Assembly (NCBI RefSeq): GCF_000482705.1
Contig: NZ_AXWO01000001.1
Coordinates: 248,001 to 312,000 of the forward strand
Length of the DNA: 64,000 nt
Source: Glycomyces arizonensis DSM 44726
Lineage (GTDB): Bacteria; Actinomycetota; Actinomycetes; Mycobacteriales; Micromonosporaceae
Direction: 5' to 3'
Below, one piece after another: positions 1 through 64,000 of this stretch. The position numbers and the translations under genes were made by a program. Within the stretch, counting starts at the first letter, position 1; each line of letters starts with the position of its first letter. The notes beneath the pieces were generated by a model that was given only the letters and a program-made list of their open reading frames with translations, was not told the origin of the DNA and ran no database searches.

Positions 1-260
1 TTGGCGTACTGGCTCCGGTGATGGACCAGGAAGCAGCTGGAGCAGCGGAACTCGTCGTTCTGCATCGGCAGGACCTTGACCGAGAGCTCCTCGTCGCCGA
101 GGTCGGCGCCGGGCAGTTCGAAGTTCTCGGCCACTTCGGCCTCATCGACGTCCACCGACCCCGACTGGTCGCTGCGGCCCTTGGCGAGCGCCTCGATGCT
201 GTCGGTGCCGCCGGTGGCCTCTTCCTTGTCCCGGCGCGGGGCGTCGTAGTCGGTTGCCAT
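1..260 (-). CDS. DUF4193 family protein (3' end outside window)
   Basis: Small acidic protein of unknown function, cut by the left window edge. The visible 86 residues start MATDYDAPRRDKEE and run through an acidic middle to a CSSC pair followed by FLVHHRSQ. That cysteine pair and trailing His-His are the signature of the actinobacterial DUF4193 family (M. tuberculosis Rv2699c), probably a small metal-binding fold. It diverges from the LytR_C gene at 579, the same divergent pair as Rv2699c/Rv2700. The ATG is the natural start because the family begins MATDYD. Function is unknown; the family call is firm. Confidence 0.85.
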   Translation of the reverse strand, partial: MATDYDAPRRDKEEATGGTDSIEALAKGRSDQSGSVDVDEAEVAENFELPGADLGDEELSVKVLPMQNDEFRCSSCFLVHHRSQYA

Positions 261-578
261 CGTTTCCACTCCCATTGGTTTCTCTGGCACAGGTGCGTCG
301 AAGCGGACGCCTCCGATGACTGCGGCGGGTGCCGCTGGGGCATCTTGTTCGGAGGCGCTCGGTTCGACTTCGGTTTCCTGGCGGGTTCTGTCCGTCCCTG
401 CAGGCGGCGTACCTTACCGCGTGCAGTCCATTCGTATACACCATGCCGCTCGCTTTTTCATCCCCATTGTGGCGAGAAACACTCTTGTGGCGCGATCGGT
501 GAGTGTACCGCCTCTCGCCCACAAGGACGTTCCGCGCACGATAGCCTTTGGATTACATCGAGAGTCGGGGAGGCCGCA
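261..578. other. Divergent intergenic region, DUF4193 / LytR_C
   Basis: 318 bases between two divergent genes. No convincing gene is present; the reading frames here have no recognisable product. The right end holds a TAGCCT hexamer (542-547) and a GGGAGG ribosome-binding site just before the GTG at 579. Promoters for both genes must lie here, but no unambiguous -35/-10 pair stands out. Confidence 0.5.
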
Positions 579-1091
579 GTGCGAATCGCTCGTATCCGCG
601 CGTTGACGTTTTTGTGCGCATTGGCGCTGGTAGCGGCATTGGCGACACTGTGGGCGATCAAGAACGACTCGCAGCAGGCCGGGGGCGCCTCGTGCGAGCC
701 GGGGGCGGTCGAGATCAAGACCTCGCCCATCCCCGACCCCGAGCAGATCGAGATCGTCGTCCTCAACGGCACCGACCGGACGGGCCTGGCCGAGCAGGCG
801 GCCAACCAGCTGAAGGACCGCGGCTTCCAGGTCATCGAAGTGGGCGACACCGACGAGACGTTCGACGGCTCGGCGCTGGTGAAGTACGGCCCCGACGAGT
901 ACGCGGCCGGACTGCACACGCACGCGTACTTCTACCAGGGCCGCGACGGCTTCGACCTGGAGTGGGACAAGCCGATCACCGTCATCCTCGGCGACGCGTT
1001 CAAAGAGGTCCGCTCCACTTCCGATGCGCGCCAGTCGTTCGCCCAGAGCGGCGGCATCACGGCGCCCGATGGCACCTGCCCGGTAGAATAG
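579..1091 (+). CDS. cei: LytR_C-domain membrane-anchored envelope protein (Cei-like)
   Basis: 170-residue protein with one N-terminal membrane segment (about residues 8-26, rich in Leu/Ala) followed by an extracytoplasmic domain. The domain holds IEIVVLNGTDRTGLAEQAANQL, split here as IEIVVLNGT and GLAEQAANQL, which is the LytR_C (PF13399) pattern. Family members attach to LytR-CpsA-Psr envelope enzymes or act alone in envelope integrity; M. tuberculosis Rv2700 (Cei) lies in the same divergent arrangement with a DUF4193 gene. The GTG at 579 was chosen because GGGAGG sits 5 bases upstream; reading frame upstream of it is open but featureless. The Cei symbol rests on domain plus gene order, not on full-length comparison. 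Confidence 0.8.
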   Translation: MRIARIRALTFLCALALVAALATLWAIKNDSQQAGGASCEPGAVEIKTSPIPDPEQIEIVVLNGTDRTGLAEQAANQLKDRGFQVIEVGDTDETFDGSALVKYGPDEYAAGLHTHAYFYQGRDGFDLEWDKPITVILGDAFKEVRSTSDARQSFAQSGGITAPDGTCPVE

Positions 1092-1304
1092 GGCGCCACC
1101 GCCCCCTCGAACCACTGACATTGTTACTGAAAATGCGGAAACTCAGCTCGAAACGGCATCACGGACGGGCCGGTAGCGATTTTCGGCGCTACAATTCACG
1201 CTTGCCCGGTCGTGTTGCGACCTGGGCTGCCGACCCAATATCCAATGCTCACCCGCCATGGAGCCCGGCTTCGCCGTGCCCGCCATTGCCTCGGAAGGTT
1301 GCTC

Positions 1305-2876
1305 GTGACTGACGCACGTCCCAACGGCACCGACGTCAATTCTCTGACCGACTCATTGCTCGAACTGGCCCGTGAGAGCGATGGACAGCTGACGTCCGCG
1401 AAAGTCGCTCAGGTCCTGGAGTCGGCGCAGGCCTCCCCCGCCCAGGGCAAGCTGGTGCTCAGGGCACTGGCCGAGGCCGACGTCACCGTCGTCGTCGACG
1501 GCTCCTCCTCCGGCCGCAAGCGCGTCCCCGCCGCCCGCACCGCCACCTCCTCGCGCACCGCCACCGCCAAGACCGCGAAGAAGTCGACCAAGAAGGCCGC
1601 CAAGAAGACCGCGGTCGCCAAGAGCGTCCCGGCCGGCGACGGCGAGGAGACCGAAGCGCCGAAGAAGGCCGCCAAGAAGGCCACCGCGAAGAAGACCGCC
1701 AAGAAGGCGGCGAAGAAGGCCGTCAAGAAGACCGCCGCTCCGGATGACGAGGAGGCCGCCGAGACCCTCGCCGCCGAGGAGGCCGCCGCCGCTCCGGCCA
1801 AGAAGGCCACCCGCAAGAAGGCCGCGAAGAAGTCCGCCGCCAAGAAGGCGTCCAAGAAGGACAAGGACTCGGACGAGCCCGACGAGAACGACTTCGAGTG
1901 GGACGAGGAGGACTCCGAGGCGCTCAAGCAGGCCCGCAAGGACGCCGAGATGACCGCCTCGGCCGACTCGGTCCGCGCCTACCTCAAGCAGATCGGCAAG
2001 GTGCCGCTGCTGAACGCGGCCCAAGAGGTCGAGCTCGCCAAGCGCATCGAGGCCGGGCTGTACGCCGTCGAGCGCCTCAAGCAGATGCGCGAGGCCGGCG
2101 AGGAGATCCCCACCCAGATCCGCCGCGACCTGGAGTGGATCGTCCGCGACGGCGACCGCGCCAAGGACCACCTGCTGGAGGCCAACCTCCGCCTCGTCGT
2201 CTCGCTCGCCAAGCGCTACACCGGCCGCGGCATGGCGTTCCTGGACCTGATCCAGGAGGGCAACCTCGGCCTCATCCGCGCCGTCGAGAAGTTCGACTAC
2301 ACCAAGGGCTACAAGTTCTCCACGTACGCCACCTGGTGGATCCGGCAGGCGATCACGCGCGCCATGGCCGACCAGGCCCGCACGATCCGCATCCCGGTGC
2401 ACATGGTGGAGGTCATCAACAAGCTCGGCCGCATACAACGCGAGCTGCTGCAGGACCTGGGCCGCGAGCCCACGCCCGACGAGCTGGCCAAGGAGATGGA
2501 CATCTCGCCGGAGAAGGTCCTGGAGATTCAGCAGTACGCGCGCGAGCCGATCAGCCTCGACCAGACCATCGGCGACGAGGGCGACAGCCAGCTCGGCGAC
2601 TTCATCGAGGACTCCGAGGCGATCGTCGCCGTCGACGCGGTCTCCTTCTCGCTCTTGCAGGGACAGCTCCAGCAGGTGCTGCAGACCCTCTCGGAGCGCG
2701 AGGCGGGCGTGGTGCGGCTGCGGTTCGGCCTCACCGACGGCCAGCCGCGCACGCTCGATGAGATCGGCCAGGTCTACGGCGTCACGCGCGAGCGGATCCG
2801 CCAGATCGAGTCGAAGACGATGTCGAAGCTGCGCCACCCGTCGCGCTCGCAGGTGCTGCGCGACTACCTCGATTAA
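1305..2876 (+). CDS. sigA: Primary sigma factor RpoD/SigA
   Basis: 523-residue housekeeping sigma-70 factor that directs RNA polymerase core to most promoters. Residues 1-75 resemble sigma region 1.1. Residues about 75-205 are a Lys/Ala-rich linker of repeated AKKTAKK-type units. Regions 1.2 to 4.2 follow, with [17 protein letters not shown], the region 2 core ([26 protein letters not shown]), region 3 and the region 4.2 helix-turn-helix ([13 protein letters not shown]). The GTG start has GGAAGG six bases upstream, and an in-frame ATG further up lacks one. The basic linker is common in actinobacterial SigA. The 3' side has a short GC-rich palindrome (2951-2967) that may end transcription. Confidence 0.97.
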
Positions 2877-3232
2877 AAGGACGCGGAGCGGGTATCCGTT
2901 CATCCCGGGACGAAGAACCTCACCACACGAATACCGGCACCCCAGCCGGTGCCCGCGGACCGCGGGCCGCCCGTGGCAGCGCTTGCGGGGCCACCCGTGG
3001 CGCACGGCATGGATCACCCGAACGGGTGGATGAGCGGCCGCCTCGCCAGGTTGCCGTTCGCCGATCCGTGGGCTACGGTGTGGAACAACTATCGCGATCT
3101 AGGGCAGAGTGAGCCGAGTCTCACTAAGCAGTTCTAGGGAAGAGGTAGTACAGTGCAGGCGTTGAACGGGATGAGCCGGTCAACGGGCCGACGTAAGAAC
3201 CAACGACTACCGAACGCAGCGGAGGACCTGGT
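2877..3232. other. Intergenic region sigA / DUF7455
   Basis: 356 bases without a convincing gene. It holds a GC-rich palindrome just after sigA (GCCCGCGG-A-CCGCGGGC, 2951-2967), a good promoter at 3051-3079, and a short inverted repeat AGTGAG/CTCACT (3108-3113 and 3120-3125) in the presumed leader of the DUF7455 gene. The leader would be about 145 bases, long for this genome. Confidence 0.5.
3051..3079 (+). promoter_or_regulatory. Sigma-70 type promoter for the DUF7455 gene
   Basis: TTGCCG (3051-3056), a 17-base spacer and TACGGT (3074-3079) form a good actinobacterial housekeeping promoter pointing at the gene at 3233. Start of transcription would be near 3086. No experimental support. Confidence 0.55.
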
Positions 3233-3472
3233 ATGACATCCACCCTGACGCCCCCGCCCCAGACGGAGGAACGTCCGATCGCGGGCGAGCGCTGCGATCG
3301 GTGTAGCGCCGCGGCGAAACTTCGCGTCATGCTCGCTGAAGGCAGTGATCTCGTCTTCTGCGGACACCACGCGAACCAGTACGCCGAGAAGCTGGTACCG
3401 ATCGCCATCGATTTCAACGCCGACCCCGAGTTCGAGTGGCGCGGCACCGACCTCATGGCGTCCGAGAACTAG
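3233..3472 (+). CDS. DUF7455 small zinc-binding-type protein
   Basis: 79-residue protein of unknown function. It contains CDRC near residue 21 and a second metal-ligand cluster FCGHHANQY about 20 residues later, so a CxxC...CxHH zinc site is likely. The rest is conserved, with acidic surface residues and a C-terminal EFEWRG motif typical of the small actinobacterial DUF7455 family. The ATG is preceded by CGGAGGA at good spacing. It stands alone between its own promoter and a strong terminator, so it is probably a monocistronic, well-expressed gene. Role is not known. Confidence 0.85.
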   Translation: MTSTLTPPPQTEERPIAGERCDRCSAAAKLRVMLAEGSDLVFCGHHANQYAEKLVPIAIDFNADPEFEWRGTDLMASEN

Positions 3473-3486
3473 CGCGCACAGGCTTG

Positions 3487-3529
3487 AAAGCGAGCCCGGA
3501 CGGTCCCCGGACCGTCCGGGCTCGCTTTT
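3487..3529. terminator. Strong bidirectional hairpin terminator
   Basis: A perfect 20-base inverted repeat (arms 3487-3506 and 3509-3528) starts with AAAGCGAGCCC and ends with GGGCTCGCTTT, so both strands carry an A tract before and a T tract after the stem. It closes the DUF7455 transcript and can also act on the opposite strand. Confidence 0.9.
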
Positions 3530-3725
3530 GCGTGCGGCCGTTCCCGCGAGCGGGCAACGGCGGTGCGGCGATGCGCCTGGGACGAACGCCGGCGACCGCG
3601 ACGAAGCGCTCTCAGCCCGCCTACGCGGGATCGACGAGGCGACTGCCGGCGCAGCGACGGCCCTGGAGATCACGCAGGCGGTGAGGGGCCCGGGCACGGA
3701 GGCGACCGCACCATGCGCCGCTCGC

Positions 3726-5432
3726 TCACCAGGATCGGATCGTGGCGATCCGCTCCTCCAGCTGCTCGATCGTGGCCTGCGCGCTCGGCGGGCCGCCGCA
3801 CTTGGAGCGCAGCTTCGCGTGGATCTTCCCGTGCGGTTCGCCCGTGGCGAACGACTGCGCGCCCACCAAGGCGTTCAACTGCTTGCGCAGCTTCAGGCGC
3901 CGCTGCGCGTTCGTCATCGGCGGCTCGGCCGAGGGCTTCGCCGCCGTCTCGGTCGTGGACTTCTTCTGCTTCGCCATCTGCTCGCGCTGCCGCTTCTGGA
4001 GCAGCAGGTGCACCTGCTCCGAGGTGAGCAGCCCCGGCAGGCCCAGATACTCCTGCTCCTCGGGGCTCCCCGCCTGCACCGGCAGCCCGAACGAGCCGCC
4101 CTCGAAGATCACCTGGTCGAGCTCGGCGCTGCTCTCCAGCGTCTCGCGCTGCCCCAGCTCCGTGCCCTCGTTGAGCTGGCGCTGCGCCTGCTCCAGCAGC
4201 AGTTCGGGATCGGCGTCCTCCGACTTCGGCCGGATCACGTGGTCCCGGTCGGCCTCAAGGCTCTCCGCGAGCTGCAGCAGCGGGATCACGCTCGGCAGGA
4301 ACACCGACGCGGTCTCGCCGGGCCGCCTGGAGCGCACGAACCGGCCGATGGCCTGCGCGAAGTACAGCGGCGTCTGCGCGTTGGTCGCGTACACGCCGAC
4401 GGCGAGCCGCGGGATGTCGACGCCCTCGGAGACCATGCGGACGGCGATCATCCACTCCTCGTCGGAGGCGGCGAACTTCGCGATCCGGTCCGAGGAGCCC
4501 GCGTCGTCCGAGAGCACGATCTGCGCGCTCTTCCCGGTGACCCGCTTGAGGATCCCGGCGTAGGCCCGCGCCGTGTCCTGGTCCGAGGCGATGACGAGCC
4601 CGCCCGCGTCGGGCATCCCGGCCGCGCGCAGCGAGGTGAGCCGGTGGTCGGCCGCGCGGATGACCTGCTTGATCCACTCCCCCGAGGGGTCCAGCGCCGT
4701 CCGCCACGCCTGCGCGGTCAGATCCTTGGTCAGCGGCTGCCCCAGGCGCACCGCCAGCTCGTCGCCCGCACTGGAGCGCCACTTCGCCTGCCCCGAGTAG
4801 GCCATGAACATCACCGGCCGGACGACGCCGTCGGAGAGCGCGTCCCGGTAGCCGTACAGCGAGTCGGCCCGCGAGCGCTTCGAGCCGTCGGGGGCCTCTT
4901 CGTAGTCCACGAACGGGATGGGGTTGTCGTCGCTGCGGAACGGCGTGCCGGTCAGCGCCAGGCGCCGCTCGGCCTCGTCGAAGGCGGTCTGGACGCCCTC
5001 GCCCCACGAGCGCGAGTCGCCCGCGTGGTGGATCTCGTCGAGGATGACGAAGGTGCGCCTGGCGAGGGTGCGGCGGCGGTGGACCGACGGGTCGGCGCCG
5101 ACCTGCGCGTAGGTGACGACCGCGCCGTGGAAGTCGGCCGCATTGTGGACGTCGGCGTTGCGGAACGACGGGTCGAGCTGGATGCCGAAGTTCGCCGCCG
5201 CGGCGGCCCACTGCACCTTGAGGTGCTCGGTGGGGCACACGACGGTGACGGTGTCGACGGTGCCGTCGGCCAAGAGGTCGTAGGCGATGCGCAGCGCGAA
5301 CGTGGTCTTCCCGGCGCCGGGGGTCGCCACCGCCAGGAAGTCCTCCGATTGACCCCGGTGGTAGGCGACCATGGCTTTGCGCTGCCAGACCCGAAGCGAG
5401 GGAAGCGATTCGGGCGGGGCGGCCGGGATCAT
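3726..5432 (-). CDS. Superfamily II DEAD/DEAH-box helicase
   Basis: 568-residue cytoplasmic ATP-dependent helicase or translocase. Visible motifs in order: Walker A ATPGAGKTT near residue 40, motif II ILDEIHH near 135, motif III LTGTPFR near 165, and motif VI QAIGRFVRS near 380. The C-terminal 150 residues are charged, with a Lys-rich stretch (QKRQREQMAKQKK), and may bind nucleic acid. The order of motifs matches the ERCC3/RecG-like type III-restriction helicase superfamily, and similar stand-alone proteins are widespread in actinobacteria. The ATG at 5432 has AAGGAG five bases upstream; an in-frame ATG at 5453 lacks a ribosome-binding site. Substrate is unknown. Confidence 0.85.
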   Translation of the reverse strand: MIPAAPPESLPSLRVWQRKAMVAYHRGQSEDFLAVATPGAGKTTFALRIAYDLLADGTVDTVTVVCPTEHLKVQWAAAAANFGIQLDPSFRNADVHNAADFHGAVVTYAQVGADPSVHRRRTLARRTFVILDEIHHAGDSRSWGEGVQTAFDEAERRLALTGTPFRSDDNPIPFVDYEEAPDGSKRSRADSLYGYRDALSDGVVRPVMFMAYSGQAKWRSSAGDELAVRLGQPLTKDLTAQAWRTALDPSGEWIKQVIRAADHRLTSLRAAGMPDAGGLVIASDQDTARAYAGILKRVTGKSAQIVLSDDAGSSDRIAKFAASDEEWMIAVRMVSEGVDIPRLAVGVYATNAQTPLYFAQAIGRFVRSRRPGETASVFLPSVIPLLQLAESLEADRDHVIRPKSEDADPELLLEQAQRQLNEGTELGQRETLESSAELDQVIFEGGSFGLPVQAGSPEEQEYLGLPGLLTSEQVHLLLQKRQREQMAKQKKSTTETAAKPSAEPPMTNAQRRLKLRKQLNALVGAQSFATGEPHGKIHAKLRSKCGGPPSAQATIEQLEERIATIRSW

Positions 5433-5523
5433 GCGGGCTCCTTCTTCTCTCACCGAAGCGTGCGAGGCGTCGGCCTCGACACGGACAGACCCGCTCGATT
5501 CTAAGGGGCGAGGGCCGTCACAT

Positions 5524-5946
5524 TCACCGCTCCAGGAGGATGGTGTTGGGGCCGACGTTGACGCTGCGAACCTCCATCATGGCGCCGAACTCGCCGGTCT
5601 CGACGTGGGCGCCGAGGTCGCGCAGGGCGGCGGCGACGGCGTCGACGAGCGGTTCGGCCACCGGCCGGGGCGCGGCGGCGTTCCAGGACGGCCTGCGGCC
5701 CTTGCGCGTGTCGGCGTAGAGCGTGAACTGGCTGACCAGGAGGATCGGCGCGTCCAGATCGGACGCCGACTGCTCATCGCCCATGATGCGAAGCTTCCAG
5801 ATCTTCTCGGCGATCCACCGCGCCTCGTCGAGACCGTCCGAATGGGTGACGCCGACCAGGACGAGCAGGCCGTCGCGGATCGCGCCCACGCGCTCCTCCT
5901 TCACCGTCACTTCGGCTTCGCTGACGGTCTGCACAACAGCTCTCAT
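5524..5946 (-). CDS. dtd: D-aminoacyl-tRNA deacylase
   Basis: 140-residue enzyme that hydrolyses D-amino acids from mischarged tRNA, protecting translation in the cytoplasm. The protein starts [15 protein letters not shown], as expected for the family, and carries [17 protein letters not shown], with the catalytic-pocket SQFTL motif, plus a GPNT motif near the end matching the Gly-cisPro element. Length is close to the usual 145. The start at 5946 matches the family N-terminus; a start four residues upstream is possible. It lies about 90 bases upstream of the helicase on the same strand and may be co-transcribed. Confidence 0.95.
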
Positions 5947-5987
5947 GCCCCAGATCATGTCGCATCGGATCGGCGTAGGCTCGAAGG

Positions 5988-6314
5988 GTGGGACGGCGTG
6001 AGAAGGCTACGGTCATCACCGACGTGCAGCTCTCCCCTGATGAGGAGCTGCGGATCAGGACTATCCGCTATGTCTTGATGATGTCGATCCGCGCGGTTCT
6101 GGTGGTCGTGTGCGGCATCCTCGTGATCGTCCACGCGCCGCTGCTGTGGCTGTGGCTCCCGTTCGGCCTGGTCGGCATGGCGGTCCTGCCGTGGATGGCC
6201 GTCCTGCTGGCCAACGACCGGCTCGCCAAGAACAAGCGCAGCGTGTTCGTGCGCCACCGGCAGCACGCCAAGCGGCTCCCGCCTCCAGAGCACCCCATGA
6301 TCGACCCGAAATAG
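5988..6314 (+). CDS. DUF3099 membrane protein
   Basis: 108-residue inner-membrane protein of unknown function. Residues 8-20 ([13 protein letters not shown]) are the conserved DUF3099 entry, followed by two predicted membrane helices (about residues 32-52 and 55-77) and a basic cytoplasmic tail (HRQHAKR). DUF3099 genes sit close to sigB and DUF3039 in many actinobacteria, including M. tuberculosis Rv2709, and do so here. The GTG at 5988 has GAAGG directly adjacent, so the mRNA may be leaderless or the exact start may differ slightly. Confidence 0.8.
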
Positions 6315-6461
6315 CGCGCGGGACCGGTCGTGCTCCGGTGGCCGTTCGGTGACGCGCGAGCCTGGGAACGGCGAGGCCGCCGCGCGGCCGCGAGCTGTGA
6401 TTCCGCCCGCCCGCGTGGCAGACTTGACGGATCCTGCCCGCAATCGAGGAGTGAGTTTGAC

Positions 6462-6716
6462 GTGAGCGAGCTTCCCAGCACTGGTGGTTCGACGATGCTC
6501 GACGAGCAGACCGAGATCCAGCCGAACTACACCTACGAGGACGGCGATGAGGAGCGCTTCTCACATTACGTGCCGAAGGACAAGCTCATGGCCGCCATGG
6601 TCGACGGCATCCCGGTCAAGGCGCTGTGCGGGAAGATGTGGGTGCCCACTCGCGACCCCGACCGCTTCCCGATCTGCCCGAGCTGCAAAGAGATCTACGC
6701 GAAGATGAAGAAGTAG
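6462..6716 (+). CDS. DUF3039 family protein
   Basis: 84-residue cytoplasmic protein of unknown function. The C-terminal half holds the family pattern: HYVPKDKLMAAMVDG, LCGKMWVP and CPSCKEIY, giving a likely CxnCxxC metal site. Homologues (M. tuberculosis Rv2708c) sit beside sigB. The GTG at 6462 follows GAGGA by about 11 bases, slightly long, but no better start exists and the conserved region begins well after it. Confidence 0.85.
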   Translation: MSELPSTGGSTMLDEQTEIQPNYTYEDGDEERFSHYVPKDKLMAAMVDGIPVKALCGKMWVPTRDPDRFPICPSCKEIYAKMKK

Positions 6717-6871
6717 GCCGCATCGGCGGACGGCAGTGCGAGCGCTCGTCTCCGCTGGTCGCCATCGCGCCGACGGCGCATGGCCCGCAGGCCGCATTCG
6801 TCGGCGAGTCGCAGCCCGCACCGCGCGCCTCGCTGGCGGTGTGACCTGGCTCTGCCTGCTATAACGCCTAG

Positions 6872-7489
6872 GTGGAGCCTTACTCTCTGACCTTGGCCGC
6901 CGAACTGGTCGGCACCGCCGTCTTCGCCGCCTCCGGCGCCTCGGCCGCGGTCGCCAAGCGATTGGACATGTTCGGCGTCGTCGTCATCGGCGCCATCACC
7001 GCGCTCGGCGGCGGCGCCATGCGCGACGTGCTCATCGACGCGCCGCCGCTCGTGCTCGCCGACTGGCGCTATGCGGCCGTCGCCGTGCTCGCCGCGGTGG
7101 CCGTGTTCTTCTTCCACCCGGCTCTTTCGCGCCTGCGCATCGCGATGCTGGTGCTCGACGCGGCCGGACTGGCCCTGTTCACCGTGGTCGGCACCGCGAA
7201 GGGCATCGACTACGGCCTGGCCGTCTACGCCGCTTGCATCGTCGGAGTACTCTCCGGTGTGGGTGGCGGCATCCTCCGCGACGTCCTCACCCGCGAGATC
7301 CCGGTGGTCCTGCGCGCCGACTTCTACGCGCTGGCCGCCGCGGTCGGCTCGGTCATCGTCGCCGCAGGCGCGCGGTGGGAGTCGCAGATCGGGGCCTTCA
7401 CCTTGTCGGCCATCGCGACCGCGGCGATCTTCGTCGTCCGGCTGGTCGCCATCAAGTACCGGTGGCAGGCGCCGAAGCCGAATCTCTGA
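6872..7489 (+). CDS. TRIC-type cation channel / UPF0126 membrane protein
   Basis: 205-residue integral membrane protein with an internal duplication. Each half carries the glycine-rich signature ([11 protein letters not shown] near residue 50 and [11 protein letters not shown] near residue 135) followed by membrane helices, seven in total by hydrophobicity. This is the prokaryotic TRIC fold (formerly YicG/UPF0126), a homotrimeric monovalent-cation channel. The start codon is GTG. It lies upstream of sigB on the same strand but two hairpins between them argue for separate transcripts. Confidence 0.9.
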
Positions 7490-7511
7490 GACTGTCTCCC
7501 GGTATCGTGCC

Positions 7512-7530
7512 ACCCTTCACTCTGAAGGGT
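7512..7530 (+). terminator. Short hairpin after the TRIC gene
   Basis: A 7-bp stem, ACCCTTC / GAAGGGT, with a five-base loop lies 22 bases after the TRIC stop codon and is followed by TTC. It is a plausible weak terminator; the T tract is short. Confidence 0.5.
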
Positions 7531-7567
7531 TTCATCCGCCGATTTCCGCTGCAAGCTGGTACCTCAA

Positions 7568-7588
7568 CGCCCGGTCCCCCACCGGGCG
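7568..7588 (+). other. Hairpin in the sigB leader
   Basis: Perfect 8-bp stem CGCCCGGT / ACCGGGCG with a CCCCC loop, 52 bases upstream of the sigB ATG. It could be a leader structure in the sigB mRNA or a second terminator after the TRIC gene; the sequence cannot decide. Confidence 0.4.
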
Positions 7589-7640
7589 AGGTGCGGGACA
7601 CCACCGCATGCGAGGGTCAGCAGCGAAAGGCGAACCAACG

Positions 7641-8597
7641 ATGGCACCCGTCGACAGCATCCGTCAGCGGCCGGCTCAACGTGCGGCCGAGTACTCCGGC
7701 GACCCAGTGCGCGCCTACCTCAACGGGATCGGCAAACACCGGCTCCTCACCGCCTCCGAAGAGGTCGAATGCGCCAAGGCCATCGAGGCCGGCCTCATGG
7801 CCGAGCGCCGCATCTGCGAGACGACCCAGCCCGACCTGCGCGGCGACCTCGCCAAGATCGCCGCCGAAGGGCGAGCGGCCAAGCAGCGCATGCTCGAGTC
7901 GAACCTGCGCCTGGTCGTCAGCGTCGCCAAGCGCTACTCCGGGCACGGCATGAGCCTGCTCGACCTCATCCAGGAGGGGAACCTCGGACTCATCCGGGCC
8001 GTCGAGAAGTTCGACTACCAGAAGGGCTACAAGTTCTCCACGTACGCCACGTGGTGGATCCGCCAGGCGATCAACCGGGCGGTCACCGACCAGTCGCGGA
8101 CGATCCGGGTCCCGGCGCACACCGTCGACCAGATCAAGCGGATGAACCGGGCCCGCCACGACCTGCTCGCCGGCCTGGGCCGCGAGCCGAGCTACGAGGA
8201 GATCGCCGCGGAGCTCGACGTCACCCCCGGCAAGGTCCTCGAACTGATGTCGTACGACCGCGAGCCGGTCAGCCTCGACCAGACCGTCGGCGAGGACGAC
8301 TCGACCGCCCTGGGCGACCTCGTCGCGCACATGCCCCGCGAGGCGGCCACCGACGAGTCGGTCTCCTACGCGCTGCTGCGCCGCCACATCGCGTCGGTGC
8401 TGGCCAGCCTGCCCGAGCGGGAACAAACCGTGCTGCGGCTGCGTTTCGGCATCGATGACGGGCGCCAGCGCACGCTCGAAGAGGTGTCGGCCGACTTCGG
8501 GCTCTCCCGGGAGCGGGTGCGCCAGATCGAGAAGAACGCGCTGCACCGCCTCCGCCAGCCCGACTACGCCGGACGGCTCGCCGACTATGTGGCCTGA
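7641..8597 (+). CDS. sigB: Principal-like sigma factor SigB
   Basis: 318-residue group 2 sigma-70 factor, similar to the C-terminal two thirds of SigA in this window but without the Lys/Ala linker. Region 1.2 ([16 protein letters not shown]), the region 2 core ([26 protein letters not shown]), region 3 and the region 4.2 helix-turn-helix ([13 protein letters not shown]) are all intact. Group 2 factors handle stationary-phase and stress transcription. The ATG has GAAAGG ten bases upstream. Its position just before ideR matches the sigB-ideR pair of mycobacteria. A CsbD gene in this window carries a GGGTAT -10-like element that may be a stress-sigma target. Confidence 0.95.
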
Positions 8598-8733
8598 TCG
8601 GCATATATGATTGGTGTGGACAGGGGTCTGGCGGCACTTGACCCACCCCGCCCTGGGGCGTGAGCCGATTCACGGCTTGCCGGCCGTAAGCGGCCTCGCC
8701 GAGCCCGGGCGGCATTAGTGAAGGAACGAAGCT

Positions 8734-9420
8734 GTGACCACGGACCTCGTCGACACTACCGAAATGTATCTGCGCACCATCCTCGAACTGGAAGAGGAGG
8801 GCGTGCCGGCGCTGCGCGCCCGGATCGCCGAACGGCTCGAGCAGAGCGGCCCGACGGTCTCCCAGACGGTCGGTCGGATGCAGCGCCACGGGCTGCTCAA
8901 CGTCAAGAGCGACCGGCACCTCGAACTGACCGAGGAGGGCCGCAGGCAGGCCGTGGCGGTCATGCGCAAGCACCGCCTGGCCGAGCGGCTCCTCGTCGAC
9001 GTCATCGGCATGTCCTACACCGAGGCCCACGACGAGGCGTGCAAATGGGAGCACGTCATGAGCGACTCGGTGGAGAAACGGGTGTACGAGCTCTTGGAGC
9101 ACCCCACGCACTCGCCGTACGGCAACACCATCCCCGGGCTCCAGGAGCTGGACTCGGCCGCCGAGGTCGCGCTCGGCGAGCGGGACGAGCGGCCGATGAG
9201 CGTGGTGGCGCCCGGCGCGAAGGTGCGCGTGACGCGCCTGTGCGAGTCGGCGCAGACCCACCCCGATCTGCTGACGTCCCTGCACGAGGCCGGGATCGAC
9301 CCCGGCGCGAAGGTCGTGGTCGACCGCGCCGAGCACGAAGTGATCGTCACCACAGAGGCCGACACGATCCGCCTGGCCGTGGACGACGCCGCGAAGGTGT
9401 TCGCCGCACCGATCGAGTAG
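8734..9420 (+). CDS. ideR: DtxR/IdeR-family iron-dependent repressor
   Basis: 228-residue metal-activated transcriptional repressor. The N-terminal winged helix-turn-helix (SGPTVSQTVGRMQRHGL) is followed by the dimerisation and metal-binding domain (HRLAERLLVD, HDEACKWEHVMS, HPTHSPYGNTIPG) and a C-terminal SH3-like domain from about residue 145. The conserved Cys in DEACKWEH and the His/Glu ligands of both metal sites are present, so Fe(II)-responsive DNA binding is expected. The GTG start matches the family N-terminus (DLVDTTEMYLRTI). It follows sigB, as in M. tuberculosis. Confidence 0.93.
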   Translation: MTTDLVDTTEMYLRTILELEEEGVPALRARIAERLEQSGPTVSQTVGRMQRHGLLNVKSDRHLELTEEGRRQAVAVMRKHRLAERLLVDVIGMSYTEAHDEACKWEHVMSDSVEKRVYELLEHPTHSPYGNTIPGLQELDSAAEVALGERDERPMSVVAPGAKVRVTRLCESAQTHPDLLTSLHEAGIDPGAKVVVDRAEHEVIVTTEADTIRLAVDDAAKVFAAPIE

Positions 9421-9499
9421 CCCATTGACCATACGGTGACGGGCCGGTATGGTGACGGTGACTGTGAAACCGCTTGCTGCTGCACGAGGGGCCGCCCAT

Positions 9500-10654
9500 A
9501 TGCGCATCACTCATCTCACCACCCATGTCGTCGGCACACCATGGCGCAACCTGACCTACGTGCAGGTGCACACCGATGAGGGCCTGACCGGCGTCGGTGA
9601 GACGCGGATGCTGGGGCACACCGACGCGCTCCTGGGCTACCTGAAGGAGGCCGAGCGCAACCACGTCGCCGGCTCCGACCCGTTCGCGATCGAAGACCTC
9701 GTGGGCCGCATGAAGCGCAACGACTACGCCCGCCCCGGCGAGGTCATGTCCAGCGGCATCGCAGCGGTCGAGATGGCCTGCTGGGACATCAAGGGCAAGG
9801 CCCTGGGCGTCCCGGTATGGCAGCTGCTCGGGGGGAAGGTCCGCGACCGCATCCCGGCCTACGCCAACGGCTGGTACACCGTCGAGCGCAACCCCGAGGA
9901 CTTCCACGCCGCCGCCAAGAAGGTCGTCGCGCGCGGCTACCGGGCGCTCAAGGTCGACCCGTTCGGGGCCGGCCGCGCCGAGCTCGACTGGCCGGAGTCG
10001 CGCCGGGCGATCAGCCTCATCGAGGCGGTGCGCGACGCCATCGGCGAGGACGCCGAACTGTTCCTGGAGATGCACGGGCGCTTCAGCCCGTCCACGGCGA
10101 TCCGCCTGGCCCAGGCCGCGGCGCCGTTCCGGCCCGGATGGGTCGAGGAGCCGGTGCCGCCGGAGAACCTCAAGGCGCTCAAGAAAGTGTCCGACCACCT
10201 CGACCTGCCGGTGGCCACCGGCGAGCGCATCCACGACCGGGCCGAGTTCCGGGAGCTGTTCGAGCTCCAGGCGGCCGACGTGATCCAGCCGGACATCGGC
10301 AACATGGGCGGGCTGTGGGAGACCCGCAAGCTCGCGGCGACCGCCGAGACGCACTTCGTGCTCATCGCCCCGCACAACGTGGGAGGGCCGGTCCAGACGG
10401 CCGCGAGCGTCCACCTGGCGGCGGTGACGCCGAACTTCAAGATCCAGGAGCACTTCAACGACTTCGCCGACTCCGGGATCAAGGCCGTCGCGCCCGGCGC
10501 GCCCGAGGTCGACGACGAGGGCTTCTTCCCGCTGCCGACGGCACCGGGCCTGGGCGTCGAGTTCGACCCCGAGGCGGCCGCGGCGACGCCGCAGGACCGC
10601 GCCAAGTTCAACCTGTTCGCCGACGACTGGCACAAGCGCGAAGGCACCGACTGA
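9500..10654 (+). CDS. Enolase-superfamily sugar-acid dehydratase (mandelate racemase group)
   Basis: 384-residue TIM-barrel enzyme that probably removes water from an aldonic acid. Motifs: KVDPFG near residue 154, EMHGRFSP near 190, EEPVPPEN near 215, GERIHDR near 240, QPDIGNMGG near 265, and HNVGGPVQTAAS near 295. The metal-ligand series and the GERxxxR and HN motifs resemble galactonate and gluconate dehydratases of the mandelate racemase subgroup rather than muconate cycloisomerases. The ATG at 9500 has CGAGGGG eight bases upstream. No sugar kinase or aldolase is adjacent, so the substrate cannot be named from context. Confidence 0.85.
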   Translation: MRITHLTTHVVGTPWRNLTYVQVHTDEGLTGVGETRMLGHTDALLGYLKEAERNHVAGSDPFAIEDLVGRMKRNDYARPGEVMSSGIAAVEMACWDIKGKALGVPVWQLLGGKVRDRIPAYANGWYTVERNPEDFHAAAKKVVARGYRALKVDPFGAGRAELDWPESRRAISLIEAVRDAIGEDAELFLEMHGRFSPSTAIRLAQAAAPFRPGWVEEPVPPENLKALKKVSDHLDLPVATGERIHDRAEFRELFELQAADVIQPDIGNMGGLWETRKLAATAETHFVLIAPHNVGGPVQTAASVHLAAVTPNFKIQEHFNDFADSGIKAVAPGAPEVDDEGFFPLPTAPGLGVEFDPEAAAATPQDRAKFNLFADDWHKREGTD

Positions 10655-10677
10655 GCGCCCGCATACCGCACTCCCAT

Positions 10678-10718
10678 CAGAGCGCCCTCCTTGTTCCCCC
10701 GGCGAGGAGGGCGCTCTG
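10678..10718. terminator. Hairpin after the dehydratase gene
   Basis: 13-bp perfect stem, CAGAGCGCCCTCC / GGAGGGCGCTCTG (arms 10678-10690 and 10706-10718), with a 15-base loop, 24 bases after the stop codon. No T tract follows, as is common for actinobacterial terminators. Confidence 0.65.
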
Positions 10719-10772
10719 CCGCGCCCGGGAAAAACCGGAGCAACCCTCGACGCCTTCCGCAGCGCTCAGTAT

Positions 10773-10799
10773 CTTTACTTCATGATTGAAAAAGTAAAG
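10773..10799. promoter_or_regulatory. AT-rich palindrome upstream of vapB
   Basis: Inverted repeat CTTTACTT / AAGTAAAG (10773-10780 and 10792-10799) with an 11-base spacer, in an unusually AT-rich patch 25 bases before the vapB start. VapBC complexes typically repress their own promoter through such palindromes, so an autoregulatory operator is likely. The -10 region may overlap it. Confidence 0.55.
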
Positions 10800-10823
10800 A
10801 AGCAACCGAAGCGGAGAAGAGGC

Positions 10824-11042
10824 ATGACGAAGGTGTCGGTGAAACACCAGATAACCCTGCCGGTCGCAGTGATGCGCGAGGCGGGGATCGAAGTCGGCGA
10901 CGAGCTGTTCGTGCGGGCCGACCGCGAGGGCCGCGTCGTGCTGGTACGCGAGCGCGACCGCATCGACCAATGGGCCGGGTCCTTTCCCGGCCTGACCGCC
11001 GCCACGGACCTGGAGGGACTGCGCGGCGAATGGGACGAGTAG
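10824..11042 (+). CDS. vapB: VapB-type antitoxin, AbrB/SpoVT fold
   Basis: 72-residue protein with an N-terminal swapped-hairpin AbrB domain: KVSVKHQITLPVAVMREAGI and GDELFVRADREGRVVL. The C-terminal tail (residues 50-72) is acidic and Trp-containing, as in antitoxin tails that clamp the toxin. ATG 10824 was chosen because GGAGA lies seven bases upstream; an in-frame ATG at 10782 has no ribosome-binding site and falls inside the palindrome. It overlaps vapC, which fits a toxin-antitoxin operon. The pair is flanked by terminators and may be mobile. Confidence 0.85.
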   Translation: MTKVSVKHQITLPVAVMREAGIEVGDELFVRADREGRVVLVRERDRIDQWAGSFPGLTAATDLEGLRGEWDE

Positions 11043-11425
11043 TGCTGGACAGCAGCGTGCTGCTCGGCTTGGCCGACCCGCAGGACGCCCTGCACCGCCC
11101 CTCGGCCGAAGCGCTGCGCGAGCGCCACGACATGGACTTCATCGTGCCCGCCAGTGTGTTCGCCGAGGTCATGGTCGGCGCCGTCAAGTTGGGCGATCGC
11201 ACGGCGGATCGGATGGAGGCGATGGTGGACGACCTGGCCTCCGAGATATATCCGATCGACCGCGAAGTGGCGCGGGCGGCGGCGTCGGTCCGCGCCAGGC
11301 GGACCGGCGTCAGGCTCCCCGACGCCCTCGTGCTCGCCACGGGAACCGTTCTCCGAGCAGAGGTGCTGACCGGCGACAAGCGCTGGGCCGGTGAGCCCGG
11401 AAGCGTCACGGTCGTCGGGTCGTAA
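11030..11425 (+). CDS. vapC: VapC-type PIN-domain ribonuclease toxin
   Basis: 131-residue PIN-domain protein. The acidic residues are in place: Asp in VVLDSSVLLG near residue 7, Glu in FAEVMVG near 43, Asp in LPDALVLATG near 99 and Asp in LTGDKRW near 119. The family cleaves tRNA, rRNA or mRNA when freed from its antitoxin. The ATG overlaps the end of vapB by 13 bases; a GTG at 11042 overlapping the vapB stop codon is an alternative that keeps the fold. The target RNA is unknown. Confidence 0.87.
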   Translation: MGRVVLDSSVLLGLADPQDALHRPSAEALRERHDMDFIVPASVFAEVMVGAVKLGDRTADRMEAMVDDLASEIYPIDREVARAAASVRARRTGVRLPDALVLATGTVLRAEVLTGDKRWAGEPGSVTVVGS

Positions 11426-11439
11426 CGGGTTCTCGTGGT

Positions 11440-12048
11440 TTATTCGTCCTGGGCGGCGTGGGCGTCGTTGATGCCGTTGGCGAGGCCGGCGAAGTCGTTG
11501 ACGAGCGCCTCCACCGCCGCCGGGTCGGTGCCCTCGGGGGTGGTGTAGCGCATCTCGAAGATGTCGCCGCCGTCGTACCAGCCCATCTCCAGGGCCGGGC
11601 CCGCGCCGGTGTCCTCGGTGTGGACGATCCAGTACCCCGCCTCGCCGAGGCCCTCGGTGCTCTTGGAGTCCTCGGGCGCCTGCTCCTTGTAGACGTCGAC
11701 GCTGGCATCGGTGCCGATGATGAACAGCGTCAGGTCGGGGTAGGCGGCCTCGCCGGTCTGGACCGCGCACGTCGCCTGGTCCGGGGCGTCCTCCCCGGTG
11801 TCCTCCTCCGGGCCGCCGGAGGCGAAGCGGAAGTCCTCGCCGGTGATCGAGTTCAGCTGCGCGCCGTCGATGAACGGGCACGCCCCGCCCGCGCTCTCCA
11901 GGTCGAGCTCGACCGTCTCGCTCGGATCGATCGAGGGCGACTGCTCGGTGTCGGCGGTCTCGACCGGGCCCTCCGGTTCGTCCTCGCCGTCACCGCACGC
12001 GCCGAGCGCGAGCAGCAGCACCGCCGGGATCGCTGCGAGTCTTCTCAT
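11440..12048 (-). CDS. Secreted lipoprotein, DUF3558-like
   Basis: 202-residue exported lipoprotein. The signal peptide MRRLAAIPAVLLLALGAC ends in a lipobox (LGAC, Cys18), followed by an acidic linker. The mature domain has two cysteines (ACPFIDG and TCAVQTG) and a repeated beta-strand pattern reminiscent of DUF3558 lipoproteins, but the assignment to that family is tentative. ATG 12048 has GGGGAGG upstream and overlaps the sulfurtransferase stop codon by four bases, so it is translationally coupled as the last gene of a three-gene operon. No function can be named. Confidence 0.75.
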   Translation of the reverse strand: MRRLAAIPAVLLLALGACGDGEDEPEGPVETADTEQSPSIDPSETVELDLESAGGACPFIDGAQLNSITGEDFRFASGGPEEDTGEDAPDQATCAVQTGEAAYPDLTLFIIGTDASVDVYKEQAPEDSKSTEGLGEAGYWIVHTEDTGAGPALEMGWYDGGDIFEMRYTTPEGTDPAAVEALVNDFAGLANGINDAHAAQDE

Positions 12049-12854
12049 CGTTCCTCCCCAGTGGCGACCTCGCGGCCGCGCGAGACCCAGTCGCTCCATG
12101 AGCCGATGTACACCGGCGGCGTCGGCAGTCCCGCGGCCGTGAACGCCAGCGCGGCACGGGCCGCACCGACCCCCGAGCCGCAGTAGAACGCCGCCTCGCG
12201 GTGGTCTTCGTACCGCCCCCGGAGCGCCTCGGCGTCGGCCAGGCCGCCCTCGGGGGCGTTGTCGCCGCTCAGCGGCAGATTGATCGCCCCGGGTATGTGC
12301 CCGGCGACGGGATCAACCGGTTCATTGTCGCCTCTGTAGCGCTCCGCGGCTCGCACATCGACCAGTTCGTGCCGCTCGGCCCAGGCCGCGGCCCCTTCGG
12401 CGTCGAGGACGGGCAGGGCGCCGGGGCGGACGGCGATGTCGCCGCGCTCGGGCTCGGGGTCGGTGTAGACCAGCGGGTAGTCGGCCGCGATCCAGGCGTC
12501 GATGCCGCCGTCGAGGACGTGGACGTCCTCGTGCCCGGCCCACCGCAGCGTCCACCAGGTGCGGGCGGCGGCCATGCCGTCGCCGTCGTCGTAGACCACG
12601 ACGGTGGAGTCCTCGTTCACGCCCGCCGCGCGCAGCACCTCCTGGAGCGAGTCGGGGTCGGGCAGCGGATGGCGCCCGCCGTTCTCGCCGACGGGCCCGC
12701 AGATGTCGCGGTCGAAGTCGATCCAGACGGCGTAGGGCAGGTGGCCTTCGCGGTAGTCCGGCTCCCTGGTCGGACCCCCGAGCGTCCAGCGGACGTCGAG
12801 CACGACCGGTTCGGCGAGTCCGGCGACCTCGTCGGCGGCGATGAGTGGCCTCAT
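12045..12854 (-). CDS. sseA: Two-domain rhodanese, 3-mercaptopyruvate or thiosulfate sulfurtransferase
   Basis: 269-residue tandem rhodanese that transfers sulfane sulfur to thiols. The first domain is inactive-like (VVLDVRW, DGDGMAAARTWW, with Asp in place of the catalytic Cys). The second has the active loop YCGSGVGA with the catalytic Cys near residue 232. The GSGVGA loop resembles mercaptopyruvate sulfurtransferases more than the CRKGVT loop of thiosulfate enzymes. It sits 10 bases after the deaminase and overlaps the lipoprotein gene. Substrate preference is an inference from the loop. Confidence 0.85.
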   Translation of the reverse strand: MRPLIAADEVAGLAEPVVLDVRWTLGGPTREPDYREGHLPYAVWIDFDRDICGPVGENGGRHPLPDPDSLQEVLRAAGVNEDSTVVVYDDGDGMAAARTWWTLRWAGHEDVHVLDGGIDAWIAADYPLVYTDPEPERGDIAVRPGALPVLDAEGAAAWAERHELVDVRAAERYRGDNEPVDPVAGHIPGAINLPLSGDNAPEGGLADAEALRGRYEDHREAAFYCGSGVGAARAALAFTAAGLPTPPVYIGSWSDWVSRGREVATGEER

Positions 12855-12864
12855 GGCTCCCAGG

Positions 12865-13305
12865 CTATCGGAGATGCGCGTTGGGCCGTGCGGCCGCCGC
12901 GGCGAACGCCGGCATGGCCTCCACCTCGACGCCCGCCTCCCGCAGGACGGCGATGCCGCTGGGGGCCTGGACGAAGTGCTCGGGCTCGGCGATGGCGTAG
13001 ACGACGCGGGCGACCTCCGCGTCGGCGAGCAGCCGCGCGCACGGCGCGGGCCGGGAGGCCCGCTGCCCGCACGGCTCCATGGTCGAGTAGACGACGGCGC
13101 CCGCGACGGAGCCTTCGGCGTGTCGCAGGGCGACCTCTTCGGCGTGGTCGTGCGGCTGCTCGGCGCGTGAATAGCCTTCGCCGACGGCCCGGCCGTCGAG
13201 GACGATCACCGCGCCGACGCTGAACGCGGTCGGCGAGGGCTCGCACCGCTCGGCGAGGGCGACGGCGCGGGCCATCCAGCGGGCGTCTGCTTCGGATTGC
13301 GGCAC
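12865..13305 (-). CDS. Cytidine-deaminase-superfamily zinc deaminase, RibD-like
   Basis: 146-residue stand-alone deaminase. The zinc site is complete: HAEEVAL near residue 50 supplies His and the catalytic Glu, and the later EPCGQRASRPAPC supplies two Cys. The spacing and the AIAEPEHFV stretch resemble the pyrimidine deaminase half of RibD, but no reductase domain follows and no riboflavin gene is near. A role on a modified pyrimidine or nucleotide is possible. The GTG start was chosen because upstream sequence is not conserved-looking; it heads the three-gene operon and diverges from glnX. Confidence 0.8.
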   Translation of the reverse strand: MPQSEADARWMARAVALAERCEPSPTAFSVGAVIVLDGRAVGEGYSRAEQPHDHAEEVALRHAEGSVAGAVVYSTMEPCGQRASRPAPCARLLADAEVARVVYAIAEPEHFVQAPSGIAVLREAGVEVEAMPAFAAAAARPNAHLR

Positions 13306-13434
13306 CGCGCCAACATACCGCGCCCGGCGCACCGAATGACGGCCGTCACGCCGCGTTGCCGCGTGCCGATACCATGAGGACGACCCCCGAACGCTGCGCT
13401 CTCGGCGACGCCCGCGCAGTCGCGAATCTGAGAG

Positions 13435-14823
13435 GTGAAGTTGACCGTCCAGTCTCCTCCCGCCCCGCCTCAAGCGCAGGTGCAAGGCGGACCGGCCGCG
13501 CCGGTGCCCGGCCCCGCGGGCGCCGCCGAGAGCGGGCGGCAGCGGTTCTCGCGCCTCTCCTCGTCGCTGCGCCACACGCCCGGGCAGCTGCGCGGCATCC
13601 TCGCGGTCCTGGTCGTCCTGACGCTCGGCGCGGGCGTCACCGCCGCGACCTCGATCCTCGGCAAGTCGGCCGTCATCGAGGACACCACGAGCCAGTCGGG
13701 CCGCCTGTCGGTGGCCGCGCTGGAGCTGTACCAGGCGCTGTCGCAGGCGGACGCGAGCGCCGCGAGCTCCTACCTGACGGCCGGGGCGGCCTCCGAGGAG
13801 GTCCACGACTCCTACCGGGAGGCGCTGCGCGACGCGACGGTCGCGCTCACCACGGCCGCCCGAGAGGTCGAGACCCACGCCGACGCCCAGCTGGTGGCCG
13901 AGCTGAACGCGCACCTGCCGGTCTACACGGGCCTGGTGGAGTCGGCCAGGACGTTCAACCGGCTCGGCGAGCCGGTCGGCGCCACCTACCAGCGCCAGGC
14001 CTCCACGCTCATGCGCAGCGAGATGCTCCCCGACGCGAACACGCTCCAGCACAACGCGATCGACCAGCTCAACGAGGCCAGGGACGAGGCGTCGGCATTC
14101 CCGTGGGTGGCCACGGCGCTCGCCGCGGCGGCGCTCGGCGTCCTGGTGTGGGCGCAGCTGTGGCTCACCCGCAGGACCAACCGCGTGTTCAACCTCGGGC
14201 TGGTCGGCGCGACGGTGGCGATGATCGGCATGACGGGCTGGCTGGTGCTGGTGGCGCTGGCCTCGGCGAGCCACACCGAGCGGTCCCATGAGGAGGGATC
14301 CGATCCCCTGGAGCTGCTCGCCGAGGCGCACATCACCGCCCAGCAGGCGCGCGCCGAGGAGTCGCTGCTGCTCATCGCCCGCGGCGAGGACGAGAAGGCC
14401 GACGAGCGCTACACGGACCAGATGGCGCTGCTGGTGGGCGAGGGCGGGCTGCTCGCGCAGTTGAGCGAGGCCTACGGCGACGACCCCGACCTGTCGGGGC
14501 CGCTGGCCGCGGCCGAGGAGTCGGCCGGGGCCTGGAGCGCCGGGCACGACGAGGTCATCAAGCTCGCCAAGGCCGGGTCCTACGCCGAGGCCGTGGAGCT
14601 GGCCGTCGGCGACTCGGACGAGAGCCTGGCGACCTCGTTCGACGCGCTCGACGAGCAGCTCACCGAGGCGACCGCCATCAGCGCCGAGCGGTTCGTCGAC
14701 GCGACCGGCGACGCCGAGCGCTCCCTGTCGGGCGCGGCGGCCGGCCTCGCGGCGCTGAGCCTGCTGGCCCTGGTGAGCGCGGCGATCGGCATCCAGATGC
14801 GAGTGGCGGAGTATCACGCATGA
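13435..14823 (+). CDS. glnX: GlnX-like transmembrane sensor component
   Basis: 462-residue membrane protein. Pro/Ala-rich cytoplasmic start (residues 1-50), four membrane helices (about 56-78, 222-242, 252-276 and 435-457), and two extracytoplasmic helical domains between helices 1-2 and 3-4. It heads the glnX-glnH-pknG operon known from mycobacteria and corynebacteria, where GlnX is thought to link extracellular GlnH to cytoplasmic PknG. The gene starts at GTG 13435 or TTG 13441; AGAGG is better spaced for the latter. It overlaps glnH by four bases, showing coupling. Confidence 0.88.
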   Translation: MKLTVQSPPAPPQAQVQGGPAAPVPGPAGAAESGRQRFSRLSSSLRHTPGQLRGILAVLVVLTLGAGVTAATSILGKSAVIEDTTSQSGRLSVAALELYQALSQADASAASSYLTAGAASEEVHDSYREALRDATVALTTAAREVETHADAQLVAELNAHLPVYTGLVESARTFNRLGEPVGATYQRQASTLMRSEMLPDANTLQHNAIDQLNEARDEASAFPWVATALAAAALGVLVWAQLWLTRRTNRVFNLGLVGATVAMIGMTGWLVLVALASASHTERSHEEGSDPLELLAEAHITAQQARAEESLLLIARGEDEKADERYTDQMALLVGEGGLLAQLSEAYGDDPDLSGPLAAAEESAGAWSAGHDEVIKLAKAGSYAEAVELAVGDSDESLATSFDALDEQLTEATAISAERFVDATGDAERSLSGAAAGLAALSLLALVSAAIGIQMRVAEYHA

Positions 14824-15806
14824 TTCTGCACAGGTCAACGGTTCCCCAGTCGAGCGCGAAGCGGCGGCCGCGATGGGCGGCCGCGCTGGGCGCCTGCCTC
14901 GTCGCGGCGGCCTGCTCGGGCCCGGTCTCGATCGAGCCGCCCGAGGTGGACGTGCCGACGCCGCTGCCCGAGGGCATCGACTTCGACCCCGAGATCGAGA
15001 CCGGCACGGCCGACGACAGCTGCGAACCGGTCGCCTCCTACTCCCCCGGCTCGGTCACCGCCGAGCAGGCGCGGGCGACCCTGGGCGACCAGGACCTCGT
15101 CGTCATCGGCATCAGCCAGTCGACGAACCTCATGGGCTACCGGGACCCCGTCACCGGCGACCTGGCCGGATTCGACATCGACATCGCCAAGGCCATCGTC
15201 TCCCACCTCATGGGCGATGAGACGAAGGTCAAGTGGGTGCCGATGACCTCCGGCGACCGCGAGGAGGCCGTGAACTCCGGGACGGTCGACATGGTGGTGC
15301 GCACCATGACCATGACGTGCAAGCGCTGGAACAGCGTGGAGTTCTCCAGCGAGTACTACCACGGCGGCCAGCGCCTGCTCGTCCCCACCGGCTCGGGCAT
15401 CGGGGGGCTGGGCGACCTGACCGCCGACCACCAGGTGTGCACCGGCAAGGGCTCGACGTCCCCGAGGAACATCGCCGAGCAGTCCGAGGCCCAGCCGGTG
15501 ACCGTCCCGGACTTCAACGACTGCCTGGTGCTGCTCCAGCAGGGCACGGTCGACGCGATCACCACCGACGACTGCATCCTGGCGGGCATGGCCATCCAGG
15601 ACCCGACGCTCGAGGTCGTCGGGGAGGCGTTCTCGCAGGAGCCCTACGGCATCGCCTTCGCCAAGGGCAACACCGACCTGGCCCGCTACGTCAACGGCGT
15701 CCTGGAGACCATGCGCGAGGACGGCACCTGGCAGGACATCTACGACAAGTGGCTCGCCGAGCACCTCGGCGCCGCCACCGCCCCGGACCCCGTCTACCAG
15801 GATTGA
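14820..15806 (+). CDS. glnH: GlnH-like amino-acid-binding lipoprotein
   Basis: 328-residue extracytoplasmic solute-binding protein of family 3. The N-terminus carries a lipoprotein signal with the acylated Cys at 32 (or 26). The binding core has the usual order: LMGYRDPVTGDLAGFDIDIA, a VDMVVRTMTMT strand, and GIAFAKGNTDLARYVN. In mycobacteria GlnH binds Asp, Glu and Asn and reports to PknG through GlnX. No permease or ATPase lies next to it, which favours a sensing over a transport role. Its ATG overlaps the glnX stop codon. Confidence 0.9.
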   Translation: MILHRSTVPQSSAKRRPRWAAALGACLVAAACSGPVSIEPPEVDVPTPLPEGIDFDPEIETGTADDSCEPVASYSPGSVTAEQARATLGDQDLVVIGISQSTNLMGYRDPVTGDLAGFDIDIAKAIVSHLMGDETKVKWVPMTSGDREEAVNSGTVDMVVRTMTMTCKRWNSVEFSSEYYHGGQRLLVPTGSGIGGLGDLTADHQVCTGKGSTSPRNIAEQSEAQPVTVPDFNDCLVLLQQGTVDAITTDDCILAGMAIQDPTLEVVGEAFSQEPYGIAFAKGNTDLARYVNGVLETMREDGTWQDIYDKWLAEHLGAATAPDPVYQD

Positions 15807-15817
15807 AGGTCAGCGCG

Positions 15818-18172
15818 ATGAGCGACGAGCGGCCCGAACACACCCAGCGCTACACCCCGAGCGTCCGGCAGGTCCAGCAGAGCGACGCCGAGAACGAGTC
15901 CGATTCGGACACGCTGCGGGTGCGCAAGCGCCTGAGCACGCCCCCGGCCGTGCCCGCCGCGCCCGGCTTCGCCCCGCAGCAGACGTCCGGAGCGCCGATC
16001 TCCGCCCAGCCGGTCTCGCACGTCGTCTCCCCCGCGCAGGCCCCGCCGTCGCCGCCCCCCGCGCCCTACCGGGCTCCCGCCGCGCCGCTGCCGCAGCCGA
16101 TCACCGGCCCGGTCACCCGCTCGGCGACGGCCACCTCCCGCCAGCGGGGCGGTCTGTCCGACATGCCGCCGGTCCCGCCGAGGGACCCGGCCGAGGCGGT
16201 CCTGGCCGATCCGAAGGTCCCCGAGTCGAAGCGCTTCTGCGGCTCGTGCGGGAAGCCGGTCGGGCGCCCGCAGGCGGGCCGCGGCGGCCGCGTCGAGGGC
16301 TACTGCCCGTACTGCCGGTCCCGGTACTGGTTCACGCCCTCGCTGGAGCCCGGCGACCTCCTCTCCGAGCGCTACGAGATCCTCGGCGCGATCGCCCACG
16401 GCGGCCTGGGCTGGATCTACCTGGCCAACGACAAGAACTTCGCCGACGACCTCACCCAGCGGTGGGTCGTCATCAAGGGCCTCATCAACACCACCGACGA
16501 GGACGCCATCGAGTCGGCCATCAACGAGCGCCGCTTCCTGGTCGGCATCGACCACCCGAACGTGGTCGACATCCACGACTTCGTCGCCGCCCCCGACCCG
16601 CGCTCGGGCCAGCTCCAGTCGTACATCGTCATGGAGTACGTCGCCGGCAAGTCGCTGCGCGACATCCGCGACGCGGTCGGCGAGGACGGCGACCGCAGCC
16701 CCCTGGCGCTGGAGCAGGTCCTCACCTACACCTCCGAGCTGCTCCCGGCGTTCTCCTACCTGCACGACCGCGGCCTGCTGTTCTGCGACTTCAAACCCGA
16801 CAACGTCATCCACGTCGAGACCTGGCTCAAGCTCATCGACCTGGGCGCGGTGCGCCGCGTCGACGACGAGGAGTCGGCGATCTACGGCACGCCCGGCTAC
16901 TCGGTGCCCAACGACGAGATCCTCTCGGTGGGCCCGTCGGTCACCTCCGACCTGTACACCATCGGCCGGTCCATGGCCGTGCTCGCCCTGCGGTTCAAGG
17001 GCTTCACCGGCGAGTTCCGCGACTCGTTCCCGCCCGCCGCCGAGACGCCCGTATTCCAGGAGTTCGGCTCCTTCCACCGGCTGCTGCTGCGCTCGTGCCA
17101 CGCCGACCCGCGCTCGCGCTTCCAGGACGCCGACGAGATGCGCACGCAGGTCAAGGGCGTCCTGCACGAGGTCCAGTCGATCAAGCGCGGCGAGCCGAGG
17201 TTCGAGCCGTCGACGCTGTTCAGCCCCGAGCAGTCGGTGTTCGGCGAACCGGACGTCGAGTACGACGTCGCGGCGATCGGCGACCCGTTCGACGTCGCCC
17301 ACGCCCTGCCGACCACCATGGTCGACCTGGCCGACCCGGGCGCCTCGTTCCTGGCGAGCCTGACCGCCACCGACGCGGGCGGCATCCTCGCCGAGCTCGC
17401 CACCGCGCCCGTCCAGAGCCCCGAGGTGCAGCTGCGGCGCGTGCGCACGCTCGTGAACGCCGGCGAGCTGCACGTGGCGAACGCCACGCTCGACCACTTC
17501 GCCGCCCAGGAGGGCAACACCTGGCAGGTGACGTGGATGCGGGGCATCATCTCGCTGCTGGCCGCCGACTTCCCCGCCGCCGCCGCCCACTTCGACGCCG
17601 TCTACTCGCACCTGCCCGGCGAGCTCGCGCCGCGCCTGGCGCTGGCCGCCTGCGCCGAACTGGCCGGGCGCCGCGACCTGGCGCTGCCGCACTACACGCG
17701 CATCTGGGCGTGCGACCACCGCTTCGTCTCGGCCGCGTACGGCCGGGCGCGCCTGCTCGACCTCGAAGGCCAGTCCACCGAGGCGATCACCACACTCCAC
17801 CAGGTGCCGAAGACCTCCTCCCAGTACGGGATCGCGCAGACCGCGGCCATCCAGACGTCCCTGCACAGCCGCACCGCGCCGCCCTCGCTGATGGACCTGC
17901 ACCACATGGCCGGGCGCCTCGACGAGCTCAAGCTCGAACCCAGGAGGCGCCACCTGGTCTCGACGAGGATCCTGCACGCGGCGATCGACCTGGTCGCCCG
18001 CACCGGCCCGGCCGCCGAGCCGCCGATCTTCGGCGCCGCGCCCGAAGAGCGCGAACTGCGTCTGGCGCTGGAGGCGGCCTACCGTAGGCTCGCCCACACC
18101 TGCACCGGCCGCGAGGACCAGGTCTACTACTTCGACCAGGCCAACCGCCACCGCCCCCGCACGATGCTGTAG
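15818..18172 (+). CDS. pknG: Ser/Thr protein kinase PknG
   Basis: 784-residue soluble kinase with the full PknG layout. Residues 1-135 form a disordered Pro/Ala-rich tail with Thr sites. A rubredoxin-like metal site follows (Cys141, Cys144, Cys163 and Cys166 in two CxxC knuckles). The kinase domain spans about 190-445, with catalytic Asp324 in CDFKPDNVI and a DLGAVRR loop in place of DFG. The C-terminal region from about 500 is a helical TPR domain. PknG controls glutamate and TCA-cycle flux by phosphorylating a small FHA protein (GarA or OdhI). It lies 11 bases after glnH and 14 before a PP2C phosphatase. Confidence 0.96.
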   Translation: MSDERPEHTQRYTPSVRQVQQSDAENESDSDTLRVRKRLSTPPAVPAAPGFAPQQTSGAPISAQPVSHVVSPAQAPPSPPPAPYRAPAAPLPQPITGPVTRSATATSRQRGGLSDMPPVPPRDPAEAVLADPKVPESKRFCGSCGKPVGRPQAGRGGRVEGYCPYCRSRYWFTPSLEPGDLLSERYEILGAIAHGGLGWIYLANDKNFADDLTQRWVVIKGLINTTDEDAIESAINERRFLVGIDHPNVVDIHDFVAAPDPRSGQLQSYIVMEYVAGKSLRDIRDAVGEDGDRSPLALEQVLTYTSELLPAFSYLHDRGLLFCDFKPDNVIHVETWLKLIDLGAVRRVDDEESAIYGTPGYSVPNDEILSVGPSVTSDLYTIGRSMAVLALRFKGFTGEFRDSFPPAAETPVFQEFGSFHRLLLRSCHADPRSRFQDADEMRTQVKGVLHEVQSIKRGEPRFEPSTLFSPEQSVFGEPDVEYDVAAIGDPFDVAHALPTTMVDLADPGASFLASLTATDAGGILAELATAPVQSPEVQLRRVRTLVNAGELHVANATLDHFAAQEGNTWQVTWMRGIISLLAADFPAAAAHFDAVYSHLPGELAPRLALAACAELAGRRDLALPHYTRIWACDHRFVSAAYGRARLLDLEGQSTEAITTLHQVPKTSSQYGIAQTAAIQTSLHSRTAPPSLMDLHHMAGRLDELKLEPRRRHLVSTRILHAAIDLVARTGPAAEPPIFGAAPEERELRLALEAAYRRLAHTCTGREDQVYYFDQANRHRPRTML

Positions 18173-18186
18173 CGAAGGAGCACCGA

Positions 18187-19254
18187 ATGCCGTCCTCACC
18201 GACAGCCACGCAAGGCCCCGCGAAGCACTGCCCCTCCTGCGGCCTGGACGCCGACGTCGGACGCTACTGCGAGGCGTGCGGCGGCGACCTGGTCGAGCAC
18301 GAGCGCCCCGCCGAGACGGCCGCGTGGCTCTCCTCGGCCGCCACCGAGGACAACCCGGAGCACCCCGGCGGCTCGGACGACCACACCTCGTTCTCCCTGC
18401 CGGGGATCGGCGCGGCGACCGACGTGGGCAAGCGCCACCACTACAACCAGGACTCCCTGGCGATCAGCCTCGCCGACGACGGCCGCAAGATCGCGGTCGT
18501 GTGCGACGGCGTCTCGGGCGCGTCCGACTCCGAGCGGGCCTCGCTGGCCGGGGTTGAAGCGGCCGTCACTGAGATCCGCGCCGCACTCGGCGAGGGGCTC
18601 AGCGCCGAGGACGCCTCGCGGCGCGGCGTGAGCGCGGCCCACTCGGCGGTGGCCGCGGTCGGCAAGCAGTACCCGAACTCGCCGCCGTCCTCGACGTACG
18701 TCTCCGCGGTGGTGGAGGGAAACCAGGCCGTCCTGTGCTGGGTGGGCGATTCGCGCGCCTACTGGGCCGGGGAGAAGGAGGCCAGGTGCCTCACCGTCGA
18801 TGACACGATTCACGCCCGGCTCGAATACCAGGGCGTGGACCCCTCGGACGACCGGTACAAGAACCCGTACTCGAAGGCGCTGCTGGCCTGGCTGGGGGCC
18901 GACGCGCCGACCCTGAACCCGAACCTCCTCCGAGTGGACCTCGGCGGCGGACATGTCGTAGTGTGCAGTGACGGTCTGTCACGCTATTTCGACGAGGACG
19001 CCGATCTGCTGCCCTTGCCGGACGGCGGTGTTGGCGACAAGGCTGTAGCGTTGACACGACAAGCGCTCGCGCACGGCGGGCACGACAACATCAGTGTCGC
19101 GGTGGTGGAACTCGAATCCCCCGGTTCGGTCCAGGTCGACGAGCATGCGCAGGAACATGCCGATCCGGATCCCGAGCAGGGTGATTCCACATCGCTGCTC
19201 GGTGTCGCCAGTGAGGCCGAGTACACGGAACTGCTTGGAGGGGGACGACCTTGA
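18187..19254 (+). CDS. PP2C-family Ser/Thr phosphatase with N-terminal zinc ribbon
   Basis: 355-residue metal-dependent phosphatase. Residues 13-33 contain a double CxxC zinc ribbon (CPSC and CEAC). The catalytic domain spans about 75-310, with [24 protein letters not shown] supplying a metal-binding Asp, CSDGLSRYF and HGGHDNISV near its end. It is the natural counterpart to PknG: the RBS AAGGAG is six bases after the kinase stop codon, and its stop codon overlaps the next start. Its zinc ribbon resembles those in PknG and the FHA protein, suggesting shared partners. Substrates are inferred. Confidence 0.93.
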
Positions 19255-20489
19255 CCTACCAGCCGACCTACCCCGGCGGCGGTGCCCCACAGCCGGGCGG
19301 ATACCAGTGTGCCTGCGGGGCGTTCCCCCAGGCCCAGTTCTGCGAGCAGTGCGGTACGCCGAACCCGGCGTGGCAGCAAGGCCAACCCCCGCAGTCGCCG
19401 GCCGCGTTCGGGCAGGGCTACCCGCCGAACGACCCGTACGCCCAGCCGCAGCAGCAGGACCCCTACGGCCAGCAGCAGCCCGGTTACGGCCAGCAGGATC
19501 CGTACGGGCAGCCGCAGCAGCAGCAGGACCCCTACGGCCAGCAGCCCGGCTACGGTCAACAGGACCCCTACGGCCAACCGCAGCAGCAGGGGTACGGCCA
19601 GCAGGATCCGTACGGTCAGCCCCAGCAGCAGGACCCGTACGGCCAGCAGCCGGGATACGGTCAGCAGGACCCCTACGGCCAGCCGCAGCAGCAGGACCCG
19701 TACGGGCAGCCGCCGCAGCAACAGGACCCCTACGGCCAGCAGCCGGGATACGGGCAGCAAGACCCCTACGGCCAGCCCCAGCAGCAGGACCCGTACGGAC
19801 AGCAGCCCGGCTACGGTCAGCAGGATCCCTACGGCCAACCGCAGCAGCAAGACCCCTACGGGCAGCCGCAGCAGGACCCGTACGCGCAGCAGTACGGCGC
19901 CCCGGCCTCGGCTCCGCCCGCGCCCACGTCGGCGCCTCCCGGGCCGCCTCCGGGCGTCCCGGCCGCGCCGTTCGGCGCCCCGACCTCCGCTCCCCCGTCC
20001 GCGTCGCCGACCAGCGGGTTCAGCGTCCCCGACTCGCAGCCGCACGACCTGGCGTCGAACTACGCGCCGCCCGGCCAGGCCACGGCGACGCGCTGGATCG
20101 TGGCCGTGACGGCCGACCAGGGCTACTTCAACAAGGTGGCCGCCTCGGACGGGGCCTCGCAGCTGCAGTACCCGTCGTTCGCCAAGCCGCGGCGCTTCCC
20201 GCTGGACAAGGGCGAGCTGACGATCGGCCGCTACAGCGCCAAGCGCGGCGTCACGCCGGACATCGACCTGTCCGGCGACGTGGCCGACCCCGGTGTGAGC
20301 GCGCAGCACGCGAAGCTGTTCGCCAAGCCGGACGGCTCCTGGACGATCATGGACGTGGGCTCCTCGAACGGGACGTTCCTCAACGGCTCGGACGAGCCGC
20401 TGGCGCCGAACGTGGAGATCGTGATCGGCGACGGCTCCTACCTCAACATCGGGGCCTGGACGCGCCTGACGATCCACTACGAGGGCTAG
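19251..20489 (+). CDS. FHA-domain protein with N-terminal zinc ribbon and long DPYGQ repeat region
   Basis: 412-residue protein that should bind phosphothreonine peptides. Residues 1-40 hold a zinc ribbon (CACG and CEQCG). Residues about 61-213 are an uninterrupted run of QQDPYGQPQ and QQPGYGQ units, then a Pro/Ala linker. The FHA domain spans about 323-405, with [18 protein letters not shown] and SSNGTFLNG, the phosphate-binding residues. The TTG start overlaps the phosphatase stop codon (TTGA) and has GGAGGGGG upstream. As the FHA protein of the pknG operon it is a candidate PknG partner, but it lacks the N-terminal ETT phosphorylation motif of GarA. Confidence 0.88.
19431..19890 (+). repeat. 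In-frame DPYGQ tandem repeat tract
   Basis: About 460 bases of degenerate repeats encoding alternating DPYGQPQQQ and PGYGQQ units inside the FHA gene. The composition is Gln, Gly, Tyr, Pro and Asp only. Codons vary between copies (GAC/GAT, TAC throughout, GGC/GGG/GGT/GGA), so the protein pattern is held while the DNA drifts, which argues for selection on the peptide. Confidence 0.9.
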
Positions 20490-20497
20490 CAGACCGC

Positions 20498-20531
20498 AAA
20501 CGGGGGCCGGACGCGAGTCCGGCCCCCGTTT
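20498..20531. terminator. Bidirectional terminator after the FHA gene
   Basis: Perfect 15-bp stem, AAACGGGGGCCGGAC / GTCCGGCCCCCGTTT, loop GCGA, between converging genes. It starts with AAA and ends with TTT, so it can stop transcription from both sides and closes the glnX-to-FHA operon. Confidence 0.9.
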
Positions 20532-20534
20532 CGT

Positions 20535-21428
20535 CTACCTGCCGGTGATGAACGCGGTGACGCGCCGGTTGACCTCGGGGCTGACCAGGACCTTGCGGTG
20601 CCCGAGCCCGCTGGTGCCCACCAGCTCGGCGTTCGGCCAGGCGGCGGCCAGCTCCTCGGCGTGGCGGAACGGGTTGGGCCGGTCGCCCTTGTCGTGGACG
20701 ATGAGCGCGGGGGCCTCCACGGGCGGGTCCAGGAGGGTGATCTTCGAGAGCTCGACGTCGGCGCGCTGCTCGGCCATCGGGATGAGGCGCCCGATGATGC
20801 GCGGGCCGACCGGGACGATGGCGCCGAGGGTGTCGTTGAAGCCGCTGGTGCCGCCGATGAACGGGGCGATCATGGCCAGGCGGGTGCCGACCGGGTCGAA
20901 CCCGGCCTCGCGCATGGCGAGCACCGAGGTCAGGCAGCCCATGGAGTGCGCCACGACCGCGTGCGGCGCGCCGAACTTGTCCAGTGCGGCGCTCATGGCG
21001 CCGACCAGATGCGGGCCGTTGGAGTAGTCCGGCCCCCACGGGCCCGGGCCGGAGTTGCCGTGGCTGGGGGCGTCGAAGGCCACCACGCGCATGCCGTTCG
21101 CCACCAGGCTCGCGCCGATGAAGTCGAGGTCGCCGGTGCATCCGCCCCAGCCGTGGACGAGGTAGACCAGGGGTCCCTCGCCCCAGTCGTAGCCCCACAC
21201 TTCGCTGCCGAGGCAGTCGAGGGTGAAGACCTCGGCTCCGGCGGGGGCCTTGCCCCGCAGGCGCTTCTCGGGGCCGCCGGGGACCTTGAACCACAGCTTG
21301 CTCAGGACCTTGGCCGCCGGGCCGGGCGCGAAGCGCTCGGCGGCGGCGAAGGCGGCACGCACATGCCAAGGGGCACGAACGGTCGTGCTTTTCTTTGCGG
21401 GGGCGGCGGCCCCTTGCTGCTGCGCCAT
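20535..21428 (-). CDS. Alpha/beta-hydrolase
   Basis: 297-residue hydrolase. The oxyanion motif HGWGG lies near residue 92, the nucleophile elbow AHSMGC near 162 and the catalytic His in GLGHRKVL near 276, with an acidic residue near 247 (HDKGDRP). The fold fits carboxylesterases or thioesterases of the YheT/lysophospholipase type; the substrate cannot be told. It lies 16 bases after the TetR gene on the same strand, an arrangement in which the regulator usually controls the enzyme. A TetR-operator-like sequence is found within its first 25 codons. Confidence 0.87.
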   Translation of the reverse strand: MAQQQGAAAPAKKSTTVRAPWHVRAAFAAAERFAPGPAAKVLSKLWFKVPGGPEKRLRGKAPAGAEVFTLDCLGSEVWGYDWGEGPLVYLVHGWGGCTGDLDFIGASLVANGMRVVAFDAPSHGNSGPGPWGPDYSNGPHLVGAMSAALDKFGAPHAVVAHSMGCLTSVLAMREAGFDPVGTRLAMIAPFIGGTSGFNDTLGAIVPVGPRIIGRLIPMAEQRADVELSKITLLDPPVEAPALIVHDKGDRPNPFRHAEELAAAWPNAELVGTSGLGHRKVLVSPEVNRRVTAFITGR

Positions 21429-21444
21429 GTATCGACCTTCCCGA

Positions 21445-22026
21445 TCAGTTGCTGCGACCGTCGACGAGCCGGTCGAACGCCTCCCAGGCGCGATCGGCGG
21501 CGTCGGGATTGCTGAGAATGCGGCTCATCCAGTTGTAGGACAGCAGGATGCCGAAGACCTCCTGCGCCACCTGCGAGACGTCGGTGCCTTCGCGGAACTC
21601 GCCCTCGGCGACCGCCGTGGCGGTGATCCTGGCGAGCGAGTCGAGCATGTCCCGCTGCTCGGTGACCATGAGGTCGTGCAGCGGGCCGGGCAGATCGTCG
21701 AACTCGGCGGCGGCGGCCAGGAACAGGCAGCCGCCCGGGTGGGCGTACCAGCGCATCCAGTACTCCACGATCGCCCGGAGCCGGGTGACCCCGCGCGGCT
21801 TGGCCAGCGCGGGCCTGATCACCTCGTCGACGAACTGCTCGGCGTTGCGCTCCATGCACGCCAGTTGCAGCGCCTCTTTCGACTTGAAATGCGCGTAGAC
21901 CCCCGACTTCGACATGTCGGCTGCGGCGGCCAGCGACCCGATGGTCAGCCCCGACAGGCCGCTGTAGCGGGCCATGCGGACGGCGACGTCGAGAATCGCC
22001 TGCCTGGTGAGTTCGCCCTTGCGCAC
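21445..22026 (-). CDS. TetR-family transcriptional repressor
   Basis: 193-residue regulator. The N-terminal helix-turn-helix is LTIGSLAAAADMSKSGVYAHF, with residues of the recognition helix being SKSGVYAHF; the C-terminal ligand domain has LAAAAEFDDLPG, a common lipid- or acyl-ligand TetR type (TetR_C_6-like). The GTG start lies 12 bases from a near-perfect operator palindrome. It is followed after 16 bases by the alpha/beta-hydrolase gene, its likely target. The ligand is unknown. Confidence 0.9.
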   Translation of the reverse strand: MRKGELTRQAILDVAVRMARYSGLSGLTIGSLAAAADMSKSGVYAHFKSKEALQLACMERNAEQFVDEVIRPALAKPRGVTRLRAIVEYWMRWYAHPGGCLFLAAAAEFDDLPGPLHDLMVTEQRDMLDSLARITATAVAEGEFREGTDVSQVAQEVFGILLSYNWMSRILSNPDAADRAWEAFDRLVDGRSN

Positions 22027-22037
22027 GCCATAAAACT

Positions 22038-22051
22038 AGCACGGTCGTGCT
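22038..22051. promoter_or_regulatory. Probable TetR operator
   Basis: AGCACG-GT-CGTGCT, a perfect 14-bp palindrome, just upstream of the TetR GTG and between it and the CsbD gene. The 11-base core AGCACGACCGT recurs within the first codons of the hydrolase gene (around 21373-21390). Autoregulation is the simplest reading. Confidence 0.6.
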
Positions 22052-22099
22052 GAAAAATCGAGGCGTGTCCTCACCGTCACGATTGAGCCCCGCCCAGAC

Positions 22100-22105
22100 G
22101 GGTAT
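22100..22105 (+). promoter_or_regulatory. Stress-sigma -10-like element before csbD-family gene
   Basis: GGGTAT at 22100-22105 matches the -10 of actinobacterial stress sigma factors of the SigF/SigB type (GTTT...GGGTAT). A weak -35 may lie near 22080. It is 39 bases before the start codon of a CsbD protein, a known stress-sigma target in other bacteria. Confidence 0.45.
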
Positions 22106-22144
22106 CCACTGCCGGCAAGACGCACTCGAGGGAAGGGACGAGCC

Positions 22145-22354
22145 ATGGGGTTCGACCAGGCGAAGGACAAGGCCAAGCAGAAGATGGGCGAGGCCAAGGA
22201 GAAGGTGGGCGACGCCACCGACAACGAAGACCTCGAGAACTCGGGCAAACGCGACCAGGTCGTCGGCGAAGCCGAGGAGGCCGGTCACGACCTGCGCGAC
22301 AAGGCCGCAGGCGCCGTCCACGACTTCAAGGAGAAACACGACGACGACGAGTGA
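22145..22354 (+). CDS. CsbD-family general stress protein
   Basis: 69-residue, very hydrophilic, Lys/Glu/Asp-rich protein without Cys. It starts MGFDQAKDKAKQKMGEAKEK, and has the repeated KxGE / DKxxG pattern of the CsbD family, small four-helix proteins induced by stationary phase and stress. Biochemical role is unknown. The ATG has GGGAAGGG upstream. A GGGTAT element upstream points to a stress sigma factor, and a strong hairpin follows. Confidence 0.85.
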   Translation: MGFDQAKDKAKQKMGEAKEKVGDATDNEDLENSGKRDQVVGEAEEAGHDLRDKAAGAVHDFKEKHDDDE

Positions 22355-22376
22355 CCCCGCTCGCCCGTCACCAGAC

Positions 22377-22418
22377 GCCCGGTCCCTGCCGTCCAGTACG
22401 GCGGGGGCCGGGCCCTTT
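22377..22418 (+). terminator. Terminator after the CsbD gene
   Basis: 16-base arms GCCCGGTCCCTGCCGT (22377-22392) and ACGGCGGGGGCCGGGC (22398-22413) pair with two mismatches around a CCAGT loop, followed by CCTTTT. A typical intrinsic terminator. Confidence 0.85.
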
Positions 22419-22548
22419 TCCGCATCCCGAACGGCGATGACCGCGGTCCGCTCCGACCGGACCCGGGTCCCGTCGGCTTCCGACGATCGGATGCAGACGC
22501 GAAACGGGGCGAAGAACGCCTCGCGCTCCCCGCCCCGCTCCAGAACGG

Positions 22549-25500
22549 CTAACTGCAACCGCTGGTCGCGCCGCAGCCCTCGCAGGCATAGCACGAACCG
22601 GCCGGACGCATCTTCGTGCCGCAGTTCATGCACAGCGGCGCATCGGCGCTCCTGGCCTGGGCCGAGTTCAAGACGTCGTCGCCTGCGGGCTTCGACTCCA
22701 GCTTCAGCTGCTGCTTCGCGGCCTCCTCGATCGGCGCGGACGCCCGCATCTCGTCGAGGTCGACGGCGGACTCCGCATTGACCTTGGACGGGTCCTCGCC
22801 GTTGACCTCGGCCGTGCGCTCGTCCGTCGTCAGGATCCCCAGCGCCGCCCGCTCGTCGTAGGGCAGGTAGTCCAGCGCCAGGCGCCGGAAAATGTAGTCC
22901 ACCACCGAAGCGGCCATGCGGATGTCCGGGTCGTCGGTCATGCCCGCCGGCTCGAACCGCATGTTGGTGAACTTCTCCACGTACTTCTCAAGCGGCACGC
23001 CGTACTGCAGCGCGATCGAGATCGCCACCGAGAACGCGTCCATGACGCCCGCCAGGGTCGAGCCCTGCTTGGACATCTTGAGGAAGACCTCGCCGAGCCC
23101 GTCGTCGGGGTACGACGACGAGGTCATGTAGCCCTCCGCGCCGCCGACGGTGAACGACGTGGTCTGGCTCGGGCGGCGCTTGGGGAGCTTGCGGCGCACC
23201 GGGCTGTGGACGGACATCTCCTCGACGACCTTCTCCACGACCTCCTCGACCGCGGCGTCGATCTCCTTCTTCTTGGCGGACAGCGGCTGCCCGACCTTGC
23301 AGTTGTCGCGGTAGACCGCCAGCGCCTTGAGGCCGAGCTTCCAGCCCTGGAAGTAGATCTCCTCGAAGTCGGCCACGGTGGCGCTCTCGGGGACGTTCAC
23401 GGTCTTGCTGATGGCGCCGGACAGGAACGGCTGCACGGCGGCCATCATGTGGACGTGGCCCATCGGGGAGATGGCCCGCTCGCCCATGGCGCAGTCGAAC
23501 ACCGAGTAGTGCTCCTCGGCGAGCGCCGGAGCGCCCACCACATGGCCGTGCTCGGCGATGTAGTCGACGATGGCCTTCGCGTCCTCCTCGTTGTATCCGA
23601 GGCTGGCGAGGGCGCGCGGCACGGTCTGGTTGACGATCTCCATCGAACCGCCGCCCACGAGCTTCTTGTGCTTGACCAGCGCCAGGTCCGGCTCGATGCC
23701 CGTGGTGTCGCAGTCCATCATGAAGGAGATGGTGCCGGTCGGCGCGAGCACCGAGGCCTGCGCATTGCGCCATCCCTGCTGCGCCCCAATGCCATTGCCG
23801 CGGTCCCATTCGGACTTGGCCGCTTCGATGATGGACGCGTCGACGTCGCCGAAGGTGCGGACCTCGGCGGCCGCCTCGGCGTGCTTGCGCATGACGCGCT
23901 GGTGCGGTTCGGCGTTGATCGCATAGCCCGCGTACGGGCCGACGGCACCGGCCAACTCGGCCGAGCGGCGATAGGACACGCCGGTCATCAACGAGGTGAT
24001 CGCCGCGGCGATCGCGCGGCCCTCATCGGAGTCGTAGGCGTGGCCCGAGGCCATGAGGAGGGCGCCCAGGTTCGAGTACCCGATCCCGAGCTGGCGGAAG
24101 TCGCGGGTGGTCTGCCCGATCTTCTCGGTCGGGAAGTCCGCGAAGGAGATCGAGACCTCCATGGCGGTGATGACGAACTCGACGGTCTTCACGAACCGCT
24201 CGACGTCGAACGAGCCGTCATCGCCGAGGAACTTCATGAGGTTGAGACTCGCGAGGTTGCAAGACGAGTCATCGAGACTCATGTACTCCGAGCAGTTGGA
24301 GACGACGACGCCGCTGACGATGTAGGAGTGGTTGCGCGGCTCGGTGAGGTTGTAGGTCGTCTCGAATCCGACGCTCTCGCGGCTGGTGAGCCGCACCGTG
24401 CGGTCGGTGTTGTAGCGGGTCTTGAAGTCGAGCATCGACGCGAGCTTCGCGGACTTCCGGGGCAGGGCGAAGCCGATGAGCGCGGCGAACTCGACCATCG
24501 ACGGCCCGCTGATCCGAAGGTCGAAGAACGGCCCTTCAGACGCGTACTCGACCTCGGTGCCGTCCTTCCTCGTGTACTGGAACTTCGCGTCCTTGTTCTC
24601 GGTGCGGTAGATCCGCGCGCTGATACCTAGAGAAGACAGGGTTTCCTGCACCCCGAGCAGCAGCTCCTCGGACTTGCTTCCAAGCCCCACGTACCGGGTC
24701 CCGTTGTCCTGTTCGACGACACAGCCGTCAGCGTCGAACAACCCCTGCAGGAAATCGGTGAGAGTTTCCTCCGGGGCTTCGAAAAGCGACTCCGGAAACA
24801 CCTTCTGCGCCGCTCTCTCGGTCGAGAAACCGAGCGCTTTGAAGAACTCCGCGAGATTCGAACGCAGTGCTCGGAGTTGCTGCGTGCCATTGGGCTGCAG
24901 ACTCGGCTTGCTCACATGCCCGGTGAACCGCTCCAGCATTCGCTGGTGACGAGGCAGGAGCTCCCGCTGCTCCTCCTCGGTCCCGTACACCGTGACGACA
25001 CCGTTCTTCTTAAGGCAGCCGTCGCCGACCAGCCAGCCCATGAAGTGGGCGAGGTCAGGGTCTTCGCCCCACTTCTCAGGCAGGTTGACGGCGGCGATGT
25101 TGTTGTGCACGCCACGCTGCTGCGCCGCGTCCAGGGCGGCTCGCGGGATCTGAACGCTGGACGAGGCGCGCGGCGCATACTGGTTGGAGCGGACGACCTT
25201 GTCCTCCGGCTGGAGCTGGTCGGCGTGGACCCATCCGCGGTTCTTCGTCCAGAGCCGGTGGTTCGGGGTGCAGCGGAGCCGCGAGCCGTCCGAGAAGCGG
25301 AGTTCGACGATCTCGTTGGTGCCGGTGACCATGTACTGGACCGGGTTGGTCGCCACGACGCGGTCCGCCGCGTCGGTCTCGGCGGTGACGTCGTTGGTGA
25401 AGACGGCGAACGTCTCGCCTTCGGCCGAGCGCCGCACCAGATCGCCGATCTTGATGAGGCCCTTGTCGGTGACCACGCGCTCATCCGCGGGGAAGCAGGG

Positions 25501-26571
25501 GTTGGACGCGTAGATGCGGTCGGTGTTGGGGTTGGTGTGCCAGTCGTTGATGATGTCGTCGTACTGGATGCCCGGGTCGGCGCACTCCCAGGCGGCCTCG
25601 GCCATCTTGCGGAAGACCTCGCGGGCGTCGCGGCGGGCGATCTCCTTGCCGTCGAGGCGGCCGGTCAGGGCGTAGTCCGTGCCGTCTTCAACGGCGCGCA
25701 TGAACTCGTCGGAGACGCGCACCGAGTTGTTGGCGTTCTGGTACTGGACCGAGAACATGTCCTCGCCGCCGAGGTCGACGTCGAAGCCGGCGTCGCGCAG
25801 GGCCCGGATCTTGTCCTCTTCGCGGGCCTTGGTGGCGATGAAGTCCTCGATGTCGGGGTGGTCGACGTCGAGGACGACCATCTTGGCGGCCCGGCGGGTG
25901 GCGCCGCCGGACTTGATGGTCCCGGCCGAGGCGTCGGCGCCGCGCATGAAGCTGATCGGACCGGAGGCGTTGCCGCCGGAGGACAGCAGCTCGGCCGAGG
26001 CCCGGATCTTGGAGAGGTTGACCCCGGCGCCGGAGCCGCCCTTGAAGATCATCCCCTCTTCCTTGTACCAGTCCAGGATCGAGTCCATGGTGTCGTCGAC
26101 ACTGAGGATGAAACACGCTGATACCTGTTGCGACGCTTCGGTCCCGACGTTGAACCACACTGGAGAGTTGAAGCTGAAGTACTGGTGGAGGAGGAGCCAG
26201 GTGAGTTCGTCGGCGAAGATCTGGGCGTCGGCGCTGGTGGCGAAGTAGCCGTTCTTCTCGCCCGCGGTGTGGTAGGCGTGGACGACGCGGTCGATGAGCT
26301 GCTTGAGGCTCCGTTCCCTCTGGGGGGTGTCCACGGCGCCGCGGAAGTACTTCGAGGTGACGATCTGGGTGGCGTTCTGGCTCCAGAACTCCGGGAACTC
26401 GACGCCGCGCTGCTCGAAGTTGACCGAGCCGTCGCGCCAGTTCGTCATGACGACGTCGCGGGACTCCCACTGCACTTCGTCGTACGGGTGGACGCCCTCG
26501 GTAGTGAACACACGTTCGATTCGCAGGCCCTCGCCGGTCTTCTTCACGGCGTTCTTGGCGGTCTTCGGCAT
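22549..26571 (-). CDS. nrdJ: B12-dependent ribonucleotide reductase NrdJ with intein
   Basis: 1340-residue precursor that makes deoxyribonucleotides using adenosylcobalamin. Without the 401-residue intein the enzyme is 939 residues, a normal class II size. N-terminal substrate-site motifs (FNSPVWFNVG, SACFILSVDD, KGGSGAGVNLSKIR) precede the NP/CSEY site, with the radical Cys region; the C-terminal end has the redox/zinc CxxC pairs (CMNCGTKM and CEGCG). The ATG at 26571 has GAGGAG upstream. It is 52 bases downstream of nrdR, so the two form an operon controlled by NrdR boxes at 27193-27240. The intein interrupts the conserved NPCSEY motif and must splice out for activity. Confidence 0.97.
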   Translation of the reverse strand: MPKTAKNAVKKTGEGLRIERVFTTEGVHPYDEVQWESRDVVMTNWRDGSVNFEQRGVEFPEFWSQNATQIVTSKYFRGAVDTPQRERSLKQLIDRVVHAYHTAGEKNGYFATSADAQIFADELTWLLLHQYFSFNSPVWFNVGTEASQQVSACFILSVDDTMDSILDWYKEEGMIFKGGSGAGVNLSKIRASAELLSSGGNASGPISFMRGADASAGTIKSGGATRRAAKMVVLDVDHPDIEDFIATKAREEDKIRALRDAGFDVDLGGEDMFSVQYQNANNSVRVSDEFMRAVEDGTDYALTGRLDGKEIARRDAREVFRKMAEAAWECADPGIQYDDIINDWHTNPNTDRIYASNPCFPADERVVTDKGLIKIGDLVRRSAEGETFAVFTNDVTAETDAADRVVATNPVQYMVTGTNEIVELRFSDGSRLRCTPNHRLWTKNRGWVHADQLQPEDKVVRSNQYAPRASSSVQIPRAALDAAQQRGVHNNIAAVNLPEKWGEDPDLAHFMGWLVGDGCLKKNGVVTVYGTEEEQRELLPRHQRMLERFTGHVSKPSLQPNGTQQLRALRSNLAEFFKALGFSTERAAQKVFPESLFEAPEETLTDFLQGLFDADGCVVEQDNGTRYVGLGSKSEELLLGVQETLSSLGISARIYRTENKDAKFQYTRKDGTEVEYASEGPFFDLRISGPSMVEFAALIGFALPRKSAKLASMLDFKTRYNTDRTVRLTSRESVGFETTYNLTEPRNHSYIVSGVVVSNCSEYMSLDDSSCNLASLNLMKFLGDDGSFDVERFVKTVEFVITAMEVSISFADFPTEKIGQTTRDFRQLGIGYSNLGALLMASGHAYDSDEGRAIAAAITSLMTGVSYRRSAELAGAVGPYAGYAINAEPHQRVMRKHAEAAAEVRTFGDVDASIIEAAKSEWDRGNGIGAQQGWRNAQASVLAPTGTISFMMDCDTTGIEPDLALVKHKKLVGGGSMEIVNQTVPRALASLGYNEEDAKAIVDYIAEHGHVVGAPALAEEHYSVFDCAMGERAISPMGHVHMMAAVQPFLSGAISKTVNVPESATVADFEEIYFQGWKLGLKALAVYRDNCKVGQPLSAKKKEIDAAVEEVVEKVVEEMSVHSPVRRKLPKRRPSQTTSFTVGGAEGYMTSSSYPDDGLGEVFLKMSKQGSTLAGVMDAFSVAISIALQYGVPLEKYVEKFTNMRFEPAGMTDDPDIRMAASVVDYIFRRLALDYLPYDERAALGILTTDERTAEVNGEDPSKVNAESAVDLDEMRASAPIEEAAKQQLKLESKPAGDDVLNSAQARSADAPLCMNCGTKMRPAGSCYACEGCGATSGCS
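24295..25497 (-). mobile_element. Full-length LAGLIDADG homing intein in NrdJ
   Basis: 401-residue protein intron, residues 359-759 of the precursor. It begins with Cys1 (NP/CFPADERV) and ends VVSN/CSEYM, giving Cys1, terminal Asn and Cys+1 for standard splicing. Block B is CTPNHRLW with the conserved His, block F/G is NHSYIVSGVVVSN; the penultimate residue is Ser rather than His, which is unusual. Two endonuclease motifs, FMGWLVGDGCL and FLQGLFDADGCV, show the homing domain is still present. Inteins at this NrdJ site are known in other bacteria. Confidence 0.93.
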
Positions 26572-26623
26572 GTCTCCTCGCCCCTGTCTCTCATGCCCTG
26601 GTGATTTCGGTTGTGCTGGTGTT

Positions 26624-27088
26624 CTAGCCGTCGTGGTTGGCGGCGTTCTGCTCGCGCAGCCGCGCGATGGCGGCCTCGAAGTCCTCGAGTGATTCGAAGC
26701 CGCGGTAGACGCTGGCGAAGCGCAGGTAGGCGACCTCGTCGAGCTGGCGCAGCGGTTCGAGGATCGCGAGGCCGACCTCGTGGCTCGGCACTTCGGCGGC
26801 GCCGCGCGAGCGGATCTCGTCCTCAACGGCCTGTGCGAGCTTCGCCACATCGTCGGTGTCGACCGGCCGCCCCTGGCAGGCCTTCCAGACGCCCTGCTTG
26901 ACCTTGGCGCGGCTGAACGGCTCGGTGGCGCCGCTGCGCTTGACCACGGCGAGGACGGATTCCTCGACGGTGGTGAAGCGCTTCTCGCACTGCTGGCAGA
27001 CCCGGCGGCGGCGGATGATCTTTCCGTCTTCGGCCTCTCGGGAGTCGACCACGCGGCTGTCGGGATGACGACAGTAAGGGCATCGCAT
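26624..27088 (-). CDS. nrdR: Transcriptional repressor NrdR
   Basis: 154-residue ATP/dATP-sensing repressor of ribonucleotide reductase genes. The N-terminal zinc ribbon MRCPYC ... CQQCEKRF carries four Cys. The ATP-cone domain follows ([32 protein letters not shown]). Length matches the family. It is first in an operon with nrdJ and lies behind two NrdR boxes, so it should repress itself and nrdJ when dNTPs are plentiful. Confidence 0.97.
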
Positions 27089-27192
27089 CGCTACTCTCCT
27101 TCTTGGCGGTCGTCTTCCCGGTGAAGCCTGCGGGCCGCTGATCGGCTCGGTTCCGCGAATCGCGGGGCCCGGTCACCGTGCGTGGGCTAAAA

Positions 27193-27240
27193 CCCCAACA
27201 CCTAGTGAGAGACGATACATCACACCACAAGATCTAGTGG
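27193..27240 (-). promoter_or_regulatory. Tandem NrdR boxes upstream of nrdR-nrdJ
   Basis: Box 2, CCACAAGATCTAGTGG (27225-27240), is a near-perfect palindrome of the NrdR-box type. Box 1, CCCCAACACCTAGTGA (27193-27208), matches it at 12 of 16 positions. The shared CTAGTG hexamers are 32 bp apart, three helical turns, which is the known spacing for NrdR pairs. They lie 105-150 bases upstream of the nrdR start codon. Confidence 0.78.
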
Positions 27241-27385
27241 CAATGGTAGCTCGATTTGGCACATATTCGAGCGAGGAGGGTCGCCGGATGCCGTTCAGCT
27301 CACCATATTCGAGGCGAACACCCGTGCGGGGAACGGGGAAAGACGATCACGCCCACATTCAGGCGACTGCGGCGACACGCCGAAG

Positions 27386-27401
27386 TCGCACGAATGTTTG
27401 A
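27386..27401 (+). promoter_or_regulatory. LexA (SOS) box before lexA
   Basis: TCGCACGAATGTTTGA matches the actinobacterial SOS consensus TCGAAC-N4-GTTCGA at 10 of 12 defined positions. It abuts a TTGACA hexamer 70 bases upstream of the lexA start, consistent with autorepression. Confidence 0.75.
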
Positions 27402-27471
27402 CTTGACACCGAGCCTGAGTTACATTGTCGGAATCAGACATACCGTCCCATTTGTCTTACAGGAGCTTCCT

Positions 27472-28128
27472 GTGGCTACCGAGACCACGACAGCCAGGGC
27501 GAAGACGCGCAAGCTGACTCGCCGGCAACAGCAAGTCCTCGAGTACATCGAGGAGTTCATCAACAACAAGGGGTATCCCCCCAGCGTCCGGGAGATCGGC
27601 GCGGAGGTCGGCCTGGCGTCGGCTTCGAGCGTCGCCTACCAGATGAAGCAGCTCGAACGCAAGGGATACCTGAACCGCCTGGCGGGGCGTCCGCGCGCCG
27701 TCGGCGTCAAGCAGTCGACGCCGGGGGGCGTGCAGACCTGCTCGCAGCACCCGCGTCCGCGCTATGTCCCGATGGTCGGCGAGATCGCCGCGGGGCAGCC
27801 GATCCTCGCCGAGGAGCGCGACTACGACGTCATGCCGCTGCCGGCGGAGTTCGTCGGCGAGGGCATCCACTTCCTGCTTCGGGTCAAAGGCGACTCGATG
27901 ATCGAAGCGGCCATCACCGACGGGGACTGGGTCGTGGTGCGTCAGCAGCCCGACGCGCTCAACGGCGAGATCGTGGCCGCCATGATCGATGGCGAGGCCA
28001 CCGTCAAGACGTGGAAGCGCAAGGGCGGCAAGCCGTGGCTGATGCCCGCCAACTCGCTGTACGACCCGATCGACGCCTCGGAGGCCGAGATCCTCGGCCG
28101 GGTCGTCGCCGTCCTCCGGAAGATCTGA
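27472..28128 (+). CDS. lexA: SOS-response repressor LexA
   Basis: 218-residue repressor that self-cleaves when RecA is activated by DNA damage. The winged helix-turn-helix is in residues 20-70 (PSVREIGAEVGLASASSVAYQ). The latent protease has the Ala107-Gly108 cleavage site (GEIAAGQP), catalytic Ser142 (KGDSM) and Lys179 (TVKTWKR). GTG 27472 was chosen because AGGAG lies six bases upstream; longer in-frame starts have no site. It diverges from nrdR, as in M. tuberculosis, and has its own SOS box. Confidence 0.97.
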   Translation: MATETTTARAKTRKLTRRQQQVLEYIEEFINNKGYPPSVREIGAEVGLASASSVAYQMKQLERKGYLNRLAGRPRAVGVKQSTPGGVQTCSQHPRPRYVPMVGEIAAGQPILAEERDYDVMPLPAEFVGEGIHFLLRVKGDSMIEAAITDGDWVVVRQQPDALNGEIVAAMIDGEATVKTWKRKGGKPWLMPANSLYDPIDASEAEILGRVVAVLRKI

Positions 28129-28136
28129 TCCGCCCC

Positions 28137-28153
28137 GCGGCCCGGTGGGCCGC
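28137..28153. terminator. Hairpin between converging lexA and the membrane-protein gene
   Basis: GCGGCCC-GGT-GGGCCGC, a perfect 7-bp stem with a three-base loop, in the 67-base gap between two converging genes. No T tract; modest confidence. Confidence 0.5.
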
Positions 28154-28195
28154 ACACCGATAGGCGCGCGGTCGCACCAGTGAGTGGGTGCGCCG

Positions 28196-29860
28196 TTAGC
28201 GCCGTCGTCCGTCGTCTTGCGGCGGGCCCCAATAGCCCTCGTCGGCCTCCCGCTCGTCTCCCCGCCCGCCGCCGGCCCCGTAGACCGTCCCGGGCGATTC
28301 GACATCGGGGGACTGCCCGCCCGCGCCGTAGACGCCGCCTTGGCGGGGGGTGCCGTAGGTGCCGCCCGCGGGCGGTGCCGGTTCGGCCGCGAAGGATTCG
28401 CCGGCGTTGTTGTAGATGCTGCCCTGTCCCGCGCCTTCGAAGGCCCCGTACTGGGGTTCGGAGCGGGCGCCGTACGCCGTGCCCGGCTGCTCGGCCTTGG
28501 GTTCGGCCGCGCCGTAGACGCTTCCGGCCGCCTCGGGCCTGGCGCCGCCGTAGACGTTGCCTCCCGCTTCGGCCCGTTTGGCGCCGTAGACGTTCCCGGC
28601 CGCCTCGGCTTTGGGAGCGCCGTAGACCGATCCGCCTTGGGCGATCTGGCCGACCTCGGCGTCGGGCTGGCCGGCCTCGAGTCCGATGTCGACCGGGTCG
28701 GGAGGGCCGCCCTTGAGGTCGCCGAAGGGCGATTCCTCGGCGGCGGCGGTCTCGGTGTCGTCGTCCTCTTCGGCGGCGGCGCGCTGGCGCCGTGATTTGC
28801 GGATGGCGAAGATGCCGCCGACCATCACGATGAAGCCGACGACGGCGATCGCGGCCAGGATCCTGACGATGTTGTCGAATCCGAGGTCGAGGATGAAGTC
28901 GACGATGCCGCCGCCGCTCTTCTCGCCGGCGGCCTGGTCGTCGGCGGCTTCGGCGGTGTCCTCGGTGGCAGGGGCCTCGGGGGCGGCCGGGGTGTACTTG
29001 TTGATCGAGGCGAAGGTGTCCTCGCTGTCCAGTTGCGAGAGCGTGATGAAGTTGCCCTCGGCGTCGTAGGTGATGTCCTGGGCGTCGCCTTCGTCGGCGA
29101 GGGGGGTGAGGGTGGGTTCGCCGCCGGTCAGCGCGCCGAGGACGTCGCCGCCTTCGACGGGCCATTCGTAGGCGGTGTCGGCGGTGCGGAGCACCACCTT
29201 CGTGGCGTCGGCGTTGAGGGCCGCGCCGGTGACCGAGCCGCCGTTCGCGAGGGTGACCGCTCCCGCCTTCTCCATGGGAGTGTCGTATTCGAGCATGTCG
29301 CCGGTCGGCTGGTACAGGTTCGCCTCGCCGTCGCCCGCGGTGATGAACACCGGCGTGTCGACGTCGGGGAGGATCAGGAACGCCGCGGTCTCCTCCGGGC
29401 CGTCGGGGAAGACGAACCGGTACATGACGTTGTTGGACAGGTTGCCCGGCTCGACCTGGTTGAGGGCGATGCTGTCGCGGTCGGTCGCCTCGCCGGTGTC
29501 GGCGACCCAGAGGTAGCCGTCGGTGTCGAGCGCCAGCGCCTCGGGGTCGCGCGGCTGGTGGTCGATGAAGACCTCGTCTTCGGTGCGGGGGTTGCAGTCG
29601 GCGCCGACGTGCTCGACGGACAGGGTCGGGTCCTGGTTCTCGCCGTTGACGACGACCCACCAGCCGTCGTCGCCCGCGGTGGTGATGCCGGAGGCGCCGC
29701 GCAGTCGGTAGTCGTGCAGGCCGCAGAGCTGCTCCGGGCCGGTCGCCTCTTCATTGTCTTGGGCATATGCCGGAGACGCGGCCGTCGCCAGGAGGGCACC
29801 TGCCGCCCCGGCGACGAGTCGCGTTGTCCAGGCAGGACGGATCCCACGGCGCTCTCGCAT
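28196..29860 (-). CDS. Secreted beta-propeller-like, single-pass membrane protein with VYGA repeat tail
   Basis: 554-residue protein of unknown function. A signal peptide (residues 1-34, cleavage after SPAYA) leads to an extracytoplasmic domain of about 260 residues with repeated WVADTG / WVVVNG / ITYDAEGN strands, suggesting a beta-propeller. A Thr/Ala/Glu linker precedes one membrane helix (about 312-335) and a basic stop-transfer. The cytoplasmic tail has at least eight G-x-VYGA units. The start is set by TGATG coupling: the hflX stop codon overlaps this ATG by one base. It resembles nothing I can name. Confidence 0.75.
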   Translation of the reverse strand: MRERRGIRPAWTTRLVAGAAGALLATAASPAYAQDNEEATGPEQLCGLHDYRLRGASGITTAGDDGWWVVVNGENQDPTLSVEHVGADCNPRTEDEVFIDHQPRDPEALALDTDGYLWVADTGEATDRDSIALNQVEPGNLSNNVMYRFVFPDGPEETAAFLILPDVDTPVFITAGDGEANLYQPTGDMLEYDTPMEKAGAVTLANGGSVTGAALNADATKVVLRTADTAYEWPVEGGDVLGALTGGEPTLTPLADEGDAQDITYDAEGNFITLSQLDSEDTFASINKYTPAAPEAPATEDTAEAADDQAAGEKSGGGIVDFILDLGFDNIVRILAAIAVVGFIVMVGGIFAIRKSRRQRAAAEEDDDTETAAAEESPFGDLKGGPPDPVDIGLEAGQPDAEVGQIAQGGSVYGAPKAEAAGNVYGAKRAEAGGNVYGGARPEAAGSVYGAAEPKAEQPGTAYGARSEPQYGAFEGAGQGSIYNNAGESFAAEPAPPAGGTYGTPRQGGVYGAGGQSPDVESPGTVYGAGGGRGDEREADEGYWGPPQDDGRRR

Positions 29861-31359
29861 CAGGCAAGTGTTCCAGAACACGCCTGCACGATAGCGGGAC
29901 CCCGGTGAGACATGTTCAAGGCCACGGGAGATAAGTCCGATTCAAGGACGAAAGGCCGCAATTCCCCTGCGAGTGCGGGGTCGACGCGGACGTCCATCAC
30001 CGTCCCGTCACCGCGGTGCTCGGTGGAGAGGACCTCGCCGCGCGAGCGCACGCGCGAGACCAGGTCGCCGCGGACGTACGGCACGCAGACCCGCAGCGTC
30101 ACGTCCGGCTGCGGCAGGGCCCGCTCGATCGCGTCGCGCAGCTTGTCGACGCCTTCGCCGGTGCGGGCGGAGACGAACACCGCGTCGGGCCAGTCGGACC
30201 GCAGCTGGAGCAGGCGGTCGGGGTCGACCGCGTCGACCTTGTTGACCACGAGCAGTTCGGGGACGTCCTCGGCGCCGACCTCGGCGAGCACCTCGCGGAC
30301 CGCGTCGGCCTGGCCGACGGGGTCGGGGTGCGAGCCGTCGACGACGTGCACGACGAGGTCGGACTCGGCGACCTCTTCGAGGGTCGAGCGGAACGCCTCG
30401 ACGAGCTGGTGCGGCAGGTGGCGGACGAAGCCGACGGTGTCGGAGACGGTGTACTCGCGGCCTTCGGCGGTGCGCGAGCGCCTCGTGGAGGTGTCGAGCG
30501 TGGCGAACAGGGCGTCCTGGACGAGGATGCCCGCGCCGGTGAGGGCGTTGAGCAGGCTCGACTTGCCGGCGTTGGTGTAGCCGGCGATGACGGCGCCCGG
30601 GACGCGGTTGCGGGTGCGCGAGTCGCGCTTGGTCTCGCGGGTGACGGTGAGCTTGGCCAGTTCGCGGCGGAGCTTGGCGACCTTGGCGCGGATGCGGCGG
30701 CGGTCGGTCTCGAGCTTGGTCTCGCCGGGTCCGCGGAGGCCGACGCCGCCGTTGGATCCGGCGCGGCCGCCGGCCTGGCGGCTCATGGCCTCGCCCCAGC
30801 CGCGCAGGCGCGGCAGGAGGTACTGGAGCTGGGCGAGTTCGACCTGGGCCTTGCCCTCGGCGCTCTTGGCGTGCTGGGCGAAGATGTCGAGGATCAGGGC
30901 GGTGCGGTCGATGACCTTGACGTTGACGGCCTTCTCCAGGGCGATCAGCTGGCCGGGCGAGAGCTCGCCGTCGCAGATGACGGTGTCGGCGCCGAGCGCC
31001 TCGACGACGTCCTTGACCTCGCGGACCTTGCCGGAGCCGATGAACGTGCCGGGGTCGGGCTTGGAGCGGCGCTGGATGAGGCCGTCGACGACGACGGATC
31101 CGGCGGTTTCGGCCAGGGCGGCCAGTTCGTTCAGGGAGTTCTCGGCGTCTTCGGCGGTGCCCTCGGTCCAGACGCCGACGAGGACGACCTGCTCGAGGCG
31201 CAGGCGCCGGTATTCGGCGTCGCTGACGTCGGCGAGTTCGGTGGAGGCCAGACCGGAGACGCGTCGCAGCGCCTGGCGCGCCTCCAGGTCCAGTTCCCCG
31301 GTGGACGGGGTCTCCGTGGTGTTCGCGGAAGATTGTTCGTTCAAGTTCTGATACTCCAT
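29860..31359 (-). CDS. hflX: Ribosome-associated GTPase HflX
   Basis: 499-residue GTPase that splits and rescues stalled ribosomes under stress. The N-terminal HflX domain has DPGTFIGSGKVREV and DGELSPGQL; a helical linker (GGRAGSNGGVGLRGPGE) precedes the G domain with P-loop GYTNAGKSS, DTVGFVRHLP and NKVD. Length is typical. ATG 31359 has GAGG eight bases upstream; ATG 31365 is an alternative two codons longer. About 30 residues at the C-terminus go beyond the usual end. Its stop overlaps the start of a membrane-protein gene. Confidence 0.93.
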   Translation of the reverse strand: MEYQNLNEQSSANTTETPSTGELDLEARQALRRVSGLASTELADVSDAEYRRLRLEQVVLVGVWTEGTAEDAENSLNELAALAETAGSVVVDGLIQRRSKPDPGTFIGSGKVREVKDVVEALGADTVICDGELSPGQLIALEKAVNVKVIDRTALILDIFAQHAKSAEGKAQVELAQLQYLLPRLRGWGEAMSRQAGGRAGSNGGVGLRGPGETKLETDRRRIRAKVAKLRRELAKLTVTRETKRDSRTRNRVPGAVIAGYTNAGKSSLLNALTGAGILVQDALFATLDTSTRRSRTAEGREYTVSDTVGFVRHLPHQLVEAFRSTLEEVAESDLVVHVVDGSHPDPVGQADAVREVLAEVGAEDVPELLVVNKVDAVDPDRLLQLRSDWPDAVFVSARTGEGVDKLRDAIERALPQPDVTLRVCVPYVRGDLVSRVRSRGEVLSTEHRGDGTVMDVRVDPALAGELRPFVLESDLSPVALNMSHRGPAIVQACSGTLA

Positions 31360-31383
31360 CTGCATCGCCTCAAGCTTGACACG

Positions 31384-31408
31384 TATTCGCGTCGATACGA
31401 AGCGAATA
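31384..31408. promoter_or_regulatory. Palindrome in the hflX / malic-enzyme divergent region
   Basis: TATTCGC / GCGAATA (31384-31390 and 31402-31408) with an 11-base spacer, 20-45 bases upstream of hflX. It could be a regulator site. Apart from this, the 300-base region holds a GC-rich stretch and the AAGGAG for the malic enzyme, and no gene. Confidence 0.4.
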
Positions 31409-31665
31409 TTCGGTGCCGCGCTCGCCCTTTGTCCGGTGTGGGCGGGGACACGCCCGATCGGGCGGGGGCGGCGGTGGGGCTGTGTCCGGGGTCGCCCGGG
31501 GCGGGAGGCGCGCGGGCGGCGGTCACGGCCGGGGCGGGCGCGCGGGCGGCCCCGGGAGAAACGGTGGCAGAATTGCCGTACCCGGGTGCTGCGCCCACGA
31601 CGTGGCGTTTCGGCCTCGCGGTGCTCGTTTTCCAGTTCACAGCGTGGTGACTATCAAGGAGTGGC

Positions 31666-33054
31666 ATGACTTCTGCGCGACTGACCAGCGCCGGTTTCTC
31701 GATCACGGTCCGGTTGGCGCTCTCGGCCGATCCCGGCGCGGCCGGGCGGCTGGCCACCGTCGTAGGGCAGGCGGGGGCCATCGTCACCGCGCTCGACGTG
31801 GTCTCCTCTGACAGCAGGCGCATGGTCGTGGACCTCACGTGCGACACCTCCGACGCCGCGCACGCCGAGCAGGTGACCCAGATCCTCGGGGCGATGCCGG
31901 ACTTCGACGTCAAGAAGGTCTCGGACCGGACGTTCCTGATGCACTTGGGCGGCAAGATCGAGGTGCAGCCGAAGGTGCCGCTGAAGAACCGCGACGACCT
32001 GTCGATGGCGTACACGCCGGGCGTGGCGCGGGTGTGCATGGCGATCGCCGAGAACCCCGACGACGCGCGGCGCCTGACGATCAAGCGCAACACGGTCGCG
32101 GTGGTCTCGGACGGCTCGGCGGTGCTGGGACTGGGCAACATCGGCCCCGAGGCGGCGATGCCGGTCATGGAGGGCAAGGCGGCCCTGTTCAAGAAGTTCG
32201 CGGGGGTGGACGCGTGGCCGGTGTGCCTGGACACGCAGGACACCGACGAGATCGTGGACATCGTGACGGCGCTGGCGCCGACGTACGGGGGCATCAACCT
32301 GGAGGACATCGCCGCGCCGCGCTGCTTCGAGATCGAGGCGCGCCTGCGCGAGAAGCTCGACATCCCGGTGTTCCACGACGACCAGCACGGGACGGCGATC
32401 GTGGTGCTCGCGGCGCTGACGAACGCGCTCCGCGTGGTCGGCAAGGACTTCGCGGACGTGCGGGCGACGGTCGTGGGCTGCGGCGCGGCCGGGACGGCGA
32501 TCATGCGGCTGCTGGCGAAGGCGGGGATCGGCGACATCGTGCCGGTGGACCGGGACGGGGCGCTGCACCGGGAGCTGGAGACCGACAACGAGACGTGGAA
32601 GTGGCTGGCCGAGAACTTCAACAAGGACGGCTACGCCGGGGACCTGTCGGGCGCGGTCGAGGGCTCGGACGTGTTCATCGGGGTGAGCGCGCCGAACATT
32701 CTCAAGGGCTCGGACGTGGCGAAGATGGCGAAGGACCCGATCGTGTTCGCGCTGGCCAACCCGGACCCGGAGATCAGCCCGACCGAGGCGGCGCGCTATG
32801 CGGCGATCGTGGCGACGGGCCGGTCGGACCAGCCGAACCAGATCAACAACGTGCTGGCGTTCCCGGGGGTGTTCCGGGGGCTGCTGGACGCCCAGGCGCG
32901 CGGGTGGAACGACGAGGCCGCGCTGGCGGCGGCGATGGCGATCGCCGACAGCGTCGGCGAGGAGCAGGTGAACGCGACGTACATCGTGCCGAGCGTGTTC
33001 GACCCGCACGTGGCCCCGGCGGTGGCGGCCGCCGTCAAGGAGGTCATGCGTTAG
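31666..33054 (+). CDS. NAD(P)-dependent malic enzyme with N-terminal ACT domain
   Basis: 462-residue enzyme that decarboxylates malate to pyruvate, feeding or draining the TCA cycle. Residues 10-85 form an ACT domain (FSITVRLALSADPGAAGR), a ligand-sensing module. The catalytic part has AYTPGVARVC, NTVAVVSDGSAVLGLGNIG, FHDDQHGTAIV and the NAD site VVGCGAAGTAI. ATG 31666 has AAGGAG upstream. The stop codon overlaps the dapF stop on the other strand by four bases. NAD versus NADP preference cannot be told. Confidence 0.93.
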   Translation: MTSARLTSAGFSITVRLALSADPGAAGRLATVVGQAGAIVTALDVVSSDSRRMVVDLTCDTSDAAHAEQVTQILGAMPDFDVKKVSDRTFLMHLGGKIEVQPKVPLKNRDDLSMAYTPGVARVCMAIAENPDDARRLTIKRNTVAVVSDGSAVLGLGNIGPEAAMPVMEGKAALFKKFAGVDAWPVCLDTQDTDEIVDIVTALAPTYGGINLEDIAAPRCFEIEARLREKLDIPVFHDDQHGTAIVVLAALTNALRVVGKDFADVRATVVGCGAAGTAIMRLLAKAGIGDIVPVDRDGALHRELETDNETWKWLAENFNKDGYAGDLSGAVEGSDVFIGVSAPNILKGSDVAKMAKDPIVFALANPDPEISPTEAARYAAIVATGRSDQPNQINNVLAFPGVFRGLLDAQARGWNDEAALAAAMAIADSVGEEQVNATYIVPSVFDPHVAPAVAAAVKEVMR

Positions 33055-33860
33055 AGGCGGGCGGTGCCTTCGGCGACGATGGCGGCGGGCCCGGCGAGGT
33101 GGATCGTCTCGTCCGCGACGGTGACCGTGAGGGTCCCGCCGGGGACGTCGACCTCGCAGGTGCCGGTGTCGCTCCCGGCGCGGCGCAGCGCGACGGCGGC
33201 GACGGCGCAGGCGCCGGTGCCGCAGGAGAAGGTCTCGCCGACGCCGCGCTCGTGGACGCGCATGCGGACGTGGGGGGCGGTGCCGACGACGAATTCGACG
33301 TTGACGCCGTCGGGGAAGACCGCGGGGTCGAAGCGCGGCTGCCGGTGCAGGTCGAGCGCGTCGAGCTCGTCGGTCTCGCCGAGGTGGCAGACCAGGTGCG
33401 GGTTGCCCATGGAGACGGCCTGACCGGGCCACTCGAAGCCTTCGAGGCCGGCCTGTGAGGTGGGGCCGAACGTCGCCGGGCCCATGTCGACGCTGAACTG
33501 GTCGCCTTCGAGGCGCACGTGCTTGACGCCGCCGCGGGTGGCCACGGGGATCTCGGGCCCGTCGGCGAGGCCCTGTTCGAGCAGGTAGCGGGCGAACACG
33601 CGGACGCCGTTGCCGCACATCTCGGCGATCGAGCCGTCGGCGTTGCGGTAGTCCATGAACCACTTGGTCCCGGGTTCGGACGACGGCGCGACGCGCAGGA
33701 GGCCGTCGCCGCCGATGCCGAAGCGGCGGTCGCACAGCGCGGCCACGTCGGCGGGCGCGAGCGGGCGTTCGTCGGCCAGGTCGGGGACGATGACGAAGTC
33801 GTTGCCGGTGCCGTGCCCCTTGGCGAAGTGGATCGTGGTCACACGCCAATTGTGCCGCAT
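33051..33860 (-). CDS. dapF: Diaminopimelate epimerase
   Basis: 269-residue enzyme converting LL- to meso-diaminopimelate for peptidoglycan and lysine. Catalytic Cys pair: AEMCGNGVR near residue 90 and FSCGTGACA near 220, plus the substrate motif GHGTGNDF at the N-terminus. Length is normal. ATG 33860 has GGAG two bases upstream, tight but usable; a GTG at 33842 would match the shorter family N-terminus and is equally possible. It follows hflX in the M. tuberculosis order and here is convergent with the malic enzyme. Confidence 0.95.
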   Translation of the reverse strand: MRHNWRVTTIHFAKGHGTGNDFVIVPDLADERPLAPADVAALCDRRFGIGGDGLLRVAPSSEPGTKWFMDYRNADGSIAEMCGNGVRVFARYLLEQGLADGPEIPVATRGGVKHVRLEGDQFSVDMGPATFGPTSQAGLEGFEWPGQAVSMGNPHLVCHLGETDELDALDLHRQPRFDPAVFPDGVNVEFVVGTAPHVRMRVHERGVGETFSCGTGACAVAAVALRRAGSDTGTCEVDVPGGTLTVTVADETIHLAGPAAIVAEGTARL

Positions 33861-33882
33861 GGCTCCGAGATAGCCTTGTCCC

Positions 33883-34935
33883 GTGACTGATACGACCGAC
33901 GCCGGACCCCTCGACGATCTGAAGCCGAAGTTCCCCAACGGGGTGTGGACGACGCGCGCGAACGCGCGGCTCCAGGACGCGCTCATCGAAGGCACCGGGC
34001 TCGGGAACCTCCACGCCGCCGTCGGCTGGGCCGCGAGGATGCAGGCCACCGACGCGCCGGAGCCGTTCACGTCGCCGAGGATGCTGCTGTTCGCGGGCGA
34101 GTACCCGGAGGACTGGGACGCGGGCGACGCGTCGCCGCTGGCCGACCAGGTGCTGGCGGTGCAGCGCGGCGAGGGGCTGATCGGCGCCGAGGTGACGCGG
34201 GCCGGGATCCCGGTCGAGGTCATCGAGACGGGCGCGAGCGGCGGCGGCGAGGGCCCCCTGCTGGACGAGTCGGCGCTGGAGGAGGCGCTGGCGCTGGGCC
34301 GCGAGACGGCCGACCGGGCGGTCGACGGCGGTGCGGACCTCCTGCTCATCGCCGGGCTCGGGGCGGGGGCGGCGACGGCCGCGGTGGCGGTCTGCTCGTT
34401 CGTCGCCAAGGAGGACATCACGGCGTACATGCCGCAGCTGCACGCGCCGGGCGGCCTGGTCGACGACTCGTCGTGGATGCGGCGCGTCGCGGCGCTGCGC
34501 GACCACCTGGCGTTCAACCACGGTTTCAAGCGCAAGCCCGCCTCGCTCGTCTCGCGCCTGGGCGGCGCCGAGGTCGGGGCGATGGCCGGGGCGATCCTGA
34601 CCGCGGCGACGCGGTCGACGCCGATGCTGCTGGACGGCCCGGCCGCCGTGGCGGCGATGACGCTCGCGCGCGACTACGGCCTGGCGTCGCCGAAGTGGTG
34701 CTACATGCCGAACCGCTCGCCGCACCCGGTGGTGGCGAAGCTGGCCAAGCAGGGCGGCCTGGCCGACGACGTCGGTCTGGGGCTCGGCTTGGGCGACGGC
34801 GCGGGCCTGGTGCTCGGCTGGGAGCTGCTCCAGCAGTCCCTGCGGTTGTCGGCGGCCCTGCCGCTGGCCGCCGAGGAGGCCGGGGACGCGCCGCAGAGCG
34901 ATGCGGACAACGTCGTCGAGAACGAGTCCGAATAG
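33883..34935 (+). CDS. Divergent CobT-like phosphoribosyltransferase
   Basis: 350-residue protein of the nicotinate-nucleotide:dimethylbenzimidazole phosphoribosyltransferase superfamily. The core LGGAEVGAMAGAILTAATRS...LLDG, PHPVVAKLAKQGGL and LGLGDGAGLVLG fit CobT. Two departures: the conserved DHG near the N-terminus is replaced by LFAGEYP, and the LGEG motif with the catalytic Glu reads LGDG. It may be a paralogue with altered chemistry. The GTG is likely leaderless, with TAGCCT seven bases before it. Cobalamin is needed by NrdJ in this genome, but no other cob gene is adjacent. Confidence 0.7.
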   Translation: MTDTTDAGPLDDLKPKFPNGVWTTRANARLQDALIEGTGLGNLHAAVGWAARMQATDAPEPFTSPRMLLFAGEYPEDWDAGDASPLADQVLAVQRGEGLIGAEVTRAGIPVEVIETGASGGGEGPLLDESALEEALALGRETADRAVDGGADLLLIAGLGAGAATAAVAVCSFVAKEDITAYMPQLHAPGGLVDDSSWMRRVAALRDHLAFNHGFKRKPASLVSRLGGAEVGAMAGAILTAATRSTPMLLDGPAAVAAMTLARDYGLASPKWCYMPNRSPHPVVAKLAKQGGLADDVGLGLGLGDGAGLVLGWELLQQSLRLSAALPLAAEEAGDAPQSDADNVVENESE

Positions 34936-34987
34936 CGCGGCCCCCGAGCGGGGCCGTCGACGGCGCTCGCAGCGAAGCATGCGAATA

Positions 34988-35017
34988 GAGGGCCCCGCCG
35001 CGCTCGGCGGGGCCCTC
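34988..35017. terminator. Terminator between CobT-like gene and beta-mannosidase
   Basis: Perfect 13-bp stem GAGGGCCCCGCCG / CGGCGGGGCCCTC, loop CGCT, followed by CCTTTCC. It lies between two converging genes and marks the left edge of the mannan locus. Confidence 0.85.
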
Positions 35018-35040
35018 CCTTTCCCTCGGACTGCGACGTC

Positions 35041-37473
35041 CTAGTCGTTGACCGCCCGCAGGACCGGCTTCGAGGTCAGTGCCTCGGCCAGTTCCGGTGC
35101 GGTCCTGAGTTTCTCGCTGGTGACGGTGAAGGTCGCCGTCTCCCCCGGGATGAGCGTGAGGAGCGCCTTGTCCACGTGCGCGTCGGGGTCGAGCCGGTCG
35201 GCGAACAGGCACAGATCCCGCAGGACGGTCTCGGCGGTGACCGTGACCGCCACTCCCCCGTCGACCGGTTCGGTCTCGGCGGTCCAGCGGGCCTTCGGCC
35301 AGTCCATGTCCTTGTCCTCCTTGGTGAACCAGGTGGCGCGCGGGATGTCGTCGCGGCCGGTCACCAGGAATTCGCCGTCGGCGGGCAGGACGTCCTCGCC
35401 CAGTTCGACGTCGGCGGCGTCCCTCGGGTCGATGTCGAGCTTGAGCAGGGCGCGGCCGAGGATCTGCCCTTCGGCGCTGCACTTCCAGAAGCCGATCACG
35501 TCGTTCCACGGTTCGGCGGAGTCGTTGACGGCCACGAGCTTCACGCCCCGCTCGCCGTCGGGCTGGAAGGTGGCGATGCGGTCGGCGAAGACGTCGCGGA
35601 GGGCGTACCACATCGGCTTGGGCCGCTCCTCGCCGTCGACCGCGGCCCAGGAGGTCACCGGCCAGCAGTCGTTGAGCTGCCACATGACCGCGCCCATGCA
35701 GTAGGGCTGGAGCGAGCGGAAGTACTCGATGCCGAGCCGCATCGCCCTGGCCTGGTTGACCTGCGTGTAGTACAGCCAGTCGTCGAAGTCGGCGGCGGGC
35801 GGCAGGTGGGCGTCGAGGCCGCGCTGGAGCTTGGCCTGGCCGTCGACGGCCTTCTGGTGCCACAGCATGTTCGGCGTCTCGGCCTGGAGCGGGGAGTCGG
35901 TGACCATGCGCCGCACCGTCGCCCACGTGGGGGGCGCCTGGTAGCCGAACTCGGCCACGAAGCGGGGCTTCCAGTCGCGGTAGTGGGCGTAGTCGAGGTC
36001 GTTCCACACGTCCCAGATGTGGATCGAGCCGTTGCGCTGGTCGTTGGGGTGGAGCTCGGGGTCGCCGGAGTAGGGGCTGCCGGGCCAGTAGGGCCGCGTG
36101 CCGTCCACTTCGGCGACGAGTTTGGGGAGCAGGTCGAGGTAGTAGCCCTCGCCCCAGCTGCGGTCGTCGAGGCGGCGCTGCCAGTCCCAGTCGTGCCAGC
36201 CCCAGATGTTCTCGTTGTTGCCCGTCCACGTCACCAGGCTCGGGTGGGGCGCGAGGCGGGCGAGGTTGTCCCGCGCCTCGGCTTCCACTTCGGACCAGAA
36301 CGGCTCCTCCTCGGGGTAGGCCGCGCAGGCGAACGCGAAGTCCTGGCCCACCATGAGGCCGAGCCGGTCGCACGCGTCGTAGAAGTCCTCGGACTCGTAG
36401 ATGCCGCCGCCCCAGATGCGCACGTAGTTGACGCCCGCGTCGGCCGCCTGCCGCAGGCGGCGCTCGTAGCGGCCTGCGTCGATGCGGGAGAAGAAGACGT
36501 CGTCGGGGATCCAGTTGACGCCCTTGATCCAGATCGGCTCGCCGTTGACCTTCAGCGTGTAGGGGCGGCCCTCGTCGTCGGGGGCGTTGTCGATCTCGGC
36601 GGTGCGGAAGCCGATCCGGCGCTCCCAGGAGTCGAGTTCGGCGCCGAGGGCCCGCACGGCGACCGAGGCGGGGTAGAGCGGCTGCTCGCCGTGGCCGCGG
36701 GGCCACCACAGCTCCGGCCCGTCGACCTCGATCCTGACCTCGGCGGCGGTCTGGTCGGCGGCCAGGAGGACCTCGACCCGCTGCCCGGCGGCCTCGCAGA
36801 CGAGCTCGACGTCGGTGGCGACGGCCTTGTGAAGCCGGACGGCGAGGTCGACGATGCCGCGCCCGTCCTCGACGCGGACCCGCGGGACGACCTCGTCGAT
36901 GCGGGCGAGGTTCCACTGCTCCAGGCGCACCGGCCGCCAGATGCCGACGCCGGCGAGGTTCGGGCCCCAGTCCCAGCCGAAGTTGCAGGCGGCCTTGCGG
37001 ATGAAGTTGCCCGGCTCGGGGTCGTAGGCGTTGGGCCGGGCCCCGAGCCGCTCGCGCTGCGCCTCGGCGTAGGCGTACGGCGAGGTGAAGGCCACTTCGA
37101 GCTCGTTGGCGCCCTCGCGCAGCAGGCTTTTCACGTCGAAGCGGTGGCGGCGGTGCATGTTGGCCGTCTCGCCGACGGCCTCGCCGTTGAGTCTGACCTG
37201 CGCCACCGTGTCGAGCCCGTCGAAGACCAGGTCGACGCCGTCCCAGGGCTCGGCCCGGTAGTCGAAGGACGTGCGGTAGGTCCAGTCGGTGCGCCCGATC
37301 CACGACAGCTCGCGTTCGGCGTCGTCGACGTACGGGTCGTCGATGAGGTCGCCCGCCAGGAGGTCGGTGTGGATGCATCCGGGTACGGACGCGACCAGAT
37401 CGTCCACCGCGATCGGGCTTTCCCCGCCCGCGGTGACGGTCCAGCCTTCGTGGAGGGTTCGCTTGGCGCTCAA
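35041..37473 (-). CDS. GH2 beta-mannosidase
   Basis: 810-residue cytoplasmic glycosidase that releases mannose from manno-oligosaccharides. GH2 layout: sugar-binding domain (NFGWDWGPNLAGVG), immunoglobulin-like domain, TIM barrel with IKGVNWIPDD and IRIWGGGIYE. The acid/base is Glu421 (TGNNENIW) and the nucleophile Glu508 (VAEFGYQAP). The NFGWDWGP and GGGIYE stretches are the mark of beta-mannosidases over galactosidases. No signal peptide. The TTG start has AAGGAG five bases upstream. It diverges from the ABC importer, and one copy of the shared motif is 217 bases upstream. Confidence 0.93.
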   Translation of the reverse strand: MSAKRTLHEGWTVTAGGESPIAVDDLVASVPGCIHTDLLAGDLIDDPYVDDAERELSWIGRTDWTYRTSFDYRAEPWDGVDLVFDGLDTVAQVRLNGEAVGETANMHRRHRFDVKSLLREGANELEVAFTSPYAYAEAQRERLGARPNAYDPEPGNFIRKAACNFGWDWGPNLAGVGIWRPVRLEQWNLARIDEVVPRVRVEDGRGIVDLAVRLHKAVATDVELVCEAAGQRVEVLLAADQTAAEVRIEVDGPELWWPRGHGEQPLYPASVAVRALGAELDSWERRIGFRTAEIDNAPDDEGRPYTLKVNGEPIWIKGVNWIPDDVFFSRIDAGRYERRLRQAADAGVNYVRIWGGGIYESEDFYDACDRLGLMVGQDFAFACAAYPEEEPFWSEVEAEARDNLARLAPHPSLVTWTGNNENIWGWHDWDWQRRLDDRSWGEGYYLDLLPKLVAEVDGTRPYWPGSPYSGDPELHPNDQRNGSIHIWDVWNDLDYAHYRDWKPRFVAEFGYQAPPTWATVRRMVTDSPLQAETPNMLWHQKAVDGQAKLQRGLDAHLPPAADFDDWLYYTQVNQARAMRLGIEYFRSLQPYCMGAVMWQLNDCWPVTSWAAVDGEERPKPMWYALRDVFADRIATFQPDGERGVKLVAVNDSAEPWNDVIGFWKCSAEGQILGRALLKLDIDPRDAADVELGEDVLPADGEFLVTGRDDIPRATWFTKEDKDMDWPKARWTAETEPVDGGVAVTVTAETVLRDLCLFADRLDPDAHVDKALLTLIPGETATFTVTSEKLRTAPELAEALTSKPVLRAVND

Positions 37474-37689
37474 TGAGGCTCCTTATATTTTCTTGATGAT
37501 CGGGTAGGTCTCGCCGTTGAGGCCCGCGCCTTGGTGCCGGACAGGGCCATGCCCTTGATGCCGTGCCCTCGCCGCCTTCGCGGCGACCGGCGGCTCGGGC
37601 TTGCGGCGATGGCGGTGTTCAGGTGCGTCTGGCTCTCGGGTTCACTGTGCGTTCGCTCTCGTTCGCTGTCAGGGGTGATCCGGCACGAA

Positions 37690-37706
37690 CTTAACCGGGT
37701 AAGTGA
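37690..37706 (+). promoter_or_regulatory. Operator-like motif, copy 1 (mannosidase side)
   Basis: CTTAACCGGGTAAGTGA. Its first 14 bases, CTTAACCGGGTAAG, are a near palindrome with the central CG typical of LacI-family operators. Copy 2 is at 37920-37936 in inverted orientation with one mismatch. The locus LacI regulator is the likely binder. Confidence 0.65.
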
Positions 37707-37919
37707 CCAGAATCTATCGACCATATCCAGTCCCGTCAATGGGCCGGCACCGCCGTGACCATATTGCAACAAAACGCGCCGTTTTCCTTCACGTCACTGG
37801 GTGCTACCAGTATGTATACAGGTTTTCCAGCATCGGGTCGCGGGGGACCGCGGGACCGCTCCCGCCGACCGGGTCACACGGCGGCTTGACATTGAAATAC
37901 ACTCATGATTCAGTAAACC

Positions 37920-37936
37920 TCACTGACCCGGTTAAG
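37920..37936 (-). promoter_or_regulatory. Operator-like motif, copy 2 (ABC importer side)
   Basis: On the minus strand CTTAACCGGGTCAGTGA, 16 of 17 identical to copy 1. It lies 29 bases after a TTGACA hexamer, at or just past the expected -10 of the importer promoter, the right place for repression. Confidence 0.65.
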
Positions 37937-38032
37937 ATGCCCCCGTCACAAACTCCTGGACCCCTCCAGAACGCCGGTGCATCGTCAGATGCCGGGAACC
38001 GACCATCCCTCAATGTGAAAGTTGAGCAGATC

Positions 38033-39760
38033 ATGACGAACAGGCGACACGTCATCGCCCTCATGGCGGGTACCGCCGTCGCGGCCACGGCCTCGGCATG
38101 CACCGACGACAGCCAAGGTGCGAGCGGCAATCCCGAAGACCTCTCCATGGGCGAGTTCCCCCGCAATCAGACCCTCTACACCACCGGTGCGGCCTGGGCG
38201 CCGCCCGGAGACTGGAACCCGATCACGCCCGGCGAGGTCACGGGCCTCCGAGGGCTCGGCTTCGAATCCCTCTTCCTGTTCGACCCGCAAGAGGCCGTCC
38301 TCACGCCGTGGCTCGCCGAGTCGGGCTCGTGGACCGAGGAGCTGGTCTACGAGCTCAAGCTCCGCAGCGGCGTCAAGTGGAGCGACGGCGAGCAGCTGAC
38401 CGCCGACGACGTCAAGCACACGCTCGAGATCGGCCAGATCGAGTCGGTCCCGTACCACAACATCTGGGGCTGGGTCGAGTCGGTCGAGGCCGTCGACGAC
38501 CTGACCGTCCGGGTCAACTTCACCGACGCGCGGCACCAGGAGTGGGACAACTTCCTGTACTCGAACGTGATCGTGCCCGAGCACGTCTGGTCGCAGTACT
38601 CCGAAGAGGACATCCTCACCGGCACCAACGAGGACCCCGTCGTCACCGGCCCCTACACCATCCACAGCTACGACCAGGACCGCGTCGCCTGGGTCAAGCG
38701 CGACGACTGGTGGGCCACCGAGCACCTCGACCTGGAGGCCAAGCCGACCTTCATCGTCGACATCGTCAACACCAGCAACGAGGTCACCCTCAACATGCTG
38801 ATGCAGAGCGAGGTCGACCTGTCGAACAACTTCCTGCCCGGCATCACCGACCTCCTCGAAGGCCAGCCGGCGCTGAGCACCTACTTCGACGGCCCGCCCT
38901 ACATGCTGCCGGGCAACACGGCCATGCTCATCCCCAACACCACGCTCAAGCCGCTCGACGACCCCGCCTTCCGCCGCGCGATGGCCTTCGCCATCAGCGC
39001 CGGCGAGGTCGTCGACACGGTGTACGGCGGCATGGTCGCCGCGTCCAACCCCACCGGTCTCCTCCCGCTGTGGGACCGCTACGTCGACCAGGACGTCGTG
39101 GCCGAGCACGGCTTCCAGTTCGAGCCCTCGAAGGCCGCGGACATGCTCGCCGCGGCGGGCTACGAGGACAACGACGGCGACGGCTTCGTCGAGGACAAGG
39201 ACGGCAACGCGTTCGAGTTCAAGCTCAACGTCCCGGCGGGCTGGACCGACTGGGAGGAGGCCTCCCGGTCCATCGCCAGCGACCTGCGCGACGTCGGCAT
39301 CAACGTCACCGAGGAGTTCATCGACGCCGCCGCCGTCGACGACGCCCGCACCTCCGGCAGCTTCCAGCTGATCCTCAACAACCAGAGCGGTGTGAGCCAC
39401 TCGCCGTGGACCCACTACCGCTACATGTTCCAGCTGCCGATCAACGAGGAGCAGCACGACGCCAACTTCCAGCGCTGGGAGTCCCAGGAGGCGTGGGACC
39501 TGACCGAGGAGCTCGCCGGCACCGCGAGCGACGACCCGCGCTTCCAGGAGGTCCTCTCCGAGCTCCAGCGCATCTCCCTGGAGGAGCTGCCGGCCATCCC
39601 GATCTGGTACAACGGCATCTGGGCCCAGGCCAGCAACCAGGTCTGGACGAACTGGCCCTCCGAGGCCGAGGACACCCCGGACGCCTACCCGTGCACCTGG
39701 AACGGGATGTGGAACATGGGCGCGATCTACATGATCACCGAACTCAAACTCGCCGAATAG
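38033..39760 (+). CDS. Oligosaccharide/oligopeptide ABC importer, family 5 solute-binding lipoprotein
   Basis: 575-residue extracytoplasmic binding protein. The signal peptide ends ASAC with acylated Cys23. The family 5 pattern is clear: LAESGSWTEELVYELKLR, VKWSDGEQLTADDV, TGPYTIHSYDQ and AFRRAMAFAISAGEV. Family 5 proteins bind oligopeptides or, in several thermophiles and actinobacteria, beta-glucans and mannans. The mannan context favours manno-oligosaccharides. First gene of the importer operon; a 14-bp hairpin follows, which may keep its mRNA level above that of the permeases. Start ATG 38033 has only a weak GAG upstream. Confidence 0.88.
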   Translation: MTNRRHVIALMAGTAVAATASACTDDSQGASGNPEDLSMGEFPRNQTLYTTGAAWAPPGDWNPITPGEVTGLRGLGFESLFLFDPQEAVLTPWLAESGSWTEELVYELKLRSGVKWSDGEQLTADDVKHTLEIGQIESVPYHNIWGWVESVEAVDDLTVRVNFTDARHQEWDNFLYSNVIVPEHVWSQYSEEDILTGTNEDPVVTGPYTIHSYDQDRVAWVKRDDWWATEHLDLEAKPTFIVDIVNTSNEVTLNMLMQSEVDLSNNFLPGITDLLEGQPALSTYFDGPPYMLPGNTAMLIPNTTLKPLDDPAFRRAMAFAISAGEVVDTVYGGMVAASNPTGLLPLWDRYVDQDVVAEHGFQFEPSKAADMLAAAGYEDNDGDGFVEDKDGNAFEFKLNVPAGWTDWEEASRSIASDLRDVGINVTEEFIDAAAVDDARTSGSFQLILNNQSGVSHSPWTHYRYMFQLPINEEQHDANFQRWESQEAWDLTEELAGTASDDPRFQEVLSELQRISLEELPAIPIWYNGIWAQASNQVWTNWPSEAEDTPDAYPCTWNGMWNMGAIYMITELKLAE

Positions 39761-39766
39761 CAGCCC

Positions 39767-39801
39767 CCGGGGCCCCGCCGTCGCGTACGGCGGGGCCCCG
39801 G
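39767..39801 (+). terminator. Hairpin between binding-protein and permease genes
   Basis: Perfect 14-bp stem CCGGGGCCCCGCCG / CGGCGGGGCCCCGG, loop TCGCGTA, in the 61-base gap. No T tract. Such internal hairpins act as partial terminators or 3'-end stabilisers, giving more binding protein than permease. Confidence 0.65.
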
Positions 39802-39821
39802 CCCGACCTCAAGGAGCCACG

Positions 39822-40817
39822 ATGGGCCGCTACTTCAGGCGCAAACTCCTCATCTACGGCATCACCTTCTTCATCGCCGTCACCATCAACTTCGCCATCC
39901 CCCGGCTCATGCCAGGGGATCCCGTGGCGCGCATGCTCTCCCGCAACGCGGTGTCCAATCCGGAGAGCTCGGAGGCGCTGCGCTCCTACTTCGACAACCT
40001 GTTCGGCCTCGATGTGCCGATGTGGCAGCAGTACCTCAACTACTGGGGAGCGCTCTTCCAGGGCGACCTGGGCGTCAGCATCTTCGCGTTCCCCTCCTCG
40101 GTCTCCAGCGTCGTGCTCGACGCGCTGCCGTACACGCTCGCGCTGCTGCTGCCCTCGATCCTGCTCAGCTGGTTCGTCGGCAACGGCCTGGGCGCCATGG
40201 CCGCCCGCAACAAACTGCTCGACAACACCGTCCTGCCGATCGGCTACCTGTTCACGGCCGTGCCGTACATGTGGCTGGCGATCCTGCTCGCCTGGACCGG
40301 CGGCATCATCCTCGGATGGTTCCCCGTCGCCGGGGGCTACAGCTTCGCGCTCCTTCCCGCGCCGACGTGGACGTTCTTCGTCGACCTCGTCCAGCACTGG
40401 TTCCTGCCGTTCCTGTCGCTGTTCGTCGTCGCGCTCGGCGGTTGGGCGATCGGCATGCGGAACCTCGTGATCTACGAGCTCGAGTCCGATTACACGAACT
40501 ACATGCAGGCGCTCGGCGCGCCGCAGCGGCTGGTGCGGCGCTACGCGTTCCGCAACGCGATGCTGCCCCAGATCAGCGGCCTGGCGCTCCAGCTCGGCGT
40601 CGTCGTCGGCGGCGCCCTGGTCACCGAGGCGGTCTTCGCCTACCCCGGGCTCGGGAGCCTCATGCTCAACGCCATCCAGAACCAGGACTTCTTCCTGCTC
40701 CAGGGCATCCTGCTGTTCATCGTGATCGGCGTGCTCCTGTTCAACTTCCTGGCCGACGTCGTCTACGTCCTGGTCGACCCGCGCACCCGCCTCGGACTCG
40801 AAGGAGGCCAGTCATGA
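39822..40817 (+). CDS. ABC importer permease, DppB/OppB type
   Basis: 331-residue inner-membrane permease with six predicted helices. N-terminal FFIAVTINFAIPRLMPGDPV and the EAA-type loop ALGAPQRLVRRYAFRNAMLP, which contacts the ATPase, are characteristic of the DppB family. AAGGAG lies upstream of the ATG. It overlaps the next permease by four bases (ATGA). It pairs with the DppC-type permease to form the channel for oligosaccharides captured by the family 5 binding protein. Confidence 0.92.
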   Translation: MGRYFRRKLLIYGITFFIAVTINFAIPRLMPGDPVARMLSRNAVSNPESSEALRSYFDNLFGLDVPMWQQYLNYWGALFQGDLGVSIFAFPSSVSSVVLDALPYTLALLLPSILLSWFVGNGLGAMAARNKLLDNTVLPIGYLFTAVPYMWLAILLAWTGGIILGWFPVAGGYSFALLPAPTWTFFVDLVQHWFLPFLSLFVVALGGWAIGMRNLVIYELESDYTNYMQALGAPQRLVRRYAFRNAMLPQISGLALQLGVVVGGALVTEAVFAYPGLGSLMLNAIQNQDFFLLQGILLFIVIGVLLFNFLADVVYVLVDPRTRLGLEGGQS

Positions 40818-41695
40818 CCACCAGCGTCACTCCCGACGCCGACGTGATCGGCAAACGCAGCGAGCACCTGTACTTCGCGCTGCGCAACCCCAAGGTCGTC
40901 ATCGGGCTCACGATCGTGATCGGGCTGCTGCTGCTCGGCGTCATCGGCCCGTTCTTCCTGAACAACGACCCCAACGAGTACATCGGGCCCAAGTCCGAAG
41001 GGCCCTCGGGCGACTTCTGGTTGGGCACGACCTACTTCGGGCAAGACGTGTTCTCGCAGTTCGTGCACGGCCTGCGCTCGTCCTACCTCGTGGGGGGCCT
41101 GGGCGCCGTCATCGCCTTCGCCATCGGGCTGAGCGTCGGCTTCACCGCGGGCTACCGCGGCGGCATCGTCGACGAGCTGCTCAACATGCTCACCAACGTC
41201 GTCCTCGTCCTCCCCGCACTGGCCGTCCTCATCGTCATCAGCTCCTACCTGGAGGTCCGCGGCGTGGTCAGCCAGGGGATCATCATCGGGCTGTTCTCGT
41301 GGCCGTGGGTCGCCAGAGCCGTGCGGGCCCAGTCGTTCACGCTGCGCAACCGCGACTACGTGGACCTGGCGAAGCTGACCGGCAAGCGCGCCCCGCAGAT
41401 CATCATCAAGGAGATCATGCCGAACATGGCCTCCTACCTGCTGATGTCGGTGATCCTGCTGTTCGGCGGCGCGATCCTGTTCGCCGCCATGCTCGACTTC
41501 ATCGGCCTGGGCCCGACCAACGCCGTCTCGCTGGGCACCATGATGCAGCAGTCCATGGCCTGGAGCGCGCTCCACCTCGGACTGTGGTGGTGGTTCGTCC
41601 CGCCCGGGGTGGCGATCACCGCGATCGTCGGCTCGCTGTACATCACCAACGTCGGCCTCGACGAGGTCTTCAACCCCAAGCTGAGGGAGATGTAG
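40814..41695 (+). CDS. ABC importer permease, DppC/OppC type
   Basis: 293-residue inner-membrane permease. The N-terminal cytoplasmic stretch and first helix (VVIGLTIVIGLLLLGVIGPF) are followed by the DppC signature WLGTTYFGQDVFSQFVHG, and an EAA loop (LAKLTGKRAPQIIIKEIMP). Its ATG overlaps the DppB-type stop codon (GGAGG upstream). The ATPase gene begins two bases after its stop. It is the second half of the channel. Confidence 0.92.
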   Translation: MTTSVTPDADVIGKRSEHLYFALRNPKVVIGLTIVIGLLLLGVIGPFFLNNDPNEYIGPKSEGPSGDFWLGTTYFGQDVFSQFVHGLRSSYLVGGLGAVIAFAIGLSVGFTAGYRGGIVDELLNMLTNVVLVLPALAVLIVISSYLEVRGVVSQGIIIGLFSWPWVARAVRAQSFTLRNRDYVDLAKLTGKRAPQIIIKEIMPNMASYLLMSVILLFGGAILFAAMLDFIGLGPTNAVSLGTMMQQSMAWSALHLGLWWWFVPPGVAITAIVGSLYITNVGLDEVFNPKLREM

Positions 41696-41697
41696 CC

Positions 41698-42651
41698 ATG
41701 GCACTGCAAGTGGAGGACCTGCGCGTCCACTACCGCACCATGCGCGGCGACGTCCGCGCCCTCGACGGGGTCTCGTTCGGGCTCGAAGACGGCGAGATCA
41801 TGGGTCTCGCCGGCGAGTCCGGCTGCGGGAAGACCACGCTGGGCAAGAGCCTGATCCGGCTCGACGGCCGCATGCGGCACGTCGGCGGCACCGCCGTGCT
41901 CGACGGCGAGGAGCTGCCGATCAACGACGACAAGGCGATGAACGCCCGCCGGTTCAACGACGTGTCGATCATCCCGCAGTACTCGATGAGCGCGATGAAC
42001 CCGACCCGCAAGATCGGGAAGCTGACCGCCGACCTGCTGCGCGCCAAGGGCAAGTCCTACCGCGAGGTGAAGCCCGAGCTCGTGCGGCGCCTCGAACTGG
42101 TGGGGCTGTCGGAGAAGGTGCTCGACAACTACCCGATCGAGCTGTCCGGCGGCATGAAGCAGCGGATGGTCATGGTGCTGTCGACGCTGCTGGACCCGAG
42201 CCTGCTCATCGCCGACGAGGTGACCTCGGCGCTCGACGTGTCCAACCAGAAGGCCGTCGCCGAGACGCTCGTGCGGTTCCGCGACCTCGGCTTCGTCAAG
42301 AGCATGATCGTGGTGACCCACGACCTGTCCCTGGTCTACCAGATCGCCGACACGATCATGATCATGTACGCCGGGCAGGTCGTCGAGAAGGCCCCGGCCG
42401 ACACGATCATCAAGTCGCCCAGCCATCCCTACACGCAGGCCCTCATCGGGGCCCTGCCCGAGGTGGGGCTCGAATACGGCGACAAGCGGCTCAAGAGCAT
42501 CCCCGGCAAGCCGCCGCAGCTGCTCAACCCGCCCACCGGATGCCGGTTCCGCGCCCGGTGCCCGCTCGCGCACGACCGCTGCGCCGAGGAGCCCCCCGCG
42601 GTGCAGATCGCCGACGACCACGTGGCGTCGTGCTGGAAGGTGGAGAGCTGA
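41698..42651 (+). CDS. ABC importer ATPase, DppD/OppD type
   Basis: 317-residue ATP-binding subunit. Walker A GESGCGKTT, signature LSGGMKQR, Walker B LLIADEVTSALD and the switch His in VVTHDLSL are intact. The C-terminal extension LLNPPTGCRFRARCPLAHDRC, with its Cys pattern (GCRFRARCPLA), is the Fe-S or zinc-binding tail seen in OppD/DppD. It follows the permeases after two bases and precedes the DppF-type ATPase by one base. Confidence 0.93.
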   Translation: MALQVEDLRVHYRTMRGDVRALDGVSFGLEDGEIMGLAGESGCGKTTLGKSLIRLDGRMRHVGGTAVLDGEELPINDDKAMNARRFNDVSIIPQYSMSAMNPTRKIGKLTADLLRAKGKSYREVKPELVRRLELVGLSEKVLDNYPIELSGGMKQRMVMVLSTLLDPSLLIADEVTSALDVSNQKAVAETLVRFRDLGFVKSMIVVTHDLSLVYQIADTIMIMYAGQVVEKAPADTIIKSPSHPYTQALIGALPEVGLEYGDKRLKSIPGKPPQLLNPPTGCRFRARCPLAHDRCAEEPPAVQIADDHVASCWKVES

Positions 42652-42652
42652 C

Positions 42653-43540
42653 ATGCTCGAACTCGAGAACGTGTGGAAGTCCTACCGGGTCGGCTCGCTC
42701 GGCTCGAAGCGGCTGACCGCCGTGCGGGACGTCAGCTTCACCATCGCCCCCGGCGAGGTGCTCTCGGTCGTCGGCGAGTCCGGCAGCGGCAAGACCACGA
42801 TCGGGAAGATGGTCCTGCAGCTGATCTCGGTCAGCAAGGGCACCATCCGATTGAACGGGCAGGACATCACCGCCGCGCGGCACGCCCAGCGCAAGGAGTA
42901 CTACCGGCGCGTGCAGGGCGTGTTCCAGGACCCGTTCAGCAGCTACAACCCGATCTTCAAGGCCGACCGGGTGCTGGAGACCGTCCGGGAGTCGTTCTTC
43001 CCGGGCACGAGCCGCTCCGAGTGGGGCGACAAGGTCGAGCGGACGCTGCTGTCGGTGGGGCTCGACCCGACCGCGGTGCGGGGCAAGTACCCGCACCAGC
43101 TCAGCGGCGGGCAGCTCCAGCGGATGCTCATCGCCCGGGCGCTGCTGCTCGACATCGAGGTCCTGGTGGCCGACGAGATCATCAGCATGCTCGACGCCTC
43201 GACGAGGATCGACGTGCTCAACCTGCTGGGGGACCTCAAGGAACGCGGCCTGGGAGTGCTGTTCGTCACTCACGACCTGTCGCTGGCGAACTACATCAGC
43301 GAGCGGGTCATCATCATGCGGCACGGCGCCGTGGTCGAGATGGGTGCCACGGGCAAGGTGTTCGGCGACCCCCGGCACCCGTACTCGCGGAACCTGCTGG
43401 CCTCGGTGCCGCAGCTCCACCGCAAGTGGGCCGATGCGCCGGACGAGCTCGAAGAGCTCGAACCGGACGGGGACCGGGAACTCGCCCCGCCCGCGCTCAC
43501 CCAGGTGGACGAGGACCACTGGGCGGCGGCCGGGTCCTGA
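42653..43540 (+). CDS. ABC importer ATPase, DppF/OppF type
   Basis: 295-residue ATP-binding subunit. Walker A GESGSGKTT, the Q-loop FQDPFSSYNP typical of DppF, signature LSGGQLQR, Walker B VLVADEIISMLD (Ile and Met in place of Thr and Ser-Ala) and switch His in FVTHDLSL. It forms a heterodimer with the DppD-type ATPase. The C-terminal tail is acidic and lacks the Cys-rich extension. The LacI gene begins 28 bases later, probably in the same transcript. Confidence 0.92.
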   Translation: MLELENVWKSYRVGSLGSKRLTAVRDVSFTIAPGEVLSVVGESGSGKTTIGKMVLQLISVSKGTIRLNGQDITAARHAQRKEYYRRVQGVFQDPFSSYNPIFKADRVLETVRESFFPGTSRSEWGDKVERTLLSVGLDPTAVRGKYPHQLSGGQLQRMLIARALLLDIEVLVADEIISMLDASTRIDVLNLLGDLKERGLGVLFVTHDLSLANYISERVIIMRHGAVVEMGATGKVFGDPRHPYSRNLLASVPQLHRKWADAPDELEELEPDGDRELAPPALTQVDEDHWAAAGS

Positions 43541-43568
43541 TCCGCACGCGGGGGCAGGAGGAGACGAC

Positions 43569-44606
43569 ATGAGCAGACGCACGACCATCGCCGACATCGC
43601 CCAGGCGGCCGGCGTGTCCAAGGGCGCGGTCTCGTACGCGCTCAACGGGCGTCCGGGCGTCTCGGCGGCGACCAGGGAGCGGATCCTGGCGATCGCCTCC
43701 GAGATGGGTTTCGTGCCGAACCGGGCGGCTCGCTCGCTGTCGGTCTCCTCCGCCCAAGCCGTCGGCATCGCACTGCGCCGCTCGGCCCGCACGCTCGGCA
43801 TCGAGCCGTACTTCATGGAGCTCATCAGCGGCATCGAGGCGACGCTGTCGGCCGGTTCACTCGGCCTGACGCTGCAGATCGTCGGCTCGGTGGACGAGGA
43901 GCTCGAGGTGTACCGGCGGTGGTGGGCCGAGCGGCGGGTCGACGGGGTGCTCCTGTGCGACATCGGCGTGGACGACCGGCGTCTGGAGGCGGTGGCGCGG
44001 CTGGGGCTCCCGGCGGTGGCCGTGGGCGGCCCGATCGGGGGCGCGGCGCTGCCGTCGGTGTGGCACGACGACGCCGAGCCGTGCCGGGAGGTGCTGGAGT
44101 ACCTGTTCGCGCTCGGGCACCGGCGGGTGGCGCGCGTGGCGGGGCTGCCGCGGCTGCTGCACACCACCATCAGGGACGCCGCCTTCACCGAGGTGGCGGG
44201 CGGGCTCGACTTCGAGTCGTTCGAGACGGTCCACAGCGATTACTCCGGCGAGCAGGGGGCGCGCATCACGCGGCGGCTGCTGACGCACTCGGTGCGGCCG
44301 ACGGCGCTGATCTACGACAACGACGTCATGGCGATCTCGGGGCTCGGCGTGTCGCACGAGCTGGGGCTGGCGGTGCCCGACCAGCTGTCCATCGTGGCCT
44401 GGGACGACTCGCCGCTGTGCCGCTTCACGCATCCGTCGCTGACGGCGTTCAGCCGCGACATACCGGCGTACGGCTCGAAGTCGGTGGAGCTGCTGCTGTC
44501 GATCATCGGCGGGGAGCCCTCGGGGCTGGAGGAACCGGCGTTCTCGGTGCGGTGCGCCCCGGCGCAGCTCTCGCCGCGAGGATCCACGGGGCCGCTGGCG
44601 GTCTGA
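43569..44606 (+). CDS. LacI-family transcriptional regulator of the mannan locus
   Basis: 345-residue repressor. The helix-turn-helix is TIADIAQAAGVSKGAVSYAL with hinge helix GRPGVSAATRERI. The periplasmic-binding-like effector domain ends with the usual LSIVAWDDSPLCRFTHPSL. It is the last gene of the importer operon, with GGAGGAG upstream. The likely operators are the two CTTAACCGGGT motifs in the divergent intergenic region; a mannobiose-type inducer is an inference. Position inside the operon it controls would give negative feedback. Confidence 0.9.
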   Translation: MSRRTTIADIAQAAGVSKGAVSYALNGRPGVSAATRERILAIASEMGFVPNRAARSLSVSSAQAVGIALRRSARTLGIEPYFMELISGIEATLSAGSLGLTLQIVGSVDEELEVYRRWWAERRVDGVLLCDIGVDDRRLEAVARLGLPAVAVGGPIGGAALPSVWHDDAEPCREVLEYLFALGHRRVARVAGLPRLLHTTIRDAAFTEVAGGLDFESFETVHSDYSGEQGARITRRLLTHSVRPTALIYDNDVMAISGLGVSHELGLAVPDQLSIVAWDDSPLCRFTHPSLTAFSRDIPAYGSKSVELLLSIIGGEPSGLEEPAFSVRCAPAQLSPRGSTGPLAV

Positions 44607-44675
44607 GGACGCGGCACCGCCCATCACTGAACGACTTTCTCGGTTCAGCAACAGTGCGCACTGACGTCGATACCG

Positions 44676-44742
44676 TTGCGCGCAAGACCTTCGCACTTCG
44701 ATATTGACCTCTATAGATATTTGTGTTTCTCTATATTGAGGT
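44676..44742 (+). promoter_or_regulatory. Control region of the first mannanase gene
   Basis: Contains the palindrome TTGCGCGCAA (44676-44685), a TGACCTC / GAGGTCA inverted repeat (44705-44711 and 44736-44742), and a TATATT hexamer (44730-44735) that is conserved as TATGTT before the second mannanase. A regulator site overlapping the promoter is likely; which protein binds is unknown. Confidence 0.5.
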
Positions 44743-44779
44743 CAGGATTAACCGATTCATCTTAGATCGAAGGATTTAC

Positions 44780-46198
44780 ATGAATAACATCAATTCCCGG
44801 GCCGGAACGGCCCCTCGCGGCAGGCCGCTGCGCAAGTGGCTGCTCGCCGCCGTCACCGCACTCACCGTCGCCCTCGCCGGCGCCTGGGCGCTGCTGCCGG
44901 CCGGCGCCCAGACCGGGGGCGGGTTCTCCATCAACGGCACGCAGCTGATCGACGCGAACGGCAACCCGTTCGTCATGCGCGGATCCTCGCACGCCCAAGT
45001 CTGGTACCAGGGCGAGTTCGACAGCTACAGCGAGCTGAGCGACCTGGGCGCCAACACCGTCCGCGTCGTGCTCGGCTCCGGCCAGCGCTGGGGACCGAGC
45101 CCGGCGTCCACGGTCGCGGACATCATCGACGAGTGCAAGGCGAACCAGCTCATCTGCGTCCTGGAGGTCCACGACACCACCGGTTACGGCGAGGACGGCG
45201 CGGCCGCCACGCTCGACCAGGCCGTGGACTACTGGAAGAGCATCCAGAGCGTCCTGGAGGGCCAGGAGGCCTACGTGCTCATCAACATCGGCAACGAGCC
45301 GATCGGCAACACCGACGCCGCCCAGTGGACCGACGCCACCAAGAGCGCCATCCAGGAGATGCGCGCGGCGGGCTTCGACCACACGCTCGTCGTCGACGCC
45401 CCCAACTGGGGGCAGGACTGGGAGCACATCATGCGGGACAACGCTCCCGAGGTGGCCGCCGCCGACAGCCAGGGCAACACCCTCTTCTCGGTCCACATGT
45501 ACCAGGTCTTCGGCACCAGCCAGACCGTGATCGACTACTTCGACGCCTTCGAGGCGATGGACCTGCCGCTCATCGTCGGCGAGTACGGCGACGAGCACCA
45601 GGGCCAGCCGGTCGCGTGGCAGACCGTCCAGAGCGAGGCGCAGGCGCGCGGCATCGGCTGGCTCGCCTGGTCCTACTCGGGCAACGGCAGCGGCGCCGAG
45701 AACCTCGACCAGGTGCTGGGTTTCGACCCGAACCGGATGACCACCTGGGGCGACCGCGTCTTCAACAGCCAGTACGGGATCGCCAACACCGCCGAGCGCG
45801 CGTCGGTCTTCGGCGGCACCCCGCCGGACGACGACACCACCCCGCCCGATGACGACACGACGCCTCCGGACGACGACGAGACCACGCCGCCGCCCGCCGG
45901 CGACGGCGACTGCACCGCCGCCATCGACGTGGTCAACGACTGGGGCTCGGGCTGGCAGGGCAACGTCTCCGTCACCGCGGGCGAGAGCCTCGGCGGCTGG
46001 ACGCTGACGTGGACCTGGCCGGGCGGCCAGACCGTCCAGAGCCAGTGGAACGCCGACCTGAGCCAGTCGGGTAGCTCGGTGACCGCCTCCGACGTCGGCT
46101 GGAACGGCTCGATCGCCTCCGGCCAGACCAAGGAGGTCTTCGGCTTCATCGCCAGCGGCCCCGCGGCCGCGCCCGAGGTGACCTGCAGCGCCGCTTAA
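44780..46198 (+). CDS. Secreted GH5 endo-beta-mannanase with CBM2
   Basis: 472-residue exported enzyme that cuts mannan. Signal peptide residues 1-43 (RPLRKWLLAAV start, cleavage after PAGA). The GH5 domain, about 47-345, matches subfamily 8 mannanases: GFSINGTQLIDANGNPFVMRG, acid/base Glu173 (NIGNEPIGN) and nucleophile Glu268 (VGEYGDEHQ). An acidic PPDDDTT linker leads to a family 2 carbohydrate-binding module (about 370-472) with Trp residues for crystalline polysaccharide. ATG 44780 has GAAGGA upstream. A paralogue follows. Confidence 0.93.
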   Translation: MNNINSRAGTAPRGRPLRKWLLAAVTALTVALAGAWALLPAGAQTGGGFSINGTQLIDANGNPFVMRGSSHAQVWYQGEFDSYSELSDLGANTVRVVLGSGQRWGPSPASTVADIIDECKANQLICVLEVHDTTGYGEDGAAATLDQAVDYWKSIQSVLEGQEAYVLINIGNEPIGNTDAAQWTDATKSAIQEMRAAGFDHTLVVDAPNWGQDWEHIMRDNAPEVAAADSQGNTLFSVHMYQVFGTSQTVIDYFDAFEAMDLPLIVGEYGDEHQGQPVAWQTVQSEAQARGIGWLAWSYSGNGSGAENLDQVLGFDPNRMTTWGDRVFNSQYGIANTAERASVFGGTPPDDDTTPPDDDTTPPDDDETTPPPAGDGDCTAAIDVVNDWGSGWQGNVSVTAGESLGGWTLTWTWPGGQTVQSQWNADLSQSGSSVTASDVGWNGSIASGQTKEVFGFIASGPAAAPEVTCSAA

Positions 46199-46216
46199 CC
46201 CCAACGGAATACGCGC

Positions 46217-46247
46217 GGGCGGCGGGTCTGACCTGCCGCCCCTTTTT
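46217..46247 (+). terminator. Intrinsic terminator between the mannanase genes
   Basis: 10-base arms GGGCGGCGGG / CCTGCCGCCC, loop TCTGA, followed directly by CTTTTT. A classic rho-independent terminator, so the second mannanase needs its own promoter. Confidence 0.9.
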
Positions 46248-46285
46248 CTTTACCCGCCTAAGTTTTCCTTGCCATCAAAAGACAT

Positions 46286-46343
46286 TTATGGTTTTCTATG
46301 TTGAGGTTGGGATTCACTGATCCGCTTCTTCCGAAGGATGACC
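46286..46343 (+). promoter_or_regulatory. Control region of the second mannanase gene, duplicated from the first
   Basis: TTTTCTATGTTGAGGTTGGG aligns with TTTCTATATTGAGGTCAGG before the first mannanase, through to the GAAGGA ribosome-binding site. The duplication therefore took the promoter along. TATGTT is the likely -10. Confidence 0.55.
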
Positions 46344-47756
46344 ATGAGCAATATCGACCCCACGGCGGGAGCGCTTCCGCGCGGACGGGCGCTGCGCAAG
46401 TGGCTGCTCGCCGCGGCGACCGCGCTCGCCGTCGCCCTCGCCGGCATCTGGGCGCTGCTGCCGGCCAGCGCTCAGACCGAGGGCGGGTTCTCCATCAACG
46501 GCACGCAACTGATCGACGCGAACGGCAACCCGTTCATCATGCGCGGCTCGACGCACCCCGACGTGTGGTTCCAGAGCGAGCTCGACAGCATCGGCGAGCT
46601 CAGCGACTTCGGCGTGAACACCGTCCGCGTCGTCCTCGGCTCCGGCGAGCGCGCCTGGGGCGTCTCCACGCCCGACCGCGTCGCCCAGATCGTCGCCGAA
46701 TGCAAGGCGCAGCGCGTCATCTGCGTCCTGGAGAACCACGACACCACCGGCTACGGCGAGCAGGCCGGCGCGGCCAGTCTCGACCAGTCCGTCGACTTCT
46801 GGGAGGGCCTGTACGACGTCCTCGCCGGTGAGGAGGAGTACGTCCTCATCAACATCGGCAACGAGCCGATCGGCAACACCGACGCCGCCCAGTGGACCGA
46901 CGCGACCATCGCCGCCGTCCAGCGGATGCGCGGCATCGGCTTCGAGCACACCCTGGTCGTCGACGCCCCCAACTGGGGCCAGGACTGGCAGTACGTGATG
47001 CGCGACAACGCCCCCGCGGTGGCCGCGGCCGACGAGGACGGCAACACGCTGTTCTCGATCCACATGTACGGCGTCTTCACCGACCCGCAGACGGTCATCG
47101 ACTACTTCGACGCCTTCGAGGCGATGGGCCTGCCGCTCATCGTCGGCGAGTACGGCGACGCCTTCGGCGACCAGCCGGTCCCGTGGGACACCATCCAGGC
47201 CGAGGCCCAGGCCCGCGGCATCGGCTGGATCGCCTGGTCCTATTCGGGCAACTCCGACAACAGGCTCGACCAGGTGCTCGACTTCGACCCGGCACAGAAG
47301 ACCACCTGGGGCGAGCACGTCTTCGACAGCCAGTACGGCGTCGCCAACACCGCCGAGCGCGCCTCGGTCTTCGGCGACGATCCGGGCGACGACGACACCA
47401 CGCCTCCGGACGACGAGACCACTCCCCCTGACGACGAGACCACGCCGCCGCCCACCGGCGACGGCGACTGCACCGCCGCGATCGCGATCGTCAACGACTG
47501 GGGCTCGGGCTGGCAGGCGTCGGTGACCGTCACCGCCGAGGCCGACCTGTCCGGTTGGACGCTGGACTGGACCTGGCCGGGGGGCCAGTCCGTCCAGAGC
47601 CACTGGAACGCCGACCTGACCACCTCGGGCAGCTCGGTGACCGCCTCCGACGTCGGCTGGAACGGCTCGATCGCCTCCGGCCAGACCAAGGAGGTCTTCG
47701 GCTTCATCGGCACCGGCACCGCGGCCACGCCTGACGTGACCTGCAACGCCGCATAA
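46344..47756 (+). CDS. Secreted GH5 endo-beta-mannanase with CBM2, paralogue
   Basis: 470-residue exported enzyme, close duplicate of the mannanase upstream (same signal peptide pattern, GH5 domain, linker and CBM2). Acid/base Glu174 (NIGNEPIGN) and nucleophile Glu269 (VGEYGDAFG) are kept. The linker is shorter (PPDDETT units). Differences cluster in substrate-loop regions (STHPDVWFQSELDS against SSHAQVWYQGEFDS). ATG 46344 was chosen over ATG 46338 because GAAGGA is then well spaced, as in the paralogue. Together they may differ in mannan type or product. Confidence 0.93.
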   Translation: MSNIDPTAGALPRGRALRKWLLAAATALAVALAGIWALLPASAQTEGGFSINGTQLIDANGNPFIMRGSTHPDVWFQSELDSIGELSDFGVNTVRVVLGSGERAWGVSTPDRVAQIVAECKAQRVICVLENHDTTGYGEQAGAASLDQSVDFWEGLYDVLAGEEEYVLINIGNEPIGNTDAAQWTDATIAAVQRMRGIGFEHTLVVDAPNWGQDWQYVMRDNAPAVAAADEDGNTLFSIHMYGVFTDPQTVIDYFDAFEAMGLPLIVGEYGDAFGDQPVPWDTIQAEAQARGIGWIAWSYSGNSDNRLDQVLDFDPAQKTTWGEHVFDSQYGVANTAERASVFGDDPGDDDTTPPDDETTPPDDETTPPPTGDGDCTAAIAIVNDWGSGWQASVTVTAEADLSGWTLDWTWPGGQSVQSHWNADLTTSGSSVTASDVGWNGSIASGQTKEVFGFIGTGTAATPDVTCNAA

Positions 47757-47769
47757 CGACCGCACGAGC

Positions 47770-47802
47770 AGAGGGCGGCGGGCACGATGCCCGCCGCCCT
47801 CT
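47770..47802 (+). terminator. Terminator after the second mannanase
   Basis: Perfect 14-bp stem AGAGGGCGGCGGGC / GCCCGCCGCCCTCT, loop ACGAT, 13 bases after the stop codon and just before a converging gene. No T tract. Confidence 0.8.
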
Positions 47803-47815
47803 TCGATGCGCTGGG

Positions 47816-48019
47816 TCAGCCGTTCTTGGTCGGCAGCTGGAACTTGCCCACGCCGCCTTTCGGCATCTGCGAGCGGACCTTGGACTTCTTGGAGCCGATG
47901 GGCTGCTTGCCGCCCTTCGCGCCCTTTTTGCCGCGGGCGGCGGCCCGGCGCTCTTCGCGGTTGAGCGGCTGGTCGGCCTCTTCTTGCGGCTCAGCGGATT
48001 CTGGCGATTCGGTGGTCAT
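47816..48019 (-). CDS. Small basic hypothetical protein
   Basis: 67-residue protein. Residues 1-18 are acidic, then NREERRAAARGKKGAKGG begins a Lys/Arg/Gly-rich stretch through to the end LPTKNG. It should be disordered and could bind nucleic acid or the ribosome. The ATG at 48019 has AAGGGAT upstream. I know no family for it; similar small NRxERR proteins are common in actinobacteria. Reality is supported by the RBS and convergent terminator, not by homology. Confidence 0.6.
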   Translation of the reverse strand: MTTESPESAEPQEEADQPLNREERRAAARGKKGAKGGKQPIGSKKSKVRSQMPKGGVGKFQLPTKNG

Positions 48020-48299
48020 GTGGATCCCTTCGCGGGTCGAATTGGAAACGACGCGAGCACCAGACGGATTCGGCGAGCCGTGATGTCGCCCGGAGTGGCC
48101 CAGCGTCGAGAAGATTTGGAACACTCAGTCGTGCGCGGCAACCTGGAGGGCGCGCACGGCGCGGCCGATCGGAATACGGCCGAATCTCATCTAAAGGATC
48201 ATGCCCAACACTCTAGCGCCCCGGCCCACCGCCGACAAGCGGGATTGCGGCGGCGCAGCTCGCGGGACGTCGTTCCGGCGACTGGCTACCCTTCTCAGC

Positions 48300-49514
48300 A
48301 TGAGCACGCCCCGCCCCGCCGCTCTCGCGCGCGTCCGGACCGCCGCCCAGGACGCCATGCGCGGAGGGCGCTGGTGGACGCTCCTCGACCTGGAGCGGAC
48401 GCTGCGGGCCGACACCGAGTTCTGGCGCGACCTGTGGGCCCCGAGCCTGGCGATCGCCGCCCACAAGGTGGGCCTGCCGACCGCGCGCGAGCGGCTCGAC
48501 GAGGCCATCGACGCCGGTTTCCACCAGGTCGACCTGTTCGAGCCGGAGCTCTCGGCCGCGTTCGGCCGCGACGGGGACTGGGACGGCGTGCTGGAGCGGG
48601 CCCGCGCCAACGTCCCGGGGCCGCCGCTGCGCATCACCGCCTGGCCCGAGCCGCGAGCGGCCGCGCCGCTGCGGCTCGAAGCGATCGCCGCGCACCGCGA
48701 GGCCCAGCTGCGGGGCCGCCTGCCGGGCCCGGCCGCGAGCGCCTGGGAGACCGCGCGGACGCTCCTGGCCTGGACGAACGGGCTGTGGCGGCACGCGAAC
48801 GCGCGGATCAACGCCGGGGATTCGCTCGACATCCTCGAACAGGTGGCGCTCGGGGCGCGCTACAGCTGCGTCGAGTATTCGATCGTGCTGGCGCAGAGCC
48901 TCAACGCGCTGCGCATCCCGGCCAGGAAGGCGGATCTGCGGCGCGGGGACTACCACGACGGCGTCGGGAAGGGCCACGCCGTGGCGGAGGCGTGGATCGA
49001 CGACCTCGACTCGTGGGTGGTGCTCGACGGGCAGCACGGCAGCTACTGGGTCGACGAGGACGCGCGGCCGCTCGCTCTGCCCGAACTCCAGGCCCGCGAG
49101 CGGCCCGCCCGGCCGGTGAGCGTCGGCCCGCGGGACGGCATCGAGGACGTGGCGCTGTGGGCGGCCTACTTCCGGCACGCCTCGGTGACCGGCGCGGCCT
49201 GGGACCCCGAGGGATTCGTGCCGGTCTTCCAGCACCGGTCCGTCGTGGAGACCGAGCGGCTGCTGCGCGACGCGGCCGACGCCTATCCGCGCCTGTCGGA
49301 CATCGCGGTGGCGGTGACCTCGCTGGACGGCTCGCCCGCGGTGCGGGTGGTGCCGACCCATCCGTACGCCGTGGGCGGGGCCATGGAGGGGCGGGCGAGC
49401 GCCGAGGGCGCCTGGGCGCTCGGCACGGCGCCCGGGGAGCACCGCGCCGACCTGGCGGCCGTGACGCCGTACGGCGAGCTGTCCTCACGGGAGCTGCGGT
49501 GGACCGCGGGGTGA
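48300..49514 (+). CDS. Transglutaminase-like superfamily protein
   Basis: 404-residue cytoplasmic protein (no signal peptide). The papain-like triad is visible: Cys in RYSCVEYSIVLAQ near residue 189, His in GHAVAEAW near 227 and Asp in WVVLDGQHG near 240. N-terminal helical domain of about 160 residues and a beta-rich C-terminal domain are unassigned. Function could be peptide hydrolysis or cross-linking. ATG 48300 is probably leaderless (TACCCT upstream); an ATG at 48201 with AAAGGA close by is possible. Substrate unknown. Confidence 0.75.
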   Translation: MSTPRPAALARVRTAAQDAMRGGRWWTLLDLERTLRADTEFWRDLWAPSLAIAAHKVGLPTARERLDEAIDAGFHQVDLFEPELSAAFGRDGDWDGVLERARANVPGPPLRITAWPEPRAAAPLRLEAIAAHREAQLRGRLPGPAASAWETARTLLAWTNGLWRHANARINAGDSLDILEQVALGARYSCVEYSIVLAQSLNALRIPARKADLRRGDYHDGVGKGHAVAEAWIDDLDSWVVLDGQHGSYWVDEDARPLALPELQARERPARPVSVGPRDGIEDVALWAAYFRHASVTGAAWDPEGFVPVFQHRSVVETERLLRDAADAYPRLSDIAVAVTSLDGSPAVRVVPTHPYAVGGAMEGRASAEGAWALGTAPGEHRADLAAVTPYGELSSRELRWTAG

Positions 49515-49558
49515 GCAGGGGCCTCACCAAGATCTAGATATTGATGTGACCCGATGTA

Positions 49559-49587
49559 TTGACAGGCAAGCGCTCCCAAGGTATGTT
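49559..49587 (+). promoter_or_regulatory. Strong orphan promoter with CebR-like site in the spacer
   Basis: TTGACA (49559-49564), 17-base spacer, TATGTT (49582-49587). The spacer contains AGCGCTCCCAAGG; positions 49565-49578 match the CebR operator TGGGAGCGCTCCCA at 11 of 14. No plus-strand gene follows. Confidence 0.65.
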
Positions 49588-49671
49588 CATATTCAAATCC
49601 CTCAAAATCCTTCGAGAATCAACACTCGGACTACCGGGGCCCCTGCTTTTTCGCAATTCCTTGGGAGCGCT

Positions 49672-49685
49672 CCAGTGGATTTGCG
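49672..49685. promoter_or_regulatory. CebR-like operator, second copy
   Basis: TGGGAGCGCTCCAG matches the Streptomyces CebR site TGGGAGCGCTCCCA at 12 of 14. Its centre is 107 bp from that of the first copy, about ten helical turns, and 13 bases of the two sites form a perfect inverted repeat (CCTTGGGAGCGCT). This is a spacing that would suit LacI-type looping. Confidence 0.65.
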
Positions 49686-49979
49686 GCGCAATGCGCCGCG
49701 GAGGGACGCAAGTGTGCGGTGAGGGCAACCGTCGGCTCCCGGCTCGTCGGCGGCCCCTCGCCGCATAATTCGAAGGGCGGGCGGACGGCGTTCGGTCAGC
49801 ACCGCTCCCCCGAAACGCCGCGACGAGCGGAGACGGCGAAGCCGCGCCGCCGCTCACGGCCGCGAAGACGATCGGCCCTCCGGAAAAGCGGTGGTGACGG
49901 GCCGACGACCGGGCCGCATAACGCCCGTTCGGAGGTCTTGCACCGACCGGAGCAGCGGCACCCGACCAGGCGTCTTCTG

Positions 49980-50768
49980 TCAGCGGAGCGCCTCGTCGAG
50001 GATGTACCGCTCGGCGTCGAGCAGGCGCAGGTCCCTCGCGGGGCGGCGGAGGTGGCCCTTCTGTACGATCCGCTCGAACGTCGGGTCGCCCGCCTGCGCC
50101 ATGCGGCGGATCCCCTCGATGTGGTCGACGATGCGCTTGCGGATCACCTTGATGAACCTGGCCCGGTCCCGGTCGGTCAGCCCGTACGCGTCGGCGAACA
50201 GCCGCAGCCGCCTGGCCCGGTCCGGCTTCTTCCAGCCCAGCGTCATCGAGTCCCGGTCGGTGAAGACCGGCACCCACGTCCACGCCGCGTACGCCACGTC
50301 GTAGATCCGCGCCCCCGGGCTCGCCAGGTCGAAGTCGATGAGCGACAGCGTCCCGTCGGGCCGCCAGACCACGTTGTGGGGCGCCGCGTCGTGGTGGCAG
50401 ATGATCTCGGTGTCCGGCGGCGGCGGCCCGAACGAGCGCCACGTCGCGCCCGGCGCCGGCCGGAACCCGTACTGGGCGTCGTGGAACATCCGCAGCATCT
50501 TCGCCACCGCGGTCAGCGTCTCGTCGGTCGTCCAGTGCGGCGCCAGCGGGTACTTCCCCGGCTCGCCCTCGACGAACGACAGCACCTCGCGGTCGTGCTC
50601 GTCGATCCCGAGCGGCCTGGGCGCGCCGGTGAACCCCGCCTGCTCGAGATGCCGCAGCAGGGCGTGGACCGATGGCGTCCACGGGCCGGTGTTCCGCCGG
50701 ACCGTGTCGCCCAACCGGACCACGGTGCTCGTGTTACCGCCAATAAGCGGAATCTCGTCTTGGCTCAC
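49980..50768 (-). CDS. Aminoglycoside-phosphotransferase-family small-molecule kinase
   Basis: 262-residue kinase-like protein. The Brenner motif HHDAAPHNVVW supplies catalytic Asp near residue 128, and LIDFDLASPG the metal-binding Asp near 145. The N-terminal lobe is short but keeps GGNTSTVVRLGDTV. The family phosphorylates antibiotics, sugars, choline and other small molecules; the context (30 bases after ftsY, same strand) gives no substrate. Not evidence of drug resistance by itself. GTG start with GGGGACC upstream. Confidence 0.82.
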   Translation of the reverse strand: MSQDEIPLIGGNTSTVVRLGDTVRRNTGPWTPSVHALLRHLEQAGFTGAPRPLGIDEHDREVLSFVEGEPGKYPLAPHWTTDETLTAVAKMLRMFHDAQYGFRPAPGATWRSFGPPPPDTEIICHHDAAPHNVVWRPDGTLSLIDFDLASPGARIYDVAYAAWTWVPVFTDRDSMTLGWKKPDRARRLRLFADAYGLTDRDRARFIKVIRKRIVDHIEGIRRMAQAGDPTFERIVQKGHLRRPARDLRLLDAERYILDEALR

Positions 50769-50798
50769 CGGTCCCCGCAGTGCCCGCCGTGTGCTGAA

Positions 50799-51941
50799 TC
50801 AGCCCTCGGTGCCGTCGACGATGGCGCCGACGAACTCTCCTACTTCGAACGGGGCCAGATCATCCGGACCCTCCCCGAGTCCGACCAGCTTAACCGGTAC
50901 CCCCAACTGCCGCTGAACCGCGATGACGATCCCGCCTTTGGCGGTCCCGTCGAGCTTGGTGAGCACCACGCCGGTGATCTGGCAGACCTCACCGAACACC
51001 TTGGCCTGCTGGAGTCCGTTCTGGCCGGTGGTCGCGTCCAGGACCAGCAGCGTCTCGGCCACCGGGCCCTGCTTCTCGACGACGCGCTTGACCTTGCCGA
51101 GCTCGTCCATCAGGCCGGTCTTGTTCTGGAGGCGCCCGGCGGTGTCGATCAGGACCACGTCGGCGCCCTCGTCGGCGCCCGCCTTGACGGCGTCGAAGGC
51201 CACCGAGGCGGGATCGGCGCCCTCGCCGCGGCGGATCACCTTGGCGCCGACGCGGCTCCCCCACGTCTCGAGCTGCTCGGCGGCGGCGGCGCGGAAGGTG
51301 TCGGCGGCGCCGAGGAGGACCGTGTGGCCGTCGGCGATGAGGACCCGGGCGATCTTGCCGCAGGTGGTGGTCTTGCCCGAGCCGTTGACGCCGACGACCA
51401 TGACCGTGGCCGGGCCCTCGCCGGAGGGAGAGGCGGTGGCCAGGGAGCGGTCGAGGCCGGGTTCGAGCGCGGCGGTGAGCTCCTCGGTCAGGAGCGCTCG
51501 CAGCTCGGCGGGGCTGCGGGTGCCGAGGACCTTGACGCGCTCGCGGAGGCGCTCGACGATCTGGGTGGTGTCGGTGACGCCGACGTCGGCGGCGAGGAGC
51601 GTGTCCTCGACCTCCTCCCAGACGTCGTCGTCGAGCTTGTCGCTGGACAGCAACGCGAGCAGGCCCTTGCCGAGGGCGTTGTTGGAGCGCGAGAGCCGCG
51701 AGCGGAGCCTGACGAGGCGCCCGGCCGTGGGCGCGGGGGTCTCGACCGCGGGAGCGGCGGGCTCGGCTTCCCCTTCCGGTTCCGCCTCGGGTTCAGCCTC
51801 GACCTCCGGTTTCGCCGTCGGCTCTGCCGTCGGCCGTGTCTCGACGGCCTTCGACCCGGATCGGCGCGCGAGCAGCACCCCGCCGACGACGGCCGCCACG
51901 AGGGCGATCGCCGCCACGAGCCAGATCCACAGGTTGTCCAC
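50799..51941 (-). CDS. ftsY: Signal recognition particle receptor FtsY
   Basis: 380-residue GTPase that docks the SRP-ribosome complex to the membrane. N-terminal membrane helix (LWIWLVAAIALVAAVVGGVLL split by family as LWIWLVAAIA and [10 protein letters not shown]), an acidic Glu/Pro/Ala A-region, the helical N domain and the G domain with VGVNGSGKTTTCGK, DTFRAAAAEQL, DTAGRL and TKLDGTAKGG. The acidic region is shorter than in E. coli. GTG 51941 has GGAGG nine bases upstream; GTG 51950 is three codons longer with no gap to the RBS. It follows smc, the usual order. Confidence 0.96.
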   Translation of the reverse strand: MDNLWIWLVAAIALVAAVVGGVLLARRSGSKAVETRPTAEPTAKPEVEAEPEAEPEGEAEPAAPAVETPAPTAGRLVRLRSRLSRSNNALGKGLLALLSSDKLDDDVWEEVEDTLLAADVGVTDTTQIVERLRERVKVLGTRSPAELRALLTEELTAALEPGLDRSLATASPSGEGPATVMVVGVNGSGKTTTCGKIARVLIADGHTVLLGAADTFRAAAAEQLETWGSRVGAKVIRRGEGADPASVAFDAVKAGADEGADVVLIDTAGRLQNKTGLMDELGKVKRVVEKQGPVAETLLVLDATTGQNGLQQAKVFGEVCQITGVVLTKLDGTAKGGIVIAVQRQLGVPVKLVGLGEGPDDLAPFEVGEFVGAIVDGTEG

Positions 51942-52043
51942 GGTTGTCACCCTCCAGGAAGTCGCAGTGCCTCACCACTGTACTGGCGGCCGTCGGCCGG
52001 GGGCCGTGAGCTTCCGCCGCTGTGCACTCCCGCAGTGCGGCGC

Positions 52044-55000
52044 TCAGACCTCTTCCTTCACGAACTTCTGGCTGATCACCTGCGTCACGCCCGATCGCAT
52101 CGTCACGCCGTACAGGGCGTCGGCGATCTCCATCGTGCGCTTCTGGTGCGTGATCACCAGCAGCTGCGAATGGTCCTGGAGCTGGCGCAGCAGGTCCAGC
52201 AGGCGCCCGAGGTTGACGTCGTCGAGCGCGGCCTCGACCTCGTCCATGAGGTAGAACGGGCTGGGCCGGGCGCGGAAGATCGCGCACAGCAGCGCCAGCG
52301 CCGTCAGCGACCGCTCCCCGCCCGACAGCAGCGAGAGCCGCTTGACCTTCTTGCCCGGCGGCCTGGCCTCGACTTCGACGCCGGTGTGCAGCAGGTCCTC
52401 CGGGTCCGTCAAAATCAGCCGCCCCTCCCCGCCGGGGAAGACCGTCTGGAAGACGTGCTCGAACTCGCGGGCGGTGTCCTCGTACGCCTCGGCGAAGACC
52501 GTCTGGATGCGCTCGTCGACCTCCTTGACCACGTGGTGCAGGTCGGCGCGGGTCTTCTTGACGTCTTCAAGCTGCTCGCCCAGGAACCGGTAGCGCTCTT
52601 CGAGCGCGGCGAACTCCTCCAGCGCGAGCGGGTTGACCTTGCCGAGCAGTTTGAGCTCCCGCTCGCCCCTGGCGGCGCGCTTCTCCATCGTCGCCCGGTC
52701 GAACGGGTGCGGCTCGGGCTCGGGCCGTCCCTTCTCCTCCGCCGTGGCGATCTCGTCGGCGGTGGGCGGGACCGGCTGCTCGGGCCCGTACTCGGCCAGG
52801 AGCGTCTCGATGTCGATGCCGAAGTCGGTGGCGGCCTTCTCTTCGAGCTGCTCGATGCGCAGGCGCTGCTCGGCGCGGGCGACCTCGTCGCGGTGGGCCG
52901 CGGAGGTGATCCGCTCGAGTTCGGCGGCCGTGGTGTTCGCGCGTTCGCGCAGCTCGGCGAGCTGCGCCTCGCGGCGGGACTGCTCGGCGGCGATCCGGTC
53001 GCGTTCGATGGCGGCCTCTTCGAGGGAGTCGGTGAGATGGACGCCCGTGGCCTCGGCGGCCTCGGCGACGAGTGCGGCGACGGCGGCGCCTCTGGCGCGC
53101 GCGGCACGGCGGGCCTGCGCGCGAGCCCGGGCGGCGCGCTCGGACTGGGCCTGGCGGGCCAGGGCGTCGGCGCGACCGGCGAGCGCGGAGGCGCGCTCCT
53201 CGGCGGTGCGGACGGCCAGGCGGGTCTCCATCTCGTTCTGGCGGGCGGCCTCGAGTTCGCGGGCGAGGGCGTCGCGCTCATCGGTGGAGGGCTCCTCGAT
53301 CTCCGGTTCGGCCTCAAGGTCTTCGAGCTGCGCCTCGAGGTCGGCCAGGCCCGCGGTGTCGGACTCGCGGGCGGTCTGGGCGCGGTCCTTGGCCTGGGCG
53401 AGGCGGGCGACCTCGGCTTCGGCGCTGCGGGCGGCCGCGCCGAGTTCGGCGAGGCGGCGACCGGCGGCGTTGTGGGCGGCCTCGGCCTGGCGCCTGGCCG
53501 CGCGGACCTCCTCGGCGGCCGCTTCGGCCTCGCCGAGGGCGTCGCGGGCCTCGTCGAGCTGCTCGCGCAGCTGCGCGGCGAGGGACTCGGCGGCGATCTT
53601 GCGGTCGCGGGCCTCGTCGACGGCGGCCTGGATCTCGATGTAGGACTGGGCCCCCGCGGAGCCGCCGTGGGCGGTGGCGGCGCCGAGGACGTCGCCCTCG
53701 CGGGTGACGGCGGTGAGCTCGGGGTGGGCGGCGACGACGGCGCGGGCCTCGTCGAGGTCGTCGGCGACGACCATGCCCGCCAGGACGGCGCGGACGGCCC
53801 CGGCGAGCCCGGCGGGGGCCGAGACGGTGTCGGCGACGGCCTTGAACTGCGGCGGCACCGCGGCATGGGCGGCCGGAGCACTGTGCTCAATCAAGAAGGA
53901 AGCCTGCCCGCCGTCCTCGTCGCGCAGGATCTGGAGGGCCGCGGCCGCGCCGTCGGCTCCGGTGACGGCGATGGCGTCGGCCAGGCGGCCGAGCGCGGCG
54001 GCGAGGACGGCCTCGTAGCCGGGCTCGACGGTGAGCAGGGCGGCCACGGAGCCGAGCAGGCCGGGGACGGCCTCGCCGCGGGCGAGGAGTGCGGCGGCGC
54101 CGTCCTTGCGGCGCAGGCCGACGGCGAGGGCCTCCTCGCGGGCGGTCCACTGGGAGGCCTCGCGGTCGGCCTCGCGCTCGGCGCCCGCGAGCCGGTCGAC
54201 CTCGGCCTTGGCGGCGGCCACGCGGGCCTTGACGGCGGCGTCGTGCTCGTCGAACTCGGTGGTGGCCAGGGCGGCCTCGTCCTCGGCCTCCGCTTCGGCC
54301 ACGGCCTCGGCGGCGGCCTCGGCGCGCTCCCTGGACTCCGCGAGCGCGACGGCGGCGCGTTCGAGCTCCTCGGCGGCGGCCGCGGTGCGCGAGCGCAGGG
54401 AGTCGACGCGGCCGCGCAGCTTCGCGAGGGCCTCGCGGCGCTCGGCGGCGGCCTTGACGGCGCCCACGATGCGCTGCTCGGCCCCGGACAGGGCCGCCTC
54501 GGTCTCCTCGCGGGTCAGGGCGGCGGCGGCGAGGCGCTCGGAGTCCTCGGCGATGCCCTCGCGCAGGTCGACCTCCTGCTCGCGGATGCGCTGCGCCTCG
54601 GTCTCCAGGACGTCGGGGTCGCGTCCGGGGCGGTCGTCGCCGGTGTTCTCGGAGAGGTAGCGGCGGCGCTCGGCGGCGACCTGGGCGGTCGAGCGCAGGC
54701 GCTCGGCGACGGCCTGGAGGCGGTACCAGGTCTCCTGGAGGCGGGCCAGGCGCGGCTTGTCGGCGGCGTGGGCGGTCTCGATCTCGCCGATCCCGGCGGC
54801 GAGGCGCTCGTGCTCCTCGGCGAGGACGGCCTTGCGCTCGCGCAGGGCCGCTTCGTCGGCGAGGTCCTTGGCGATGTCGGTGCGCAGGCCGTGGAGGTCG
54901 TCGGCGAGGAGGCGCAGGCGGGCCTCGCGCAGGTCGGCCTGGATGGTCTGGGCGCGGCGGGCGAGCTCGGCCTGGCGGCCGAGGGGCTTGAGCTGGCGGC

Positions 55001-55595
55001 GCAGCTCGGCGGTGAGGTCGGAGAGCCGGTCGAGGTTGCCCTGCATGCCTTCGAGCTTGCGCAGGGCCTTCTCTTTGCGTTTGCGGTGCTTGAGGACGCC
55101 CGCGGCCTCCTCGATGAAGGAGCGGCGGTCCTCGGGGCGGGCGTGGAGGTAGGAGTCGAGCTTGCCCTGGCCGACCAGGACGTGCATCTCGCGGCCTATC
55201 CCTGCGTCGGAGAGGAGGTCCTGGACGTCGAGGAGGCGGCAGCGGTCGCCGTTGATCTCGTACTCGCCCTCGCCGGAGCGGAACATGCGGCGGGTGATGG
55301 AGACCTCGGTGTAGTCGATGGGGATGGCGCCGTCGGAGTTGTCGATGGTCAGGGTGACCTCGGCGCGGCCGAGCGCGGGACGGCCGGTGGTGCCGGCGAA
55401 GATGACGTCCTCCATCTTGCCGCCGCGCAGGGACTTGGCGCCCTGCTCGCCGAGGACCCAGGCGATGGCGTCGACGACGTTGGACTTGCCGGAGCCGTTG
55501 GGGCCGACGACGCAGGTGATGCCGGGCTCGAAGCGCAGGGTCGTGGCCGAGGCGAAGGACTTGAATCCCTTCAGCGTGAGGCTCTTGAGGTACAA
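52044..55595 (-). CDS. smc: Chromosome partition protein SMC
   Basis: 1183-residue condensin ATPase. The N-terminal Walker A is GPNGSGKSN near residue 32, the C-terminal signature LLSGGERSLTALALL and Walker B FYLMDEVEAALDD near 1120. Two long coiled coils, Ala/Glu/Arg-rich, flank a hinge at about 500-660 (VPGLLGSVAALLTVEPGYE). The TTG start has GGAG seven bases upstream. It sits before ftsY with 93 bases between, on the same strand. Confidence 0.96.
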   Translation of the reverse strand: MYLKSLTLKGFKSFASATTLRFEPGITCVVGPNGSGKSNVVDAIAWVLGEQGAKSLRGGKMEDVIFAGTTGRPALGRAEVTLTIDNSDGAIPIDYTEVSITRRMFRSGEGEYEINGDRCRLLDVQDLLSDAGIGREMHVLVGQGKLDSYLHARPEDRRSFIEEAAGVLKHRKRKEKALRKLEGMQGNLDRLSDLTAELRRQLKPLGRQAELARRAQTIQADLREARLRLLADDLHGLRTDIAKDLADEAALRERKAVLAEEHERLAAGIGEIETAHAADKPRLARLQETWYRLQAVAERLRSTAQVAAERRRYLSENTGDDRPGRDPDVLETEAQRIREQEVDLREGIAEDSERLAAAALTREETEAALSGAEQRIVGAVKAAAERREALAKLRGRVDSLRSRTAAAAEELERAAVALAESRERAEAAAEAVAEAEAEDEAALATTEFDEHDAAVKARVAAAKAEVDRLAGAEREADREASQWTAREEALAVGLRRKDGAAALLARGEAVPGLLGSVAALLTVEPGYEAVLAAALGRLADAIAVTGADGAAAALQILRDEDGGQASFLIEHSAPAAHAAVPPQFKAVADTVSAPAGLAGAVRAVLAGMVVADDLDEARAVVAAHPELTAVTREGDVLGAATAHGGSAGAQSYIEIQAAVDEARDRKIAAESLAAQLREQLDEARDALGEAEAAAEEVRAARRQAEAAHNAAGRRLAELGAAARSAEAEVARLAQAKDRAQTARESDTAGLADLEAQLEDLEAEPEIEEPSTDERDALARELEAARQNEMETRLAVRTAEERASALAGRADALARQAQSERAARARAQARRAARARGAAVAALVAEAAEATGVHLTDSLEEAAIERDRIAAEQSRREAQLAELRERANTTAAELERITSAAHRDEVARAEQRLRIEQLEEKAATDFGIDIETLLAEYGPEQPVPPTADEIATAEEKGRPEPEPHPFDRATMEKRAARGERELKLLGKVNPLALEEFAALEERYRFLGEQLEDVKKTRADLHHVVKEVDERIQTVFAEAYEDTAREFEHVFQTVFPGGEGRLILTDPEDLLHTGVEVEARPPGKKVKRLSLLSGGERSLTALALLCAIFRARPSPFYLMDEVEAALDDVNLGRLLDLLRQLQDHSQLLVITHQKRTMEIADALYGVTMRSGVTQVISQKFVKEEV

Positions 55596-55999
55596 CGGTC
55601 AACTCCGTGGCGCGGCTCTGCGTGGCTGGGTCGGTCCAAGACTACAAGGAGGCCCCGACGGGAGCGGGTACATCGGCTCGCGGCGCTCGCCTGCCAAGAC
55701 GGTCGGCGTGCCGGTCGAGAAGGACGTTCGCAGAGGTGGACGGCGGGGGGCGAAGGAGCGGGGACGGCCGCGACGGACTGATCTCGTTCGGGGTCAAGCG
55801 CTTTCGAGGCGCGGGACCGCACGGGAGGCGGTGGAGGCGCGGCCGGGGGTCGGGGGTCCGAGGACCGCTCCGAAACGGCGGAGGCCGCCTGTCGTCGAGA
55901 CGAGGGAGGACGTCGGCGGTGGGAAACGGGCCCGGACACGACGATGCGCGCCGGCTGTAGTGCAGCTGGCGCGCTGGTGTTTCGTTGTGCGAGTGACGG
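55596..55999. other. Intergenic region upstream of smc
   Basis: 404 bases, GC-rich and without a convincing gene in any frame. Its right end holds the terminator of the small coiled-coil gene. No acylphosphatase gene is present here, unlike the mycobacterial order. Nothing else stands out. Confidence 0.5.
55946..55974 (-). terminator. Hairpin after the small coiled-coil gene
   Basis: 12-base arms GCGCGCCGGCTG / CAGCTGGCGCGC (one mismatch), loop TAGTG, 26 bases after the stop codon of the minus-strand gene. No T tract. Confidence 0.6.
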
Positions 56000-56188
56000 C
56001 TAGGTCAACGCGGGCTCTGACAGCCGCATCAACTCCTCGGCCTCGTCGTGCTGTACCTCGCTCTCACGAGCGCGCAGCTCGGCGAGCTCGCTCTCGAGGT
56101 TGCGTACTCGCGCACGTAGCTGGACCACTTCTTCGAGCAGGCGCTTGTTCGGGGCCTGGCCGATGTGGCCATAGAGGGCTTTCGCCAT
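56000..56188 (-). CDS. Small actinobacterial coiled-coil protein
   Basis: 62-residue protein starting MAKALYGHIG, followed by a heptad-repeat coiled coil (LLEEVVQLRARVRNLESELAEL) and an acidic end. The MAKALxGxxG start with a Leu/Glu/Arg coiled coil is a widespread small protein of actinobacteria, of unknown function. ATG 56188 has AAGGAG upstream, and a promoter with TTGCGG and TATATG lies 60 bases before it. A longer open frame upstream has no RBS. Confidence 0.8.
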   Translation of the reverse strand: MAKALYGHIGQAPNKRLLEEVVQLRARVRNLESELAELRARESEVQHDEAEELMRLSEPALT

Positions 56189-56248
56189 AGTTTCTCCTTG
56201 CGATCGCGTCGTTTGGTGACGGTGGTGTACGCACCATGAATAACGTCG

Positions 56249-56277
56249 CATATAGCTTGAGTGAATTTTTGCCGCAA
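56249..56277 (-). promoter_or_regulatory. Promoter of the small coiled-coil gene
   Basis: On the minus strand TTGCGG (56277-56272), 17-base spacer, TATATG (56254-56249). It gives a leader of about 55 bases before the ATG at 56188. Confidence 0.65.
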
Positions 56278-56505
56278 GAGCCAACTGCCCCCGCGGGACC
56301 GGTGGAGCACGGCTCGTGAACACCGGCGGTCTCTCAACATCATCCGCCTACACGGCGGTTCTCGTCAAGCTTTACACAGGCTTTGCCCCACGGATTCGAC
56401 CGGGGTCACACCGCGTGGCTCGCGCTACGCCTTCGCGCCTGATAAGGTGCCTGAAAATCGGAACATACCTCACGCAACCTCCCGTAACGAGGCCCCCACA
56501 CTCCG

Positions 56506-57261
56506 ATGAGCAGACCCAGGGGCGGGCGCCACCGCGATCCCGCCGAGAGCCGACGCCGGATGTTCCTCGCGATCCTCCTGGCCTTCGGGCTCAGCGCGGC
56601 GGCCACCTCACTTTGGGCACTCGACTCGCCACTCGAAGAGACCACCGCTTCGAGTGAAGGCGACGCCACCGCCGAGACCACCGACGCCCCGGACGGTGGC
56701 ACGCTGCCCGATCTGCAGCTCGGCGACTCCGCCGTCCAACCCCAGGACGCCGAGGTCGAACCCACGACCGAGGCGCCCGCGGAGGACGAGACGTCGTCCG
56801 AACCGGAGCCCGACGAGGACGATGGCGGAGGCGATGGCGGCGGTGGGGACGACGGCGGGTCCGAGCCCGATGAAGACCGCACCACCGAAGAGGCCCTCCT
56901 CGCCGCGGTCAACGGCGAACGGGCCGACGCCGGCTGCGGGGCGCTGGAGGGCGACACGACCCTCGACGCCGCCGCGCGCCTCCACGCCGAGGACATGGCG
57001 GAGCAGGACTACTTCAGCCACACCTCACTCGACGGCCGCAGCCCCACCGACCGCGCGGCCGAGCAGGGCTACAGCGGCGGCGTCGGCGAGAACATCGCCG
57101 CCGGATACCCGGACGTCGCCGCGGTCATGGAGGGCTGGATGAACTCCGAAGGCCACAGGGCGAACATCCTGAACTGCGACTACGACGTGATCGGCCTCGG
57201 CGTCGCCGACGGCGTCGAGGGCTCCACGTACTCCAAGTACTGGGTGCAGGATTTCGGGTGA
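56506..57261 (+). CDS. Secreted CAP-domain (SCP-like) protein
   Basis: 251-residue exported protein. N-terminal basic region and one membrane helix or signal (residues 19-40, MFLAILLAFGLSAAATSLW), then an acidic Asp/Glu/Thr/Gly linker of about 85 residues (EPDEDDGGGDGGGG). The CAP domain spans 128-251: LAAVNGERADAGCGAL, HAEDMAEQDYFSHTSLDG, GVGENIAAGYPD, GWMNSEGHRANIL. Bacterial CAP proteins lack a proven common activity. The linker probably spans the cell wall. RBS is weak. Confidence 0.88.
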   Translation: MSRPRGGRHRDPAESRRRMFLAILLAFGLSAAATSLWALDSPLEETTASSEGDATAETTDAPDGGTLPDLQLGDSAVQPQDAEVEPTTEAPAEDETSSEPEPDEDDGGGDGGGGDDGGSEPDEDRTTEEALLAAVNGERADAGCGALEGDTTLDAAARLHAEDMAEQDYFSHTSLDGRSPTDRAAEQGYSGGVGENIAAGYPDVAAVMEGWMNSEGHRANILNCDYDVIGLGVADGVEGSTYSKYWVQDFG

Positions 57262-57410
57262 CGGAGGAACCCGAACAGAGAGCGCAGCGGGTGACGTAGG
57301 AACCCGAACAGAAGGCACAGCGGATCGCGGCAGAAGCCGAACAGAGGGAGCAACGGCCGGCGTAGGAACCCGAGCACCGACACAGCGGGTCGCGCGGAAA
57401 CCGCCCCGAG
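57257..57410. repeat. 33-bp tandem repeat downstream of the CAP gene
   Basis: Four units of 33, 33, 33 and 32 bases (57257, 57290, 57323, 57356) plus a degenerate fifth. The best conserved part is GGAACCCGAACAGA. The first unit overlaps the CAP stop codon. On the minus strand the repeats read as LFGFLRHP, but no good start or RBS is present. The rest of the 430-base region to 57695 holds no gene. Confidence 0.8.
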
Positions 57411-57695
57411 CACCGCACCACATCTGCTCGGGGCCGGACCGGAACCGCTTCGGCCGCATGGCAGACCCACCAAGCGACCTTGCGGCCCCGGCCCGGCGTC
57501 TCGCCGGTGCGGCGGTCACCGTCCGCAACGCACCGGACTCGCATTATCGCAGCTCGGACCCGCTTCATACCCAGTTGTGTCGGGCATCTGACTCAAAGCT
57601 GGACTCGGCGATTACAACCGGTCATTCTGGGATGGCCGCCTGCATGGGCGCGCGACTGGGGAGGCGACCAAAAACCTGAAGGACGAGGTGCCACC

Positions 57696-58325
57696 GTGCG
57701 TGTAATGCTGTACGACCCCAATCAGGTGTTCTCAGCCAGCATCCGACCGTTGCTCCACCGCCGAGGCGACATCGCGATCGAGGCGAAGAACGCCAAGGCG
57801 CTCGCCGCGGACGAGCATGTCGACTGCTGCCTGATCGCCCTGGAGGCGGTCTCCAGGAGCAGGATCCTGACCGACTGCAAGAGGCCGGTGTTCCTCATCA
57901 CCGATCGCGACGACGGCTCGGTCCTGCGCAAGGCCGTCTCGGTCGCCGCGGCCGGGATCGCGTGCACGCACATCCTCCCGAGGGATCTGCTCCACGCGAT
58001 CGACCAGGGCATCAACAGTCCCCCGTACTACGACCCGCAGCTCCTTCGGGCCGCCCTCCAACCGGCGCCGCTCCTCGGCGCGCAAGACGCCCATGAGCTG
58101 GCACATCACCTCACTCCCCGCGAGGACGACGTGCTGCGCCGCATCATCCGGGGCGAGGCCACCAGCTACATGGCCGACTCGATGGGCGTGTCGGTCTCGA
58201 CCGTGCGCTCCCACGTCCAGAACGTCCTGGGCAAGCTCGGCGTGAACTCGCGCCTGGCCGCGATCGCCTTCGCGATCAACTACGGCCTGGAGTCGGTGCG
58301 GGAGCAGCATCCGCAGCTCAGCTGA
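57696..58325 (+). CDS. LuxR-type regulator with degenerate receiver domain
   Basis: 209-residue transcription factor. The N-terminal 120 residues keep the receiver fold order (VRVMLYDPNQVFSASIRPLL), but the phospho-acceptor position reads DCCLIALEAV: the conserved Asp is gone, so classic phosphorylation is unlikely. The C-terminal LuxR helix-turn-helix is intact: LTPREDDVLRRIIRGE, SVSTVRSHVQNVLGKLGV. GTG 57696 has GAGG seven bases upstream. No sensor kinase is adjacent. The gene is 20 bases upstream of mutM and may share its transcript. Confidence 0.85.
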   Translation: MRVMLYDPNQVFSASIRPLLHRRGDIAIEAKNAKALAADEHVDCCLIALEAVSRSRILTDCKRPVFLITDRDDGSVLRKAVSVAAAGIACTHILPRDLLHAIDQGINSPPYYDPQLLRAALQPAPLLGAQDAHELAHHLTPREDDVLRRIIRGEATSYMADSMGVSVSTVRSHVQNVLGKLGVNSRLAAIAFAINYGLESVREQHPQLS

Positions 58326-58345
58326 GGCGCGCGCATAATTGAGCG

Positions 58346-59212
58346 GTGCCAGAGCTTCCCGAAGTCGAGACGGTCCGCCGCGGGGTCGACGCGGCCTTCC
58401 GCGGCGGACGCATCAGCGCCGTCGAGGTCTACAACCCGAGGTCGGTGCGCCGCCATGCGGCGGGCATCGACGATTTCACCGCGAGCCTGCGCGGCCTGAC
58501 GGTCACCGGCAGCGGGCGGCGCGGAAAGTTCATGTGGCTGCACCTGGACGCGGAGCCGTTCGCCGATGACGGCGCTCTTCCCGGAGGGGACCGCGTCCTG
58601 GTGTGCCACCTGGGCATGAGCGGGCAGTTCCGCGTCATGGATGCCGGGGCCGAGGCGCACCGGCACCTGCGGGTGCGGCTGCGGTTCGAGGACGATCGCG
58701 AGCTGTGGTTCGTCGACCAGCGGACCTTCGGCTTCCTGGAGGTCGTCGACTCCGACGGGACGGTGCCGAAGACGCTCGGGCACATCGCGCCGGACGTGTT
58801 CGAGGCGGAGTTCGACGCCGAGCGGTGCGCGGCCAGGCTGCGCTCGCGGCGCATCGAGGTGAAGAAGGCTCTGCTGGACCAGGGGTGGGTCAGCGGCGTG
58901 GGGAACATCTACGCCGACGAGGCGCTGTGGCGGGCCGGGATCCGCGGGCGGCGGCTCGGCGAGCGGATCTCGCGGCGCAAGGCCTTGGAGCTGCTCGGAC
59001 ACGTCCGGGCGGTCCTGGAGGAGGCGCTGGAGGCGGGCGGGACGTCGTTCGACCCGCTGTATGTGCGGGTCAACGGCGAGTCGGGGTACTTCTCGCGGGA
59101 GCTCGCGGTGTACGGCAGGGCGGGCCAGCCGTGCCGACGGTGCGGCACCTCGATCCGCAGGGAAGTGATCGGGGACCGCTCGGCGCACTACTGCCCGGCG
59201 TGCCAGCGCTGA
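58346..59212 (+). CDS. mutM: Formamidopyrimidine-DNA glycosylase
   Basis: 288-residue base-excision repair enzyme for 8-oxoguanine. PELPEVETVRRG gives catalytic Pro2 and Glu3, and Lys (GRRGKFMW) near 60. The H2TH domain has GVGNIYADEALW, and the C-terminal zinc finger has CRRCG and CPAC. The GTG is probably leaderless or short-led (CATAAT twelve bases upstream). It is on the plus strand, opposite to rnc and smc; in mycobacteria and streptomycetes it usually follows rnc in the same direction. It ends three bases before the rnc stop codon. Confidence 0.96.
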   Translation: MPELPEVETVRRGVDAAFRGGRISAVEVYNPRSVRRHAAGIDDFTASLRGLTVTGSGRRGKFMWLHLDAEPFADDGALPGGDRVLVCHLGMSGQFRVMDAGAEAHRHLRVRLRFEDDRELWFVDQRTFGFLEVVDSDGTVPKTLGHIAPDVFEAEFDAERCAARLRSRRIEVKKALLDQGWVSGVGNIYADEALWRAGIRGRRLGERISRRKALELLGHVRAVLEEALEAGGTSFDPLYVRVNGESGYFSRELAVYGRAGQPCRRCGTSIRREVIGDRSAHYCPACQR

Positions 59213-59215
59213 GGC

Positions 59216-59932
59216 TCAGCGCTGCTTGACGCCGAGGCGGTCCGAGAGGACGCGCCAGGCCAGTTCGGCCGCGATCTGCTCGGCGTCCTTCTTCGAGCCG
59301 CCGGTGCCCTCGCCGAACTCCTCGCCGGCCACGACGGCCCAGGCGGTGAACTCCTTGGCGTGGTCGGGGCCCGACTCGCTGATCCGGTATTCGGGGACGC
59401 CGAGCCCGGAGTCGGCGGTGAGCTCCTGGAGGCTGGTCTTCCAGTCCAGGGCGGCGCCCTGTCCGGCGGCGCGCTCCATGAGCGGGTCGAAGAAGTGGTG
59501 GACCACCCGCTTGGCGGTCTCGACGCCGTACTGGAGGTAGACCGCGCCGAGCAGCGCCTCCACGGCGTCGGCGAGGATCGAGTTCTTGTTGCGCCCGCCC
59601 GAGGACTCTTCGCCTTTGCCGAGGTACAGGTGCGGGCCGATCCCGCCGGCGCCCATGCGGCGCGCGACGACGGCCAGCGCCTTCATGTTCACCACCGACG
59701 CCCGGAGCCGTGCGAGCTGCCCTTCGGGGAGTTCGGGGTGGTTGGTGTAGAGCGCGGTGGTGATGACCAGGCTGAGCACCGAGTCGCCGAGGAATTCGAG
59801 GCGCTCGTTCGTGGGGATGCCGCCGTGCTCGTAGGCGTACGACCGGTGGGTCAGGGCAAGACGCAGCAGTTCGGGGTCGATGTCACTGACCCCGAACACC
59901 GCTTCGAAATGTTGTACTGCCTTGTCGCCCAT
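59216..59932 (-). CDS. rnc: Ribonuclease III
   Basis: 238-residue double-stranded RNA endonuclease for rRNA and mRNA processing. The signature [12 protein letters not shown] has the catalytic Glu and Asp near residues 42-49, and a second acidic site [12 protein letters not shown] near 120. The double-stranded RNA-binding domain is C-terminal ([31 protein letters not shown]). Length is normal. ATG 59932 lacks a strong RBS. An unusually long inverted repeat sits 75 bases upstream, between rpmF and rnc. Confidence 0.96.
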
Positions 59933-60006
59933 GAGCCTCCCACCTCAACGCCGGCCTGGATTATCTCCGTGTCCACCGACCGCGTCAGGGTTGCCAGGCC
60001 CAACGG

Positions 60007-60120
60007 GGCCGTTTCAGGGCAAATCTGACAAGGGTCGTGAGGAGCTAGTACAAAAGCGGAGCGCAGCGGAGCGGTACTTGCGACGAGCGAGCCGCGGCTC
60101 AGATTTGCTCTGAGGCGGCC
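60007..60120 (-). other. Large imperfect hairpin in the rnc leader
   Basis: 22-base arms, GGCCGTTTCAGGGCAAATCT start (60007-60028) and TCAGATTTGCTCTGAGGCGG start (60099-60120), pair at 19 of 22 positions around a 70-base loop that itself holds AGTAC / GTACT and CG-rich repeats. It lies in the 217-base rpmF-rnc gap. A stem of this length in the RNase III mRNA leader is a natural RNase III substrate. Confidence 0.65.
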
Positions 60121-60149
60121 CTGCCCGACTACAACGGCGCTTAACTCAA

Positions 60150-60323
60150 CTAGGCCTCGAAGACCTGGCGGCCTTTATAGGTGCCGCAGACATCGCAGAC
60201 CTGGTGGCCGCGCTTCTTGGCGTGGCACTGCGGGCACTCGACCAGACGCACCGGCGCAGCCTTCCACTGCGAACGGCGGTGCCGGGTGTTGCTACGCGAC
60301 ATACGACGCTTCGGAACAGCCAC
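60150..60323 (-). CDS. rpmF: Ribosomal protein bL32
   Basis: 57-residue large-subunit ribosomal protein. The protein starts with GTG, reading [20 protein letters not shown], as in all bL32 proteins, and has the two zinc-finger pairs CPQC and CDVC. GGAG lies seven bases upstream. It is 27 bases downstream of the DUF177 gene, the near-universal DUF177-rpmF pair. The zinc-binding (C+) form suggests use under zinc-replete conditions. Confidence 0.97.
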
Positions 60324-60350
60324 TTCAGAACTCCATACTTTTACGCTGTG

Positions 60351-60926
60351 CTACTCGGGCCTGTCGTCGCCTTCGGCGTCGACTGACCGCAACTTGTCCA
60401 ATGCCGCCCAACGCGGGTCCACCGTCTCGTGACGGTGGTCGTCGGGCAGCTCATCCCAGGGGACGCCGCATTCGGCGCACAGCCCCGGGCAGTCAGGTCG
60501 GCACAGCGGGGTGACCGGCATCGCCAGCACCAGCGCGTCCCGAACCGCGGGCTCCAGATCGAGCAGATCCCCCTGGAGCCGCAGAATCTCGTCGGCGTCA
60601 GTGGTCTCTTCGGTGACGGAGCCTTCATAAGCGTACAGCTCCTGCACTCGGACCCTGAGGGTGTCCTCGACAGGTGCGAGGCACCTCGCACACTCGCCCT
60701 CGGCGGTGGCCTCGACGTCGCCGTCGGCGAGGACGCCCTCGCTCACCGAGGTGAACGTGACGTCGATGGACAGCGGGGACGACTCCGGGACCTGAAACAC
60801 GTCGGGACCGAGCGCCTCGGGTGCGGCGACCTCGCGTTCGACCCGCATGGTCGCGCCGGCGCTGCGCTCGAGCTCCGCGGTGTCGACCACCAGCGGAGAA
60901 GCGGGATCCAGGGCAGTGTTGGTCAT
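60351..60926 (-). CDS. DUF177 (YceD-like) protein
   Basis: 191-residue protein of the DUF177 family, linked in bacteria and plants to 23S rRNA accumulation or large-subunit assembly. Cys pairs GECARCL near residue 78 and CRPDCPGLCAECG near 142 are the family hallmark and probably bind metal. The C-terminal LDKLRS is typical. It is always next to rpmF, and here precedes it by 27 bases. Confidence 0.92.
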   Translation of the reverse strand: MTNTALDPASPLVVDTAELERSAGATMRVEREVAAPEALGPDVFQVPESSPLSIDVTFTSVSEGVLADGDVEATAEGECARCLAPVEDTLRVRVQELYAYEGSVTEETTDADEILRLQGDLLDLEPAVRDALVLAMPVTPLCRPDCPGLCAECGVPWDELPDDHRHETVDPRWAALDKLRSVDAEGDDRPE

Positions 60927-61175
60927 CGGTGAACGGCAGTCCTTCGTCAGGGAGATGCGCCTCGATCGAGGCCGACCGACAATGCTACCTCAGCGTCGCG
61001 GACGTCTCAAAGCAGGCGGGCGGCCCGGCGGGGCGTGTGGCGGGCCGACACGTCGGGTCTCGTCGAGTCCCGCTCCGTCCGGCAGGGCGGCGGGATGCGG
61101 CCGCCATCGGCCGCGTGAGCGCGGCTCAGCGCGCGTCGGGTGGACTCGCTCCCGCATCGGGACGGCGGTCCGGCG

Positions 61176-61715
61176 CTAGAGCTGCGGGAGCGGGCGCTCG
61201 TCCTCGATCTCGTCGTGCTGGTGCGGGGCGAAGGTGCCGATCTCGCGGAGCGTGTGCATCTTGTCGCGCCCGCGCTCGACGCCGGAGAGGGCGCGGTGCA
61301 GGAACTGCTCGAAGTTGGCGAGCGTCGTGTCGACGTACTCGTCCACCTCGTCGCGCAGCCGCTGCGCCTCGCCGCGGGCCTCGCCGATGATGCGGTTGCC
61401 CTCGTGCTCGGCCGAGACCGTCACCTCGTGGCGCGAGACGAGCCTGGCGTGCTCGGCCTCGCCTTCGGAGATGATCCGCTCGGCCTCGCGCTCCCCCGCC
61501 TCGATGATCTTGTCGCGCTCCTGGAGCATGGCCTCGGCGCGGCGGATGTCCGAGGGCAGATCGTTCTGGAGCTCCTCCAGCATCGCGATGAGCTCGGCGC
61601 GGTCCACCTTGCAGCTGCGGGACATCGGGACGGCCTTGGCCGCCTCCACATAGGCGATGATCTCTTCGATCCTGTCGAGCGAACCCACCGATTTGCTCCC
61701 GTCGATATCTGTCAT
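61176..61715 (-). CDS. sepIVA: SepIVA-like DivIVA-family septation protein
   Basis: 179-residue coiled-coil protein. The N-terminus (DRIEEIIAYVEAAKAVPMSRSCKV) and a long Glu/Arg-rich helix (EAERIISEGEAEHARLVSRH) resemble mycobacterial SepIVA (Rv2927c), a DivIVA-domain protein of septation and polar growth, also annotated as F0 subunit B-like. It sits upstream of DUF177-rpmF-rnc, as in M. tuberculosis. ATG 61715 was chosen from the family N-terminus. RBS is weak. Confidence 0.85.
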   Translation of the reverse strand: MTDIDGSKSVGSLDRIEEIIAYVEAAKAVPMSRSCKVDRAELIAMLEELQNDLPSDIRRAEAMLQERDKIIEAGEREAERIISEGEAEHARLVSRHEVTVSAEHEGNRIIGEARGEAQRLRDEVDEYVDTTLANFEQFLHRALSGVERGRDKMHTLREIGTFAPHQHDEIEDERPLPQL

Positions 61716-61750
61716 GAGGCTATTGTCCCGTATCGGGGCCTTGCCATGTG

Positions 61751-62242
61751 TCAATCCTGACGCATGCGTTCCACCAGTCGCCTTTGGACGATTTCCGGCA
61801 CATGGGGGGAGATGTCCCCGCCCCACTTCGCCGCGTCTTTGACCATCGAGGACGAAAGGAAAGAGTACAGCGGATTGGTGGGCATCATCACCGTCTCAAT
61901 GCCCCTCAAGCCGTAGTTCATCTGGGCCATTTGCAGTTCGTAGTCGAAGTCCGAGACGGCGCGGACCCCTTTGACGATGACGCCGACTCCGTGCTCTTCG
62001 CAGAAGTCGACGACCAGCCCGCGGAATGACGCCACTCGGACGTTCGGCATGTCGGTCGTGGTCTCCCTGAGGAGCTCGACTCGCTCCTCTACGGTGAACA
62101 CCGCGTTCTTGGAGGCGTTGTGGAAGACCGCGACCCACACCTCATCGTACAGCTGTGAGGTGCGGCGGATGATATCGAGATGACCGTATGTCACCGGATC
62201 GAACGATCCGGGACAGACGGCGTGCCGAGCTTCAGGTTTCAC
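61751..62242 (-). CDS. coaD: Phosphopantetheine adenylyltransferase
   Basis: 163-residue enzyme for the fourth step of coenzyme A synthesis. The nucleotide-binding motif is PGSFDPVTYGHLDII (TxGH), with KGVRAVSDFDYELQMA and the C-terminal FLSSSMVKDAA. Length is typical. GTG 62242 overlaps the rsmD stop codon by four bases (GTGA), confirming coupling; rsmD-coaD is the usual pair. Confidence 0.97.
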   Translation of the reverse strand: MKPEARHAVCPGSFDPVTYGHLDIIRRTSQLYDEVWVAVFHNASKNAVFTVEERVELLRETTTDMPNVRVASFRGLVVDFCEEHGVGVIVKGVRAVSDFDYELQMAQMNYGLRGIETVMMPTNPLYSFLSSSMVKDAAKWGGDISPHVPEIVQRRLVERMRQD

Positions 62243-62796
62243 AGCCGGTGACCGTAGCAAAGGGCGGTGGTGCCGTAGCGGCGGACGCGGTCTTCTGCGA
62301 CCTTCTCGGGCCACGGCACGTCCGCGTCGCGCCCGGCTCGCTCGATCACGACGTCGGCGCCGTCGGCCAGCCAGCCGTGTTCGACCAGGGCGGCGAGCAT
62401 GGCGCCGATCGCCTGATCGGTCACCGCATAGGGCGGATCGGCGAAGACGATGTCGTAGGGCTCGGCGGCGCCTGAGGCAAGCGCCTTCTCGACAGGGGCG
62501 GATATCACATGCGCGTCGGCGATGCCCAGATCGGCGATATTGCGCCGCAGCAGCTTCGCGGTCTGGGCGTGGGACTCGACGAACAGGGCGTGCGCGGCGC
62601 CCCGCGAGAGCGCCTCGATCCCGACCGCGCCCGACCCGGCGTAGAGGTCGGCGAAGCGGAGTCCTTCGAGGTCGCCGCCGGGCGCGAGGGAGTTGAACAG
62701 CGCTTCGCGGACCCGATCGGAGGTGGGCCGCGTGCGGTCACCCGAAGGCGTGGCGAGGCGGCGGCCCTTGAGGGCGCCGGCGATGATCCTAGTCAT
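62239..62796 (-). CDS. rsmD: 16S rRNA guanine-966 N2-methyltransferase
   Basis: 185-residue S-adenosylmethionine-dependent methyltransferase. The N-terminus TRIIAGALKGRRL, motif I FADLYAGSGAVGIEAL and the catalytic DPPY (FADPPYAVTD) identify RsmD. It overlaps coaD by four bases and follows recG by 31, completing a recG-rsmD-coaD operon. Confidence 0.96.
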   Translation of the reverse strand: MTRIIAGALKGRRLATPSGDRTRPTSDRVREALFNSLAPGGDLEGLRFADLYAGSGAVGIEALSRGAAHALFVESHAQTAKLLRRNIADLGIADAHVISAPVEKALASGAAEPYDIVFADPPYAVTDQAIGAMLAALVEHGWLADGADVVIERAGRDADVPWPEKVAEDRVRRYGTTALCYGHRL

Positions 62797-62827
62797 GAGA
62801 TGACCACTCTAACCCAGGGGCGGCGCC

Positions 62828-64000
62828 TCACCCCTTCTCCAGATATTCGCCTCGGTCGGCGGCCAGGTCGTCGACGAGGGCCGCGAACGCCGGTTCCGAG
62901 CGCATCCGCGGGTCCGCGGCGATCAGCTTGACCGCGTCGGCCCTGGCCTCCTCGATGATGTCGACGTCGCGCAGCAGCGACAAGAGCTTGACGTGCGATT
63001 TCGTGCCGGACTGGGCCGCGCCGAGGACGTCGCCCTCGCGGCGCTGCTCCAAGTCGAGCTCGGCGAGCGCGAACCCGTCGGTGGTGGAGGCGACGGCGTC
63101 GAGCCGATCGCGGGAGGCGGTGCCCTCGGCGGCCTCGCTGACCAGCAGGCACAGGCCCGGGTGACTGCCGCGCCCGACGCGGCCGCGCAGCTGGTGGAGC
63201 TGGGAGATGCCGAAGCGCTCGGCGTCGAGGATGACCATGGCGGTGGCGTTCGGGACGTTGACGCCGACCTCGATGACGGTGGTGGCGACCAGGACGTCGA
63301 TCTCGCCCGCGGCGTAGGCGCGCATGACGCGGTCCTTCTCCTCGGCGTCGAGGCGGCCGTGGAGGAGGCCGAGACGCAGGCCGTGGAGGGGCCCGCTGCG
63401 CAGCTGCTCGATCATGTCGGTGACGGCCAGCGGCGGGCGGCGGTCGTCGCCGCCGCCGGTGTCCTCGGTGTCCTCACCGCCCACGCGCGGGCAGACGACG
63501 TAGGCCTGGCGTCCGGCGGCGACCTCTTCGCGGACGCGCGTCCACGTGCGGGCCATCCACCGCTGGTCGGTGTAGGGCACGACGTGCGTGGCGATCGGGC
63601 TGCGCCCGGCCGGGAGCTCGGTGAGGCGGCTGGTCTCCAGGTCGCCGTAGACGGTCATGGCGACGGTCCTGGGGATCGGGGTGGCCGTCATGACGAGCGT
63701 GTGCGGCGGACGCTCGGCCTTGGAGCGCAGGGCGTCGCGCTGCTCGACGCCGAAGCGGTGCTGCTCGTCGACGACGACGAGGCCGAGGTCGTGGAAGTCG
63801 ACGCCGTCGTAGAGCAGGGCGTGCGTGCCGACGACGATCCCGGCCTCGCCGGATTCGACGGCTTCGAGCGTGGCGCGGCGCTGCGCGGCGGTGGCCGAGC
63901 CGGTGAGCAGGGCGACGCGGGTGGCCTCCATCGGGGCGCCGAGTTCGCCGCCTTTGGCGAGGTCGCCGAGCATCTCGGCTATCGAGCGGTGGTGCTGCCC
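62828..64000 (-). CDS. recG: ATP-dependent DNA helicase RecG (5' end outside window)
   Basis: Visible C-terminal 390 residues of the branch-migration helicase. The window edge cuts upstream of GQHHRSIAEM. Motifs seen: VVVDEQHRFGVEQR (motif II DEQH), MTATPIPRT (motif III), the RecG C-terminal helicase lobe with LLHGRLDAEEKDRVM, and QLRGRVGRG (motif VI). The TRG motif region follows with FALAELDLEQRREGDVLG. First known gene of the recG-rsmD-coaD operon. Confidence 0.97.
   Translation of the reverse strand, partial: GQHHRSIAEMLGDLAKGGELGAPMEATRVALLTGSATAAQRRATLEAVESGEAGIVVGTHALLYDGVDFHDLGLVVVDEQHRFGVEQRDALRSKAERPPHTLVMTATPIPRTVAMTVYGDLETSRLTELPAGRSPIATHVVPYTDQRWMARTWTRVREEVAAGRQAYVVCPRVGGEDTEDTGGGDDRRPPLAVTDMIEQLRSGPLHGLRLGLLHGRLDAEEKDRVMRAYAAGEIDVLVATTVIEVGVNVPNATAMVILDAERFGISQLHQLRGRVGRGSHPGLCLLVSEAAEGTASRDRLDAVASTTDGFALAELDLEQRREGDVLGAAQSGTKSHVKLLSLLRDVDIIEEARADAVKLIAADPRMRSEPAFAALVDDLAADRGEYLEKG

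Follow-up and report, generated by a model that had tools for sequence, protein, structure and literature searches.

A 64,000-nucleotide stretch of Glycomyces arizonensis DSM 44726 (NZ_AXWO01000001.1, positions 248,001 to 312,000; hereafter the window) holds five adjacent genes encoding a membrane signal-transduction protein (GlnX), a substrate-binding protein (GlnH), the kinase PknG, a PP2C-family phosphatase and a protein with a forkhead-associated (FHA) domain (Table 1). The ORF listing places all five on the plus strand at the positions from which a sequence-only reading had proposed that the sensor, writer, eraser and reader of a phosphothreonine circuit are made together. The GlnX and GlnH reading frames overlap by 4 nt, as do those of PP2C and FHA, and gaps of 11 and 14 nt separate GlnH from PknG and PknG from PP2C. 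A divergent deaminase gene flanks the operon on its 5′ side and a convergent alpha/beta hydrolase gene on its 3′ side. The hairpin beyond the FHA stop codon is likely a transcription terminator between convergent genes; the terminator scan, for which a T-run is required, missed it. Given the overlaps, the short gaps and this terminal hairpin, the five genes are read as one tight set. A promoter scan of positions 12800–20700, weak evidence in this group of organisms, returned no plus-strand site and a single minus-strand one.

Table 1. Features of the PknG operon (window coordinates)
Feature	Position	Strand	Basis
GlnX, membrane signal-transduction protein; listed start GTG, putative	13435..14823	+	ORF, NF058618
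GlnH, substrate-binding protein, ligand likely acidic amino acids (predicted from sequence)	14820..15806	+	SBP_bac_3, PDB matches
PknG kinase: rubredoxin, kinase and TPR domains preceded by a long N-terminus of low complexity	15818..18172	+	PF16919, PF00069, PF16918; PDB 2pzi
Thr/Ser-rich segment (T100, T104, T106) just 5′ of the PknG GGL motif; candidate docking/autophosphorylation site	16115..16138	+	Glycomyces alignment
Rubredoxin-type four-cysteine site of PknG (C141, C144, C163, C166)	16238..16315	+	PF16919, 84.1 bits
PP2C-family Ser/Thr phosphatase	18187..19254	+	PP2C_2 above cut-off
Zinc-ribbon-like CxxC-x9-CxxC near PP2C N-terminus (residues 15-31)	18229..18279	+	sequence
Zinc-ribbon FHA protein, TTG start	19251..20489	+	FHA 48.2 bits; start context
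Zinc-ribbon-like CxC-x8-CxxC at FHA protein N-terminus (residues 20-34)	19308..19352	+	sequence
Tandem repeat, most of the Q/P/G/Y-rich linker (DPYGQ/GYGQ units)	19431..19874	+	TRF
FHA domain, retaining the Arg, Ser and Asn of the phosphothreonine pocket	20220..20453	+	PF00498
Strong hairpin 3′ of FHA stop codon, no T-run	20498..20531	+	fold -39.3 kcal/mol, z -6.2

Family assignments and retained residues

Family searches above cut-off bear out the identities that had been assigned to the five proteins. GlnX scores 391.1 bits on the transduce_GlnX model (NF058618, cut-off 250), 214.8 on the narrower equivalog NF041460 (cut-off 780), and matches CHASE3/4HB_MCP weakly, below cut-off. GlnH matches SBP_bac_3 above cut-off (106.8 bits, 9e-31), with GlnH chains 6h2t and 6h1u as its best PDB matches. 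Alignment to the solved GlnH finds four of seven ligand residues retained (R147, T162, R169, D250) and three substituted (K161R, S164T, W232F), the residue roles being taken from PMC6069109; this and the other papers given by PMC number are cited for their available passages.

The kinase matches the rubredoxin (PF16919), kinase (PF00069) and PknG_TPR (PF16918) families, all above cut-off, has PknG 2pzi as its top PDB match (E=3e-131) and shares its gene set with GlnX and GlnH, which together place it among the PknG proteins. Its active-site Lys, Asp, Asn and DFG-Asp are all present; across 156 aligned rows these columns are kept in 151, 156, 152 and 154, respectively, and the four rubredoxin columns hold Cys in 153, 145, 153 and 148. 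The ATP-site Lys is absent from some kinases of family f55. The Thr/Ser-rich segment of the N-terminus is retained in the Glycomyces alignment; other families have only loosely similar stretches, and a regular expression for it matched 37 of 64 scorable sequences, some of the matches lying plainly elsewhere. By analogy with PknG as described in the available passages of PMC8546545, in which N-terminal phosphothreonines recruit an FHA substrate, the segment may serve as a docking and autophosphorylation site.

The phosphatase scores 53.2 bits on PP2C_2 (3.6e-14, above cut-off) and 96.6 on the Stp1-type model NF033484 (cut-off 230). All five active-site Asp residues are present, and each of the five columns is invariant in 79 of 79 rows.

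The FHA domain (PF00498, above cut-off) likewise has all three of its Arg, Ser and Asn residues, at positions that we take to form the phosphothreonine pocket and that are kept in 84, 87 and 87 of 87 module FHA domains. Most FHA domains keep this pocket, so it does not name the partner of this one. The linker before the domain spans 243 residues with no Lys or Arg; among ribbon-bearing module FHA proteins, linker length ranges from 0 to 418 residues. The TTG start, preceded by a G-rich stretch resembling a ribosome site, recurs in 18 of 18 loci examined (18 of the 21 other Glycomyces-type loci, with L019, L020 and L026 left out). Because both recur, neither the PP2C/FHA overlap nor the FHA start is due to chance. 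Sensor, kinase, phosphatase and reader stand, as had been proposed, in one tight gene set that is conserved in the genus and retains its active-site and phosphothreonine-pocket residues.

The last three proteins had also been thought to share a small zinc knuckle at or near the N-terminus. For PP2C and FHA this holds: 91 of 95 PP2C frames and 80 of 88 FHA frames of the module show the ribbon pattern, though no Pfam zinc family reaches cut-off on either ribbon. The motif of PknG does not belong with them: it occupies residues 141-166 rather than the N-terminus and is the known rubredoxin domain (PF16919). None of 76 VWA frames has the ribbon. It also occurs in 16 of 20 GarA proteins from hand-picked loci, and exclusivity to PknG, PP2C and FHA is therefore rejected.

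PknG neighbourhoods across actinobacteria

The PP2C-FHA extension had been presented as a special feature of this operon; a survey of PknG neighbourhoods shows it to be common. Of 73 other PknG genomes outside family f2, 66 have PP2C next to PknG and 60 have FHA in the PknG cluster, usually accompanied by a VWA gene. PknG, PP2C, VWA and FHA occur together in 55 of 130 fetched neighbourhoods of the same class, and 53 of these 55 clusters also hold GlnX and GlnH, giving the complete six-gene arrangement. At all 21 other Glycomyces-type loci, PP2C follows PknG and is itself followed by at least the start of FHA. An extension unique to the G. arizonensis genome can be rejected on these counts. In the 22 Glycomyces-type loci, including that of the window, no VWA match lies between PP2C and FHA.

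The FHA subfamily of the operon follows PknG across genomes. Outside f2 and counting the genome under study, it is present in 70 of 74 PknG genomes, leaving 4 without it, and in 6 of 198 genomes that have no PknG; conversely, PknG is present in 70 of 76 genomes with a module FHA. PP2C adjoins the FHA gene in 11 of 12 further places chosen. In f55, FHA-PP2C places also occur away from any PknG_TPR match, and per-genome co-occurrence therefore overstates the linkage there. Kinase-VWA pairs lacking PP2C occur as well.

The PknG operons of f2 have three genes and nest among six-gene ones in the PknG tree; the textbook GlnX-GlnH-PknG operon is therefore probably a reduction. The f2 kinases function with neither PP2C nor FHA as a neighbor.

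The separate GarA and the role of the operon FHA protein

In mycobacteria GarA, the FHA target of PknG, is encoded elsewhere, and the sequence-only reading had set against its circuit a separate canonical GarA phosphorylated by PknG and free of contact with the operon FHA protein. Of this, the existence of a separate GarA is what was found. G. arizonensis has a separate GarA next to gcvH, scoring 199.3 bits on the OdhI/GarA model NF041660 (0.7 under the cut-off of 200) and carrying a DVTATM motif, and all 98 PknG genomes have a GarA match. The operon FHA protein scores 23.6 bits on that model and has PP2C and the hydrolase as neighbors, with no gcvH next door. It is accordingly an additional reader, and a relocated GarA is rejected.

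We give an even chance to the reading in which the five genes form a PknG nutrient-sensing operon that brings along a dedicated phosphatase and phosphothreonine reader and represents the common six-gene module minus VWA, with FHA docking on the PknG N-terminus and PP2C resetting it. Extracellular acidic amino acids would be bound by GlnH and the signal passed through GlnX to the TPR domain of PknG, a step that others have supported for the three-gene form and that homology suggests here. PknG would autophosphorylate threonines in its flexible N-terminus, as others have shown in relatives. The operon FHA protein may then bind these phosphothreonines in a kinase-reader assembly, where it would probably compete with GarA for, or position it at, the same docking sites and so tune its access. 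PP2C would remove the N-terminal phosphates and reset the complex, with output to central metabolism still running through the separate GarA. The buried phosphothreonine of GarA is phosphatase-resistant (PMC6554272), making PknG the likelier PP2C target; against this, recombinant PstP dephosphorylates GarA (PMC6554272) and OdhI is reactivated by Ppp (PMC9769921), which leaves GarA as a possible PP2C substrate. The tight coupling, the recurrence of the extension beside PknG, the retained catalytic and pocket residues and the Thr/Ser-rich segment speak for this docking and reset scheme. The 4 PknG genomes outside f2 without the FHA, the f2 kinases with neither neighbor, the f55 FHA-PP2C places apart from PknG and the looseness of the segment outside Glycomyces speak against it, and it assigns no function to the VWA protein found in many relatives.

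A wider version is possible but doubtful. On this view the textbook pathway would be what remains of a larger phosphothreonine circuit of six genes that includes an eraser, a VWA scaffold and an FHA reader. The reader would vie with GarA for the phosphorylated PknG N-terminus, and zinc sites on the kinase, the phosphatase, the reader and ancestral GarA would bring the complex together or tune it by redox state. Glycomyces would show that the VWA part of this circuit can be lost and the rest retained.

The circuit first proposed for this operon, in which PknG phosphorylates the FHA protein as a second effector parallel to GarA that then switches another enzyme, appears rather unlikely. The clustering and co-inheritance of FHA with PknG would suit it, as would a ribbon-plus-FHA layout like that of most GarA proteins examined. 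A substrate threonine is harder to find: a GarA-type Thr motif lies between ribbon and FHA core in only 11 of 80 ribbon-bearing members, the window protein not among them, and 9 of these 11 hits fall on the domain's own WTATI strand. The linker of the window protein has no regular-expression match to an ETTS-type motif, and the variability of linker length in the subfamily also argues against such a site.

About as unlikely is a separate assembly of PP2C, VWA and FHA that borrows PknG, like the kinase-PP2C-vWA sets beside actinobacterial GTPase conflict systems, with an output other than the TCA cycle. Such an assembly would account for the PP2C-FHA places without PknG_TPR and for the kinase-VWA pairs without PP2C, but not for the near-constant presence of PknG in genomes outside f2 with a module FHA, nor for that of GlnX and GlnH in the four-gene clusters.

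In a last alternative, PP2C simply dephosphorylates PknG and GarA, and FHA is a passenger or bound to an unrelated partner. This is consistent with kinase and PP2C genes adjoining in other bacteria (PMC1262709) and with PP2C being the more frequent neighbor of PknG, but is very improbable given that FHA and PP2C travel together and overlap by 4 nt in the window, with the same FHA start in all relatives examined.

Relation to known systems

The GlnX-GlnH-PknG system of Mycobacterium and Corynebacterium has the same sensor, transducer and rubredoxin- and TPR-bearing kinase, with GarA/OdhI likewise encoded elsewhere; beyond the three genes described there in the available passages, the window operon encodes PP2C and a further, distinct FHA protein with a zinc ribbon. 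The six-gene clusters of other actinobacteria contain homologous PP2C and FHA genes in the same relative order, with the same ribbons and residues, and differ in their VWA gene, in place of which the PP2C and FHA genes of the window overlap directly. In the open-licence literature searched, no paper naming these clusters was found and none was recognised that treats PknG with PP2C, VWA and FHA together, which does not imply absence from print.

The same genome has a second PknG cluster (contig 7, L015) with homologues of PknG (38% identical), FHA, GlnX and GlnH. Unlike the operon, it includes VWA and lacks PP2C, and its kinase groups elsewhere in the PknG tree, on a branch shared with f54 and Nonomuraea rows. 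The idea that the two clusters are complementing halves, one supplying PP2C and the other VWA, is weakened by a genome of the same genus (G396) in which, at the thresholds used, PknG is matched once and VWA not at all.

PP2C and FHA genes also stand together on contig 5, near a kinase, in a locus of genes that we take to be PstP, PknB, FhaA and FhaB. That locus has one PP2C, two FHA proteins and cell-wall genes (FTSW_RODA and a penicillin-binding transpeptidase), and its PP2C is 29% identical to that of the operon. The GAP1-N2 GTPase sets likewise link a zinc-site kinase to PP2C, as far as described in the available passages of PMC7159879; the operon lacks their VWA, and the presence of GlnX, GlnH and a TPR domain in its kinase suggests a role in sensing amino acids.

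The PknG studies found deal mainly with Mycobacterium and Corynebacterium, and, according to the available text of PMC6554272, many Actinobacteria have no annotated Ser/Thr phosphatase other than PstP. Since the extra genes adjoin PknG in many actinobacteria, the familiar operon of three genes may have arisen by trimming. If PknG comes with a PP2C and an FHA protein of its own in many further actinobacteria, the switching-off of PknG and the sharing of its docking sites would become directly testable in harmless soil bacteria.

The operon and its proteins

The window PknG shares 93% identity with that of G. tenuis, which identifies the window as coming from a Glycomyces. As the sequence-only reading had proposed, all five genes of the operon (GlnX, GlnH, PknG, PP2C and FHA) are closely packed: neighboring genes either overlap by 4 nt or lie 11 or 14 nt apart, so that no gap exceeds 14. 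The FHA gene starts with a TTG codon located within the 3′ end of the PP2C gene; this start and the G-rich stretch preceding it are kept in all 18 loci examined among the 21 other Glycomyces-type (cluster-1) loci, the counterparts of the window operon. A strong hairpin 3′ of the last stop codon (−39.3 kcal/mol, z −6.2) sits between convergent genes; it has no T-run and was not called in a terminator scan, and a promoter scan found no + strand site.

Features of the operon, its flanks and the second PknG cluster of the window genome
Feature	Location	Orientation	Content
Operon	window 13435-20489	+	five genes
Tandem repeat	window 19431-19874		codes for most of the Lys/Arg-free, Q/P/G/Y-rich FHA linker
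Deaminase gene	upstream of operon	divergent	
Alpha/beta hydrolase gene	downstream of operon	convergent	
Second cluster	contig 7, L015:7458-15212		PknG2, VWA, FHA2, GlnX2, GlnH2, then MFS transporter

GlnX passes the NCBI GlnX subfamily model (391 against a cut-off of 250) and does not reach the narrower equivalog model. The closest structures to GlnH are solved GlnH chains; of the ligand residues named in PMC6069109, R147, T162, R169 and D250 are kept and three are changed (K161R, S164T, W232F). PknG displays rubredoxin, kinase and TPR domains, and the active-site residues of PP2C and the pocket residues of FHA are conserved. In the FHA protein, a zinc ribbon is followed by a 243-residue linker and the FHA domain. 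Among families of compared genomes, the linker is long also in f4 (median 225 residues) and near zero in f54 and f55 (medians 4 and 0). Family f4 is probably Streptomyces-like and f2 probably the Mycobacterium group, on a basis that includes gene content, while named tree neighbours suggest that f54 is Streptosporangiaceae-like and f55 Frankiaceae. Two Glycomyces loci (L021, L029) lose the FHA frame within the linker, through a true frameshift or an assembly error in repeats.

Zinc ribbons and GarA

A zinc knuckle had been ascribed to the last three proteins. This holds for PP2C and FHA, where a CxxC..CxxC pattern occurs in 91/95 and 80/88 module frames, respectively, a few matches falling in read-through parts of frames; the PknG cysteines are instead the known rubredoxin site. 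None of 76 VWA frames carries the pattern. GarA, the known FHA target of PknG, bears an N-terminal ribbon ahead of its ETTS-type motif in 16 of 20 hand-chosen loci (L259-L278), which makes the combination of ribbon and FHA a common one; GarA lacks the ribbon in three loci of f2, in one of f1 and in the window genome. A shared docking or redox-sensing role for the zinc motifs, as put forward in the sequence-only reading, may still apply.

That the operon FHA is itself GarA can be rejected: its score on the OdhI model is 23.6 bits, against a cut-off of 200. The separate GarA gene whose existence had been raised as a question is present beside gcvH, its product scoring 199.3, just below the cut-off, with DVTATM where others show ETTS. 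Across the class, GarA was matched in 286 of 296 genomes by similarity alone, such that a few weaker matches may be other FHA proteins, and PknG in 98 (window genome included), every one with a GarA match. Two genomes of the window's GTDB family (G186, G287) have a GarA match and no PknG_TPR match at threshold.

Distribution and co-inheritance of the extension

The other cluster-1 loci number 21, of which 20 are named Glycomyces and one is a MAG (L020). In each, PknG is directly followed by PP2C, and PP2C by FHA or at least its start; contig ends truncate five of them (L019, L020, L026, L031, L033). VWA has no match in these loci.

Neighborhoods were surveyed at 130 PknG places in 97 genomes outside the window genome, with six roles scored by purpose-built profiles. 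All six genes (the operon's five and VWA) cluster at 53 places, PknG, PP2C, VWA and FHA at 55, and PP2C accompanies PknG at 69; 31 places hold GlnX-GlnH-PknG only and 18 PknG alone, some of the latter being distant kinases and some short rows contig ends. PP2C, VWA and FHA accompany PknG at 6/6 places in f63, 24/34 in f4, 11/18 in f54 and 10/39 in f55, where 12 are PknG alone and many contigs are short. Family f2 has GlnX-GlnH-PknG only at 25 of 28 places, PknG alone at two and six genes at one. The PP2C-FHA extension seen in the window is thus found elsewhere: with f2 left out, PP2C adjoins a PknG in 66 of 73 genomes, and FHA belongs to the cluster in 60. One f2 genome, G373, carries three PknG copies (L163/L141/L191), two of them in GlnX-GlnH-PknG sets and the third in a six-gene cluster, and five f4 genomes (L242-L246) have an extra distant kinase adjoining a VWA gene in a cluster without PP2C or FHA.

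A module FHA profile (32 FHA domains, E 1e-25) matched 77 of 296 genomes. PknG and module FHA occur together in 71, PknG only in 27, FHA only in 6 and neither in 192; without f2 the counts are 70, 4, 6 and 192. The co-occurrence test treats relatives as independent, making its p-values far too small, and some of the FHA matches in f55 are not located at the PknG place. PP2C is beside FHA at 11 of 12 further, hand-chosen FHA places (six FHA-only genomes, five second places in f55, and G376), the twelfth being a 5.4-kb contig. Among 61 genomes of the window's GTDB family, PknG is matched in 31 and VWA in 27; of the 34 VWA places, 32 follow a same-strand PknG within 2 kb, and in 24 of these cases the gap is 0.9-2 kb, a length that would fit a PP2C. 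At L251 (G244), the six-gene set is broken over several frames, reflecting a decayed gene set or poor assembly, with no PknG_TPR match at threshold.

Direction of change and proposed working

PknG trees were built from 159 rows (two short rows dropped) and, by a slower method, from 45 rows hand-picked among them. Three-gene f2 rows form one group in both (100/100 in the 45-row tree); its sister is L191, a six-gene row (100/99), and most other branches carry PP2C. This placement favors loss of PP2C-VWA-FHA in the Mycobacterium group, on trees with a midpoint root only and, in the 159-row tree, long branches for L191 and the f2 rows. The gene-set label requires five changes on the 45-row tree, whose "three-gene" rows include the incomplete L038 and the contig-end case L145; the missing part of L145 would be L255, with PP2C-VWA-FHA lying at the end of a different contig in that genome. 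PP2C is absent from the second cluster of the window genome, and its PknG2 branches with rows from f54 and Nonomuraea (100/100, 45-row tree), so that the two clusters have different histories.

The literature describes PknG as fed by GlnH and GlnX (PMC6069109, PMC9769921) and its N-terminal phosphothreonines as recruiting an FHA substrate (PMC8546545); GarA is dephosphorylated by PstP in vitro, and its buried phosphothreonine withstands phosphatase (PMC6554272). Wherever the alignment covers them, Thr-rich segments are kept in the Glycomyces PknG N-terminus, which is full in 18 of 22 alignment rows and short in four. Homology, residues, gene order and co-inheritance of the operon genes are observed, and every interaction in the simplest scheme is one that we infer: the operon FHA would dock onto PknG, and PP2C would reset the docking sites on PknG.

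A kinase-PP2C-vWA set is not new in itself, as PMC7159879 notes one adjoining actinobacterial GTPase systems. The literature searched yielded neither a tie of that set to PknG, GlnX and GlnH nor a description of this extension of the PknG pathway. As a gene set the operon is real and well conserved; it carries a known pathway with a widespread extension, in a variant that lacks VWA.
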